IMG/VR virus record: IMGVR_UViG_3300008108_000295
Location: 1 to 49,172 of that record
Direction: 5' to 3' (one strand)
Origin: a virus
DNA length: 49,172 nt
Position 1 is the first letter of the stretch; every line of letters begins with the position of its first letter. The notes beneath the pieces are model-generated. The model saw nothing but the letters and a program-made list of their open reading frames with translations, searched no databases and was not told where the DNA came from. The translations under genes and the position numbers were made by a program. Shown here one piece after another: positions 1 through 49,172 of this stretch.

Positions 1-1
1 C

Positions 2-490
2 AACAATAGTTGTATGCCAATAGCAGAGTATGTAGACAGGCCTAGGCTTAAGTCTATGTTTCATGATGAGATGCTCAAGGCTGCAGTATACTGGGGGTAC
101 AAGGCATGCTACGAGAACGACGTTGGCGACGACTTCGTAGATTTCTTTACCAACAAGAACTTCAAGCAGTACTTGATGAGAACGCCAGAATCTGCCATAG
201 ACAAGATGAGGAGGAGAACTGTACAGAAGTTTGGGGTGACATCTGGAGACTCATTTGCAATGGCTAGACAGTTGGATACGTGTATCACGTACATTGAAGG
301 TCACTGTGAAAAGATTGTATTTACCGACCTTTTAGAAGAGCTACTTCAGTACGACCACGAGAACAGAACTCCTTTTGACCGGAGTGTGGCGTTTATGATT
401 AGCCTTCTGGCAGGTATCGGGGTAGAGGCCGTTAAGAAGGAAAAGGAATATTCGGTCATCCCCATCAAGACGTTTAGCATCAATATTTAG
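2..490 (+). CDS. Terminase large subunit, C-terminal part (5' end outside window)
   Basis: The frame is open to the left edge of the window, so the first visible ATG (position 14) is probably internal. The visible part resembles the RNase H-like nuclease end of large terminases of Bacteroidota podoviruses. It starts with a D-R-P stretch followed by FHDEML and A-V-Y-W-G, continues with a VDFF segment, and ends with a conserved TPFDRSVAF-type helix that packs at the end of the nuclease domain. The enzyme would cut and package concatemeric DNA into the prohead through the portal, whose gene follows directly. The assignment combines gene order with this C-terminal pattern. The Walker ATPase half is not in the window and cannot be checked. 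A separate small protein starting at 14 is less likely. Confidence 0.72.
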   Translation, partial: NNSCMPIAEYVDRPRLKSMFHDEMLKAAVYWGYKACYENDVGDDFVDFFTNKNFKQYLMRTPESAIDKMRRRTVQKFGVTSGDSFAMARQLDTCITYIEGHCEKIVFTDLLEELLQYDHENRTPFDRSVAFMISLLAGIGVEAVKKEKEYSVIPIKTFSINI

Positions 491-505
491 TATATTAACA
501 TTTTG

Positions 506-513
506 TAGTTTTG
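506..513 (+). promoter_or_regulatory. TAnnTTTG promoter element before portal gene
   Basis: TAGTTTTG fits the Bacteroidota -7 consensus TAnnTTTG and ends 7 bases before the portal ATG. Transcription would start close to the start codon. Confidence 0.45.
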
Positions 514-520
514 CTATAAT

Positions 521-2821
521 ATGGAAAATAAGAACATACTGAATTTTCACCTTGCCAACGCAAAGTTGAAGAAGGAGGAAAAAGAAGGCTTAAAGATATC
601 TAAGTTTATCGAAAGAGCTTTCAATAGCGGATACTTCAATAGAAGAAACAAGAAATTCCAAAAGAACAGAATGTTCTCTAGGGGAAGACAGCCGATGTCA
701 GAGTTTCTTGACCTGTTGAATGTGGACGGTAAAGAAGCATTCGTAAACCTAGATATGAAGGCTCCAGCAATTGCGCCTAAGTTCATGCAAGTGATACTTG
801 GTGGATTTATGAAGAGAATGGAAGTTGCGAAGGCTTCAGCCGTTGACCCAGTATCTGTAAAGCGTAAGCAATATGACAAAGATGAGGCAGAGTTCAGAAT
901 GAACTTTGGAGACCAAGTACGCCAGATTGAAGAGCAGGCAGGTGTGAAGCTGATGGCAGAAGGTAAGTTTACTCCAGAAGATTACGAAGAACTCGAATTA
1001 TACTTTGGACTTGAATATCAACTCCCAGAAGAAATCCTTTTTGAAAAAGGTATTGACTACGTAAACTACACAAACGGTTGGGAGGTAGTCAAGAGAAAGA
1101 TATTAGAAGACTTGATTGAGACTGGTGTAGCTGCAACCAAAGTAAGCGTGGCTCCAACAGGCAAGATAAATATTCGCAGAGTTATACCTGAGAATTTAAT
1201 CTACTCGTATTCAGAGTATGATGATTTCAGGGATATGTCATTTGTAGGTGAGATTGTTTCAATGAAGATTATTGATATCAGAAACAACTACCCACAACTT
1301 GATGAAGCCATGATTTGGCAGATTGCAAAGAAGGCAAAGCAGTTCAACCAGAATATCAAGTGGGATGAGAGATATAGATTCTCTATTGACCGTCCTTATG
1401 ATGACTGGACTGTGGATGTAATTGACTTCGAAATTAAGTCTATTGATACGATGATATACCAAGCAAAGACAAACAAGTTTGGTAATCTCATTGTAGAGAG
1501 AAGAGAAAGAGAGCCACAAAGACTTGGAGAGAATAAGGAACTGATTAAGAAAGACATGTACGTTATCTATAATGGCGTATATGTGATGGGAACAGATATC
1601 ATGCTTCAGTGGGATATTGCCAAGAACATGATTAAACCATCGTCTGCAAAAGAATTGTCTGCAGTACATTTCAGCTACAGTGTATACATGTATGAGAATC
1701 TAGACCTCATCAACATGGCACTTCCTGAGAGAATGGAGACTTCTATCCGTCAGATGACTTTGGCTCACTTGAAGATTCAGCAGTTGATTGCTAAACTTCG
1801 TCCTTCTGGTTTGATTATTGATATTGACTCACTCAGCGATATAAGTCTCGGACAAGGCAAGAACATATCTCCACTTGAGATTCAAAAGATTTACGACCAG
1901 ACAGGTAATATATACTATAGAAGAAGAACAGAGGATGGCGACAACATGAACTCAGTGCCTATTGCAGAAGCTCCAAATAGCTCAAGCATTGGTCAACTGC
2001 AGGAATTGATAAGCGTTTACAACCATTACCTCGAAAGACTTCGTGATGAAATCGGAGTAAACGAGTACCGTGAAGGTGCAACCGTTAACCCTAAGCTTGG
2101 TCTTGGCGTTCAGCAACAGCAGATTGCTGCTTCTAACAACGCTACAGACTTTATATATGATGCATTCATGAACATATACCAGCAAACGGCCAATAAGATT
2201 GCCCTGCTTTTGTATGATTCAGTATTGTACGGTGGTCAGCAGTACAGAGAGTACCTGAGCCCCAAAGACGTAGAAGGTAAGGTATTCGATGTAAGAATCG
2301 ACATCATGCCTGACGATAAAGAGAAGGCATTCGTAGAGGCTATGATTCAGACTTCACTTTCTGCAGGAATCATTGACTTTGAAGATGCATTCAGAGTGAG
2401 AAGTATCAAGAATACTAAACTCGCTGAGATGTATCTCGCAAAGGCAAAGAAACGCAAGCAGAAGGAAGACATGGAGAAGGCTAGAATGAATTCAGAGATG
2501 AATGCACAAGCGCAGCAACAGTCAATCGTAGCAAAGGCTCAGGCAGATGCTCAACTAGAGCAATTGCAGAGTCAAGGAAAGTTGACCGTTGTACAGACGG
2601 AGATGACAATGAAGCAAGACTTGGCTGAACAGCAGTTCGTTCAAGACGTGCTCATGAAGTCTTACGAGCTTGGCAAACCACTCAGTCCAGAACTACAACA
2701 GATTGTTTCTGCATACTTCCAGAAGAAGCAAATGGAAAGTGAAATGCAGATGATGCAGGCAGCTCAGGCTCAACAAATGCAGCAAGAGCAGCAAGATGCT
2801 GAACAGCAAGCTGTTGTATAA
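521..2821 (+). CDS. Portal protein
   Basis: At 766 residues, this is the expected size of a crAss-like portal, the dodecameric ring at the head vertex through which DNA enters and leaves. Recognition rests on position (after terminase, before scaffold and capsid), on long alternating helices and strands, and on the block near residues 513-526 (NEYREGATVNPKLG), which resembles a conserved segment of crAss-like portals. From about residue 640 the protein turns into a highly charged, Gln/Met-rich coiled coil, probably the crown or barrel facing the capsid interior. It begins 30 bases after the terminase stop with its own -7 element. The fold is inferred; the gene-order and motif match are reasonably strong. 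Confidence 0.85.
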   Translation: MENKNILNFHLANAKLKKEEKEGLKISKFIERAFNSGYFNRRNKKFQKNRMFSRGRQPMSEFLDLLNVDGKEAFVNLDMKAPAIAPKFMQVILGGFMKRMEVAKASAVDPVSVKRKQYDKDEAEFRMNFGDQVRQIEEQAGVKLMAEGKFTPEDYEELELYFGLEYQLPEEILFEKGIDYVNYTNGWEVVKRKILEDLIETGVAATKVSVAPTGKINIRRVIPENLIYSYSEYDDFRDMSFVGEIVSMKIIDIRNNYPQLDEAMIWQIAKKAKQFNQNIKWDERYRFSIDRPYDDWTVDVIDFEIKSIDTMIYQAKTNKFGNLIVERREREPQRLGENKELIKKDMYVIYNGVYVMGTDIMLQWDIAKNMIKPSSAKELSAVHFSYSVYMYENLDLINMALPERMETSIRQMTLAHLKIQQLIAKLRPSGLIIDIDSLSDISLGQGKNISPLEIQKIYDQTGNIYYRRRTEDGDNMNSVPIAEAPNSSSIGQLQELISVYNHYLERLRDEIGVNEYREGATVNPKLGLGVQQQQIAASNNATDFIYDAFMNIYQQTANKIALLLYDSVLYGGQQYREYLSPKDVEGKVFDVRIDIMPDDKEKAFVEAMIQTSLSAGIIDFEDAFRVRSIKNTKLAEMYLAKAKKRKQKEDMEKARMNSEMNAQAQQQSIVAKAQADAQLEQLQSQGKLTVVQTEMTMKQDLAEQQFVQDVLMKSYELGKPLSPELQQIVSAYFQKKQMESEMQMMQAAQAQQMQQEQQDAEQQAVV

Positions 2822-2826
2822 TTATA

Positions 2827-2834
2827 TATCTTTG
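2827..2834 (+). promoter_or_regulatory. TAnnTTTG promoter element before scaffold gene
   Basis: TATCTTTG ends 15 bases before the ATG at 2850. The leader between them is A-rich and has no Shine-Dalgarno sequence. Confidence 0.5.
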
Positions 2835-2849
2835 TAAAAACAATCAATC

Positions 2850-3968
2850 ATGTCAGAAACATTCAATCCATTTGATGCAAGTGGTTATGCGCAAGAAAAT
2901 ACAGCACCTGTACAATCAGAACCTGTAGCATCTGAGCCAACTCCACAAGCAGAGCCAAGTACAGAACCAGTTGCACAATCGACACCTGATAATGTACAAT
3001 CAAATGTACAGGAGCCTGTACAACAACCTGAGCAAGAGCCAGCTAAAAGCGAGCCAGCACAGGAACCAGAAGTAAAAACGTTTGAGTGGAAGGATGACTT
3101 CTCTAAAACGATTTACGACAAACTTGTAAATAAAGAGGTATCAGATTTAGCTGATATGCTTTATGAGCAAAAAGTTCTTTCAGATTTGGACAATATGAGT
3201 GATGAGGATGTGGTTAAGCTTCACATGGCTTACGAATATCCAGACCTTACTCCGGATGAGATTGAAGAGGAGTTCAATGCTAAGTATAAGGCGGAGAACA
3301 AGATTGACGAAGACTCGATGACGGATGAGGAAATTGCCATAGCTAAGAAGCAAATGGAGAAAGAACAAAAGACGCTTAACAGAGAATTGAAGAAGTTGGT
3401 TCGTGAGGCGAAGGATTCTTTGGGCGAAATGAAAAAGGACATTGATTTTCCAGATATACTTAGTCAGATTCAGAAAGCTAGCAACGAACCGGTTTCGGAA
3501 GACGCTATCAATCAGGTTCTGGCAAAGCAACAGGAAGAACAGCAGGCAGCTTACCTTGAAGCTAGAAAGGTGTTTGAATTAAGCATCGAAGATGGCTTAA
3601 AGGCTTTTGATGGATTTGCCGTCAATTATAAGGACGAGGATGTCCAGTTTGACGGTAAGTACAACTTAACACAAGAAGACAAGGCTGCCCTCCAAGGAGT
3701 GTTGAAAGACTTTGACTTGGAAGGATTCTATGGTAATCGTTACTTCAAGGATGGCAGGTACGATACCAAGCAGTTGGCAGAAGATGTATACTTCTTGCAG
3801 AACAGGGATAAGATAGTCAATGCAATGGTGACACAGGCTGTGTCTAAGGCAAAGGCAGATATCCTAAAAGGCATGAAGAACATAGATTACAGTAATCAGC
3901 CAAGACCTTCATCTGCAGCGAATATGAACGACTATGATGAGATGGTAAATACAATGTTTAGACTTTAA
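2850..3968 (+). CDS. Scaffold-like acidic protein
   Basis: A 372-residue, strongly acidic protein between portal and capsid genes, the usual place of the head scaffold. Residues 1-75 are a low-complexity Pro/Gln/Glu/Ser region. Residues about 100-215 are charged and predicted helical or coiled-coil. The C-terminal part (about 240-372) is more globular and ends in a basic/aromatic tail suited to capsid-shell contact. Scaffolds are rarely recognisable by sequence, so the role is inferred from composition and order. An internal or minor capsid role is the main alternative. Confidence 0.6.
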   Translation: MSETFNPFDASGYAQENTAPVQSEPVASEPTPQAEPSTEPVAQSTPDNVQSNVQEPVQQPEQEPAKSEPAQEPEVKTFEWKDDFSKTIYDKLVNKEVSDLADMLYEQKVLSDLDNMSDEDVVKLHMAYEYPDLTPDEIEEEFNAKYKAENKIDEDSMTDEEIAIAKKQMEKEQKTLNRELKKLVREAKDSLGEMKKDIDFPDILSQIQKASNEPVSEDAINQVLAKQQEEQQAAYLEARKVFELSIEDGLKAFDGFAVNYKDEDVQFDGKYNLTQEDKAALQGVLKDFDLEGFYGNRYFKDGRYDTKQLAEDVYFLQNRDKIVNAMVTQAVSKAKADILKGMKNIDYSNQPRPSSAANMNDYDEMVNTMFRL

Positions 3969-3990
3969 TAACAATTAAAAAATAATTACA

Positions 3991-5304
3991 ATGCCAGTAT
4001 TACAACCGGGTTCAGTAACAGTGCCAGTGAATCGGCAGTTTGTTTCTGACCTTTCAATTCTGAAGCCCCAGTACTACCCTCAGTTCATTGAGAAGTATGG
4101 TGCTCAAAACTATGCTCAATTGCTTGAGGCTTTGGGTATGAAAGCTACAGTTCCTGCTAAGAAATTCGGTCACTTCGAAAGCCGTGGTAAACTTCACGCT
4201 AACGTGAAAGTTTCTTCTATCGTTTCAGGTGGTTCTTCTGCAGGTGCTTCTGCTGTTATCGACATTTCTAACGACTCAGTGAGCTCTAACAGAAGCCCAT
4301 TGCGTGTTGGTGAAGTTGTTGAAAACGCTAAAGACGCAAAGCAGTACAAAATCACTGCTGTTGCTGACTACAACACTTGTACAATTGTTCCTTTGGATGC
4401 AACTGTACAAATCGACGCTGTTATCGCAGCTAACGATTTCTTGGTGTTCCGTGGTATCAGCGAAGCTGGTGAGGCTTCTACTAAATTTGACACTTTGAGT
4501 GGTTTGATTGAAGAGAAGACTTTCTACACAACTGAGATTCGTGAAGACTTTACCATCACTGATAGAGCTAAAATCGAAGAGTTGTGGTTTGAAGTTAACG
4601 GTCAACCTTACTACACCTACAAAGGTTTGGATGAGGCTGTTCGTCGTTTCATGAACAACAAAGAATTCAAGTTGATGTTCGGTAAGCCTTACGGAGCTAC
4701 TGGTTCTACAGGTTTGATTCCACAAGTTGAAGCTGGTGGTCAAACTTATCAGTGGAACGCTGGTTCTTCTGGATTTACTATCGACGATTTCCATGCACTT
4801 GCTCGTCTTGCTGACTTCAATGGTGGTGCTCAAGAATATCATTTCTTGATGGACTCTTACCTCAGAAGCGTAGTTGACGATGCTTTGTTTGCAAAGTATC
4901 AGAATGGTGCAATCATGTGGGCTTCTGTTGGAGGTTCTTCTGAAGTAGCTGTAAAGTATGGCTTCGATTCAATCAAGATTGACGGAGTTACTTTCCACCT
5001 GAAGAAATACTTGCCATTCAACGCTGAGGCAGTTTACGGAGTTGCTCCGGGTACTGAGTACTACAAAGAAAGCGGTCTTCTTATCCCAATGAAAGATGGT
5101 CGTGACGCTCAAACTGGTGATAAAGTTCCTTCTCTCCGCATTGTTTACAATGAGGTTGAGCCCGGAAAAGAAATCAAAGTTTGGGAAACTGGTGCTCTTG
5201 CTAAAGTTCCAACTTCAGACAAGATGGAATTGAACGTTCACCACATGTCTTACTGCGGTATCCAATTGTTTGGTGCTAACCAGTACATCAAAGTTTCTAA
5301 GTAA
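3991..5304 (+). CDS. Major capsid protein
   Basis: A 437-residue protein of HK97-type size placed directly after the scaffold-like gene and closed by a strong terminator, as expected for the most abundant virion protein. Codon choice differs from its neighbours: Arg is mostly CGT, and Ala, Val and Ser mostly end in T, while surrounding genes favour AGA and A-ending codons. This suggests selection for very high expression. The N-terminal part (about 1-70) is extended and followed by a beta-rich segment. The central region and the final PTSDKMELNVHHMSY-type strand region fit a P-domain/A-domain layout, but the fold is not proven by sequence. No own TAnnTTTG is seen before it, so it is probably co-transcribed with the scaffold gene. 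Confidence 0.8.
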   Translation: MPVLQPGSVTVPVNRQFVSDLSILKPQYYPQFIEKYGAQNYAQLLEALGMKATVPAKKFGHFESRGKLHANVKVSSIVSGGSSAGASAVIDISNDSVSSNRSPLRVGEVVENAKDAKQYKITAVADYNTCTIVPLDATVQIDAVIAANDFLVFRGISEAGEASTKFDTLSGLIEEKTFYTTEIREDFTITDRAKIEELWFEVNGQPYYTYKGLDEAVRRFMNNKEFKLMFGKPYGATGSTGLIPQVEAGGQTYQWNAGSSGFTIDDFHALARLADFNGGAQEYHFLMDSYLRSVVDDALFAKYQNGAIMWASVGGSSEVAVKYGFDSIKIDGVTFHLKKYLPFNAEAVYGVAPGTEYYKESGLLIPMKDGRDAQTGDKVPSLRIVYNEVEPGKEIKVWETGALAKVPTSDKMELNVHHMSYCGIQLFGANQYIKVSK

Positions 5305-5327
5305 TTAGATTCTAGACATATACGAAG

Positions 5328-5356
5328 ACCCCACCTTAGCGTGGGGTTTTCTTTTT
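5328..5356 (+). terminator. Intrinsic terminator after capsid gene
   Basis: Stem ACCCCAC (5328-5334) pairs with GTGGGGT (5341-5347) around a six-base loop and is followed by TTTTCTTTTT. It ends the head-gene transcript just before a new promoter. Confidence 0.9.
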
Positions 5357-5359
5357 ATG

Positions 5360-5367
5360 TATATTTG
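5360..5367 (+). promoter_or_regulatory. TAnnTTTG promoter element after the capsid terminator
   Basis: TATATTTG lies directly downstream of the terminator and 21 bases before the ATG at 5389, so the next gene is probably a separate transcription unit. Confidence 0.6.
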
Positions 5368-5388
5368 TACAAACCAAAAAAGTAAACC

Positions 5389-6300
5389 ATGGCTAAAGCA
5401 GCACGTAAGACACTTGACGAAAATGGCAATTTAGTAGATATTGCCACTCCTGAAGTCGAAATTCAAGAAGTTGCAGACATTAAGATTGACGAACCCAAGA
5501 AAAAAGTCGAGCCCAAAGAGTACATCTTTCAGCTGACTCAGAAGTTCTACATGTCTAATGCGAACAGACCTCCGTATCCAGAGAACTTCTTCCTCAGAAA
5601 TACAGACATCATCTATGACGAAGAGTCTGGTACTGAGAGAAATATACGCTATCTGGAAGGAGTTAACACCATCTTTGAGGACGAGCAGGAGCATTTGTCA
5701 GATGCCAAGAAAAACCAAAGACCACAAATCAGATTTACTAACGGATACTTGAGAGTAGCGTCAAATAAGACATCCCTAGTTAAGTTTTTGACAAGCAGTA
5801 ACATGTTTGACAAGAAGAAGCAAAGGATGGAGAGCGTTCTGCCAGTATATACTCTTATTAATTTTGAAGAGCAAGAAAGGCAGGCCGTTGACAAGGCAGA
5901 GACTAGGATGAAGGCCATGAAGCTCGCTATGGACGCTCCTATTGAAAATATGATTCCTCACTCACAATTCTTGGGAATCAGGTTCAAAAACGAGTACAAC
6001 GTAGAGAGGACAGATAAGGCTATCAGAGTAGACTATCTGAACTTTGCAGACAAGAATCCAGATGCCTTTATTAAGACATATAATAACCCACTGGTAAAGG
6101 TTCAATACCTCGTAAACAAGGGTATCAACCTTGGGCTCATTGACATCACTACTACAAAAGGTCAAGCTATCTGGGGCGATAGCAAAAAGTTTATCGCTCA
6201 GATTCCAGACAAAGCAGAGCCTTTGAAGTTTTTGTCAGAATTGTGCCTTACCGAAAAGGGTAAAGATTTTTACAGTCAGCTAAAAAGCATGGCAGACTAA
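5389..6300 (+). CDS. Structural protein of unknown role downstream of capsid
   Basis: A 303-residue, Lys-rich protein flanked by terminators on both sides and driven by its own promoter, so expressed as a single gene. Residues 1-45 are a charged, probably disordered leader. The region 45-160 contains aromatic and Asn-rich strands (IFQLTQKFYMSN, IRYLEG). Residues 160-210 are an Ala/Met/Lys helix. No catalytic motif is visible. Similar-sized proteins follow the capsid gene in other Bacteroidota podoviruses, where auxiliary capsid or head-completion roles are likely; here that is inference from position only. Confidence 0.6.
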   Translation: MAKAARKTLDENGNLVDIATPEVEIQEVADIKIDEPKKKVEPKEYIFQLTQKFYMSNANRPPYPENFFLRNTDIIYDEESGTERNIRYLEGVNTIFEDEQEHLSDAKKNQRPQIRFTNGYLRVASNKTSLVKFLTSSNMFDKKKQRMESVLPVYTLINFEEQERQAVDKAETRMKAMKLAMDAPIENMIPHSQFLGIRFKNEYNVERTDKAIRVDYLNFADKNPDAFIKTYNNPLVKVQYLVNKGINLGLIDITTTKGQAIWGDSKKFIAQIPDKAEPLKFLSELCLTEKGKDFYSQLKSMAD

Positions 6301-6333
6301 AGACGCTTCGTGTTTCTTATGGTTTGATTGGTT

Positions 6334-6365
6334 ATTCCCCGGTTTCTACTGGGGAATTTTTGTTT
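6334..6365 (+). terminator. Intrinsic terminator
   Basis: ATTCCCC (6334-6340) pairs with GGGGAAT (6351-6357), followed by TTTTTGTTTT. It separates the 303-residue gene from the connector operon. Confidence 0.88.
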
Positions 6366-6373
6366 TATATTTG
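6366..6373 (+). promoter_or_regulatory. TAnnTTTG promoter with 4-base leader
   Basis: TATATTTG ends 4 bases before the ATG at 6378. Because Bacteroidota start transcription a few bases after this element, the mRNA would be leaderless or nearly so. The site also decides the start of the following gene. Confidence 0.65.
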
Positions 6374-6377
6374 TATC

Positions 6378-7049
6378 ATGAATATTAATGAAGTATACAA
6401 ACTTGTATCCTATCTTGTTGACAAGTATCAGGGTACATATTTGTCGCCTGATGACTTCAATATGGTCATCAATATGGCACAGATACAATATCTTGCTGCA
6501 CTGACAGAAGATACTGGAAATCCTACAAGAAATCCAAAAGCACCAACAGGTATGGCTACGTCAGCTACGCTTGTTGATATGATATCATCTTTTATCACTG
6601 AATCTACGGTAACGATAACATCTCAGCTAGGTCCAAAGCCAGCTGACCTATACAAAACGGTTGCGCTTAGAACAACAGACGATAACTACGCAGTAAGGTT
6701 TGTTCCTGCAGACAGGGTTGCTTCTCACATAGATAATGCAATAGACTCGCCTTCTTTGACAGACCCAATGTACTATGAGATTGGAAGCAACTATAAATTC
6801 TTCCCATCTACACTTGCGTCTATTAAACTAACATACGTAAAGAACCCTCAAACGCTGAAATGGTCTTCTTTTGTTGGAACACTTAATTACGATAAGGATA
6901 CTAGCGTTCCAGTAAATAATACTCCTTTGGAATGGGGTGATACTGATATATATGAAATTGTATATAGAGCAATAGGAATTATAGGTATTAACTTAAAAGA
7001 TGGTGATTTGGTATCAGCTGCCAGACTCATAAAAAATGACGGTCTATGA
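6378..7049 (+). CDS. Head-tail connector / tail-hub-like protein
   Basis: The start was set at 6378 (MNINEVYKL). The longer reading from 6324 would begin inside the upstream terminator and promoter. The protein has 223 residues. It opens with helices, continues with beta-rich segments and Gly/Pro turns, and ends in a helix with GINLKDGDLVSAA. It is the first of four adjacent genes (this, 7046, 7675, 8447) that sit where crAss-like phages encode ring proteins, hub and muzzle. It is expressed from its own promoter with a 4-base ATGA overlap to the next gene. The exact subunit cannot be told from sequence. Confidence 0.6.
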   Translation: MNINEVYKLVSYLVDKYQGTYLSPDDFNMVINMAQIQYLAALTEDTGNPTRNPKAPTGMATSATLVDMISSFITESTVTITSQLGPKPADLYKTVALRTTDDNYAVRFVPADRVASHIDNAIDSPSLTDPMYYEIGSNYKFFPSTLASIKLTYVKNPQTLKWSSFVGTLNYDKDTSVPVNNTPLEWGDTDIYEIVYRAIGIIGINLKDGDLVSAARLIKNDGL

Positions 7050-7669
7050 CACGTAAAGTATTAATAGAGCAAATAAGGAGGATGTACTACGGTGGCCTCC
7101 CAATTGATGATGCTAACTTGACCGAAAACGAAGTTAATATACACATCAATCAAGCTATTGCAGCCGTTGCTAAGGAAAACTATGTTGACTACATAAAAAT
7201 GGATGGCGTAGAGAATGTAGATGATGCATTCTATACTACGTTTAAAAACTTCTCTATATCGAAAGATAACGATACTGGATATTATTATACAACCTTACCA
7301 CATCCACCGTTGGGTCTTTCGAGAGGATATGGGATAGCCGACGTAACGTTTCCTGTAAGTACAGGGCTAGCGAAGAATCCAATTCCTATATCCCCTCGTG
7401 AGCTAGAATATGTGGACATGGTAAAAACACCACCAAGTAAGATATACTTTTGGTGCGAAGGCAAAACCTTGTGGTTTAAGAGCTACATCAATTTGATTGG
7501 CAAATCACCAATCGTAAGAATGATTAGCAATGAAAGCTCTGACTTAACCGCAGAACTGAATGTTCCTGCGGAATATATTTCAAGAATAATCGAAATTGTA
7601 ATGTCTAGACTTGGCGTAAGAAAGCAGATGATGGAAGACACTACCAATGACGGCATAGACACTAAATAA
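7046..7669 (+). CDS. Connector / ring-like tail protein
   Basis: A 207-residue protein whose ATG overlaps the previous stop (ATGA), indicating translational coupling. An N-terminal helical region of about 60 residues (ENEVNIHINQAI, then A-V-A-K-E-N-Y) leads into a beta-rich middle with Pro-rich turns and a C-terminal helix near 170-200. This helix-strand-helix plan is common among podovirus adaptor and ring proteins. The role is inferred from its place between the 6378 and 7675 products. Confidence 0.55.
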   Translation: MTRKVLIEQIRRMYYGGLPIDDANLTENEVNIHINQAIAAVAKENYVDYIKMDGVENVDDAFYTTFKNFSISKDNDTGYYYTTLPHPPLGLSRGYGIADVTFPVSTGLAKNPIPISPRELEYVDMVKTPPSKIYFWCEGKTLWFKSYINLIGKSPIVRMISNESSDLTAELNVPAEYISRIIEIVMSRLGVRKQMMEDTTNDGIDTK

Positions 7670-7674
7670 AGAAT

Positions 7675-8445
7675 ATGGCAAAGGATACAGCACAATGGGT
7701 AGGTTTATCTGAAATAATCTACCAATACATAGACCAAGCAAAACTTACGAATGCAGAATATCGTAGGTTGTGGACTATTGGTGTTAGAGGAGTTGAAGAA
7801 ATGGGACTTGATGTAAGCTCTACACCTAAAACGGTCAAACTATTGGTGAAGGCTAATAAAACCGTTGATTTGCCGTCTGACTATATTGGAGTTTCAAAGG
7901 TTGGTGTGCTAAATGGAGACGGAGAGGTTGCTACACTTAGAAGAAATCCAAACATGACCGCCTATGCAATTGACATGAACGATAGGCTTTCTAAGAATAC
8001 AGATGATACAGATGTAGAAACATTCAGGCTTCAGGACTTGGCATACGTAAATTATTATGATGGTGCTAGATATGTAAATATATTTGGAGCAGGGTCATTA
8101 CTGAATGCAGCAGGCACATACGATATATCAGAAGATGAAGGGATACTTTACCTTAACAATGATTTCCCATATACATATGTTATAATGGAATATTTTTCAT
8201 CTCCAGCAGATGATGTAGATTATCAGATACCAGTACAGATAAAAGAAGCCGTTCTTTCGTTTATAGCATGGAGAGATATTGAAATGCTTCCTACAGGACG
8301 CAGAGTAAACCTAAGCGAAAAGCAGATTAGAAGAAAAGAGTTCTATAATCAAAAAAGACTTGCGAGACTTAGAGTAAATCCTGTAACTCCTTGGGATGCC
8401 AATGAGGTTATCAGAATGGGTCAAAAGCTCGTAGCAAAAGCATAA
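7675..8445 (+). CDS. Ring-protein-like virion component (crAss-like gp43 type)
   Basis: A 256-residue protein with a recognisable pattern: an N-terminal helix pair with the segment RRLWTIGVRGVEEMGLDV, then a strand block NKTVDLPSDYIGVSKVGVLN near residues 62-81, and a basic C-terminal helix (about 220-250). The DLPSDY-type block resembles that of crAss-like ring proteins lying between portal and muzzle. Five bases separate it from the previous gene and one from the next, so the set is made together. Moderately confident as to family, less as to the exact ring. Confidence 0.62.
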   Translation: MAKDTAQWVGLSEIIYQYIDQAKLTNAEYRRLWTIGVRGVEEMGLDVSSTPKTVKLLVKANKTVDLPSDYIGVSKVGVLNGDGEVATLRRNPNMTAYAIDMNDRLSKNTDDTDVETFRLQDLAYVNYYDGARYVNIFGAGSLLNAAGTYDISEDEGILYLNNDFPYTYVIMEYFSSPADDVDYQIPVQIKEAVLSFIAWRDIEMLPTGRRVNLSEKQIRRKEFYNQKRLARLRVNPVTPWDANEVIRMGQKLVAKA

Positions 8446-8446
8446 G

Positions 8447-11400
8447 ATGAGAACAGAAAGAAAATTATTTTCAGGCGTAATGAATTTGGATGACCCAAAT
8501 GAAGTTATTGCTTCTACGCATCATAGAGAGGCTAGGAATGTACTTTTTAAAGGCAATCCGGGTGAAATGCGAATAGAGTCGCTTCCGGGTAATACATCCG
8601 TAAATAATCCAAATCTTCAGACAGGTAACAATGTTTGTATAGGTTCTTTTTATGATGAGTTAAAACAGCGTGTTTTTTACTTTGTATACAACTCTCTTGG
8701 GTGGGATACAATATTTAGTTATAGTACCATAACCAAGACAGTTACTACAGTACTAATGTCAAAAGAGGATTCTATAGAATCTTTATTTGATTTTGACCCA
8801 GATTATCCGATTGCATCCGTAAATATCCTTTATAGGTCTGAGGCTGATGGAGATATTTTACATTGGACTGATAGAAAGAATGCTCCGATGAAATTAAATA
8901 TCAAGGAAACAGAAGCCGTAAACAAAACATATAACGGAAACTGGAAAAAGAAATACTTGACCGTTGCTAGGCCTATGCCACTTATCTCTCCTATTTGTAA
9001 ATACGAGAACGATGCAACTACAACTATAAATAACCTAAGAAGTAAGTTGTACCAATTTAAGTACAGATGGGTATACAGGGATAATACAAAGTCTACATGG
9101 AGTCCATGGAGCAGGTTATTTGCACCTACAGATGTTGATACATTAGCTACTGAAATTGACCCTACTAAAAACAACAGAATATCAATAGATTATAATACTG
9201 GTGCTGAAGATGTTGTTAGGGTTGAGATTGCTTCTAGGCAAAGTATAGATACTGTTTTTTCTGATGCATTTTTAATTGAAACTATTGATAAGGCTTCGTC
9301 ATCAATATCAAATGACACAACAGCTACTTATAAGTTTTATAATACAGAAGCATATCCATATGTAGACATTGCTGAATCAAATCAATTATTTGACTATGTT
9401 CCTTTAAAAGCAAATACTCAAGAACTTTTAAACGGTAACGTTCTTATATATGGTGGTATCACAGAAGGTAGAACTCCGGGCGTAAGCATTGCTGCATCCC
9501 AAGCACTTAGTTTGGTTCAGAATACGAATACATCTTCATTATTTACAATGTCTTCGTACGACAGATACACGTATACGTATCACCCAACATATAATGTAAC
9601 TGGAGGTGCACATTATATAATATTCAATGGAACTCCAGTAGCTGGAGAGGTGTATACATTCTCAATGTCTTTAAGAAAAGATAGCGAATCTGGTATTCAA
9701 ACAGCTACAATATCTATAAGTATAACAGTGGGTGCTGGTGAAGGTTCTCAAGCTGCTATAGAAGATAAACTAAAGCAAACTTTAAAAGATAATACTACAA
9801 TACAGCAATATGTTTTAAATGCCAATATAGAAAAACTTAATCTGGTGGAACCCGGAGAATTTAGCGGAAAGCGTGGCGTCAAAATACCCGGAAACGATTT
9901 CTATTCTTCATGGGTAGTAGATTCATTTAATTTTCAATATACATATGCAGGAGGTTCTCCGCTACCTGCAGACCCAACTGGAGTAAATACAGCGTGCTAT
10001 AAGCACAAGTCTAGATACTCTTTTGGTATATGTTACTTTGATGAGAACGGAGTTACAAATGGAGTGATGACTTCAGATGCGCTAAAAGTCATTACGCCAG
10101 AGATTGATTCTGTAAATTTGTCTGGTGTTTCATTAACGATACCTCTTATACAATTTACTGTTACAAGTTTAGCTCCTACATGGGCTAAGTACTTTTCTTT
10201 TGTAAGAACGGCAAATCTTACTACATCTGAATTTAAAACAATTATCACAACAACTACTGCTTTAGATACGGTATATAATTACGCATATTTAGATATAACT
10301 GCATATCAAACAAATAAAAACGGATACCCTGCATATTCCTTTCAAAAGGGAGATAGAGTGCGTATAGTTGGACGTAAGAATCAGGCAGACCTTCTTACAG
10401 ATTCTGTATCTAACGATTATCCTGTGCTTGCATTATTGACAAGTAAAGAAATAAAGGATACGACTGGAATGACAACTCCAGCTACTGTTCCAGATGATAA
10501 AATATGGATTAGGATTCCATATGATTCAGCAACAATGTCATCATTCAACTTTGGTAATGCATCATACTATAACTACTATTTAGAGGTTTATACTCCAGCA
10601 ATAAATGCATCTGAAGAAAATCAGTTATACTATGAGTTTGGAGAGACGTATAATGTACTTCCCGGCAGATATCATGAGGGTATGACTCAAGACCAAACAG
10701 CGTCTGTTGGAGCTGTATTCAAGTTTGTTAGGGGTGATATATACACAAGAGTTAGAGATGATGTATACATTTTAGACAAATCAATGTCTGATAAATACGC
10801 ATCAAAAGTCGATGGAAACGGTAGACCATTTGTTCAGGATGACTATGCGAAGGAAACATACTTCCCAACCTTAGTAAGATACTCGCTTGAATATCAAGCT
10901 GGTACGTCTATCAATCAGACAAATAGGTTCTACGCTGCCAACTTTGATGAATACGATAGGGAACGTGGTGACATCCAACGGCTAAAAACAAGAGGCCGTC
11001 AGCTTAGGGTATTCCAGAACCGTGCATGTGGCGTAGTTCCAGTATTGCAATCTGTAGTACAGACAGCAGACGGAAGTGGCGTACTTTCTCAGAGTACAGA
11101 GATTATCAATAAGATTCAGTACTATCTCGGAGACTATGGGGTGGGAAATCAATACTGCTCAATAGCGTCTTCTGCTCAGGCCGACTACTTCTCAGACCCA
11201 ATTAGGGGCTGTCAGGTAAGACTCAGCGGAGATGGTATAACTCCTATATCAGAGCTATACAAGGCGCACTTCTACCTGAATCCGTTGATTACCAAATACA
11301 ATAAAGTTAGGACGAATATTACTACTCGTGGTAAGGCTAAGATTATGGCCATCTACGACCAGTTTAATGAGGAGTTTGTAACCGTTATGCAGGAGAGTAC

Positions 11401-11935
11401 TGGTTCGCTACCAGACAAAACAGAGGCCTATACATTTGGCTTTAATGAGTTCAGGAACTCTTATACTTCATTCTATGACTATAGCCCAGAATGGATTACA
11501 ACGGCTGAAAACATAGTAATTTCTTGGAAGAATGGTGTTTTGTACACACATGATAATACTACGAATTATGCCAACTTTTATGGTGTACAATATAAGCCCT
11601 CTGTGACACTCATATTTAATGAGTTTCAGCAAATCAAGAAGAGGTATAATACCATTACAATGTTGGCAAATAAGGTATGGGCTCCAGATACAAATGGAGA
11701 CATTACCACAAACCTTACTCAGTCATCTAGCCTTCAGTCTGGAGACTTCTTATTCAAAGACGACAAGATTCATGCAGCCTTTAAAAGAGATGCGAATAGC
11801 ACAGGTGGACTGTACAATGGTAACGTGTTAAAGGGTAACTGGGCGAAGATAAAATTGAAGCCCGTTAATGGCAATGAATTCGTAAATTTGTATTATATAG
11901 AACTTTCGATATTACAACCTTTTTATAATAGATAA
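8447..11935 (+). CDS. Large tail (muzzle/stabilisation-like) protein
   Basis: This 1162-residue, mostly beta-stranded protein starts one base after the ring-like gene. Its opening, with RKLFSGVMNLDDPNEVI followed by HHREARNVLF, matches the usual start of the large 'stabilisation' or muzzle proteins of crAss-like phages, which form the tube end that grips the ejected proteins. A Thr/Asn/Ser-rich middle with many YTY and TYDI repeats is followed by a more conserved region around 800-1000 containing repeated Arg-rich turns. There are no membrane segments. Its size and place after the ring proteins support the muzzle role; sequence alone does not prove it. Confidence 0.7.
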   Translation: MRTERKLFSGVMNLDDPNEVIASTHHREARNVLFKGNPGEMRIESLPGNTSVNNPNLQTGNNVCIGSFYDELKQRVFYFVYNSLGWDTIFSYSTITKTVTTVLMSKEDSIESLFDFDPDYPIASVNILYRSEADGDILHWTDRKNAPMKLNIKETEAVNKTYNGNWKKKYLTVARPMPLISPICKYENDATTTINNLRSKLYQFKYRWVYRDNTKSTWSPWSRLFAPTDVDTLATEIDPTKNNRISIDYNTGAEDVVRVEIASRQSIDTVFSDAFLIETIDKASSSISNDTTATYKFYNTEAYPYVDIAESNQLFDYVPLKANTQELLNGNVLIYGGITEGRTPGVSIAASQALSLVQNTNTSSLFTMSSYDRYTYTYHPTYNVTGGAHYIIFNGTPVAGEVYTFSMSLRKDSESGIQTATISISITVGAGEGSQAAIEDKLKQTLKDNTTIQQYVLNANIEKLNLVEPGEFSGKRGVKIPGNDFYSSWVVDSFNFQYTYAGGSPLPADPTGVNTACYKHKSRYSFGICYFDENGVTNGVMTSDALKVITPEIDSVNLSGVSLTIPLIQFTVTSLAPTWAKYFSFVRTANLTTSEFKTIITTTTALDTVYNYAYLDITAYQTNKNGYPAYSFQKGDRVRIVGRKNQADLLTDSVSNDYPVLALLTSKEIKDTTGMTTPATVPDDKIWIRIPYDSATMSSFNFGNASYYNYYLEVYTPAINASEENQLYYEFGETYNVLPGRYHEGMTQDQTASVGAVFKFVRGDIYTRVRDDVYILDKSMSDKYASKVDGNGRPFVQDDYAKETYFPTLVRYSLEYQAGTSINQTNRFYAANFDEYDRERGDIQRLKTRGRQLRVFQNRACGVVPVLQSVVQTADGSGVLSQSTEIINKIQYYLGDYGVGNQYCSIASSAQADYFSDPIRGCQVRLSGDGITPISELYKAHFYLNPLITKYNKVRTNITTRGKAKIMAIYDQFNEEFVTVMQESTGSLPDKTEAYTFGFNEFRNSYTSFYDYSPEWITTAENIVISWKNGVLYTHDNTTNYANFYGVQYKPSVTLIFNEFQQIKKRYNTITMLANKVWAPDTNGDITTNLTQSSSLQSGDFLFKDDKIHAAFKRDANSTGGLYNGNVLKGNWAKIKLKPVNGNEFVNLYYIELSILQPFYNR

Positions 11936-11937
11936 CT

Positions 11938-12798
11938 ATGGCAGCACAAGCATTAATGGCCGGATTAAATATAGCAACGTCAGCGTTGCCATTATTCTTT
12001 GGAGAAAACAATATTCTTAGCGGAAAAGCAAGAGAGGCTTCAAGAGAACAAGAAGCTGCTTTTAGGCGTTCTCAGGGGATGCAATTGCCAACCGAATATA
12101 CACAAGCACTTCAGAATAGATTGGCTCAAGCAAACGTAGGCATTCCTTCAGCTGCTCTTGGATTATACCAGCAGCAAGCCGGAAGGGCACAAGCTGGTCA
12201 ATTGGCTGGACTTCGTGACAGACGTTCTGCGCTAGCAGGAATAGGTGGTATTGCTCAAGCAGGTCAAGACGCAGCTTTGCAGTTAGCTTATATGCAGTCT
12301 CAAGCATTACTTTCTGGTCAAGAAAGAGCAAACCAAGCATTGATGCAAATGGGTGGACTTAAGTATCAAGAAGAACTTAGAAAGCAAGAAGAAGCTCAAC
12401 AATACTGGGGTGGTAGAAAAGCGGAAGCAAATGCTGCAGTAAGTAGCGCACTTGCTGGAGTAGGCCAAGCTATGGGTAGTGCATTGTCAACTGGAGCATT
12501 TCAGGGTCAACCTAAATTGCCGACAACTCCTACACCTCAAGCAGTTATGCCCGGATTGAGTAGACCTATGAACCTACCATCTGTTCCAAATATGCAGAGA
12601 CCCGGATTAAGTGCAATGAATTACTTAAGCGGAAATACAACTACACCATTGGCTACTTACAGTTTTAGCGGATTATCAAATCTACCTCGTATTAATACCG
12701 TATATCCATATAGCAATACATTTGGTATGATAAATAGAGGTACTAAAATTGGTCAATATAGTACAACTGGATTATTGGGACTAAAAGGACCAAATTAA
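11938..12798 (+). CDS. Ala/Gln-rich internal virion (cargo) protein
   Basis: A 286-residue protein with a hydrophobic start (LMAGLNIATSALPLFF), then long Ala/Gln/Leu-rich amphipathic helices to about residue 200, then a Pro/Ser/Asn-rich tail. Podoviruses store such helical proteins in the head and eject them to build a channel across the periplasm. It lies between the tail protein and two further candidates for ejected cargo. No enzymatic motif is seen. The internal-protein role is inferred from composition and neighbours. Confidence 0.6.
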   Translation: MAAQALMAGLNIATSALPLFFGENNILSGKAREASREQEAAFRRSQGMQLPTEYTQALQNRLAQANVGIPSAALGLYQQQAGRAQAGQLAGLRDRRSALAGIGGIAQAGQDAALQLAYMQSQALLSGQERANQALMQMGGLKYQEELRKQEEAQQYWGGRKAEANAAVSSALAGVGQAMGSALSTGAFQGQPKLPTTPTPQAVMPGLSRPMNLPSVPNMQRPGLSAMNYLSGNTTTPLATYSFSGLSNLPRINTVYPYSNTFGMINRGTKIGQYSTTGLLGLKGPN

Positions 12799-12810
12799 AA
12801 TCATAAATAA

Positions 12811-14217
12811 ATGGCAACTTACAGACCATCATTTGTAGACGTTTCAGGACTTACGGCAGGACTTAGCCGTGGAATAGAAATGGCTGCTCAAAGAAAGAGA
12901 CAAGAAGACGCACTTGCTGAACAAAGAGTAGATGATTTCCTAAAAACATACCGTCCAGATAAATTAAGGGATAGTGATATTCCTGAGTTTACAAATGCTT
13001 ATAATAACTATAAGCAAGCAGCATTGCAATACTCTAGAATGAATAGAAGTGGCGCAAAGTCGGAGCAACTTGCTTTGGCAAATAAGGCTATGAATGATGC
13101 ATTATCTGGACTTAATTCAGTTTATGGAACCTCTGTGAAGGCTGCAAATAAAATGGCAGAATACGCAGAAGCTATCAAGATAGGAAGAGCAAAAGGTTTG
13201 TCTATACCACAAGAAATGTTGGCGATATCTGGCACCCTTTCTTCACAACCTGTATCAAAACTAAATGTCGATAACATACCTTCTGCATTTGCATTCAAGT
13301 TGCTATCAGAAGATGTTAATTATCAGATGCTGTATAAAGACATGGATTCTTTGGGAGCAAAAGCAACCCAGCAAGTTCAGTTCTTAGAAGGCACTCAGCC
13401 TGCATATACTTTTATGGGTCAGCCAATAAAGACGAGAGAAAAGATTACTACAGAAAGCAGAAACCCTGCAACCATTGCAAAAGCGCTGCCTGCATTGCTT
13501 GCAGACCCAACGCATAACGGATTGAAAATTCAGATGGATAATCAATTCCAGCAGTTTACAAATGCAGATGACGCTACTAAGCAACAAGTAGTAGAAGGAT
13601 TGAAGCCGTACTTTGGTAACATATCTGCAAATCAAGTTACTCCAGAAATGCTTATTGCTACTAGACTTGGTCAATCTGGAATAATCAAAAGAGAAGACGA
13701 CCCGAACTATTCAAGGATTCAGATAGATGAAATCAAGACACGTATTGGGATGTCTGAGAGTGCAAAGAATAGGTCTCAGGCATGGGCATTAAAAAACATG
13801 GGTATGCAAGCTGGTGAATACCATCCATCAGTTCTTATCAAATCAATAGTTGAGAACGTTGGACCTAATGTTGTTAGTCAGAAGGGTAATGTGCAAGAGT
13901 TAGCTCCAGTAGACGTATCTGAAGGATTTAAAGGGTTCTTGATGAGGTCTGAAGAAGGTCAAAACGTTCCTGTAGAAGAAGTACAGTATGTTGCAGGAGC
14001 TGGTAATGTTCAGCCGTATTTTAAAGTAAGGATTTCTGGAGAAGAGGAATTTAAGAGATATCAGCCGCAACCGTTTAATAGTTTGCTAGTATCCTCAACT
14101 CCTGATATAAACTATAAAATAGGGTCTGTTCCGCTTCAGGGTATAAAGTATAAGAGTGGAACAAAGACTGTATCAAAAACTGGTAAAAGAAAAGATTCTC
14201 TAGGGATTCTTGACTAA
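12811..14217 (+). CDS. Internal virion protein, unknown function
   Basis: A 468-residue protein 12 bases downstream of the previous cargo-like gene. Residues 1-130 are largely helical and charged (GIEMAAQRKRQEDALAEQRV), as in internal core proteins. The rest is mixed alpha/beta and ends in a basic Lys/Thr-rich tail. No signal peptide, membrane segment or catalytic signature is visible. Order and composition suggest that it is packed in the virion and ejected together with the 2267-residue protein. Confidence 0.55.
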   Translation: MATYRPSFVDVSGLTAGLSRGIEMAAQRKRQEDALAEQRVDDFLKTYRPDKLRDSDIPEFTNAYNNYKQAALQYSRMNRSGAKSEQLALANKAMNDALSGLNSVYGTSVKAANKMAEYAEAIKIGRAKGLSIPQEMLAISGTLSSQPVSKLNVDNIPSAFAFKLLSEDVNYQMLYKDMDSLGAKATQQVQFLEGTQPAYTFMGQPIKTREKITTESRNPATIAKALPALLADPTHNGLKIQMDNQFQQFTNADDATKQQVVEGLKPYFGNISANQVTPEMLIATRLGQSGIIKREDDPNYSRIQIDEIKTRIGMSESAKNRSQAWALKNMGMQAGEYHPSVLIKSIVENVGPNVVSQKGNVQELAPVDVSEGFKGFLMRSEEGQNVPVEEVQYVAGAGNVQPYFKVRISGEEEFKRYQPQPFNSLLVSSTPDINYKIGSVPLQGIKYKSGTKTVSKTGKRKDSLGILD

Positions 14218-14237
14218 GAACTTGCTGGTTAAATTGT

Positions 14238-14245
14238 TAAATTTG
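14238..14245 (+). promoter_or_regulatory. TAnnTTTG promoter before the giant gene
   Basis: TAAATTTG ends 15 bases before the ATG at 14261, in a 43-base gap between genes. Confidence 0.5.
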
Positions 14246-14260
14246 TCATAAATATTTGAG

Positions 14261-17200
14261 ATGCCAGATAAAGTTAGTCCTGAACAGTTTTCTGCAAAAA
14301 TCAAAGCAAAATATCCTGAGTATGGGGATATGAATGACTTAGAACTGGCTAGGAAAATTGTAGACAAATATCCAGAATATAAGGATGTTGTAGACTTCGG
14401 TACGGCAGCTACGGTTCAGCCTGTTCAACCTATGGCTCAACCACAACCTTCAAAATATCAGAAAGCAGTACAAGACGATAGAAGTGAATTAGGTAAAACA
14501 TTGTCTGCTTGGTGGAACGGCATAGTAACTGGTACAGTTGGAGAAACAGTTAGAAGTATATTTGATTTAGCTGCAACATATCCAACGGTTCCAACATCTT
14601 TTGGCGCACCCCCAAGCGAAGAGCAAGTTAGAGCTGTTCAAAAATTTAAAGAGGCTCCTCTTAAAGAAAGATTGGAAATATCTCAAAAAGCCGTTGCTCC
14701 CATAGAAAGAGGAATTAAAAAACTGCGTTCTACATACACAACAGAAGAAGAGGATAAGGCAATGGCAGGCCAATTCAACCTGTTTGATGGTATTGGTCTA
14801 AATGACCTTCAGGGTCTTGCTGCAATGTCTGGAAGGATGGCAGCTGACATGGGTATAGGTGCACTGACTGGTGGAACTACGTTTGTATTGCAGGGAAGAC
14901 AAATGGCCGTGGAGGATTACGATGAGGCAGTTAAGAAGGCTGGTATAGAGCCAAATGAAAATGCTAGAAATTTATACGGAATTGCAGGAGGAACTATTAA
15001 CGGACTCCTTGAAAAGTTTGCAATAGATAAAATGTTTGGGGATACACCAGCATTCAGAGCTATACAAAGAAAAGCTATTGCAGAAACTCTTAAGAAGACT
15101 GCAGGGATGACTGGTAAGGCTGCTATTGATGCGATAGAAGCAGGTGCTGTTTCTACTATAAAAAAACTTACATCTGATATCAAATCAAAAGGGGTTAGAG
15201 CAGGATATAGAGCTCTAATAGAGGGAGGTACAGAATCACTTCAGGCAGGTTTAGAAGATGCAGCAAAGTTTGCAGCAAATGCAGTTCAAGGTGATGAGGC
15301 ATTTAATACTGAAGAAATCAAGAAAAACTTTTTATCAAATATTGTAAACTCTGGAGTTGCAGGTGGAATATTTGGTCCGGTATTTGGAGCAGGTGCTGAT
15401 GTAGCATTTGGGAGAAATGTAAATAAGGAGTTGTTGAATGATATAGCAAATGCTAAAACTGAGCAAGATATAGAGAATATTCGCCAAGAATTAAATAAAA
15501 CATTTGATGATAATAATTTCTCTCAAGAAGAGAGGGATATCATCATGCAGAATGCTAATAGATATGCTCAGGTAAAACAAACATTACCAGAGGGTACGCC
15601 TGCATCTGTACAAACTGTTGCTATACCTAAAATCGAACAAAGAGTTAAACTTGATAATGAAATAACGAATAGAAAAACAGCTATGGAGTCTCTTGATGAG
15701 GCGGTTAAGCCTGCTCAAGAACAAGAGATATCATTGCTTGAAGATAAAAGAGCTTCATTGAATGATGAGGTACGTGAGATACTAACTGGTGATAAATTTA
15801 CCTACACAGAAGATAATGGAAAGTATTATAAGCAGCTTGGAGAAAACCCTAAAGAAGAAATATCAAAAAATAGATACGATTTAGAACAAATTAAAACTGA
15901 AGATTATGCCACTACAGAAGGCGAAAAGCCAATCGAAGAAGGAAGTGCAGAAGGCGATATCAGCCAACGTCAGAGAACTCAAAAAGAAGGGGCACAAGGA
16001 GCGTCCACTAAAACAGATTCTCGCTATCGCAATATCAGCAGCGAAAAAGCGGTAGGAATACCAGCCTTGCTTGGCTCAACAGTAGAGTATAGACTTCCGG
16101 GAAGAAAGATTACTGGAACGCTTATACAGGAAGGCCAAACACTTTCTGTTGAGGACGAGAACGGAGATGTTGTAGCTGAGATAGGAAACGTAGATGAGTT
16201 GTCTAATGTGTCTCCTGAAGAAAGAAATCTGACCGTAGTTGAATCTAAAGTCGAAAGCACTGACCAAGGATTTAAAGTTGACGGTAAAGAACTGTTCAAT
16301 GAGAATGAGAATCCGTTTGATGCCGTTAGTGTAGACCAGAATGGGAATGTGATGAATGTGGTACTTACAACGGCTGGCGGTAAAAGACGTAAGTTTAGAG
16401 GTCGTGTGGCTCAAGATTTAGCTCAACAAATTAGCGCTAAAGAGGATTCTAGAATTGCAGAAGAGGATAGGCAATTACAACAAAGAATGGCTTTGCCAAC
16501 ACCTCAAGCTCCTATAGTTGTTACTACAGAACCTGCAATAGCAAAAGTAACGGAAGACAATTTAGACCAAGTTGATACTATAGAAGGAACCCCATTACAG
16601 AAAAAAGTACTCGCAGACGTTAAGCCTGTTGTCAGAGCAATAGCAGCAGCAGTAAGAAATATAACTGGTACTAGGGTTTCTGTAAACATTCACAATCAGG
16701 ATACATTTGGTAAGGCCGTTCAAGAGGCTGGTGGTACAGAACAAGAGGTTGCCGCTCGTGGATTCTATATGGCAAGTGATGGAAGCATACACTTGAACAT
16801 GGATAATATCGATTCTGATACCATGCTTCACGAAGGGTTTCATCCAATTCTCGATATACTTAAGAAGTATAATCCTCAGATTATAAACGAACTATTTGAC
16901 CAATTAAGCGCAATACCAGAAGCTGCTCCAATTATACAATCCGCAAGGGATAATTACGAAGGTGACGTTACTCAGAAAAAGGAAGCAATTACTGATTTTG
17001 TAGCAGGTGTAGCAGACGGAAGAATTGTTCTGAATCCAAGCAACTTTGAAAAGATTAAGGCGTTCATCCTAAACATGTTGAATAGGATTGGCCTTGGCCA
17101 AGGAAGTCCAAGTCTGATGAAGGTTGATAATGAGCAAGACTTGATTAAGCTTGCAAACTTTATAACTGAGAAATTTAAGACTGGAGAAACAATTACGTTT

Positions 17201-20200
17201 GAGGGTCTTGAAACAATAGTTGGAGACGATACTGCAGACCCAGTAACAGTAAGCAACATTGCCGTTGTTGACCCCATTCAGTTTCAGCTAGTTAAAAAGC
17301 AAGATGGTGTATTTAAGCCGTTGAATATTGGATGGACTCCGAAAGGAATAAATATGGTAATACCATCTGAGAGGTCTAGCCTATTTGATGTAGTATCCAA
17401 ATCTGGTGGAGCTGTTGTTGTAATTAATTCAGATGCTACCGGAATTGGAATGAAGAAAGGTGTTTTGCGTCAAGGTGGTATTGGATATACGTTTATAGAA
17501 CAAAACATACAAGATAATATTGGTTTTGCTGCATCTATGGATTCTAAGCAAACGGCTTTTTTTAAAGCTGTTCAAGAAGCATCTAGAATACGAGATGAGA
17601 AATTTCCAGATATGGCAGGTAAACCAGTAGCCGTTTTCGTAATGGTACAAGCACCTGAAGTAATGTTTGGTAACGCATATGGCGCAGACTATTTTATTAA
17701 GTCTTTAGCTTATGCTTTGTCACACAATGAAATAAGCACTGAGAGTGCAAAAGCAGATATCGTAGACTATTTTAATAGTATTAAAGAAACAAATGATACT
17801 GGTAGAAAATATGCTAACTCGATAGATGCGCTTATAAACTTGATACAAACTAGCAATCTAAAATCATCAAAAGATAGAAAGAAGATTTACGATTTGCTAA
17901 TTACAAATAGAGAAAATAACGAAGATAAATCAGCTAAGTTTGGATTTGATGCGAGGCGTGTTTTGTTTGGTCAGTTCTTTAATAAAGTAGGAAGCGCAAA
18001 GAACAAGCCCGGAGGAAGACTTAGAGATATACTTGATAATGATGGTTATAACCATAAAAACTTCTACAATACTTTTGGTGATGAAAACGTTATAAAGTCA
18101 CTTGAAGGTAGAACTGAGGGAATGAAACTAGGTGATGGTGGATTTACGATGACTGGATTTTTCGTAGACCCAACAATGAGTGAGCAGCAATTTGTAGAAA
18201 GGTCTAAATCTGGTAAATTCCAACACAAACAATTTAATGGTAAATTCTATGGAACTAATCCATTCGTACTAAATGGTAAATACTATGTAAATGAAGTGTT
18301 CCCAGAAGCTAGGTTTGTAGATAAGAACGGAAATCCTGTTCCAGTTACTACATCTACTGCTGGTTCTATGTATGCTAGAACAAAGACTGAGCCACAAGCG
18401 ATTGTAGAGAGGGCAAAAGGACTTAGTGGCATACAAGCGCAGAGAGCTCCAAAAACGGTTACTAAAAAGCCAACAGGCACTGAAGCATTCCTGAAAGAAC
18501 AATTTAGGTTTGGACTTCTGGGTAAAGAAGTGATGAAGTTTAAAGAAAAGATGTCTGGTGAACTGTCTGCTGAAATAGCAACTGCAGAGAAGTTAGTTAA
18601 GAAAGCGCAGGAAGTATTGAAGACGTATGGCACAGCTATTAACAGGCAAGATGTATTAAATTTTATGACTGGGCAACCAACATCTACTGAATTACCAACA
18701 GATGTCGCAGATGCTCTTTCTGAGATGAGAGGTCATGTTGATGGTCTTACAGAAAGACTTATTCAACTTGGAGTTATAGAAGACCCAGAGACTGTAGAAT
18801 ACTATAGACAAAATAAAGGCGAGTATTTAGTTCGTTCTTATGAGGCAGTAACTTACAAAGATAACTTATTGCAGAGGCTTGGTAGTAAAGGATTAAATGT
18901 AGACAATGTAGCTAAAAAGCTAAAAAATGTAGATAAGACCGTTGTGGATGCAGCATTAGATTTCTTAGCCAAAAGAGCAATGGCTGGTAATTCTGCACTA
19001 ACAATGGAGCAAGCCATGAAGCAAGCTAGAAAAGAAGCAAACGATATATTGTCTGACGCTGAGACATATGTATTTGGTAAGACTCTAACTGGGAGCACAA
19101 ATGTTAAATCACTTGCACAGAGAAAAGATATATCTCCAGAGATTAGAGCTTTGATGGGAGAATACACAGACCCACTTTATAACTATTATGCATCTATATT
19201 TAAAATAGCAAGTTTGACATCTTCTAGGCAATACCTAAACTCTTTAAAGGAGTTTGGTATGGGTAAATTCCTTTTCACAAAAGAAGGTAGACCTGAAGAT
19301 GCAAATACAATGGTAGCTGCAGAAGGGACTGAAGCGTTATCTCCACTGAATGGATTATATACATTCCAGCCAGTTGCAGAAGCACTTCAAAAAGCAGAGA
19401 AAGAAAAAACAAATATTCTGCTTCAAGCAATGGGTAGAATTAGAAAGTTCAAAACTGTTTATAACCCTGCAACCCATGTTAAAAACATAATCGGAAACAT
19501 GGGATTTGTGATATCAAACGGTCACTGGAATTATCTTCCTGAATCCTATAAGTACATAAGAGCACTGGTAACAGGTAAAGATGACGCAGAGATTAGAAGG
19601 GTAATGGACACCCTTAACCGCTATAGTGTACTAAACAACGCTGTTGGTGTAAATGAATTGAAGTCCTACTTCGATAGGCATGATAATGTTGACGACTTTT
19701 TAGATAATATTTACAGTAACGGTAAAAAGAAATCTGTAGTATCAGCAGTTGCAAATGCAGCTGGTAGTGTTGGCAAGGCAATGGAAAAGGCATATGCGAT
19801 TGAGGATGATGTGTTTAAGATACTTGCATTTGTAAACGAGTCAAACAGATACGCAAAAGCAGTTTACAATAAAAAGTACTCTGAGCTTACTGATTCAGAA
19901 AAGGCAGATATAAATGAAAGGGTTGCTGAAATCGTAAAGAATACATATCCAACATTCAGCCGTGTTCCAAAGTTTGTAAGAGGCCTTAGTAAGGTCGCTT
20001 TCCTTGGAAACTTTTTGTCATTCCCAGCTGAATCTATTAGAGTTCAGTATAACTCTCTAAAACTTGCTCTGGATGAATATAATACCGGAAATCCAAAGCT
20101 AAAAACCATAGGACTTACCAGAATGGCTGGAGCACTTGCATACAACTCACTATTCTCTACGCTGGTTTATTACAGCTATGGTTTAGCAGGAGCTGGCCTT

Positions 20201-21064
20201 ACTGGAATGCTTGGATACTTTGGTAATGACGATGAAGAAGAAAATAAGAAAAGGTCTTCAATACAGAAGTTTTTGGCATCTTGGAACAAGGCAAAAGACG
20301 TATTTGTTTCTCAGTTCAAAGATGGTAAACTGGTATACTATGATATCGGGTCTCTTGATTCATATAGCTATCAGAAAACAGTATGGAATGAGTTCTGGTC
20401 AAATATGAACAATGAGAAAGGTTTTACTGAGGCGGTTTCTAAGGCGGTTGCAAAAGGGCTAGACCCATGGCTAGAAGTAGACTTTGCTGTTAAAAATATG
20501 CAGGCATTGATTACCAATGATGATGGTCGTGGTGGTAGGGTATGGAACCCAGAGGATACCCCAGAGGAGATAAGAAAGAAACAAGCAATGTTTGTTGGAA
20601 AACAATTTGGTCCGGGTGTTGCTGGTGCAATGATTAGAATTGCAGACTCATATCAGAAAGGAGAATCCGATAAGGTAAAAGACGAATTGATTTCTCAGGT
20701 GTTTGCTAGAAAGTATACCGTAGACCTCAAGAAGCAGTTCATGAACTATGTTTATGTGGATGGCACCCCTAAAATGGAGGTTGGATTTAAGAGCAGGCTT
20801 GACAACGCTGAAAAGATTTATAGGGATGCAAAAAGACAGGGTCTTAAAGGTGTGGAGCTTGAGCAGAGGTACCAAGATGCAGTAAAGCAATATAAGTCTA
20901 TTCTTATGACAGCAAACGAATATTATAGGGCTGCTATAGATGGAGGTGTTAAATCCAACGAACTAAGAAGGATGGTTAACAAAGCAAGAATGGGGCGCAC
21001 TGCACAAATGGCAATAACTAACGGCTACATGCCTGACATTGACAGACTGTACATACGCAAATAG
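14261..21064 (+). CDS. Giant 2267-residue ejected virion protein with zincin motif
   Basis: The largest gene of the window. The N-terminus carries a repeated KYPEY motif (residues about 18-45), often seen at the start of Bacteroidota phage internal proteins. Ala/Gly-rich helices follow, then Glu-rich disordered spacers. At residues 857-861 stands HEGFH, a zinc-metallopeptidase (HExxH) signature preceded by the typical strand SIHLNMDNI. Residues about 1000-1400 and 1400-1950 hold further domains like those of phage large polyvalent proteins, including YNPATHVKNIIGNM near 1732. A hydrophobic segment lies near 1950-1985 (MAGALAYNSLFSTL). It is probably ejected with the DNA and might open cell wall or membrane, or cut host proteins. 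Crass-like virion RNA polymerase was considered, but no DxDGD motif was found. Confidence 0.7.
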   Translation: MPDKVSPEQFSAKIKAKYPEYGDMNDLELARKIVDKYPEYKDVVDFGTAATVQPVQPMAQPQPSKYQKAVQDDRSELGKTLSAWWNGIVTGTVGETVRSIFDLAATYPTVPTSFGAPPSEEQVRAVQKFKEAPLKERLEISQKAVAPIERGIKKLRSTYTTEEEDKAMAGQFNLFDGIGLNDLQGLAAMSGRMAADMGIGALTGGTTFVLQGRQMAVEDYDEAVKKAGIEPNENARNLYGIAGGTINGLLEKFAIDKMFGDTPAFRAIQRKAIAETLKKTAGMTGKAAIDAIEAGAVSTIKKLTSDIKSKGVRAGYRALIEGGTESLQAGLEDAAKFAANAVQGDEAFNTEEIKKNFLSNIVNSGVAGGIFGPVFGAGADVAFGRNVNKELLNDIANAKTEQDIENIRQELNKTFDDNNFSQEERDIIMQNANRYAQVKQTLPEGTPASVQTVAIPKIEQRVKLDNEITNRKTAMESLDEAVKPAQEQEISLLEDKRASLNDEVREILTGDKFTYTEDNGKYYKQLGENPKEEISKNRYDLEQIKTEDYATTEGEKPIEEGSAEGDISQRQRTQKEGAQGASTKTDSRYRNISSEKAVGIPALLGSTVEYRLPGRKITGTLIQEGQTLSVEDENGDVVAEIGNVDELSNVSPEERNLTVVESKVESTDQGFKVDGKELFNENENPFDAVSVDQNGNVMNVVLTTAGGKRRKFRGRVAQDLAQQISAKEDSRIAEEDRQLQQRMALPTPQAPIVVTTEPAIAKVTEDNLDQVDTIEGTPLQKKVLADVKPVVRAIAAAVRNITGTRVSVNIHNQDTFGKAVQEAGGTEQEVAARGFYMASDGSIHLNMDNIDSDTMLHEGFHPILDILKKYNPQIINELFDQLSAIPEAAPIIQSARDNYEGDVTQKKEAITDFVAGVADGRIVLNPSNFEKIKAFILNMLNRIGLGQGSPSLMKVDNEQDLIKLANFITEKFKTGETITFEGLETIVGDDTADPVTVSNIAVVDPIQFQLVKKQDGVFKPLNIGWTPKGINMVIPSERSSLFDVVSKSGGAVVVINSDATGIGMKKGVLRQGGIGYTFIEQNIQDNIGFAASMDSKQTAFFKAVQEASRIRDEKFPDMAGKPVAVFVMVQAPEVMFGNAYGADYFIKSLAYALSHNEISTESAKADIVDYFNSIKETNDTGRKYANSIDALINLIQTSNLKSSKDRKKIYDLLITNRENNEDKSAKFGFDARRVLFGQFFNKVGSAKNKPGGRLRDILDNDGYNHKNFYNTFGDENVIKSLEGRTEGMKLGDGGFTMTGFFVDPTMSEQQFVERSKSGKFQHKQFNGKFYGTNPFVLNGKYYVNEVFPEARFVDKNGNPVPVTTSTAGSMYARTKTEPQAIVERAKGLSGIQAQRAPKTVTKKPTGTEAFLKEQFRFGLLGKEVMKFKEKMSGELSAEIATAEKLVKKAQEVLKTYGTAINRQDVLNFMTGQPTSTELPTDVADALSEMRGHVDGLTERLIQLGVIEDPETVEYYRQNKGEYLVRSYEAVTYKDNLLQRLGSKGLNVDNVAKKLKNVDKTVVDAALDFLAKRAMAGNSALTMEQAMKQARKEANDILSDAETYVFGKTLTGSTNVKSLAQRKDISPEIRALMGEYTDPLYNYYASIFKIASLTSSRQYLNSLKEFGMGKFLFTKEGRPEDANTMVAAEGTEALSPLNGLYTFQPVAEALQKAEKEKTNILLQAMGRIRKFKTVYNPATHVKNIIGNMGFVISNGHWNYLPESYKYIRALVTGKDDAEIRRVMDTLNRYSVLNNAVGVNELKSYFDRHDNVDDFLDNIYSNGKKKSVVSAVANAAGSVGKAMEKAYAIEDDVFKILAFVNESNRYAKAVYNKKYSELTDSEKADINERVAEIVKNTYPTFSRVPKFVRGLSKVAFLGNFLSFPAESIRVQYNSLKLALDEYNTGNPKLKTIGLTRMAGALAYNSLFSTLVYYSYGLAGAGLTGMLGYFGNDDEEENKKRSSIQKFLASWNKAKDVFVSQFKDGKLVYYDIGSLDSYSYQKTVWNEFWSNMNNEKGFTEAVSKAVAKGLDPWLEVDFAVKNMQALITNDDGRGGRVWNPEDTPEEIRKKQAMFVGKQFGPGVAGAMIRIADSYQKGESDKVKDELISQVFARKYTVDLKKQFMNYVYVDGTPKMEVGFKSRLDNAEKIYRDAKRQGLKGVELEQRYQDAVKQYKSILMTANEYYRAAIDGGVKSNELRRMVNKARMGRTAQMAITNGYMPDIDRLYIRK

Positions 21065-21075
21065 TCAATTTAGGG

Positions 21076-21083
21076 TATATTTG
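21076..21083 (+). promoter_or_regulatory. TAnnTTTG promoter before the fibre operon
   Basis: TATATTTG ends 15 bases before the ATG at 21099 and opens the tail-fibre block. Confidence 0.6.
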
Positions 21084-21098
21084 CATAAATAGATTAAT

Positions 21099-21629
21099 AT
21101 GCCTTTCATAACCTCTTTCACAGTTACGCAAACTGCAGACTGTTCTAAGTTTACCGTAAACGATACATCTAACTATGATGCAGAGGGAACGGGTACTTTC
21201 AGCTCTAGAAAACTTACTATACAAAAGTCAGATGGTACATACTTTACATCTGGTGGAATTACATTTAACCAATATGTTTGGCCATTTGGTAGTGGAAACA
21301 GCATTCAAATGACTGGTCTTTCACAAGACTTCTCGTTTCTGATTACACTCGCATTGACCTCAAACACACCACAGCCTTCAAGTATATACACAAAGGCAGA
21401 TATGCCAGTGCTTACATGCTTTACTCTTAGTGGATTTTATACATTCGCATATGACATGTCTGTAAACCCATCTCTCGAAAAGAATTATAAATTCGTAAAG
21501 GATGTGATGAGGCTATGGATTGAGTCAGAGTCAGCGAAGAAAGCAGCCATAGACAACGATTTCCAAGCATCACAAGGTTGTTTGGATAGAGCAAAAGACA
21601 TTATAGATAACCTAACTACAGGATATTAA
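21099..21629 (+). CDS. Small tail-associated protein, beta-rich N-terminus
   Basis: A 176-residue protein directly upstream of the first fibre (one base gap). Residues 1-110 form short Thr/Ser/Phe-rich strands resembling an Ig-like or fibre-adaptor domain. Residues 115-176 are helical with a charged patch (KFVKDVMRLWIESESAKKAA). The two-part plan would suit a linker between the tail and the fibre encoded next. No family is recognised with confidence. Confidence 0.5.
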   Translation: MPFITSFTVTQTADCSKFTVNDTSNYDAEGTGTFSSRKLTIQKSDGTYFTSGGITFNQYVWPFGSGNSIQMTGLSQDFSFLITLALTSNTPQPSSIYTKADMPVLTCFTLSGFYTFAYDMSVNPSLEKNYKFVKDVMRLWIESESAKKAAIDNDFQASQGCLDRAKDIIDNLTTGY

Positions 21630-21630
21630 A

Positions 21631-24600
21631 ATGGGATACACCTCACTACAGATAGGCGAGATTCTGCTGAAGGCAGATAGGACCATGTACAAAATTGGTT
21701 CCATAGCCTACAATAACATGTTTGCGGAGAATGATGAGACTTTGGACTACCAAAGGGATATCATCTACATATACAAAAAAGCTGTAGAATGGGGTGACGA
21801 TTACTACGTCGGGACGGCAAAGCTGGATAAGATTGTAGAAAGATTGGCAGCATACATCGCTATATACGACTACGGAACTCTTAGCCCAGTATACTCAAGT
21901 TCTGTATCTGTAATCACAACTTGGATACCTCCGGGAGCTGCGCTAAATGACCTTACAGACGTTACGCTTACCAATATTTTGGATAAGCAGTACTTGAGAT
22001 ATGACGCATCTTCTCAGCAGTGGATAAACTTTGGTGCAGGTACGACCATCAGAAGCTCTCAGGCTTTTACAGCTACTGCAGGGCAGACAACCTTTACAAC
22101 AACGGCTCCATTTGAGGCCAACCTTATAGACGTTTATTTAAACGGTGTGAAGCTAAATACCGCTTCATATACCGTTTTTGGTCAACACTCAATTATACTA
22201 AATGATGCTGCAGAAGCTGGAGACATCATGGATGTCATCATCTACGACCCAGTTTCAACTATCATCAATCCTCCATCACAGGCAGGGAATGCTGGTAAGT
22301 TCCTAACCACAGATGGATTTAGCCTATCATGGGCTGTAAATCCACTTGGTAGCGTTACCTCTGTAGACATGAGCGTGCCTACTGGCTTTGCGATAACTGG
22401 TAATCCAGTAACTACTGCTGGCACTTTGGCTCTTGGATTTGCAGTAGGGTATTCACTCCCTTCCAATGCATTACAAGGAAACTGGGATACAGCTTACAAT
22501 AGAAGTCTTACGTCTGCATCGGTCAGTGGAACAACCAATAAAACGTTGACGCTGAATAAACAAGATGGTGGTACAATTACTGCTACTTGGTCAGATTATG
22601 ATACTCAGGGTGTAACAAGTGTTTCTACAAATATTGGAACTACTGGAACGGACATCAACTCAAATGTTGTAAATCCTACCACTACTCCAACAATAAACAT
22701 CAATGTTCCAGATGCATCAGCAGCATCTCGTGGTGCACTGACTTCTACAGATTGGACAACATTTAACAGTAAGCAAGCAGCAATTACGCTTACAACTACG
22801 GGAAGTTCAGGGGTTGCTACGTTTATTGCAAACGTTCTGAATATACCTAACTATGGGGCTGCCCTGAGTGGATATGTTCCTACGTCAAGACAATTGACTA
22901 TAAACGGCACAGCATACGATTTAAGCGCTGATAGGTCTTGGTCAGTAGGTACGGTTACCTCAGTCAATATGAGCGTTCCTACAGGCTTCGCAATAGCTAA
23001 TAACCCTATTACAACTAGCGGTACATTGGCATTGTCTTATGCAGCAGGATATGCATTGCCTACAACAGCAAGTCAAGGCAACTGGGATACAGCATACACA
23101 TTTGTATCTAACTTCCCAAGCCAAACAGGAAATGCTGGTAAGTACTTAACTACCGATGGTTCTGTTTTAAGCTGGGCTGTATTGAACTTAGCTAACTACG
23201 TTCCTACCTCTAGAACGCTTACAATCAATGGTACTACCTACGATTTAAGTGCTGATAGGAGTTGGACTATTGTGGCAGGTGTTTCTTCAGTGGCAGGTAC
23301 TGCACCAATCAGTGCAGTAAACGTAAGTGGAGCCGTTACCATATCCATATCTCAATCATCAGCATCCACTGATGGATACTTGTCAAGTACAGATTGGACT
23401 ACATTTAATTCCAAGCAGCCTGCTGGAAACTATATAACAAGTTTAACTGGTGAGGCTACTGCTTCAGGACCCGGAGCTGCTTCTGTAACGCTGACAAATT
23501 CAGCAGTTATTGGAAAGGTGCTGACTGGGCTGAATGTAACAGGAGGAAGCATATCAGCAACTGATAGCATCCTTGCAGCCTTTGGTAAGATACAGAACCA
23601 GATTAATGGTCTGATTGGAGGACTCCAATACCAAGGAACTTGGAATGCAAGCACCAATACTCCTACCCTTACATCTGGTGTTGGAACTAACGGATACTTC
23701 TACATTGTAAGTGTTGCTGGTTCTACTAACCTAGATGGTATCACAGATTGGAAGGTTGGTGACTGGGCGGTATACCATGCAGCGTCTTGGCAGAAGGTAG
23801 ACAACACAGAATCTGTAACATCTGTAAACGGATTTACAGGAGCTGTATCACTGACTACTTCAAATATATCAGAAGGTACTAACCTTTACTTTACAGACCT
23901 CAGAGCTAGACAAGCTATCAGCTTGACTACTACAGGTACATCAGGAGCTGCTACATACGATAACACTACTGGTGTGCTGAATATACCTCAGTATCAGGGT
24001 GGTGTTACAAGCTTCAATACTCGTACTGGAGCTATTACACTTTTAGATACTGACGTTACTGGAGCACTTGGATATACTCCTGTTACCAATGCAAGAACAT
24101 TAACAATCAACGGCACTACATTTGACCTGACTGCAAATAGAACATGGTCGGTAGGAACAGTAACTTCTGTTGGGCTTACAATGCCATCAGCGTTTACCGT
24201 TACAAATAGTCCTGTTACTGGTAGTGGTACATTAACCGTTACAGCAGCTGGTCTTGCATCTCAATATGTACGTGGTGATGGAACTCTTGGAGACTTCCCA
24301 GCTGGTGGCGGTGGTGGAGGGGCATCCGTATCATATTACTTAAACGGTTCAGTAAACCAAGGAACATTTGGTGGTAATACATACTACGAAATGAATAAGA
24401 GTCCAGTTATTGGACTTGGAACTGACTTTACCATTTCAAGCAATGGATACATCGCATCGTTTATTACAGATGCAAATGACCCAGCATTGCTTTTGATACC
24501 GGGAGGAAACTTTAATCTTGAATTTTATTTTTCAGCAAGCTCTGGTGGTGGTGCTCCATCTTATTATGTAGAATTGTATAAGTACGATGGAACTACATTT

Positions 24601-25983
24601 ACACTGATTGCAAGCAACTCTTTAAATCCAGACATAATTACTTCTGGTACATCTACTGAAGCATACTTTACAAGCCTTTCAGTTCCAGAGACAGTAATTA
24701 CAGCTACAGATAGGCTTGCAGTTAGGATATACGTAACACCTGCTGGTAGAACAATTACACTTCATACAGAAGACAACAATCTTTGTCAGGTTATTACAAC
24801 ATTTACTACAGGTTTAACAGCCTTGAATGGACTTACCAAGCAAGTTCAATACTTTGCTGTAGGTACTTCAGGAACTGACTTTGCTATATCAAGTTCTGTA
24901 GATACGCATACATTCAACCTGCCTACTGCAAGTGCTACAAATAGAGGTGCACTAAGCAGTGCTGATTGGACTACATTCAATAATAAAGTACCAGCTACTC
25001 GTACTCTTACAATTAACAGTGTAAGTTTTGACCTATCAGCTGACAGAAGTTGGACTATCGGACCAACTATCTACTCAAGGGGACTACAGAAGTTCACAGC
25101 AACAGCTGGTCAAACTACATTCACCATTACCAATGGTTATACCGTAGGTCTGGTAGATGTTTACAGAAACGGTGTGAAGCTGGATAATGCACTTGAGTTT
25201 ACTGCATCAAACGGTACTACTGTAGTGCTTACAGATGCTGCTGCTCTCAATGATGTTATTGAAGTTTATAAGTACGGTTCTGAGTACATTCCAAACAATG
25301 CTCTTAGAACTGTTAATACATTTACGGCTACTGCTGCTCAGACCACCTTCAGCGTAACCTATTCTGTAGGATTGCTTGATGTGTTCTACAATGGTGCTAA
25401 ACTCGCTGCTGCTGAATATACCGCTACAAATGGTACTACAGTGGTATTAGCAAGTGCATGTGTGGCAGGAGATATCGTAGAGATTATAGCATATAGTTAC
25501 TTGGTTAATGGATACTCAGGTATCAGCGGAACAGGTAACTCAGGATACATTCCTAAGTTCACATCTGCTACTTCCATAGGCAATAGCTTGATTCAGGACA
25601 ATGGTACTACGATTACGCTTGGTGGCGCATTAAGCGGAACGAGTGCTAATCTTAGTGCTAATATAGTTTTTAATAGAGCCAGTACAAGCGCTGGAAATAA
25701 TATAGAATGGAGAACTGCAAATACTTTAAATTGGTACATTGGTACAAGGGGATTAGTAAATAATAATTTTTATATTGTAAATGAAGCATTAGCAGCAAAT
25801 AATTTAATATTAGATGCCTCAACTGGCGCAGCTACGTTTAGTGCAGATGTAAACACAAGTGGAAAATTTAAGGGTAAAGTAGGTGGAAGTGGAGTTGCGT
25901 TTGAAACAACAAACGCAGTTGATGCTGACTTTACACGGGGAGACGAGTCCAAATGCGATTTTACATATATCTCAAAGTGTTGA
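21631..25983 (+). CDS. Tail fibre, main part (frame continues at 25883-26725)
   Basis: A 1450-residue repetitive fibre. The first 100 residues are helical and probably attach to the tail. Three copies of an FTATAxQTTF domain with VDVYxNGxKL-type strands start near residues 145, 1154 and 1228. Between them are repeated units SVxMSVPTGFAI, STDWTTFNSKQ and TLTINGTTYDLSADRSW, and a Gly6 hinge near residue 893. About 150 residues near 630-790 are paralogous to residues near 110-270 of the 28411 fibre. The frame ends at 25983 soon after a GGGG run (25937-25940). Skipping one base there joins it smoothly to the downstream reading frame and its chaperone domain. Without that, the fibre lacks a trimerisation tip. 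Confidence 0.85.
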   Translation: MGYTSLQIGEILLKADRTMYKIGSIAYNNMFAENDETLDYQRDIIYIYKKAVEWGDDYYVGTAKLDKIVERLAAYIAIYDYGTLSPVYSSSVSVITTWIPPGAALNDLTDVTLTNILDKQYLRYDASSQQWINFGAGTTIRSSQAFTATAGQTTFTTTAPFEANLIDVYLNGVKLNTASYTVFGQHSIILNDAAEAGDIMDVIIYDPVSTIINPPSQAGNAGKFLTTDGFSLSWAVNPLGSVTSVDMSVPTGFAITGNPVTTAGTLALGFAVGYSLPSNALQGNWDTAYNRSLTSASVSGTTNKTLTLNKQDGGTITATWSDYDTQGVTSVSTNIGTTGTDINSNVVNPTTTPTININVPDASAASRGALTSTDWTTFNSKQAAITLTTTGSSGVATFIANVLNIPNYGAALSGYVPTSRQLTINGTAYDLSADRSWSVGTVTSVNMSVPTGFAIANNPITTSGTLALSYAAGYALPTTASQGNWDTAYTFVSNFPSQTGNAGKYLTTDGSVLSWAVLNLANYVPTSRTLTINGTTYDLSADRSWTIVAGVSSVAGTAPISAVNVSGAVTISISQSSASTDGYLSSTDWTTFNSKQPAGNYITSLTGEATASGPGAASVTLTNSAVIGKVLTGLNVTGGSISATDSILAAFGKIQNQINGLIGGLQYQGTWNASTNTPTLTSGVGTNGYFYIVSVAGSTNLDGITDWKVGDWAVYHAASWQKVDNTESVTSVNGFTGAVSLTTSNISEGTNLYFTDLRARQAISLTTTGTSGAATYDNTTGVLNIPQYQGGVTSFNTRTGAITLLDTDVTGALGYTPVTNARTLTINGTTFDLTANRTWSVGTVTSVGLTMPSAFTVTNSPVTGSGTLTVTAAGLASQYVRGDGTLGDFPAGGGGGGASVSYYLNGSVNQGTFGGNTYYEMNKSPVIGLGTDFTISSNGYIASFITDANDPALLLIPGGNFNLEFYFSASSGGGAPSYYVELYKYDGTTFTLIASNSLNPDIITSGTSTEAYFTSLSVPETVITATDRLAVRIYVTPAGRTITLHTEDNNLCQVITTFTTGLTALNGLTKQVQYFAVGTSGTDFAISSSVDTHTFNLPTASATNRGALSSADWTTFNNKVPATRTLTINSVSFDLSADRSWTIGPTIYSRGLQKFTATAGQTTFTITNGYTVGLVDVYRNGVKLDNALEFTASNGTTVVLTDAAALNDVIEVYKYGSEYIPNNALRTVNTFTATAAQTTFSVTYSVGLLDVFYNGAKLAAAEYTATNGTTVVLASACVAGDIVEIIAYSYLVNGYSGISGTGNSGYIPKFTSATSIGNSLIQDNGTTITLGGALSGTSANLSANIVFNRASTSAGNNIEWRTANTLNWYIGTRGLVNNNFYIVNEALAANNLILDASTGAATFSADVNTSGKFKGKVGGSGVAFETTNAVDADFTRGDESKCDFTYISKC
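25624..25648 (+). repeat. Fibre module repeat A (second copy 27220-27244)
   Basis: Twenty-five bases starting GGCGCAYTAAGCGG are repeated at 27220-27244 with one mismatch, in the neighbouring fibre. They encode ALSGTSA at a module border. Confidence 0.8.
25816..25842 (+). repeat. Fibre module repeat B (second copy 27439-27465)
   Basis: Twenty-seven identical bases starting GCCTCAACTGGCGCAG recur at 27439-27465. They encode ASTGAATFS, a common fibre motif, but identical at DNA level. Confidence 0.85.
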
Positions 25984-26725
25984 TGGGAGTATGCCAATTA
26001 GAATTAGGAACACTTTTGGTGCAACAAGCAATACAAATTCAACGGTAGATATACTTTCTGAACTTGTTGGTTCTGGGTTAACTGGTCAAATAGGTTCAAG
26101 AATAAGAACTGGTAAAGAAGGCGATTATTCAAGCGGTGCTGCAAGAGATGCATATTTATCATTCGCAACTGCTGAGAATGACAATTTAGTAGAACGCATG
26201 CGCATAACGAGTGGGGGGATAATTGAGGTTAGAAATGGAAATACTGTGGGTGGTGAAATAAAGTTGACTGGTGGTGATAATGATATGACCATTAATGGTA
26301 GCAGAGGCCAAATTATATATGAAATTAATGGTGCACAAGAGTATGTTATGGATAGTTTACAATTTTACCCATCACCAGATAACGGAAATGCACTTGGTAC
26401 ATCAGGGAATAGATGGACAGCAGTATATGCTGTAAACGGTACAATTCAAACTTCAGATAGAAATGAAAAAACAAACATTATATCTTCTGATTTAGGCTTA
26501 GACTATATAACTAAATTAAAACCAGTATCCTACAATTGGAAACAAAGCGACAATAAAAAACATTATGGTTTAATTGCTCAAGACGTTCAAGAATTAGGTA
26601 TTGAATTTGGAGGACTAAATATTGAAAATGAAAAGTATGGACTAAACTATTCAGAATTTATAGCACCTCTCGTCAAAGCCATCCAAGAATTATCTGCACA
26701 AGTAGAAGAATTAAAAAATAAATAA
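25883..26725 (+). CDS. Tail fibre tip with S74 intramolecular-chaperone domain (frameshifted continuation)
   Basis: Read from a GTG this gives 280 residues, but the first 20 or so are probably not real. The natural protein joins the upstream fibre near 25937-25940 with one base fewer. Residues 25-185 are a fibre shaft with ERMRITSGG. From about 190 the domain starts SDRNEK (Ser191, Asp192) and continues with KPVSYNWK and YGLIAQDVQELG, the hallmark of the peptidase S74 / endosialidase chaperone that trimerises the fibre and then cuts itself off at the Ser. It ends in a Glu/Lys coiled coil. Base composition is more A/T-rich than the upstream fibre, suggesting an exchanged module. Confidence 0.8.
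   Translation: MEVELRLKQQTQLMLTLHGETSPNAILHISQSVDGSMPIRIRNTFGATSNTNSTVDILSELVGSGLTGQIGSRIRTGKEGDYSSGAARDAYLSFATAENDNLVERMRITSGGIIEVRNGNTVGGEIKLTGGDNDMTINGSRGQIIYEINGAQEYVMDSLQFYPSPDNGNALGTSGNRWTAVYAVNGTIQTSDRNEKTNIISSDLGLDYITKLKPVSYNWKQSDNKKHYGLIAQDVQELGIEFGGLNIENEKYGLNYSEFIAPLVKAIQELSAQVEELKNK
26192..26218 (+). repeat. Fibre module repeat C with G-run (second copy 27922-27948)
   Basis: Twenty-seven identical bases starting GAACGCATGCGCATAACG recur at 27922-27948. They encode ERMRITSGG and end in a run of six G here and seven G in the second copy. Confidence 0.85.
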
Positions 26726-28329
26726 TGGGTAAGAACGTAATCATATCAACACTACCGAATATCAGCCAGAACTACCTACCAAAGGTAAATACCAGTAATA
26801 TATTTGCTAATAGCTTGGTATATGATAATGGTACGAATGTGATGGTAAATACTACAACAGCTAATACAGATTATACTGGAGCTAGACTTGTAGTAAGCAA
26901 TACAAGTAACTCTTATTTAGAAGTAAGAAGTACAGCAGGTCAATCTTCAATAGTATTAACTACAGCTACAAGTACTACAAGTAACTTTCCTACGGTAGAA
27001 ATATTCAATAGTGCAAACTTTGGTATAGTGGCATATAGACCCGGAGTAGTAAGCTCAAACTATGTTATATATTATGCACTTGGGTCATCTACAAATAGGT
27101 CATTAGAATTTCAAACGGAAGGTACTGCAAGGATATTTATAAATCAAGGTGGTAACGTATCTATTGGTAGTACTAACAATACTTATAAGCTGGACGTAAA
27201 CGGCACTGGCAATTTCACTGGCGCACTAAGCGGAACGAGTGCTACGTTTAGTGGGAATGTTTTAATTAATGGGGCGACTATTCCTTTAAAAATACAAAGG
27301 TCATCTACAAGTGGTCAAGAAGCTGCAATAAGATATAATACTGCTGGCACTGACTATTTTTATGCAGGTCTTGCTGATGGTTCTAATAATTATAGGTTAT
27401 ATAATGTTACAACTGGGAATAATGATTTTGTAATTTCCGCCTCAACTGGCGCAGCTACGTTTAGTAATGATATACAAGGTGGTGGTGATTTATATTTTAA
27501 TAAAGCTACAAGAACTACAATATATCCAACTACAACAAACCAAAATCTACATATAAAATCTAATGGTACTGGTACATTGCAATTTAATGATGATGTAACA
27601 GGGAATATAGCAATGGTTGTTGGAGGCGGTAAAGTTGGAATTGGTACGGCTTCGCCACAAGTAAAACTTCACATTTACGAAAATTCAAATTCAGCAATAT
27701 ACACACTTAATCAAAATCCATCTGCAGGTACGTCGGCATGGTCAGGATTTGTATCTCAAAACAATAATAATGGTTATTTATATCTTCAAACTGTAGGAAG
27801 CAACTATACTGGTACAGATTATGGAAACCACGCTTTAGTAGGTCAACAAGGTTTGGCTACATTAGCTATATACAGCGATACTGATTTAAGATTTAGAACA
27901 GGAGGTACTGTAGCATCAAACGAACGCATGCGCATAACGAGTGGGGGGGCAGTATTGATTGGTACTACAAGTGATGCAGGAACTGGTATACTACAAGTAA
28001 GTGGAAGATTAATTGCAAATACAATAAATAGGGCAAAGGGTAATACTGGAAGTATGGCACATTCTACATGGGTAAATATGTTTTCAGTTACTGATATTGG
28101 TATGTATTTAGTAAACGCAAGATTAAATGCAGGCGCAGGTTCTACTGCAAACTATACGGCTTTTGCAACCGTAATATATGATGGAGTCAACTCAAGAATT
28201 GTAACAAATAACGGAAATTTGCTTCAGTTACAACTTTCAGGAAATACAGTTCAAGTCCTTCAGGGAAGTGGAGCAACTCAGGGAAGCGGAGTTACTTGGG
28301 CATATACAATAGTTGCAGCAAATGATTAA
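26725..28329 (+). CDS. Tail fibre / fibre-like protein without chaperone tip
   Basis: A 534-residue protein whose ATG overlaps the previous stop by one base (TAATG). It shows fibre-type sequence: an N-terminal attachment segment with NISQNYLPKV, then shaft motifs YKLDVNGTGNFTGALSGTSATFSGN, ASTGAATFS, KVGIGTASPQVKLHI and ERMRITSGG, and a compact beta-rich end. The S74 chaperone present in the two flanking fibres is missing. It shares short DNA-identical blocks with the preceding fibre, indicating recombination. It may be an alternative receptor-binding tip or a decoration on the main fibre. Confidence 0.75.
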   Translation: MGKNVIISTLPNISQNYLPKVNTSNIFANSLVYDNGTNVMVNTTTANTDYTGARLVVSNTSNSYLEVRSTAGQSSIVLTTATSTTSNFPTVEIFNSANFGIVAYRPGVVSSNYVIYYALGSSTNRSLEFQTEGTARIFINQGGNVSIGSTNNTYKLDVNGTGNFTGALSGTSATFSGNVLINGATIPLKIQRSSTSGQEAAIRYNTAGTDYFYAGLADGSNNYRLYNVTTGNNDFVISASTGAATFSNDIQGGGDLYFNKATRTTIYPTTTNQNLHIKSNGTGTLQFNDDVTGNIAMVVGGGKVGIGTASPQVKLHIYENSNSAIYTLNQNPSAGTSAWSGFVSQNNNNGYLYLQTVGSNYTGTDYGNHALVGQQGLATLAIYSDTDLRFRTGGTVASNERMRITSGGAVLIGTTSDAGTGILQVSGRLIANTINRAKGNTGSMAHSTWVNMFSVTDIGMYLVNARLNAGAGSTANYTAFATVIYDGVNSRIVTNNGNLLQLQLSGNTVQVLQGSGATQGSGVTWAYTIVAAND

Positions 28330-28341
28330 AAAACAAATAAT

Positions 28342-28401
28342 ATGATAGAACATTATTGGATTATATCCGCTGGTGTCGAATCAATAGCTATAAATAAATA
28401 A
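28342..28401 (+). CDS. Possible 19-residue peptide or gene remnant
   Basis: A short ORF (MIEHYWIISAGV...) in the 81-base gap between two fibres. Its opening looks like the start of a small tail protein, so it may be the stub of a deleted gene. Its end overlaps the promoter of the next fibre. Weakly supported. Confidence 0.2.
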   Translation: MIEHYWIISAGVESIAINK

Positions 28402-28406
28402 CTTTG
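28399..28406 (+). promoter_or_regulatory. TAnnTTTG promoter with 4-base leader
   Basis: TAACTTTG ends 4 bases before the ATG at 28411, the same spacing as at 6366 and 33225. A leaderless transcript is expected. Confidence 0.55.
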
Positions 28407-28410
28407 TCAC

Positions 28411-31400
28411 ATGGCAATGAATAAAAGTAGAAGGACCAGTAACATTAATAATATCGTACAGTACGATACATCTGGCAATGTGACATTAGCTCAGATTCCA
28501 CTAGCATCTACCGCTGCAGCTCACGTAATCATAAGTGATAACAGAGCCGTTAAGTATAGAACAGTGGCTCAGTTTTACGGAGACCTAGGATTCCCTGCAC
28601 AGACAGGGCAAAACGGTAAAATCCTATCTACAGATGGTTCTACACTTTCTTGGATAGCAAATGCAGGTATTACAGCCCTAAGTGGAGATGTTACAGCTAC
28701 TGGACCCGGAAGCGTTGCAGCAACTATTCCAAGTGTTGTAGTAACTGGGAAAACACTTACAGGACTATCTATTACTGGAACTGCAGTAACCTCATCTGAC
28801 AGTATCCTAATCGCTATCGGAAAGCTTCAAAACCAAGTAAACGGCCTTACGGGCACACTTATATATAAGGGTAGCTGGAATGCAGCAACCAATACACCAG
28901 CCATTACAAGTGGTGTAGGAGTAGCAGGTAACTTCTACATTGTAACTGTTGCAGGAAGTACAACAATAGATGGTATATCTTCTTGGGCAATCGGAGACTG
29001 GATTATCTTTAGTGGTAGCGTATGGCAGAAGGTTCCAAACACCAATACGGTTACAAGTGTAAACACATACACTGGAGCCGTTGTATTGAAGACAGACGAC
29101 ATTGCAGAAAGTGCAACTCCTACAAACCTATGGTTTACAAATACACTTTCAAGAAACGCCATATCTCTTACAACAAATAATAACAGCGGTGCTGCTACTT
29201 ATACTGCAGGTACCGGTGTATTCAATATACCAAACTATACACTTGCTGGGCTTGGCGGATTTGCAAATCCAATGAGTGCACTAGGTGATATAATATATGG
29301 AGGTGCATCTGGGGTAGCTACAAGGCTTGCTGGTAACACTGCTGCAGCTAAAAGATTCTTGATACAGACTGGTGATGGCACAATAAGTGCTGCGCCAAGC
29401 TGGGGAACAATAGCTGTTGGAGATGTTCCAACACTTAATCAAAATACAACTGGTAGTGCAGCCACTCTTACAACTGGTAGATTAATCAATGGTGTAAGTT
29501 TCAATGGTAGTGCAGACATTACCATAACGGCCAACACTACAAACGCAATTACATTTAACAATGGTGGAGAAGGTGCAGCGTCTGGAACTACATTTAATGG
29601 TTCCGCAGCAAGAACAGTAAGCTACAATACGATAGGTGCACAAGGTGCTCTCACGCTTACTACTACTGGTAGCGGAGCTGCTACTCTTGTTGGCAACACC
29701 CTTAACATTCCTACACCTTCAGCAATATCTACTGGTAACTTAACAGAAGCAACAAGTTCTGTACTTACTATTACTGGTGGTACTGGAGCCGTTGTAGGTG
29801 CAGGTACTTCTATACAAGTTAAGCAAGCATCTAGCACTCAGTCTGGGTTTTTGAGTTCTACTGACTGGTCTACATTTAACGAAAAGCAAAACGCATTCAG
29901 TTCTCAAACAGCAAATACTTTTTATGCTGCTCCAAATGGAGCTGCAGGAGTTCCCGGATTTAGAGGAATTGTTGCTGCTGACATTCCTACGCTAAACCAA
30001 AACACAACTGGTAGTGCAGCTACTTTGACTGATGCAAGAACACTTACAATAGGTGGAACAGGTAAAACATTTGATGGAAGCGCAAACGTAACGTGGACAC
30101 TTGCTGAAGTGGGAGCGTTATCAAGTAGTTCAACATCTACACAAAGCGGATACTTTGGAGATATATATCTTTATGATGACGGAACTCCTTCTCATTATCT
30201 AGCTATTACTAACTCAGCAAACTTAACTGCTGCTAGAATATTAAGCATCAATGTAAACGATGCAAATAGGACTATATCACTAGATGGCAATCTAACAGTA
30301 TCAGCTGCTGCTACAATAAGCGGTACAAATACAGGAGACCAAACCAACATCACTGGTAATGCAGGAACTGCAACCAAGTTGGAGACAGCTAGGGCAATCA
30401 ATGGTGTAAACTTTGATGGTAGTGCAGCTATTACAATCACTGCAAATACAGGTACTTCACTTACATTTAACGATGGTGGTGCAGGTGCAGCATCTGGAAC
30501 TACATTTAACGGTGGTACTGCTAGAACTATCAGCTATAATACAATAGGCGCACCTGCAACAGATGGTACAAATGCAACTGGAACTTGGGGCATAGACATT
30601 TCTGGTCAAGTGGTAAAAACGGTAGCCGCTGGCAGTGATGCTAACTGGCTATACGGAACTGTTGGCTCTAACGACTATTTTAGAGTAAGAGCAGGTGGTG
30701 CATCAAACGCAGGATATCTTGAGATAGCAACATCTGATGATGGAACTGAGCCTATATACATTAGACAGTATACTGGCATATTTGCAACAATTGCTAGAAC
30801 TGCAACAATACTAGATGGAAGCGGTAATACTTCTTTCCCCGGAACATTAACAGCATCAAACTTTAGCGGTTCTTCTAGTGGTACAAACACAGGAGACCAA
30901 ACAAATATATCTGGAAATGCTGGCACAGCTACTGCACTTCAGAATGCAAGAACAATTACAGTTGGAGCTACAGGAAGGTCGTTTAATGGAACAGCTGATA
31001 TATCATGGTCTCTTGCTGATATTGGAGCTCAAGCAGCAGGTAGCTATGTAACTACTACTGGATTTATGTTCATGCAGAACGTAAGTACAGGTAAGACTTG
31101 GGACTGGGAGATATTATCAAACGGAACGCTGAGTCTTAATGAAAGTGTAGTGTCTGCAAGACTTCAGTTGTTCGCAGCTGGTGGTGGAAGAATTTTTGGA
31201 AACATGACAGCTGATGCGTTTTTTGAAGCATCAGATATCAGATATAAGGATGTAATCCATACCAATCCTGTAGTTGACTTGTCTAGCATAGATGTCATCA
31301 AGTATAAGTTTACAGATGACCTAAATGGTCAGGTTAGATACGGATACTCAGCACAATCTATACAAGCTGTGTTGCCAGAATTGGTTCAAGAAAAGGATGA

Positions 31401-31494
31401 AAGACTGTATCTTAACTATTCAGATGTACATACACTGAAGATAGCAGCACTTGAAAAGAGAGTAAAAGAACTAGAACTTAAACTTGGAATATAA
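28411..31494 (+). CDS. Tail fibre with C-terminal S74 chaperone
   Basis: A 1027-residue fibre with its own promoter. Residues about 110-270 are paralogous to part of the 21631 fibre (IGKLQNQVNGL, then a GSWNAATNTP block and NFYIVTVAGST). Two further long repeats, near residues 350-410 and 665-720, each run from INGVxFxGSAxITITANT to ASGTTFNG and SYNTIGA. The C-terminus begins FFEASDIRYKD (Ser941, Asp942) and continues with YGYSAQSIQAVLPELV and a final coiled coil (LEKRVKELELKLG), the S74 autoproteolytic chaperone pattern. This reading frame is intact, unlike the first fibre. It probably recognises a host surface receptor. Confidence 0.88.
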   Translation: MAMNKSRRTSNINNIVQYDTSGNVTLAQIPLASTAAAHVIISDNRAVKYRTVAQFYGDLGFPAQTGQNGKILSTDGSTLSWIANAGITALSGDVTATGPGSVAATIPSVVVTGKTLTGLSITGTAVTSSDSILIAIGKLQNQVNGLTGTLIYKGSWNAATNTPAITSGVGVAGNFYIVTVAGSTTIDGISSWAIGDWIIFSGSVWQKVPNTNTVTSVNTYTGAVVLKTDDIAESATPTNLWFTNTLSRNAISLTTNNNSGAATYTAGTGVFNIPNYTLAGLGGFANPMSALGDIIYGGASGVATRLAGNTAAAKRFLIQTGDGTISAAPSWGTIAVGDVPTLNQNTTGSAATLTTGRLINGVSFNGSADITITANTTNAITFNNGGEGAASGTTFNGSAARTVSYNTIGAQGALTLTTTGSGAATLVGNTLNIPTPSAISTGNLTEATSSVLTITGGTGAVVGAGTSIQVKQASSTQSGFLSSTDWSTFNEKQNAFSSQTANTFYAAPNGAAGVPGFRGIVAADIPTLNQNTTGSAATLTDARTLTIGGTGKTFDGSANVTWTLAEVGALSSSSTSTQSGYFGDIYLYDDGTPSHYLAITNSANLTAARILSINVNDANRTISLDGNLTVSAAATISGTNTGDQTNITGNAGTATKLETARAINGVNFDGSAAITITANTGTSLTFNDGGAGAASGTTFNGGTARTISYNTIGAPATDGTNATGTWGIDISGQVVKTVAAGSDANWLYGTVGSNDYFRVRAGGASNAGYLEIATSDDGTEPIYIRQYTGIFATIARTATILDGSGNTSFPGTLTASNFSGSSSGTNTGDQTNISGNAGTATALQNARTITVGATGRSFNGTADISWSLADIGAQAAGSYVTTTGFMFMQNVSTGKTWDWEILSNGTLSLNESVVSARLQLFAAGGGRIFGNMTADAFFEASDIRYKDVIHTNPVVDLSSIDVIKYKFTDDLNGQVRYGYSAQSIQAVLPELVQEKDERLYLNYSDVHTLKIAALEKRVKELELKLGI

Positions 31495-32261
31495 TGCCTA
31501 CTACATGGGGAGCTACAGCAAGTAATGGACTTATTACTTTTGACGCTTTACGAGATGCGGTATCAAACAATGTATTTGATTCTAAGGTTGACTTGCCATC
31601 AATACCAAGTGGTCTTGAAATAGTAACAAAAGCTGATGCTAATACGTATTTATGGCTAGACGTATATTCATCTCCTTGGTCAGGATATCCAGATAATAGA
31701 TGCCCTCCAAAATCAACATTCAGCGTACTTAATCTATGTACAATAGTAGAAATATCAATATCGGATATAATAAGCTCTACAGGCAATACGTCTTTTCCAG
31801 ATGGAACAGTGTATTTAATAACTGCTGATGGTACTTACTCATACACTTCACCCGGAGGCTACCAGATATGTACAAGACCAAGCACAGTTGGGAACAACTT
31901 TTCTATATACTACTATGCAAATGATAACATACAGTATAATGTTATATCAACAGTGACATACTTCCCTAACTCTGTAAGTTGTTCTGTATCTGGGTGTACT
32001 GGTGGTTCATACTCAATGCAATATGACGCATTTACGTGCCCTTGTACAGGGGGTAGTACTGTTACGGTTTATGTAGATACGCTTCCTGTTTGGCCTGTAG
32101 GAACTAGATTTAAGAATGCCAGTGGAGGGGATGTATTTGATGGTAGGTATACATACGCAGGAAAATGCTATAGGGTTCAGCCTGTCACAAACTATTTTTG
32201 GGCTGGAGGAAAACAGTATTCTTCAGTGATATCGCAAGTTACTCAAGTAACCAACTGTTAA
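31494..32261 (+). CDS. Cysteine-containing tail or spike protein
   Basis: A 255-residue beta-rich protein overlapping the previous stop by one base (TAATG). It contains about ten Cys, several as close pairs (CSVSGC, CPC), and many Thr/Ser/Tyr/Gly, the composition of an exposed distal tail or receptor-binding part stabilised by metals or disulfides. No signal peptide is present, so it is not exported by itself. Its position at the end of the fibre operon suggests a fibre tip or attachment partner. No family is recognised. Confidence 0.55.
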   Translation: MPTTWGATASNGLITFDALRDAVSNNVFDSKVDLPSIPSGLEIVTKADANTYLWLDVYSSPWSGYPDNRCPPKSTFSVLNLCTIVEISISDIISSTGNTSFPDGTVYLITADGTYSYTSPGGYQICTRPSTVGNNFSIYYYANDNIQYNVISTVTYFPNSVSCSVSGCTGGSYSMQYDAFTCPCTGGSTVTVYVDTLPVWPVGTRFKNASGGDVFDGRYTYAGKCYRVQPVTNYFWAGGKQYSSVISQVTQVTNC

Positions 32262-32280
32262 CATTAATATTTTTATTAGT

Positions 32281-32288
32281 TATATTTG
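32281..32288 (+). promoter_or_regulatory. TAnnTTTG promoter
   Basis: TATATTTG ends 13 bases before the ATG at 32302. The leader is A-rich. Confidence 0.55.
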
Positions 32289-32301
32289 TAAAAAATAAAA
32301 C

Positions 32302-32653
32302 ATGGCAAAGACATACACATGGAATATCTCTGCAATGGACTCAGCTCCAACAGAAGACGGACTCGCTAAAGTTGTAAAGACCAGCCGTTGAGGTAGATGG
32401 CGACAAAACTTATTATGGAGATGTTTACGGAGCAATGGGATGCACCTCTCCTAATCCAGAAGATTTCATTCAGTACGATGATATCACTAAAGACGAAGTA
32501 GAGGCATGGCTTGAAGCTGAACTTGATGTGGAAGCATTGGATGCAGCTCTTGATGCTCAGATTGAAAATCAAAAGAATCCGCCAATTGTTCAGTATGGAC
32601 TTCCTTGGGTAGCACCTGTTGTCACTCCAAGCGAAGAATCTTCTAGCTTATAA
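32302..32653 (+). pseudogene. Small tail-module protein (DUF7936-like) broken by a frameshift
   Basis: The ATG at 32302 begins MAKTYTWNISAMDSAP, the usual start of a small protein common near phage tail genes. It stops after 29 residues at 32388. The remainder continues in the next frame: VEVDGDKTYYGDVYG, then EAWLEAELDVEALDAALDAQIE and NPP..GLPW at the end, again family-like. From memory of the family, a conserved V-H-W/Y stretch should lie at the break. It is absent, so the lesion looks like a small deletion (3n+2 bases) and not a homopolymer error. An internal ATG at 32435 could give a 72-residue C-terminal product. Confidence 0.6.
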
Positions 32654-32674
32654 ACATTGGCATAAAATTTGTAT

Positions 32675-32704
32675 AAAGTCCTTCGTATTGGAGGACTTTT
32701 TATT
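32675..32704 (+). terminator. Intrinsic terminator after tail module
   Basis: AAAGTCCT (32675-32682) pairs with AGGACTTT (32692-32699), followed by a T-rich tract that runs into the next promoter. Confidence 0.85.
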
Positions 32705-32712
32705 TATATTTG
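32705..32712 (+). promoter_or_regulatory. TAnnTTTG promoter
   Basis: TATATTTG ends 17 bases before the ATG at 32730, immediately after the terminator. Confidence 0.6.
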
Positions 32713-32729
32713 TAAAACAACAATAAACC

Positions 32730-33167
32730 ATGGAAAAGAAAAGTTTAAAACTCAGAGACATTATTCAAATGGAGGCCGAACTTAACGGCTACGTAAACCA
32801 ACAAACTGGAGAAAGAGTATTTCAAGGAATACTTTCTCAGAAGTTACCACTCGCTACAAAGTACTGGCTTACAGACCTTTCTGGAAAACTCAAAAAAGAA
32901 GTTGACGCTATGTCTGCTCTTAGAGATGAATTGGTTAAAAAGCTTGGAACAGAGAAGGATGGTATGATTCAAATTGAAAGAATTGTAAAGGATGAAAATG
33001 ACATAGATGTCATAAATCCAGCACTCATTGAATTTGAAAAAGAATACGGTGGACTGCTTGAGCAGGAAAAAGAAGTAGAATTTAAGAGTATCAAGCTCAA
33101 TGATATTGCAAATATTGAGACAAGTGAAACGTATCCAGTATTGTTTACACTTCTCGATGTAGAATAG
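32730..33167 (+). CDS. Small cytoplasmic protein, DUF1617-like
   Basis: A 145-residue acidic protein in its own promoter-terminator unit. The start MEKKSLKLRDIIQMEAELNG and the following NQQTGERVFQGIL and LPLATKYWLTDL resemble small conserved phage proteins found near tail genes. It is helical throughout and ends with a segment about local structure SETYPVLFTLLD. The function of the family is unknown to me; a tail-assembly helper is possible. No membrane segment or catalytic residue stands out. Confidence 0.5.
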   Translation: MEKKSLKLRDIIQMEAELNGYVNQQTGERVFQGILSQKLPLATKYWLTDLSGKLKKEVDAMSALRDELVKKLGTEKDGMIQIERIVKDENDIDVINPALIEFEKEYGGLLEQEKEVEFKSIKLNDIANIETSETYPVLFTLLDVE

Positions 33168-33190
33168 TTTTTTCATGAGTAATAGGTGTT

Positions 33191-33220
33191 AAGGCTGCCT
33201 TTTTGGGCGGCCTTTTTATT
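33191..33220 (+). terminator. Intrinsic terminator before the export cassette
   Basis: AAGGCTGCC (33191-33199) pairs over 9 bp with GGCGGCCTT (33206-33214, one G-U), then TTTTATTT. The loop reads TTTTTG. Confidence 0.9.
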
Positions 33221-33232
33221 TCCTTAAATTTG
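33202..33232 (+). promoter_or_regulatory. Promoter with -33 TTTG and -7 TAnnTTTG, 4-base leader
   Basis: TAAATTTG (33225-33232) ends 4 bases before the ATG at 33237. A TTTG at 33202-33205 lies 19 bases upstream, the Bacteroidota -33/-7 spacing. The -33 element is the loop of the preceding terminator hairpin. Confidence 0.6.
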
Positions 33233-33236
33233 CTCT

Positions 33237-33818
33237 ATGAAAAATATTATATACATCGTAATCATCGCATTTCTTGGAATTTTCATTCTGAAATCTGAGT
33301 GCGGTAAACCAAAAGCACCCGGCCAAGAAATTAAAATTGACGGAAAGAAGTACGAAATCGTAAAGACTGACACCATCTATAAGGAGCATACAACGGTAAA
33401 GTATAAGAAGGGAGATGAAATCTTTCACGACACCACTATATACGTTGAGGTGCCTAAAGATATTGTGATTGATACTCAAGCCATTCTGAAGGACTACTAC
33501 GCAAAGAATGCGTACATAGACACACTCCATACAGACCTCGGACCCGTTGTTGTAAAGGATACCATCCAAAAGAACAAGATTCAGGGCAGAACCTACGAGG
33601 CATACCTCAAGACCAAAGAAGTGGTGACATACGTGAAGGATAAACCCAAAGCACAGCTATACTTAGGAGTAAGAGGTGACGTAACTTCAGAGAAGAAGTT
33701 TGGTGGAGTTGGTCCACAAATCATGTTGAAGACCAAGAAAGACAAGATGTACGGAGTTGGTGTAATGCTCACCAACGAGAAGCCAGTGTATTCAGCTAAC
33801 TTCCTATTTAAACTGTGA
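33237..33818 (+). CDS. Membrane-anchored periplasmic protein (DUF6808-like)
   Basis: A 193-residue protein with a single N-terminal hydrophobic segment (about residues 4-20) followed by Cys22. The rest would face the periplasm. Repeated Lys/Thr/Val strands (DTIYKEHTTVKY, FHDTTIYVEV) and a C-terminal beta hairpin region (LYLGVRGDVTS, VGPQIMLKT, YGVGVMLT) look like part of a barrel or an outer-membrane contact. The preceding residues do not form a good lipobox. It is the first gene of the export cassette and could bridge inner and outer membrane, as a spanin does. This is inference. Confidence 0.5.
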   Translation: MKNIIYIVIIAFLGIFILKSECGKPKAPGQEIKIDGKKYEIVKTDTIYKEHTTVKYKKGDEIFHDTTIYVEVPKDIVIDTQAILKDYYAKNAYIDTLHTDLGPVVVKDTIQKNKIQGRTYEAYLKTKEVVTYVKDKPKAQLYLGVRGDVTSEKKFGGVGPQIMLKTKKDKMYGVGVMLTNEKPVYSANFLFKL

Positions 33819-34291
33819 GGAAGCTAATACTATTCATATTAGTATTATTTCACATATATACCCAAGGGCAGGATATATACATTGACAGCGTCAAGAACAG
33901 TATCCCTACTGGACCAATAACGGCCAATAAAAACCTTGGATTTGGAGTCAAGAATATACTTGGTGAAGCACTCCAAGAGAAAGGTTTTAACCTGACAAAC
34001 GATAAAGAAAAGTCAGAGTATAGGCTGACGGTAGAAATATATTTCTTTGACATTATCCAAACCAATACTGGTATATCTGTAATAAAAAAACAAACCAGTA
34101 CAACAGTTCTTGGGATGAAAGGAAGCCTATACAAGAACGGAAAATTAATAAACTCAAAAAAGGTAGAAGAAGCATCTACCGAAGTAACCATAGCCAATCT
34201 TATCATATCAGAAGATGGGAAGCCCAATCAACAGTCCGTAAGTAACGTACTGAAGAAGTCTTGCCAAACTCTAATTGATAAATTGCTATGA
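33815..34291 (+). CDS. Secreted CsgG-like core protein
   Basis: A GTG start overlaps the previous stop (GTGA). A signal peptide fills residues 1-19 (LILFILVLFHIYTQGQ), then a short mature domain. The mature part has LGFGVKNILGEALQEKGFNL, a YRLTVEIYFFDI strand and later EVTIANLIISEDG, with a final helix VLKKSCQTLIDKLL. The same order of elements appears in the 37055 product (GLGVTNII, EYL, YVYIEVYDF...), which I read as CsgG-like, so the two appear to be distant paralogs. CsgG forms an outer-membrane secretion pore for curli subunits, but this copy lacks the membrane-loop length of a pore and may be a periplasmic relative. Confidence 0.45.
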   Translation: MRKLILFILVLFHIYTQGQDIYIDSVKNSIPTGPITANKNLGFGVKNILGEALQEKGFNLTNDKEKSEYRLTVEIYFFDIIQTNTGISVIKKQTSTTVLGMKGSLYKNGKLINSKKVEEASTEVTIANLIISEDGKPNQQSVSNVLKKSCQTLIDKLL

Positions 34292-36174
34292 AAAAAATCC
34301 TAGTACTCCTATTCACACTTGCCTCACTTAACACATTTGCTCAGAGAATCGGACACGTAACACAGCTGTCGAATGTAAGACGTGGTGACACGCTTGACAT
34401 CAAATGGTTCTACAAGCCAGATACGGCAGACATCCGTACATTTCAGATTGACTTCCAGTTCAAAAAGCACTTGATGTCACACATTGCGACAACCATTGAC
34501 ACTCCGTATGTAACGGTCGCAAGAACCCCAGAGATTGCCTACAAGCAGTTTGATGGCTACAAGTATGATGCATATGCCAACGGAAGCTACAGCTATACGG
34601 CTGACACTAACTGGGCTATTGGTAGGAACTATTTGATTCTACCTGCTGGAGCCAGACTCCAAGACAGCGGATACATCATACACAACCTATACAAGATAAA
34701 TTCCGTTGCACCAGAGTTCGCTTCAGACACCATATCTGTGAACTGGGCTAGACTGTTCAATGCGAGTGGAAACAGTATCGGAGACAACGTAGTAAGTCTG
34801 TACAGCCAAAAGATGAAAGTATTCCTAAAGGGAAACTATACCATATCTGGCAAGTTCTTCGTAGGTGCTGCGACTGGGATGCCTACCTTGATTGCATACG
34901 AGGCAAATACGGGCATAGAAGCGTCTAGGACTGTACCAGCGTCAGACGGAAGCTATCTGCTTGACAATCTGGAAGAATACACCAAGTACAAGATTAAGGT
35001 CGCCTTCTCTACGGACAGCCTCATAACCATGAGGGATAGAGCCGTTACCATAGCGGATGCCCAGAAGGCATTCAATGAGTTTACCAACGCAGATGTAAAC
35101 CAGAGCTACCCTAAGACCTACCTAAATCACCCTCTGTCGTATTTAGCAGCGGACATAAATTTCTCTAAAAAGTTCGATGGCGCAGACCCATATAACATTT
35201 ATGCATCTATAAGTGGTCTCAAGCCAATAGACACTGGTAAGCTCATCAACGTAATTAGAAAGCCAGAGTACGATTCCCTAGCCGTTGGAGTTGACCAATG
35301 GGGCAACTGGATGGCATACGTAGATACTGGTAGATACATCTACGACAGCATAGCGACCTCATCCTTGGCAAATATTGACATTAAGTACTATATACTCGGT
35401 GACGTAGATAGGAGCCACAGTTCGCCTGTAATCAACTCACAGGGGCAAGTTATCGGTGGGGTGTCATACAAGAACAACTTTACTGTTGACATACCCAACA
35501 CAACGGTTTCTGCTGGTCAGCCAATGTTCGTTCCGTTCAACGTATCCATGACGGCCAAGACTGCTGCCATTCAGTTCGAGATGAAGTACAACCCCAAGGA
35601 AGTTAAGTTTGAGGAAATCGTAACAAACGTAAACGGACCATGGCTGCAGTACGTTACCAATGACGCAACCAATGGTATCGTTAGGTTCGGTGGCATCAAT
35701 AACCAGACAAGTGGATACTTGGAAGGTCAGGCAGTGCCGTTCAAGCTGAAGTTCTCTCCGCTAGACCCAACCAAGGATGTGTCTACGTTTGTACAGATAC
35801 GTAAGCTCATGGATGCTGCCAACGTGAATGGAGACAAGATGACGATAGCCGTTAACACACAAAACATTGAGCTTGTGAGTGCTGTGAACAGAGGGTCTGT
35901 ATTTGTGAACCAAGAGCCTACAATAAAGGTGTTCCCCAACCCAAGTACTGGGTTCTTTGAACTTGTCGTAAATTTGCCTTCAAATACCAATGCTACGGCT
36001 TACATAAGCGATATCATGGGTAGAACGGTGATGAACTTGGGTAGGTTTACAACGGAGGAGGGGCAGGCTACTTTTGTAAAGCGTGTTTCGATGCCTAACT
36101 TAGCATCAGGGATGTATCACCTAGTGTTGTACGACAACAGAAAGAGATACGTAAAACAAATTATAAAAGGATAA
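34288..36174 (+). CDS. Exported cohesin-like protein with T9SS type A sorting domain
   Basis: A 628-residue protein that overlaps the previous gene (ATGA). Signal peptide: residues 1-19, ending NTFAQ. The middle includes a beta sandwich near 185-250 (SGKFFVGAATGMPTLIA). LGDVD at 370-374 is a motif often seen before cohesin or dockerin regions. Residues about 396-540 look like a cohesin-type jelly roll (VSAGQPMFVPFNV, then AAIQFEMKYNPKEVKFEEI). The C-terminus (about 545-628) has PNPSTG at 550-555, a DIMGRTV strand and LASGMYHLVLYD, then a basic end. That is the type A sorting signal of the Bacteroidota type IX secretion system. The product should leave the cell through host T9SS and be fixed on the surface or released. 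Confidence 0.82.
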   Translation: MKKILVLLFTLASLNTFAQRIGHVTQLSNVRRGDTLDIKWFYKPDTADIRTFQIDFQFKKHLMSHIATTIDTPYVTVARTPEIAYKQFDGYKYDAYANGSYSYTADTNWAIGRNYLILPAGARLQDSGYIIHNLYKINSVAPEFASDTISVNWARLFNASGNSIGDNVVSLYSQKMKVFLKGNYTISGKFFVGAATGMPTLIAYEANTGIEASRTVPASDGSYLLDNLEEYTKYKIKVAFSTDSLITMRDRAVTIADAQKAFNEFTNADVNQSYPKTYLNHPLSYLAADINFSKKFDGADPYNIYASISGLKPIDTGKLINVIRKPEYDSLAVGVDQWGNWMAYVDTGRYIYDSIATSSLANIDIKYYILGDVDRSHSSPVINSQGQVIGGVSYKNNFTVDIPNTTVSAGQPMFVPFNVSMTAKTAAIQFEMKYNPKEVKFEEIVTNVNGPWLQYVTNDATNGIVRFGGINNQTSGYLEGQAVPFKLKFSPLDPTKDVSTFVQIRKLMDAANVNGDKMTIAVNTQNIELVSAVNRGSVFVNQEPTIKVFPNPSTGFFELVVNLPSNTNATAYISDIMGRTVMNLGRFTTEEGQATFVKRVSMPNLASGMYHLVLYDNRKRYVKQIIKG

Positions 36175-36177
36175 TAT

Positions 36178-36474
36178 ATGTCAGAAGAACAAGAAGGTAC
36201 ATGGTCTAGCCTTAAAAAGACCATCGTAGGTACACTTGCTACCGTAATTACAGGAGCTGGAGCATGGCTTGGAACTACCATGTTTGGTGGTGAAGAAGCT
36301 GCTACACCAGCACAAGCTGCACCTCCAAGCATTATCATCAACAACACCCAACAGCAACAACAAGCTGCTAGTGGTGGTACCAAGACAATCGTAGTAAAAG
36401 AAAAGGCTGCAGAACCTGCAGAAAAGCCTAAGCCTAAAAAAGATGCTTGGGCAACAGAAGAACCTAAATGGTAA
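36178..36474 (+). CDS. Small membrane protein, holin-like
   Basis: A 98-residue protein with one hydrophobic segment near residues 13-33 (TIVGTLATVITGAGAWLG), then an Ala/Pro/Gln/Lys-rich tail. One membrane helix and a charged C-terminus suit a holin, antiholin or accessory membrane protein. It sits 3 bases after the T9SS cargo gene and 5 bases before the next membrane protein. No family is recognised. Confidence 0.45.
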   Translation: MSEEQEGTWSSLKKTIVGTLATVITGAGAWLGTTMFGGEEAATPAQAAPPSIIINNTQQQQQAASGGTKTIVVKEKAAEPAEKPKPKKDAWATEEPKW

Positions 36475-36479
36475 AAAAT

Positions 36480-37055
36480 ATGAGCAAAGAACAAACATCA
36501 AATACAGGCTTTCAAGCCTTATTGAATGCAATGATGAAAAGACGTTGGCTTATTACAGCCCTCGTACTCGGAACATTTATTTTAATTGTAGCTGGAATAT
36601 TTGTAGCTATAGAAATCGGCAGTGCAATGGCTGGAGAATGGAAGGAGCTGTTGCTTCTTATGCTCGGTGCATTCATTGGTAGCTACGGTAAGATTATAGA
36701 CTACTGGTTCAGTGATACAGACAAAGACAAGATGCTGGTCCAGAAGATGGATGAGGAGGATGGTGTAAGCCTATCCAATACAGCTGACATCAAAGACACA
36801 CCACGTGAGCATACATCTCTAGTAGACCCAACATTTGCTGCATTTGCTGCAAAGGCTACAGAAGAAAAACCAAAGGAGAAGAAAGGCACAGAGATTGATG
36901 AGGATGGTGATGGAGTGATGGATGGCATCGACTTTGACGGTGACGGAAAGATTGACGAATACTTTGCACACAGACAATGTGAGCACGTATGGGGAGATTC
37001 AGATGGAGATGGTGATGAGGAGTGTCTCAAATGCGGAAAGATAAAAGACATATAA
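36480..37055 (+). CDS. Holin-like membrane protein with acidic Ca-type motif and Cys cluster
   Basis: A 191-residue protein (start at 36480 chosen because 36468 lies inside the previous coding end). Two membrane segments lie near 22-48 and 56-73. The second, followed by an IIDYWFSDT stretch, resembles a segment common in Bacteroidota phage holins. Residues about 140-163 carry repeated DxDGDG (DEDGDGVMDG, FDGDGKID), the loop type of EF-hand and dockerin calcium sites. The end has Cys167, His169 and ECLKCG at 181-186, a possible zinc cluster. It is overlapped by the next gene (TAATG). Holin-like anchoring plus a calcium-binding tail next to a cohesin-like protein is unusual. Confidence 0.55.
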   Translation: MSKEQTSNTGFQALLNAMMKRRWLITALVLGTFILIVAGIFVAIEIGSAMAGEWKELLLLMLGAFIGSYGKIIDYWFSDTDKDKMLVQKMDEEDGVSLSNTADIKDTPREHTSLVDPTFAAFAAKATEEKPKEKKGTEIDEDGDGVMDGIDFDGDGKIDEYFAHRQCEHVWGDSDGDGDEECLKCGKIKDI

Positions 37056-37810
37056 TGAAAGAATCACCAAAGGATATATTCGTTAGGTGGCTCATAGTTG
37101 TTCTATTCTTTACAGCAATGGTAGCAATATCACTTGGTGCCAAGTCTCAGACGATTGGCTCTGTAAAGACAGAAGGCTATCAGGCATCCTTTGAAAAGAA
37201 AGTGAACATTGATTCACTCATGGACTACGAAGGTCCTAAGATTCCTATACAGCTACTCAATATCGGAATCAATGAAGAAGTGTTCGCCATGTACCCAGAG
37301 CTGAAAGATAAGCGTGTGGGTCTTGGTGTTACCAATATCATTGTAGAATACCTTGAGGAGACAAACAGATTTACTTTTACTGAAGACAAGACTGAAATCA
37401 AGAACAGGATGGTGAAGCAATTTCAGGCATCTGCATCTGGATTTACAGAGAACAAGTTGGATGGAAAGGGTAAGATTAAACTCGCAAAGTATTTCGTATA
37501 TATCGAAGTGTACGACTTCAGTGTTTCTGTTGACGAAGAAATCAAAGTAGCGAAGGGCATGAAGGAAACAATGGTAACCAGACTTGGTCTTCAAGCAAAG
37601 TTTGTAGATGCTGAGACTGGTGAATACTTCACAGCTTCTGGTCTTGGTGAAGCAAAGACCGTTAGAGAAGCTACACTCATGAATGACGATAACCTATCAG
37701 AAATTAAATTCAACCAATCCACAATTGGAATTACAACCAAAAAAGCCTTGGAAACTGCAGCTAGCAGAGTTGTTCTGCGCATGATAAAAAAGCAGATTTT
37801 CTCAAGGTAA
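37055..37810 (+). CDS. CsgG-like outer-membrane assembly protein
   Basis: The ATG at 37055 overlaps the previous stop by one base; the earlier ATG at 37022 lies inside the neighbour. The 251-residue protein has an N-terminal hydrophobic stretch (about 10-33) ending near SQTIGS. Then comes a domain with ELKDKRVGLGVTNIIVEYLE, a NRFTFTEDK strand, YFVYIEVYDFSVS, and TRLGLQAKFVDAETGEYF and GLGEA, ending in a helix VVLRMIKKQ. This is the plan of the curli pore CsgG (GxGVxxII helix, Y-V-x-x-E-V strand, 'DAETGE' turn). It could oligomerise in the outer membrane and pass other products of the cassette. No lipobox Cys is seen. Confidence 0.55.
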   Translation: MKESPKDIFVRWLIVVLFFTAMVAISLGAKSQTIGSVKTEGYQASFEKKVNIDSLMDYEGPKIPIQLLNIGINEEVFAMYPELKDKRVGLGVTNIIVEYLEETNRFTFTEDKTEIKNRMVKQFQASASGFTENKLDGKGKIKLAKYFVYIEVYDFSVSVDEEIKVAKGMKETMVTRLGLQAKFVDAETGEYFTASGLGEAKTVREATLMNDDNLSEIKFNQSTIGITTKKALETAASRVVLRMIKKQIFSR

Positions 37811-37811
37811 A

Positions 37812-39053
37812 TTGTATAGACTATTACTAACGATATCGCTCATACTAACACTGCACCAGAATCTGAACGCTCAGTCTCTGGTGTATTCGTTTACAGACCC
37901 ATGCACCAAGGCAGTGTCGGTGTTCACAATACCACTGACTGGAACCACGACCATTTTATTTTTAAATCGGACAGGCTCTTTTTCTGCACAAGATGTAGCG
38001 AGTGGAGCGTTCGGAGCGTGGATAGCGAATGTATATGCGGAGTATAAAAAAGTTTCTCCTTGTTCTGTACAGTCTGGCCAAGTCACTCAAAATCAAGTAA
38101 CATCCAATGTAGTTGGTAGTACGGTGGGTGCTGCTGCTTCTAGCGTTGCTGGTGCTGCTGCATCTGCTGCTTCAAGTGCAGCTGCGAGTTCTACACCTTC
38201 TGCGAGTGCTTCGAGCTCTACGAATTCTACGAGCAGTTCTTCTTCAAGTTCACAGAGCAGTTCTGAGTCATCATCATCAAGTAGTGAGAGTTCTAGCAGC
38301 GAAAGCTCAAGTTCTGAATCATCTTCGGATGAGGGTGGTGGAGACAGCGAGGAAAGCGATTCTGGTGGAGGCAAGGGCAAGGGAGGGAAGTCTGGGAAGG
38401 CTGCCAATGCGAATCCGATGATAGTTGCCTCCGACTTTACAACGGCACAGAACCTAGACAAGTCATTCACCCCCATACTAAACATAGGTATATCACAGTC
38501 ATCACTAACTGGTCAGACCAGCTGGGGTCTTACATCAATGACGTGGATGAACTTTAAACAGTTTGCCCTGTCTGGTAGGTACACTGCCATGAAATTCAAA
38601 GGTGGAACATTGAAGTTTATAGATACCTACAGTGCTACAATAGTTTCCTCATATGGAAACTTAATATCGTTTGCAGGCTACTCCAGAATAATGTTGCTAG
38701 GCAAGTATGGTGTGGCTGGTTTTGCAGCCAATTTTGCACTCTCTAATATCAAGATAGACAAGAGTATCTTTTTGGCACCTTCACTAACTGCTTTCTATAC
38801 AAGGCCGTTTCAGGTATCTACAAGGCTTAGTGTTTCTCCAGAATTATATCTTATGGCAAATCCAATCATGTACTCTACGAAAGATAGAGTAACTTCGGTG
38901 GACCGTTCTGTAGGTTTCTTCGGTGGTTCTGGATTCGACTACCAGTTGTCTAGGCGGTTCAAGATAAACTTCAACTATAAGGTCAATGCAAGTACGAAGA
39001 AGGACTTCCCAGTTCTCAGCTTCTTCCTTATAGGAAGCAAGGTCAATCTATGA
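37812..39053 (+). CDS. Outer-membrane barrel with long serine-rich linker
   Basis: Starts with TTG one base after the previous stop; the N-terminus reads as a signal peptide (LLLTISLILTLHQNLNA, about 1-21), which supports that start. Residues 22-95 form a small domain with Cys32 and Cys85. Residues about 105-176 are almost pure Ala/Ser with Glu/Asp, then Gly/Lys to about 195. From about 205 the sequence shows alternating hydrophobic strands and aromatic girdles to the C-terminal FLIGSKVNL, as in a small outer-membrane barrel. The flexible linker may project the N-terminal domain across the periplasm or outside. It resembles no family I can name. Confidence 0.55.
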   Translation: MYRLLLTISLILTLHQNLNAQSLVYSFTDPCTKAVSVFTIPLTGTTTILFLNRTGSFSAQDVASGAFGAWIANVYAEYKKVSPCSVQSGQVTQNQVTSNVVGSTVGAAASSVAGAAASAASSAAASSTPSASASSSTNSTSSSSSSSQSSSESSSSSSESSSSESSSSESSSDEGGGDSEESDSGGGKGKGGKSGKAANANPMIVASDFTTAQNLDKSFTPILNIGISQSSLTGQTSWGLTSMTWMNFKQFALSGRYTAMKFKGGTLKFIDTYSATIVSSYGNLISFAGYSRIMLLGKYGVAGFAANFALSNIKIDKSIFLAPSLTAFYTRPFQVSTRLSVSPELYLMANPIMYSTKDRVTSVDRSVGFFGGSGFDYQLSRRFKINFNYKVNASTKKDFPVLSFFLIGSKVNL

Positions 39054-40189
39054 GATTCTTATTTGTCATATTACCCATCTTCTGCTTCAGCCAAAATACC
39101 ATTACTGTTAATATCAGCATGGATACAGCTGCTAACATACCCAATCCAAAGGTTAGGGTATATCAAAATGGTGCACTCGTTAACACTTTTACGTACTTAA
39201 AAGTGCCGCACGTGTACACTTATCAGCAGGTAAATGCAACCTATGCATTCGAGCCGTACTTTGATTCTATACCTGCGAGCATGGTAGACACAGTAGATTG
39301 GAGGTCTGTTGCAAGTGAGGCCATGTATGTGGATGCACCTAACGGACAAAGAGGACTGTTCCTAAACTCAGCACAGAAGTTCTGGGGTGCAGACGTAAAA
39401 GAAATTAAGAAGCTGGATATGGGGCAGGCATATAAGATACTCAAAAAGAATTACCTCAGTACAGTTAGTAGATTTACTCAAAGTAATTTGCAATACACTG
39501 TATATTCTACACACAATAGAAACGGTTCAACTACTCAATATGGTTCATACGCAAACTCGGCTTCTGACTTTGATGTCATGTTCAATACGGCTAACAGTAA
39601 TACTGTTGTTCATTCGTCAGGCACTGCAAGTCCAAACGTTCTTTTCTACTTTACAAGTGCCAGCACTCTTGTAGCGAATGGGGTACCCGTTCCAAATAAT
39701 TATGACTTTTATGGTATAAAGATTACTGGAACATTCATAGCAAAGGAGACTGGAATATATTATTTTGCAATAGATGGTGATGATGGAGTGGATTGCCTTA
39801 TAGATGGGCAAGTGGTAACATCTTTTTATGGACCACATGGATTTGGAGGATTTAGGATTGGTGCTAAACAAATGGTAGCTGGTACAGCTTACTCACTTAT
39901 GGTTAGGATGCAGGAGTTTGGTGGGGGTGACGGTCTTTCATTTGCATGGAGAAGACCAAGCCAAAACTCGTATTCTATACAGCCAGAAGAAATAGCTACT
40001 GCTACTTCATCATATTACGGACCAAAGGTGGATTGGTTCAAGAAAGAAACTTTAGATGCACTGACCATTAATAATTGGGGTACTGCAGTTCCGCAGACAA
40101 GATTCTTTTTGCCTGTAGCATCTGGGCAATACACACTCAATTTAAAATACGTTGTAAAGGGCAATGCAGCCCTATCTAGCCCCCAATGA
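39050..40189 (+). CDS. Exported PA14-domain protein
   Basis: A 379-residue protein overlapping the previous stop (ATGA), with a short signal peptide (FLFVILPIFCFS, 1-14). The N-terminal half is beta-rich. Residues about 197-303 read as a PA14 carbohydrate-binding domain: a YDFYGIKITGTFIA strand, GIYYFAIDGDDGVDCLIDG, GGFRIGAK and LMVRMQEFGGGDGLSFAW. The PA14 fold binds glycans in adhesins and glycosidases. No T9SS sorting signal follows, so it probably ends in the periplasm or outer membrane. It closes the export cassette and could bind host polysaccharide or cell wall. Confidence 0.62.
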   Translation: MRFLFVILPIFCFSQNTITVNISMDTAANIPNPKVRVYQNGALVNTFTYLKVPHVYTYQQVNATYAFEPYFDSIPASMVDTVDWRSVASEAMYVDAPNGQRGLFLNSAQKFWGADVKEIKKLDMGQAYKILKKNYLSTVSRFTQSNLQYTVYSTHNRNGSTTQYGSYANSASDFDVMFNTANSNTVVHSSGTASPNVLFYFTSASTLVANGVPVPNNYDFYGIKITGTFIAKETGIYYFAIDGDDGVDCLIDGQVVTSFYGPHGFGGFRIGAKQMVAGTAYSLMVRMQEFGGGDGLSFAWRRPSQNSYSIQPEEIATATSSYYGPKVDWFKKETLDALTINNWGTAVPQTRFFLPVASGQYTLNLKYVVKGNAALSSPQ

Positions 40190-40206
40190 ATTATAATGAA
40201 TTATGA

Positions 40207-40229
40207 CCTATTTTTGCCTTATAAATAGG
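40207..40229 (+). promoter_or_regulatory. TAnnTTTG promoter overlapped by an inverted repeat
   Basis: TATTTTTG (40209-40216) ends 17 bases before the ATG at 40234. It lies in a 7-bp inverted repeat, CCTATTT (40207-40213) with AAATAGG (40223-40229). There is no U-tract, so an operator or RNA hairpin is more likely than a terminator. Confidence 0.4.
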
Positions 40230-40233
40230 CATT

Positions 40234-40461
40234 ATGAAACAATTTTTTTGCGAGGATAATGGCAGGCTTTCCATGAAAAGACTCTGCGGATTTATCTGCG
40301 TGATTGCCCTGTGTGCAACCATGTACCACAACAGCTTTTCTGAATCACATTTTGCTCCAAGTGAAGGACTTGTGTATGCTGTAGCATCCCTCGCATTCGG
40401 TTGTTTAGGCCTTACATCTGCTGAAAAAATATTCAAAAAGAAAGAGGATGAATCTAAGTAA
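40234..40461 (+). CDS. Holin-like protein
   Basis: A 75-residue protein with two hydrophobic segments (about 16-33 and 46-64) separated by HNSFSESHFAPSEG, and a Lys-rich end. This is a pattern I recognise from small membrane proteins next to endolysin genes in Bacteroidota phages. It overlaps the endolysin gene by 14 bases. A holin forms inner-membrane lesions that let the endolysin reach the cell wall. Size, topology and neighbour fit well. Confidence 0.7.
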   Translation: MKQFFCEDNGRLSMKRLCGFICVIALCATMYHNSFSESHFAPSEGLVYAVASLAFGCLGLTSAEKIFKKKEDESK

Positions 40462-41047
40462 ACTTGACACTAAAATCCCAAAGGGGGTTATTGACCAGAT
40501 TCCACAGGTCATGGAGAAATTTAAGATAGACACACCACTTCGTATGTCTCACTTTTTAGCCCAGTGTGCCCATGAGTCTGGTAACTTCAAGTTTATGTCA
40601 GAGAACCTTAACTATTCTGCCAAAGGTTTGATGGGGGTATTTAAAAAGTACTTCCCAACAGAAGCCATTGCCAAGCAGTACGAAAGAAAGCCAGAGAAGA
40701 TTGCAAATAAGGTATATGCTTCACGCATGGGGAATGGTGATGAGGCTTCAGGGGAGGGTGGAAAATTTAAGGGCAGGGGTTATATCCAGCTGACCGGTAA
40801 GCAGAACTACCAAGCATTTTTTAAGTCTGTTGGTATGCCAATAGATACAGACCCTAATTCAGTTGCTACAATATATCCACTTCTTTCAGCAGCATGGTTC
40901 TGGAACAGCAGAAACCTAAATGCTATCGCTGACAAGGGTGCTACCAATCAAGTTGTCACAGACATCACTAAGAAAGTAAACGGAGGAACCCACGGATTGG
41001 AAGACAGAATATCTAAGTTTAAACTATTTTACTCTTTACTAGCATGA
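40448..41047 (+). CDS. Endolysin, glycoside hydrolase family 19
   Basis: A 199-residue lysozyme. HFLAQCAHESGNF places the catalytic acid at Glu43. GKFKGRGYIQLTGKQNY (about 106-122) is the hallmark of the GH19 chitinase-like lysozymes, which cut peptidoglycan between the amino sugars. A second acidic residue lies in the loop GDEASGEGG. There is no signal peptide, so release depends on the holin encoded upstream. Length and motifs are typical for the family. Confidence 0.92.
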   Translation: MNLSKLDTKIPKGVIDQIPQVMEKFKIDTPLRMSHFLAQCAHESGNFKFMSENLNYSAKGLMGVFKKYFPTEAIAKQYERKPEKIANKVYASRMGNGDEASGEGGKFKGRGYIQLTGKQNYQAFFKSVGMPIDTDPNSVATIYPLLSAAWFWNSRNLNAIADKGATNQVVTDITKKVNGGTHGLEDRISKFKLFYSLLA

Positions 41048-41262
41048 ACTTCACAGACACAAACGTAGTTGGCATTCCGTCTACCATACTTGCATGGATG
41101 TCAGTACTAGAAATCGTACAGATGGACCCACTAATTAGCCTAGCATTTAAAGGATTATCTTCCGTATGGCTGTGTATGCAGATATATGGATGGGTAGAGA
41201 AACGAATTAAAGATAAAAAACATGGCAGCCAACAAGAAAGCAGGAAGTCATCCGGCCTATAA
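41044..41262 (+). CDS. Small membrane protein near lysis genes
   Basis: A 72-residue protein that overlaps the endolysin stop (ATGA). It has a hydrophobic stretch near residues 10-52, broken by charged residues, and a basic tail. Possible accessory lysis protein or antiholin. Its 3' end overlaps the next gene by 41 bases. No family is recognised. Confidence 0.42.
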   Translation: MNFTDTNVVGIPSTILAWMSVLEIVQMDPLISLAFKGLSSVWLCMQIYGWVEKRIKDKKHGSQQESRKSSGL

Positions 41263-41497
41263 AGGTTGGAGTCCATCGTCTATAGCTAGGAAGCGTGCAT
41301 ACGATAAGAAGTATCACCAAACAAGAGAGCGTAAACGCTACCGTGCTCAGTTAAATAAGGCTAACAGAGAAGCTGGAACGTATGGCAATGGTGATGATAT
41401 GGATATGAGCCATACAAAGAAAGGTAAGATTCGTTTAGAGTTAAGCAGACTCAACCGTGCACGCAATGGGCGTAACGGCAAATCCACAAAGAAGTAA
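41222..41497 (+). CDS. Small basic protein, possibly HNH-derived
   Basis: A 91-residue, very Lys/Arg-rich protein with ARKRAYDKKYH at the start and a late stretch MDMSHTKKGK. The layout resembles small phage HNH-type proteins, but the first His of the HNH core is not in place, so a nuclease function is doubtful. It may be a DNA-binding or internal virion protein. Confidence 0.4.
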   Translation: MAANKKAGSHPAYKGWSPSSIARKRAYDKKYHQTRERKRYRAQLNKANREAGTYGNGDDMDMSHTKKGKIRLELSRLNRARNGRNGKSTKK

Positions 41498-41500
41498 TAA

Positions 41501-41653
41501 TTAAGCGTACTTTCTTTCGTATTTATAAATTACACTACGCAACTTCATCTTAATCACTTCTAATTTCTGATTAAGTTTCTTCTCCTCCTTCATCAATTCT
41601 TCAATAATCTTGTTGTCTTTGTCTTGAGTCTTTGTTGCGTTAGTCTGTTTCAT
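41501..41653 (-). CDS. Small coiled-coil protein, minus strand (50 residues)
   Basis: An ORF not obvious from size: MKQTNATKTQD..., Lys/Glu-rich helix through residues 15-45, ending ERKYA. It lies alone on the minus strand among plus-strand genes, with its ATG 18 bases from the ATG of the next plus-strand gene, so the two are divergently arranged. It has codon-like base use and a continuous amphipathic helix. Function unknown. Confidence 0.5.
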   Translation of the reverse strand: MKQTNATKTQDKDNKIIEELMKEEKKLNQKLEVIKMKLRSVIYKYERKYA

Positions 41654-41660
41654 AAATACA

Positions 41661-41668
41661 TATATTTG
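41661..41668 (+). promoter_or_regulatory. TAnnTTTG promoter with 3-base leader
   Basis: TATATTTG ends 3 bases before the ATG at 41672, indicating a leaderless transcript and fixing that start. Confidence 0.6.
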
Positions 41669-41671
41669 AGT

Positions 41672-41860
41672 ATGATATATCTAATTCGCCCACTAGAAAA
41701 AAGAGACGGAGATTTCATCCTCTACCTCTGCTCCAGTAAAAACACTGAAGAAGTGATGGAGGTGATGGAATCTATCGGACTCGAATATATTTCTAGTGAT
41801 GAGGGAGTCCTCTCGTATACAGATGACCCCTTCTTGCTAACACAAATTAAGTCGAATTAA
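41672..41860 (+). CDS. Small protein of unknown function
   Basis: The start at 41672 (MIYLIRPLEK) is set by the -7 element 3 bases upstream; a longer reading from 41624 would cross that promoter. The 62-residue product alternates strands and helices (VMEVMESIGLEYISS) like a small ferredoxin-like or regulatory protein, but has no recognised motif. It ends 22 bases before a convergent minus-strand gene. Confidence 0.5.
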   Translation: MIYLIRPLEKRDGDFILYLCSSKNTEEVMEVMESIGLEYISSDEGVLSYTDDPFLLTQIKSN

Positions 41861-41882
41861 GTCTAAACTCAAAAACTTTTTG

Positions 41883-42140
41883 CTAATCTAAAAAGATGTG
41901 AGACAGTCTAGCTACCTGCCCTGCCTTGGGGTGGTGAATAAAGGCATCAATACCCTTCGGTGAGTGCAAGTATCCGTTACGATGATGCCACCCATCTGGT
42001 CCTGAAGGGCTACGCATAGATTCAACGGTCACCCCCATATAATCCTTTGATTTCTTGTGATGTATGTGGTGGGTGTAGAAGTACTTATGCTTACAAGATG
42101 ACCAATCTACGCCAGTCTCGTGAGCCATCAGCAGTGCCAA
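41883..42140 (-). CDS. Metallophosphatase, C-terminal part (frameshifted)
   Basis: An 85-residue reading frame that continues the 42128-42847 gene. It contains the missing late motifs of calcineurin-type phosphatases: AHETG, then HHIHH (H-x-H), followed by VTVESMRSPSGPDGWHHRNG. The upstream frame stops at 42128. If the CCCC run at 42145-42148 (GGGG on the coding strand) had one more base, the two parts would read through as ...NTGGDLALLMAHETG. The break separates metal ligands, so neither half should be active alone. Confidence 0.65.
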   Translation of the reverse strand: MALLMAHETGVDWSSCKHKYFYTHHIHHKKSKDYMGVTVESMRSPSGPDGWHHRNGYLHSPKGIDAFIHHPKAGQVARLSHIFLD

Positions 42141-42847
42141 GTCTCCCCTGTATTGAACTGAACGTGCTTATCCTTTGAGTACCAAGAAGATATAGTGTCT
42201 GCCAGAAAGAATCCGCTAGTGTAGTCGTGATTCGATGGGTCGTATTGTACATATACATCTGCAATTCCTCTTAGTATGTCAATCACACCTACGTGTAACT
42301 TCTTAGCAATCAAGAAGTTGGAATGCCACATTCCATCGGTATCCTGTGGCGTTCCACTTGTTGTGGTCCTTCTAGGATTGTCGGTATGCAGAATATCGTT
42401 TCCGATTACATACATAATCTTGTCGATATTGAAACCGATGGCCTTGTCTAGAAGAGAACCAATGCCCTCTACAACTCTATTGACGGCTATGTTTACATTG
42501 TAGTCTTCTCCTGATTCAGACTTCATTCCTAGCTTACCGATGTGAATATCTGCAGGGTCTATGACCAACAAATGTTTATCTTTAATCTCCTTCCGTTTTA
42601 ACGGCTGATACTTGGGAGCGTGAGACTGCATCTCTTCAATAATCTGCTCACGTACATCCATGTAGGTAATTGTAGGAGCCTTGACATTGATGGAGAAGTT
42701 ATCACCCTTGTACCAATAATGTTTTACGTCATTGATTGGGATTCCCTTCTCTTCGCATTCTTTTGAAAGAGCTTCGTGATTTTTTCTAATTTCTTGAACA
42801 ATCTGCCACTCAGTGTCAGTTATTCTGCGTCGCTGGTTTATGGCCAT
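42128..42847 (-). CDS. Calcineurin-like metallophosphatase, N-terminal part
   Basis: A 239-residue reading frame. The first 50 residues look like a helix-turn-helix. Then come the metallophosphatase motifs DIHIG (100-104), GND (149-151) and SNHD (205-208), the first three ligand groups. The last ligands lie in the next frame (41883-42140). The enzyme family cuts phosphodiesters, often as a DNA repair or recombination nuclease. It starts 18 bases after the 42866 gene stop with the leader ACCCAACCAA. Either a sequencing error or a real frameshift splits it. Confidence 0.7.
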   Translation of the reverse strand: MAINQRRRITDTEWQIVQEIRKNHEALSKECEEKGIPINDVKHYWYKGDNFSINVKAPTITYMDVREQIIEEMQSHAPKYQPLKRKEIKDKHLLVIDPADIHIGKLGMKSESGEDYNVNIAVNRVVEGIGSLLDKAIGFNIDKIMYVIGNDILHTDNPRRTTTSGTPQDTDGMWHSNFLIAKKLHVGVIDILRGIADVYVQYDPSNHDYTSGFFLADTISSWYSKDKHVQFNTGETWHC

Positions 42848-42865
42848 TTGGTTGGGTTAGTCTTG

Positions 42866-43231
42866 CTAATTTACCAACTTTTTTAAAATCTTAATAACTT
42901 CTGCACATTCTTTTTGACTGCGTGGAAAAAATATCTTAGGTTCCACCTCCCTGTTTATATACTTAAACCACTTCCATTTGAGCTTATTGTCTTGCCGTTG
43001 ATACCCCTTTGTATCCACGATGGCGTTGATTCCATGCTCTGTAAAATCAAAGTCTACAATGAGTGTCATGGGTCTAACGGCCTTCTTGTCGTACTTAAAT
43101 GCAGGGTGTAGTTCATACGAAACCTGAAACTCAAACGGTATCTTTTCCTTCTTGAGAAGGTCATAGAAAAATAGTTCAAGTTTGGAGTCGAACTTAAGGC
43201 CATGCTTGTACTGTTTCTTTATTGCTCTCAC
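42866..43231 (-). CDS. PD-(D/E)XK nuclease, DUF1064-like
   Basis: A 121-residue protein. Its sequence includes SKLEL (Glu19), then VDFDF (Asp60 and Asp62) and IVDTKGYQ (Asp73-x-Lys75), and a helix LKWKWFKY. This order of acid, acid, D/ExK and helix is that of the small phage DUF1064 / endonuclease I-like fold, which can cleave branched or double-stranded DNA. It overlaps the neighbouring gene by 4 bases. Substrate is unknown. Confidence 0.65.
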   Translation of the reverse strand: MRAIKKQYKHGLKFDSKLELFFYDLLKKEKIPFEFQVSYELHPAFKYDKKAVRPMTLIVDFDFTEHGINAIVDTKGYQRQDNKLKWKWFKYINREVEPKIFFPRSQKECAEVIKILKKLVN

Positions 43232-43557
43232 AGAGATTGCATTTCTTGTTTGTTGTAAGATAGTGCAGAACGCAGCATTTCAATCTTATAGTGGCATTCT
43301 CTTATCAACATTTCGCAGATTCCGTTATAGAAAGAGCAGCACTTCTGAAAAGATAGCTTCTCAGTAAGGAACTGAAACTTAGCCTTGCACGTAACACCAA
43401 GAGCCAATACGGATGCCAACTCTGTCATGTGGTTGACAATCTCTACGGGATTGGCACAGTCTACCTGCTTTGCTACAATCTTTCGATACTCTTCGTAATC
43501 TTTCTTAGTTTGCTCAAATACATTCTGTAATGCTTCATCTGTGAAGACCTGTTTCAT
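43228..43557 (-). CDS. Helical protein of unknown function
   Basis: The start is taken at 43557 (MKQVFTDEAL); the longer frame would begin with TTG. The 109-residue product is almost fully helical, with four Cys. It begins inside the coding end of the preceding nuclease gene (23-base overlap). No family is recognised; co-transcription with replication genes suggests a supporting role there. Confidence 0.45.
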   Translation of the reverse strand: MKQVFTDEALQNVFEQTKKDYEEYRKIVAKQVDCANPVEIVNHMTELASVLALGVTCKAKFQFLTEKLSFQKCCSFYNGICEMLIRECHYKIEMLRSALSYNKQEMQSL

Positions 43558-43927
43558 GTTCAATTGGTTTAGTTAATTCTTGAATGGGTATCAAAACCAA
43601 CATTGATTGGTCATCATCTCCACCCTTGGTAATCTTATTTAGTCTATAAAATTTTCTTGCTAATTTCTTCAGCCTGATAGTATCAATTAACAGTATCAGT
43701 TCGCCATCATACAAAACAAATGCCCACAGTTCTGACTCAGTTGTAGATATACCACTAGGATATCCTTTGTACTGATACTCAACGGCAACATTGCCAGTCA
43801 AGTGAGCCATTCGGTCAGTCTTTACCTCAATCTTTTTTTTGTCTTTTAATATCTCTTCTACGAGACGCTCACCATTCAGGCCGTACTCTAGGTCGATATC
43901 CCAACCTTTGTTTTGTTTGCAAATCAT
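43535..43927 (-). CDS. PD-(D/E)XK phage nuclease
   Basis: A 130-residue protein. Glu20 in GLNGERL, then IEVKTDRM (Glu34-x-Lys36, Asp38) and a stretch VAVEYQYKGYPSGISTTESE form a pattern I recognise from small phage restriction-like nucleases. The E-V-K core and the second acidic motif at Glu50 are in place. It overlaps the 43924 gene by 4 bases. A role in host DNA breakdown or DNA junction cleavage is plausible. Confidence 0.7.
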   Translation of the reverse strand: MICKQNKGWDIDLEYGLNGERLVEEILKDKKKIEVKTDRMAHLTGNVAVEYQYKGYPSGISTTESELWAFVLYDGELILLIDTIRLKKLARKFYRLNKITKGGDDDQSMLVLIPIQELTKPIEHETGLHR

Positions 43928-44160
43928 ATTAATGTTTTATATCTGATGGCTACATCCTTCTGTAGTCTTGGCGAGAATACTCTCTTCCTAGACTTAATGG
44001 ATGCCTTTATAACATTATAAGAAAGCGATAGCATTTGGGATGCCCGTTTCATAGACGGATACACCTTAGCTTTCTTTCTTCTTTCTTCCATATCCTCAAT
44101 GGATACATCGTACACAATTACCGGTACTGTTTCATCAACGATGTAGTCGTGAACCTTCAT
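43924..44160 (-). CDS. Small possible DNA-binding protein
   Basis: A 78-residue protein overlapping both neighbours by 4 bases. A strand-rich start (VPVIVYDVSI) is followed by a basic helix-turn-helix-like part around residues 38-60 (MKRASQMLSLSYNVIKASIKS). This suggests a small DNA-binding regulator or accessory factor in the replication operon. No certain family. Confidence 0.42.
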   Translation of the reverse strand: MKVHDYIVDETVPVIVYDVSIEDMEERRKKAKVYPSMKRASQMLSLSYNVIKASIKSRKRVFSPRLQKDVAIRYKTLI

Positions 44161-45959
44161 ATTTTAAATTCGTATTTTAATATTGCCTCATCTCTATTGA
44201 ATGGTTGCATGCCATTCTCATCTGTAAACTCAACCTTGTCATTCATACGCAAAATTACGGGTTGGCTTTTTGGTGTGGGTCTACCACCGGTGTCATCGTT
44301 ACGCACTTTGTCAACGGATATCTGCGTAAACATAAACTGTGCATTGTCTTTAATCTTACGGTGAGCGGTTATAAAGTTGTCACACCTATTGTATAGTGCA
44401 CTACCACCTTCAGCATCAGTTGCGTGTGGCATGACCTGATTTCCTTCGTTGTCTTTCTCACGCTGTGCTGCAGTGGTTGTATGCACGGACAAGAATATAG
44501 ACGTGTTGTATTTTTTAGTGAACGTAAGCATGGCACTATATGCCTCGTAGTCATACGTATACTTGCTTTCGTGTTTACCCAAGTCAATCTTGAGTGAGTT
44601 GTACGGGTCAATGAACAATCCTTTCAGGGATTTGTATTCCATAAAAGTCTTTGCATACTGCAGGATATCCTTATAAGAATATAGTTCATTGGTAGATAGC
44701 AGATAGAAATGCTCTTCTACAAATTTCAGTGCAATCTTTTGTTCTTTCTCTGTAAACTTCTGAATGCGTTTACCCATGAAAAATTGCATTAACTTTATCT
44801 TGACGGATGCAGAACTATTCTCTCCGCAATAAATTAACCAATTCCAACCATAGTGTATAGATGCAAGAAACAGTAACCATAAAGTCAGAGTGCTCTTACC
44901 TATATGAGAGTGACCAAGCATGGCATAGAACTCACCTTCTTTTAACAGTAAGTGTTCGTCAAGATATTGATGGCCAAATTTTAATCCCTGCGGTATTAGT
45001 CCAAGACGGAAGCGATGTATATATTCTTCATCCTTTGAGTTGTCGGTAAGAAACGACAAGTCCTCCTCTTTGATGCCAAGGATTTCAACGGCATCACGGT
45101 AATTGGACTCCACTTCAGATATTGGAGCATACTGCCCACTATTCAATCCATCCGCAATAGTCTTCTCAGCATTCTTCAAGTCATCAATGTCACGTTTTAC
45201 GATTTCATTGTGAAGTGCTGCGTATGCGATATTGTACTCTACAGTATTGGTAGCAACGAATCCACCAAGAAGATATGCTGCCTTGTTGAGAACATGGTGC
45301 TTCTCACCGTCAACAGCATTGCGTACCATCTTGCATGCTACGTCTATCTTCTTGTAGTCTGTGAATCCATTACCAACCTTGATGATATTATCCTTCTTCT
45401 TCTCTTGAATGAGGTCGTAAAAGGTATCACACTGGTGGTTGATATATATGTTTGGGTCGTAAGAAACGAATAGTACTCTTGACGGATTCTGTGCCGTAGT
45501 GTCTAGTCCATCAATTTTGTCGAGTAATGCACGGTAGTGGTCGGAGTGTCGATTGGGGTCACCAATCTTAACAAGTCCATGTACACCCATGCCGGATGCT
45601 GACTTCCATAGTGCAAAGATGAACGGATGCTTTTTTAGTTCCTCTATCTTATTGTTAGGGTCGCAACCGTCAATATCAATGGGAACAAATCCACTGTGGT
45701 TTTTAAGTGAACGGTCATCTCTATATGAAACATATTTCTTGCCATCCTTTTCTTTTTCTACTGGGTTTGTAAATTCACCACTGAAACACACGCAAGGTAG
45801 TTGAGATTTAAGTTCTCTTCTCTCGTGTTGGTCTGCTGCATGTCTAACCTTTGCAACTTGTTCTTTGTATCTACCCTCCTTGATTGCACTTAACACTGCG
45901 TCTATCTCGACCATATGGGGTTCATCTATGGTCATTAAATTCTTAAACATCGTTACCAT
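44157..45959 (-). CDS. PrimPol-helicase fusion (BT4734/VirE-type primase with DnaB-like helicase)
   Basis: The start is taken at 45959 (600 residues); ATG at 45950 is an alternative. The N-terminal half shows primase-polymerase motifs of the BT4734/VirE type: GEFT, DIDG (95-98), the SASGMGVHGLVKI block and SRVLFVSYDP. The C-terminal half is a RecA-like helicase with Walker A GHSHIGKST (around 348) and Walker B LFIDPYN, then SVHTT and a DKVRND-type arginine-rich loop. Primer synthesis and unwinding would be joined in one protein. The fusion is common in Bacteroidota phages and plasmids. The gene overlaps the next by 4 bases. Confidence 0.82.
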   Translation of the reverse strand: MVTMFKNLMTIDEPHMVEIDAVLSAIKEGRYKEQVAKVRHAADQHERRELKSQLPCVCFSGEFTNPVEKEKDGKKYVSYRDDRSLKNHSGFVPIDIDGCDPNNKIEELKKHPFIFALWKSASGMGVHGLVKIGDPNRHSDHYRALLDKIDGLDTTAQNPSRVLFVSYDPNIYINHQCDTFYDLIQEKKKDNIIKVGNGFTDYKKIDVACKMVRNAVDGEKHHVLNKAAYLLGGFVATNTVEYNIAYAALHNEIVKRDIDDLKNAEKTIADGLNSGQYAPISEVESNYRDAVEILGIKEEDLSFLTDNSKDEEYIHRFRLGLIPQGLKFGHQYLDEHLLLKEGEFYAMLGHSHIGKSTLTLWLLFLASIHYGWNWLIYCGENSSASVKIKLMQFFMGKRIQKFTEKEQKIALKFVEEHFYLLSTNELYSYKDILQYAKTFMEYKSLKGLFIDPYNSLKIDLGKHESKYTYDYEAYSAMLTFTKKYNTSIFLSVHTTTAAQREKDNEGNQVMPHATDAEGGSALYNRCDNFITAHRKIKDNAQFMFTQISVDKVRNDDTGGRPTPKSQPVILRMNDKVEFTDENGMQPFNRDEAILKYEFKI

Positions 45960-45972
45960 AAGCAATAGATTT

Positions 45973-46000
45973 TAATGCCCCACATTTCTGCAGGGCATTA
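45973..46000 (-). promoter_or_regulatory. Hairpin upstream of the primase-helicase start
   Basis: TAATGCCC and GGGCATTA (8 bp, extended by GCA/TGT) enclose a GAAA loop, ending 14 bases before the ATG at 45959. The minus-strand copy has no U-tract. The plus-strand copy has GGTTTTTC after it, so a terminator on that strand is possible. Confidence 0.55.
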
Positions 46001-46025
46001 GGTTTTTCTAACATTACTCACTAAA

Positions 46026-46283
46026 CTAAAATGGTAAGTCGCTCTTAGCAGCAGGTTGTGCCGTAGGCTGTGCTGCAGGCTGACTCGCACCTTCAGGTTT
46101 TACATACGTATCAATGTATACGTTGTAATCAGGTGACTTAGGATTTTGCTTGCGTGTATTCGGCCAAGCATTGTAACGCACGCCATTGACAGAGAAGCTC
46201 AGTACTTCTGATACCTCTCCTGACTTAAGCTTTACTTGCTTCTTCCAAATTCCGAACTCTGATTTTCTTGTAGTCTCGCTCAT
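46026..46283 (-). CDS. SSB-like small protein with acidic tip
   Basis: An 85-residue protein. A beta-rich first part (FGIWKKQVKL, VLSFSVNGVRYNAWPN) is followed by a Gln/Pro/Ala-rich linker and the end SDLPF. Bacterial SSB proteins have the same plan: OB-fold, flexible linker and an acidic D-x-P-F tip that recruits repair proteins. The fold is too short for a full OB domain, so a compact phage version is inferred. It lies between recombination genes and the primase-helicase. Confidence 0.55.
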   Translation of the reverse strand: MSETTRKSEFGIWKKQVKLKSGEVSEVLSFSVNGVRYNAWPNTRKQNPKSPDYNVYIDTYVKPEGASQPAAQPTAQPAAKSDLPF

Positions 46284-46296
46284 TTTATTGTGTTTT

Positions 46297-46304
46297 AATT
46301 GGTT
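46297..46304 (-). promoter_or_regulatory. AACCAATT leader element before the SSB-like gene
   Basis: On the minus strand AACCAATT is placed 13 bases before the ATG at 46283. The same element with the same 13-base spacing precedes the ERF gene at 48847. It may serve as a translation or regulatory site. Confidence 0.4.
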
Positions 46305-46313
46305 TAAAAATAA

Positions 46314-46339
46314 AGCCCAACCTAAGACTAGGCCGGGCT
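46314..46339 (-). terminator. Intrinsic terminator, minus strand
   Basis: On the minus strand AGCCC...GGGCT with an inner CCTA/TAGG stem is followed by TTTATTTTT. It ends the 46352 gene, and the SSB-like start lies 30 bases farther downstream. Confidence 0.75.
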
Positions 46340-46351
46340 AGTGGCATGTCC

Positions 46352-46621
46352 TTATGGTTCAATTATCTCTTTCCAGAGTTTCTTCTTGGATGGAGATGGG
46401 GTTACCACTATGTCAACATCAAAGCCGTTTTCATTTAGTATATCTACGATTGCATTCAATGATACTGCTCTTTTAATGCCGTTAGGAGAATTGTATTTTC
46501 CACTATAGTTTGCAAAGAACCAGTAGTGATTCTTCTTGTTAACCTTCTCTATCCTATCCAATACCTCAGCTACTTGAGGGAAACTCTGTTTAAGTTTCAA
46601 TTTAGTTATTCCCTTGCTCAT
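46352..46621 (-). CDS. Small protein of unknown function
   Basis: An 89-residue basic protein (many Lys, one KKNHYWFFANY segment) beginning 5 bases after the preceding gene. Mixed alpha/beta, no recognised motif. Transcribed with the 46627 gene and closed by the terminator at 46314-46339. Confidence 0.45.
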   Translation of the reverse strand: MSKGITKLKLKQSFPQVAEVLDRIEKVNKKNHYWFFANYSGKYNSPNGIKRAVSLNAIVDILNENGFDVDIVVTPSPSKKKLWKEIIEP

Positions 46622-46626
46622 GTTCT

Positions 46627-46980
46627 CTATTTTAGAGGCTTGATATACTTAAGCCTCCCATTGGTTATCTTGGCTTGGAACCTGTATACTTTCTCAAACG
46701 GCTTGCCGTAGAACTCTATGATGCCTGAAAAGTCCGACTCCTTTACCCCATCCACTACCTTCCTGAGTAGCTTTGAAAATAAATGCCCTTCCGGTGCATC
46801 AACAAGTTCATAGTGAAAGTCTTCGTAGTATAGATTCTTATTCAGTGTCAAGAAGTAGAGCATGAATTCACGTTCTAGGCTTTTGGTTTGAAACTCCAAA
46901 CCATCAATCTCTCTGAGTTCCTCCTCAGAAAGCCCTTCGAATAGACTTATGTCTACAATGATGTAATCGTACCTTGACAC
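46627..46980 (-). CDS. Protein of unknown function, GTG start
   Basis: A 117-residue acidic protein beginning with GTG, 4 bases after TAGATTTG on the minus strand. The first half is helical with repeated Glu (EGLSEEELREIDGLE), the second beta-rich with GIIEFYGKPFEKVY. No motif is recognised. The promoter at 46985-47012 makes it the first gene of a leaderless sub-operon. Confidence 0.5.
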   Translation of the reverse strand: MSRYDYIIVDISLFEGLSEEELREIDGLEFQTKSLEREFMLYFLTLNKNLYYEDFHYELVDAPEGHLFSKLLRKVVDGVKESDFSGIIEFYGKPFEKVYRFQAKITNGRLKYIKPLK

Positions 46981-46984
46981 TTGG

Positions 46985-47012
46985 CAAATCTAAAAACAAC
47001 TTTGCAAATATA
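46985..47012 (-). promoter_or_regulatory. Minus-strand promoter(s): TAGATTTG and TATATTTG
   Basis: TAGATTTG (46992 to 46985) ends 4 bases before the GTG at 46980. A TTTG 20 bases upstream of it fits the -33/-7 spacing. A second TATATTTG (47012 to 47005) lies farther upstream. Confidence 0.6.
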
Positions 47013-47018
47013 CAAATT

Positions 47019-47777
47019 CTATTTTTCCACATAGGATGGCACGTCAATTACTATTTCTTTGTAGTAGTTGTAGCCACCAGTGAAGTCGCCAGTCTTGAGA
47101 CACTTCTTAAAGTTTTCTGTCAGAAAACCAATCTCTTCTGCTCCCTTCTTGATGTAGTTCTGCGTGGCAGGTGCAACATATGAAAGAAACGGCTGAGAAG
47201 TTTCCACTACAAGGTAGTATATATCTTTACCTGAAGACATTGCGTATAGTGCAGCTTGCAGGTGATACTTTCTTTTATAGAAATCGCTCACTACGTTTTT
47301 AGGTGAACCGTCTGCTATTGTTTTTACTTCCAGTATATACTCTGAAGATATACCGTCATAAAATCCACGAAACGGAAGGTCGTCCATATCCATGCTCCAC
47401 TCCTGCTCAAAGTCATAGCAATTCTGAATCACATATTTGATGTCATCAGATGTTAGTACTCCGTCAGTGATGCGCCTAGCATGTTCGTAGTCATCGTTTG
47501 TTACAACCGTTTTGGTTGAATTCAATGCACAAAATACTGCCCACTCTTCCTTGCCTGCATTTGTTCTCTTGTTGATTTCAGGAGCAATAGCGAACTCATC
47601 ATTGAATAGTTCAGGTCTGAGTAGCATGCAGTGGATGAGACTACCAAGTTTCATTGCATCCGTTGGTGGAGTGCGTGGCTTTGTGATGTAGTCTAAGTAA
47701 TGTCTTGGTGATTTAGAAAATTCCTTTAGCGATGAGAAACTCAACGGCCTCTCATGCAATGCTTCAATTGTTATCAT
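47019..47777 (-). CDS. PD-(D/E)XK exonuclease (RecE/DUF3799-like)
   Basis: A 252-residue protein. The entry SPRHYLDYITKP and GSLIH (45-49), then FRGFYDG (Asp141), LEVKT (Glu150-x-Lys152) and HLQAALY (Gln174, Tyr178) are the sequence plan of phage exonucleases of the PDDEXK_1 type. Such enzymes chew double-stranded ends and hand single strands to an annealing protein. The partner ERF gene is upstream in the same operon. It overlaps the preceding gene by 14 bases. Confidence 0.82.
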   Translation of the reverse strand: MITIEALHERPLSFSSLKEFSKSPRHYLDYITKPRTPPTDAMKLGSLIHCMLLRPELFNDEFAIAPEINKRTNAGKEEWAVFCALNSTKTVVTNDDYEHARRITDGVLTSDDIKYVIQNCYDFEQEWSMDMDDLPFRGFYDGISSEYILEVKTIADGSPKNVVSDFYKRKYHLQAALYAMSSGKDIYYLVVETSQPFLSYVAPATQNYIKKGAEEIGFLTENFKKCLKTGDFTGGYNYYKEIVIDVPSYVEK

Positions 47778-47967
47778 CTTCGTTTGGTATTTTAGCTACG
47801 TTGTCTTGGAATGATTCCCTATCCTTGTCAATGTTCTGATAGGTAGAGTCTTGCTTGATGTTTCCGTTTTCGTCTAGCGTTGGTGCGTTACGGAACTCTA
47901 CGTACATCCATATCCATGCAAGTACGATAAGGATTACTACACCGATGATTAATGTTTTCATTTTCAT
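47764..47967 (-). CDS. Small single-pass membrane protein
   Basis: Start chosen at 47967 (MKMKTLIIG); the longer frame runs into the terminator upstream. The 67-residue product has one membrane segment near residues 4-20 (TLIIGVVILIVLAWIWMY) and a charged, Asp/Asn-rich tail to EDDNN. It could anchor replication or host takeover factors at the membrane. Function unknown. Confidence 0.5.
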   Translation of the reverse strand: MKMKTLIIGVVILIVLAWIWMYVEFRNAPTLDENGNIKQDSTYQNIDKDRESFQDNVAKIPNEDDNN

Positions 47968-47987
47968 GTTTTTAAGTTTAAAAAAGA

Positions 47988-48011
47988 GTCCCGACATAGA
48001 CATATCAGGAC
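47988..48011 (-). terminator. Intrinsic terminator, minus strand, after the tRNA
   Basis: A 10-bp stem (GTCCTGATAT with ATGTCGGGAC, two wobble pairs) around a GTCT loop is followed on the minus strand by TCTTTTTT. It ends about 24 bases past the tRNA-like gene and 20 before the next start codon. Confidence 0.85.
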
Positions 48012-48035
48012 GTGTATGTCAACAACTGATACAGC

Positions 48036-48107
48036 GGTCAGGAAAGGATTCGAACCTATGTCAATGCGGAGAGCGACTCCACAGCGTCACCATTGCGCCA
48101 CCTGACC
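48036..48107 (-). tRNA. tRNA-like gene (anticodon read as CGC, identity uncertain)
   Basis: Minus-strand RNA of 72 bases without CCA. Acceptor GGTCAGG/CCTGACC pairs fully. The T-arm has TTCGAAT with one mismatch in its stem. Anticodon stem GTGGA/TCCGC encloses the loop GTCGCTC. By U33 the anticodon would be CGC (Ala), but base 37 is U and the acceptor has no G3-U70 pair, so the charging is doubtful. The D-stem is short (GCG/CGC). Confidence 0.72.
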
Positions 48108-48177
48108 ATGTTTGCTACACTCTGGCAGTAGCCTCCCACCTGATAGACTTAACCTAATTTTACCAATGCTTGATGGC

Positions 48178-48251
48178 GACAGCAAGGAACGTCAGTCTAC
48201 CTATGTCTATCCCAACCCCGGTGCAGGGGTACGAGGGTTATGATTGCTGTC
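48178..48251 (-). ncRNA. tRNA-sized structured element
   Basis: GACAGCAA and TTGCTGTC form an 8-bp closing stem over 74 bases, with an inner hairpin ACCCC/GGGGT. Length equals a tRNA, and G-C-C-A follows on the minus strand. No TTCRA loop or D-loop GG is present, so a normal tRNA is not supported. It could be a degenerate tRNA or a regulatory RNA. Confidence 0.35.
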
Positions 48252-48262
48252 AGAAGCGGATA

Positions 48263-48847
48263 CTATGAGGCAATAGCTGCCATTAGCTTGGCTTCAACGG
48301 CCTTGCTAACCTTATACTTATTTCTGATATCATTCATCGTATAGCCATTCTTAAGCGATTCTACGACCTTTCCCCACGTTTGGCTACCCTCATTCAGCCA
48401 CGGCTTTAATTCGTCTCCTTTGGGCTGTAATGCGTTCACAGATACATTGGTAATCTTGTTGTCTCCGAATGTTGCCCTATTTCCGTCATCGTCCTCATCC
48501 TGAATGGTCAGGTTCAGCACTCCGCTGAGACTGTACCTCTTCGCATAGCTAACTGCAGAACCGTAGTCTTGTGCAGTATTCTTGGATACTACGATGGGAA
48601 ACTGGGATTCGAGGAACTCTCCGCTCTCTACATGCCACACGGTGGTTGTGACCACCGGTGTTCCATCGCCAGTAACTTCATTTACTTGGGTGATGACTAG
48701 GCCGTTCTTCTGCAGGTGTGGACGGATGTGTTCTTGGATTGCGTCTAGTGTTGCGTACTTAGACTTGAAGAATGGATTGTCCGCCTCCTTCGCAACTGGA
48801 GGACATTCGTTGTGGAACTTACGCAGAGACTTTAGTAACTCTTTCAT
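48263..48847 (-). CDS. ERF-family single-strand annealing protein
   Basis: The start is taken at 48847 (MKELLKSLRKF), with the leader AACCAATT 13 bases upstream. The 194-residue protein shows NPFFKSKYATLD, IQEHIRPHLQKNGL and QDYGSAVSYAKRYSLSGVLNL, then an acidic DEDDDGN stretch, which is the ERF core. ERF anneals complementary single strands during phage recombination and circularisation. A C-terminal helical domain (from about 150) may bind the exonuclease or SSB-like partner encoded downstream. Confidence 0.88.
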   Translation of the reverse strand: MKELLKSLRKFHNECPPVAKEADNPFFKSKYATLDAIQEHIRPHLQKNGLVITQVNEVTGDGTPVVTTTVWHVESGEFLESQFPIVVSKNTAQDYGSAVSYAKRYSLSGVLNLTIQDEDDDGNRATFGDNKITNVSVNALQPKGDELKPWLNEGSQTWGKVVESLKNGYTMNDIRNKYKVSKAVEAKLMAAIAS

Positions 48848-48860
48848 GTTATATGGTTTT

Positions 48861-48907
48861 AATTGGTTAAACAATACGTTGGCTTTACTGCAGGAACACT
48901 CCTGTAG
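48861..48907 (-). promoter_or_regulatory. ERF leader: AACCAATT element and upstream hairpin
   Basis: AACCAATT (48868 to 48861) stands 13 bases before the ATG. Farther upstream, 48888-48907 folds as CTGCAGG/CCTGTAG around AACACT. The layout repeats that of the SSB-like gene. Confidence 0.42.
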
Positions 48908-48937
48908 GGGTCATTGGAACAGGGATACGCTTCCAAT

Positions 48938-49072
48938 TCAGTGCTCATTTGAGTACCCGTTTACTGCGACGGCATGCTGTAGCTGTATGCTGAGTTCCTG
49001 CACCATGTTGTCAGCCTCGCAGACATTGCATGGTTTTTTCGCTACTACATGTATAGCTGCGTAGAAAAACAC
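48938..49072 (-). CDS. Possible small protein with CxxC motif
   Basis: A 44-residue ORF starting with GTG: a hydrophobic start (FFYAAIHVV), then KKPCNVCEAD and a Gln/Leu helix ending NGYSNEH. The CNVC pair could bind metal. It is placed right after a strong minus-strand hairpin, as other genes here are. Support is limited to its composition and position. Confidence 0.35.
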   Translation of the reverse strand: MFFYAAIHVVAKKPCNVCEADNMVQELSIQLQHAVAVNGYSNEH

Positions 49073-49078
49073 TTCAAA

Positions 49079-49107
49079 GGGGCGGTGCCATCAAAGGCAC
49101 AAGCCCC
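49079..49107 (-). terminator. Strong hairpin, probable minus-strand terminator
   Basis: GGGGC-GTGCC pairs with GGCAC-GCCCC across a small bulge around ATCAAA. On the minus strand it is followed by TTTGAAGTGTTTTT. It would end a gene beyond the window edge. Confidence 0.6.
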
Positions 49108-49172
49108 CTCGTCCGAATCTTACACAACCTTCTCAAAAGAACTCGTAATCTTTCATTCGCTACATCGGGGTA

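Follow-up and report, generated by a model that had tools for sequence, protein, structure and literature searches.

Five genes, here termed g2, g3, g4, g6 and g7, form a recurring core that is carried by many unrelated viruses of Bacteroidota and that probably encodes a phage-specific machine for outer-membrane export and surface display. The core emerged in following up an initial annotation of the window, i.e. the entire 49,172-nucleotide stretch of viral DNA analysed here (IMG/VR record IMGVR_UViG_3300008108_000295), in which an eight-gene export cassette (g1 to g8) had been proposed to lie inside the lysis region and to make up one machine at the cell envelope. All eight open reading frames are indeed present between 33237 and 40189, and they are as tightly packed as had been described, each of the seven junctions (-4, -4, +3, -7, -1, +1 and -4 nt) being either an overlap or a gap of at most 3 nt; similarly, a signal peptide or membrane anchor could be recognised (as judged by eye) on 8/8 of the proteins, in agreement with their proposed exported or membrane nature. 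The features concerned are as follows.

33191..33214, + strand: terminator-like hairpin of the intrinsic type with a T-run, closing the preceding unit (sequence)
33225..33232, + strand: TAAATTTG box, promoter of the cassette, Bacteroidota -7 type (pattern and enrichment before starts)
33237..33818, + strand: g1, 193 aa, N-terminal membrane anchor and periplasmic part; spanin-like candidate outside the core (gene neighbourhood)
33815..34291, + strand: g2, 158 aa, exported, YajG/TraT-like (PF03923 in homologues)
34288..36174, + strand: g3, 628 aa, surface protein with signal peptide, dockerin-like module, cohesin and T9SS type-A sorting domain (domain matches)
35398..35427, + strand: GDVDRSHSSP motif of g3, end of the module common to the accessory proteins (49/50 g3 homologues)
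35482..35832, + strand: g3 cohesin domain, residues 399-515 (Pfam PF00963, 2.1e-5, over cut-off)
35929..36168, + strand: g3 T9SS type-A C-terminal sorting domain, residues 548-627 (NCBIfam TIGR04183, 6.5e-9, over cut-off; Pfam PF18962, 7e-8)
36178..36474, + strand: g4, 98 aa, single-pass inner-membrane protein, low-complexity linker, C-terminal Trp (alignment)
36468..37055, + strand: g5, 195 aa, with a pair of hydrophobic segments and a tail rich in Asp and Gly; not always present, resembling a holin in shape alone (presence counts)
37055..37810, + strand: g6, 251 aa, exported, CsgG fold, most conserved part of the module; ATG at 37055, TAATG join (AlphaFold and fold search)
37812..39053, + strand: g7, 413 aa, exported; N-terminal domain, then a Ser-rich linker and an outer-membrane barrel at the C-terminus (sequence and model)
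38403..39050, + strand: predicted 12-strand beta-barrel of g7 (AlphaFold pLDDT 86; best fold match FapF)
39050..40189, + strand: g8, 379 aa, exported PA14 protein, accessory (PF07691, 1.3e-10)
40209..40216, + strand: TATTTTTG promoter box of the g9/g10 holin-like/endolysin pair (TAnnTTTG pattern)
40234..41047, + strand: lysis pair consisting of g9 (holin-like, 75 aa) and g10 (endolysin of GH19 type; phrog_181, 3.1e-68), flanking and outside the core

The TAAATTTG box lies 4 nt upstream of g1, with the terminator-like hairpin directly before it. The TAnnTTTG pattern occurs 4-21 nt upstream of 9 of the 32 plus-strand starts, as against 0.8 expected, and because of this enrichment the boxes look like real promoters. 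It had also been stated that no further TAnnTTTG occurs before 40209, but this is incorrect: there are sense-strand matches at 35604, 35784, 35969 and 36069, all of them within g3 and at a density close to that expected by chance.

The conserved synteny of the core gives strong support to the proposal that the genes serve a single envelope machine. When conservation of gene order was checked, the order g3-g4-g6-g7 proved to be fixed in 238 of 242 viral loci from diverse phages (51/53 clusters at 90% g6 identity), and g2 is also part of this recurring core, being seen without g6 only where a contig ends. The core is not bound to one phage lineage, since the portal of the window is present in 8 of 50 g6-bearing records, and among cellular genomes only three MAG contigs carry it; when g3 and g7 were searched against annotated phages no match was obtained. 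Linkage of this kind is far beyond chance. Tight packing is of course common in phages, and g1, g5 and g8 are variable, both of which would suit the view that these are ordinary late envelope genes, merely adjacent and sharing no common machine; however, that view is already contradicted by the way in which unrelated phages keep the core genes together and in strict order, and by the mutually exclusive swap of a sorting domain described below, and we consider it extremely improbable.

In contrast to the core, the full set of eight was drawn too widely, homologues of g8 being found in 7/80 loci and those of g1 in 38/80, while g5 is present in 37 of 65 clusters and in two loci (L290 and L304) is found alone. 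The boundaries originally given to the cassette need correcting: g1 probably belongs to the lysis set, g8 is an accessory that can be exchanged rather than part of the core, and g5 occurs in about half of cases. In many loci g1 adjoins the holin-like g9 and the endolysin, and in MW202828, a phage in which no g6 was found, it lies beside an M15 endolysin. Its anchor and position would fit a spanin, although it has no family match, and it is as a spanin-like candidate that it is grouped here with the lysis genes.

The location inside the lysis region holds for the window, where g9 and g10 come next under a promoter of their own; it does not hold for phage immuto, where the cassette comes after replication genes and roughly 8 kb from the annotated endolysin. 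This bears on whether the module might be a device for outer-membrane lysis or lysis timing, in which g4 and g5 would act in the inner membrane while g6 and g7 opened or weakened the outer membrane, so aiding endolysin and spanin. A lysis role has been put forward for CsgGF in the methylophage Melnitz (PMC9004378), and the adjacency to holin-like, spanin-like and endolysin genes, both in the window and in many relatives, is consistent with it. However, 87 annotated phages that have the window's portal family are without g6, which makes lysis less likely as the main role; the arrangement in immuto also argues against it, and it would leave the cohesin, lectin, PA14 and T9SS sorting domains and the surface-type lipoproteins unexplained. 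We regard it as unlikely.

The protein g4 had been called holin-like, but it is not a typical holin: there is no match to a holin family in PHROG, Pfam or NCBIfam, and a linker of periplasm length leads to a C-terminal Trp (codon 36469-36471) that is invariant in 92/92 distinct homologues. The possibility that it is a plain holin was accordingly dropped.

Among the three roles suggested initially (outer-membrane lysis, surface display and exclusion of other phages), surface display is the best fit, because in 275 of 276 loci the cohesin protein is accompanied by a sorting domain of T9SS type, whether joined to it or made as a lipoprotein, and because lectin-type domains occur in the accessory proteins. 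The description of g3 as T9SS cargo agrees with its sequence, the protein having both a signal peptide (N-terminus MKKILVLLFTLASLNTFAQ) and the type-A tail; the cohesin match of gp015 in immuto reaches 5.9e-9. Across the 276 loci the sorting domain is fused to g3 in 157 and is a separate lipoprotein in 115, while no locus has both. The separate form, found in about half of the phages, is an outer-membrane lipoprotein whose gene occupies the same position; it is homologous to the fused form (hhalign probability 96.9, E 1.9e-10), and 28 of 56 members match Por_Secre_tail. A lipobox is present in 101/102 of these lipoproteins, often with acidic residues next to it, which is the pattern of surface lipoprotein signals (PMC5080379); Bacteroidota surface lipoproteins with an export signal are alike in this respect, but the stand-alone form is phage-encoded and built from a T9SS sorting-type domain. 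The four loci checked in this respect (L011, L013, L321 and L333) each encode two large exported cohesin/dockerin-type proteins and likewise two sorting-domain lipoproteins. The fused g3 resembles ordinary T9SS cargo in its signal peptide and TIGR04183/PF18962 tail, differing in being phage-encoded, and its transport by the T9SS is suggested by sequence; we know of no ordinary T9SS cargo in which the sorting domain is a separate lipoprotein. The idea that a missing sorting domain reflects a host without a T9SS was found to be unsupported, as a Flavobacterium MAG contig has the lipoprotein form (though its binning may be wrong).

The PA14 assignment of g8 was confirmed, and in various phages the accessory domains comprise Lectin_C, Laminin_G, PA14 and GEVED. 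The exported accessory proteins and g3 have a dockerin-like module (GDVN-SHSS) in common, a degenerate form of which is resembled by the C-terminus of g8 when the C-termini are compared. Set against the paired calcium-binding repeats of a dockerin, these segments are single motif-like units, with a weak PF00404 match (0.009) in one protein. The combination of a cohesin on g3 with dockerin-like segments on the accessories recalls the cellulosome, but no catalytic domains were found, and the dockerin-like match is weak and, in the window, degenerate. Separately, the lectin proteins were considered as targets of a diversity-generating retroelement, but a crude pattern search of 315 loci gave no reverse-transcriptase-like motif.

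Two CsgG-like proteins had been claimed, and for g6 this is upheld by its predicted fold and, weakly, by sequence. CsgG is the export pore of the curli system. A PDB fold search with the AlphaFold model of g6 (pLDDT 72) returned CsgG as all of the top 16 matches (E 2e-8 to 9e-7), albeit with TM-scores of just 0.41-0.46. Compared with curli CsgG, g6 falls below the cut-off of Pfam CsgG (PF03783) in the window (2/39 homologues match, best 2.3e-4), a lipobox-like pattern is seen in 5/39 homologues and not in the window, and the segments aligned to the CsgG membrane hairpins are markedly more charged (0.32 and 0.29, versus 0.13-0.22 and 0.16 in CsgG). Given the low TM-scores, the scarcity of lipoboxes and the charged segments, g6 may form a ring that is peripheral and not a pore. 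No curli-type neighbour is annotated or was found beside g6, there being no match or annotation for csgA, csgB, csgE or csgF in the window or in immuto. For g2 the hints are weaker: PF03923 matches 23/41 homologues (best 9e-5), and a blastp match to the g6 homologue of immuto (7e-4) makes it possible, on sequence grounds, that g2 is a distant paralogue of g6. Neither g2 against g6 nor g2 against CsgG was significant by hhalign, so that its CsgG-likeness is based on Lipoprotein_16/TraT hints and a single blastp match, and a PDB sequence search with g6 and g2 profiles gave nothing meaningful.

The serine-rich barrel attributed to g7 was likewise recovered, as a Ser-rich linker followed by the predicted barrel; the alignment of the latter covers one phage group, both groups together being too divergent. 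In FapF, from the functional-amyloid export system of Pseudomonas, an N-terminal part and linker likewise precede an outer-membrane barrel of 12 strands, but identity is about 10%, and the g7 model covers the barrel part whereas FapF has an N-terminal coiled coil, a helix plug and a trimer. Since 12-strand barrels are a common fold, this likeness does not prove export, and no FapC-like substrate or FapD-like protease was noticed here.

The display reading is based on synteny, module conservation, domain matches, predicted folds and the swap between fused and separate forms; ring formation, direction of transport, Trp contact, docking and purpose (exclusion, adhesion or lysis) are what we infer from these. 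On this reading g2, g3, g6, g7 and g8 would pass the inner membrane via Sec, g6 might then assemble into a ring of CsgG type at the outer membrane, g7 would form a FapF-like barrel, and g4, anchored in the inner membrane, would span the periplasm with its linker so that the terminal Trp could touch the outer-membrane complex. To reach the cell surface, the cohesin protein g3 would here rely on its own T9SS sorting domain and, in other phages, on the lipoprotein built from the same domain, and lectin-type accessories such as g8 may dock on it through the shared dockerin-like module. A surface coated in this way would most likely alter how the infected cell is seen, with competing phages excluded or cells made sticky. 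Going further, we tentatively suggest that this is a phage-only machine, passed by exchange between unrelated phages of Bacteroidota, and that it rebuilds the infected-cell surface with exchangeable lectins on a cohesin scaffold, using the host's T9SS or the host's lipoprotein-export route as alternative anchors.

Two purposes within surface display may be considered. Superinfection exclusion, with displayed proteins masking or binding receptors or blocking the particles of other phages, would suit the putative surface destination and the differing accessory binding domains, which competition would predict; however, there is no PADLOC match (its models being for defence systems, so that exclusion is covered in part), and a literature search found no relevant paper. 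This purpose is plausible, though less likely than not; sibling capture, which as a form of display does not compete with that reading, seems less likely still. In the latter, displayed lectins would attach to nearby cells or particles and thereby help progeny to reach hosts, as has been proposed for pelagimyophage curli genes (PMC7029224); the variation of lectin-type domains among phages would fit, but no amyloid subunit or fibre protein was identified, and a CsgGF-bearing methylophage showed no clumping (PMC9004378). The CsgG/CsgF genes of pelagimyophage and Melnitz resemble the present case in that a phage-borne CsgG-fold gene belongs to a small linked set, but descriptions of the pelagiphage operon include no cohesin protein, Trp-ended tether, barrel or lectins as neighbours.

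While the individual folds are known, no description of their combination, or of its restriction to viruses, was found in openly searchable papers. If the display reading is correct, phages infecting a bacterial phylum that is among the most abundant in aquatic habitats would own a machine that redecorates the infected cell, linking CsgG/Fap-type export, type IX secretion and phage competition, and a T9SS sorting domain could be a separable partner as well as a cut-off export tag. It would also give hundreds of unnamed viral genes a testable function, and because immuto is in culture together with its host, a Flavobacterium, the reading can be tested now.

The eight consecutive plus-strand reading frames g1-g8, which the initial annotation took for a one-promoter envelope export cassette, are borne out, as are their tight joins, by inspection of the reading frames and junctions. 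Their setting in this viral record of 49,172 bases is as follows.

1 to about 32 kb: head and tail genes
3' end at 33214: terminator-like hairpin, upstream of g1
33225: TAAATTTG box, preceding g1
33,237-40,189, plus strand: g1-g8
Downstream of g1-g8: holin-like gene, then GH19-type endolysin
48034-48107, minus strand: tRNA-Ala (anticodon cgc), near the right end amid minus-strand genes

Because TAnnTTTG lies close upstream of nine of the 32 plus-strand starts, against 0.8 expected, it is reasonable to read g1-g8 as one transcription unit; over the window as a whole the motif occurs at chance frequency. The statement that no further match precedes 40209 was mistaken, there being four sense-strand matches within g3, none of them close to a start. 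The boxes found 4-21 nt before starts (at 506, 2827, 5360, 14238, 21076, 28399, 32705, 33225 and 40209) form a candidate promoter map for the entire late region. The protein encoded at 25883-26725 (which as listed overlaps the end of a 1450 aa gene by 101 nt) matches numerous families of tail spikes and tail fibres at their C-terminal end, which suggests a common C-terminal processing or chaperone domain.

At least 597 relatives of g6 occur in viral contigs, the best being 65-94% identical, and in the first 80 such loci g2 was present in 71, g3 in 77, g4 in 68 and g7 in 77; the proposed eight-gene set thus holds for this core and not for g1 (38), g5 (35) or g8 (7). When g6 of immuto, a cultured phage of Flavobacterium, was used as query instead (57% identity to the window protein), 80 further loci came up, on contigs of up to 308 kb, with the core unchanged. 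Scanning from g2 found g6 in 68 of 77 new loci, the other nine all stopping at contig ends, and scanning from g5 found it in 72 of 76; in two viral contigs (L290, L304) g5 occurs with no other cassette gene. Conserved synteny of the eight genes had been the suggested check: all scans pooled, the order g3-g4-g6-g7 is kept in 238 of 242 loci. Near-copies are many, and grouping the loci at 90% identity of g6 leaves about 68 clusters; here the order is kept in 51 of 53. As every locus was collected through a core-gene search, the figures show how often the genes occur together and not how common they are among phages. The position of g2 varies, being 5' of g3 in 168 loci and 3' of g7 in 67.

A search of 84,980 species genomes gave matches on just three contigs, each belonging to a Flavobacteriaceae/Bacteroidetes MAG and likely to be phage sequence. 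One locus (L164) lies on a 254 kb contig binned into a Bacteroidetes MAG, probably a mis-binned large phage genome or a prophage. The window portal is 27-31% identical to those of Flavobacterium elemo, Cellulophaga and related phages, and the Manatee Spring uncultured podovirus; a relative of it is missing from 42 of 50 g6-bearing records (about twenty of the 42 exceed 100 kb, and some are fragments), while none of 87 annotated phages with this portal family is among the g6 matches, which in annotated phages comprise four immuto records only. From the restriction of cellular matches to MAGs, and from this mismatch in both directions, it follows that the module is phage-borne and unlinked to any single phage lineage.

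The identification of g3 as probable T9SS cargo is supported by domain match, the protein comprising a cohesin and a T9SS type-A tail. About half of its homologues stop after the cohesin, and these phages encode a separate lipoprotein of 117-130 aa between g3 and g4, whose domain is homologous to the g3 sorting domain (hhalign probability 96.9, E 1.9e-10; Por_Secre_tail matched in 28 of 56). Over 276 loci the sorting domain is fused in 157, separate in 115, both in none and neither in four, three of which encode the lipoprotein elsewhere in the cassette. In L011, L013, L321 and L333 there are two large exported cohesin/dockerin-type proteins and two sorting-domain lipoproteins in tandem. A lipobox is present in 101 of 102 stand-alone lipoproteins, with at least two acidic residues within the six following positions in 57 of 102, resembling the Bacteroidota surface lipoprotein signal (PMC5080379). 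The swap and this signal together link the sorting domain to the proposed machine and suggest that g3 is located on the surface of the outer membrane.

Two CsgG-like proteins had been proposed, of which g6 qualifies by predicted fold. Its AlphaFold model (from an alignment of 39 homologues; pLDDT 72, pTM 0.62) has CsgG as its top 16 PDB matches, at TM-scores of 0.41-0.46, followed by FlgT, GNA1162, PelC and LptE among others; sequence support for CsgG is present, if weak. Pore formation by g6 is putative, since the segments aligned to the CsgG membrane hairpins carry more charge and its homologues mostly lack a lipobox. For g2, which is exported, there are hints of Lipoprotein_16/TraT and of distant kinship to g6. 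The C-terminal part of g7 is modelled as a 12-strand barrel (pLDDT 86) with FapF as best fold match (E 4e-7, TM about 0.7), other barrels ranking next. In g4 a Lys pair precedes a single hydrophobic helix and a low-complexity linker, and the last residue is Trp in all 92 distinct homologues.

Exported proteins encoded within or next to the cassette have domains of the types Lectin_C, Laminin_G_3, GEVED, Ig-like or PA14, the last confirmed for g8 as annotated. They share with g3 a dockerin-like segment plus GDVN(L/R)SHSS motif (49 of 50 g3 homologues have the motif; the module end is degenerate in window g8), from which we infer that they dock to g3. A signal-peptide-bearing endonuclease (immuto gp012) also lies alongside the cassette, for instance at 9935-10513 of L082, with matches in 17 of 80 loci.

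Membrane-anchored g1 often accompanies an endolysin, and in MW202828 adjoins an M15 endolysin, so that it is assigned to lysis. For the module itself such a role is possible, lysis genes adjoining the cassette in many phages, though that of immuto lies about 8 kb from the annotated endolysin. CsgGF has been suggested to act in lysis timing in methylophage Melnitz (PMC9004378), and a role in sibling capture has been put forward in pelagimyophages (PMC7029224). Of the envelope functions originally suggested (lysis, display or exclusion), display fits the evidence best, the surface anchors and lectins arguing for it.

No family in NCBIfam, PADLOC or PHROG convincingly covers the core, the T9SS tail excepted, and no account of the gene set was found in the searched part of the open literature. 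By membership tests the set is neither curli, Fap nor T9SS machinery, although similar parts occur in it; each fold is already known, and any novelty would lie in the set as a system. The module fits export and display at the cell surface, and the benefit is likely to be exclusion or adhesion.
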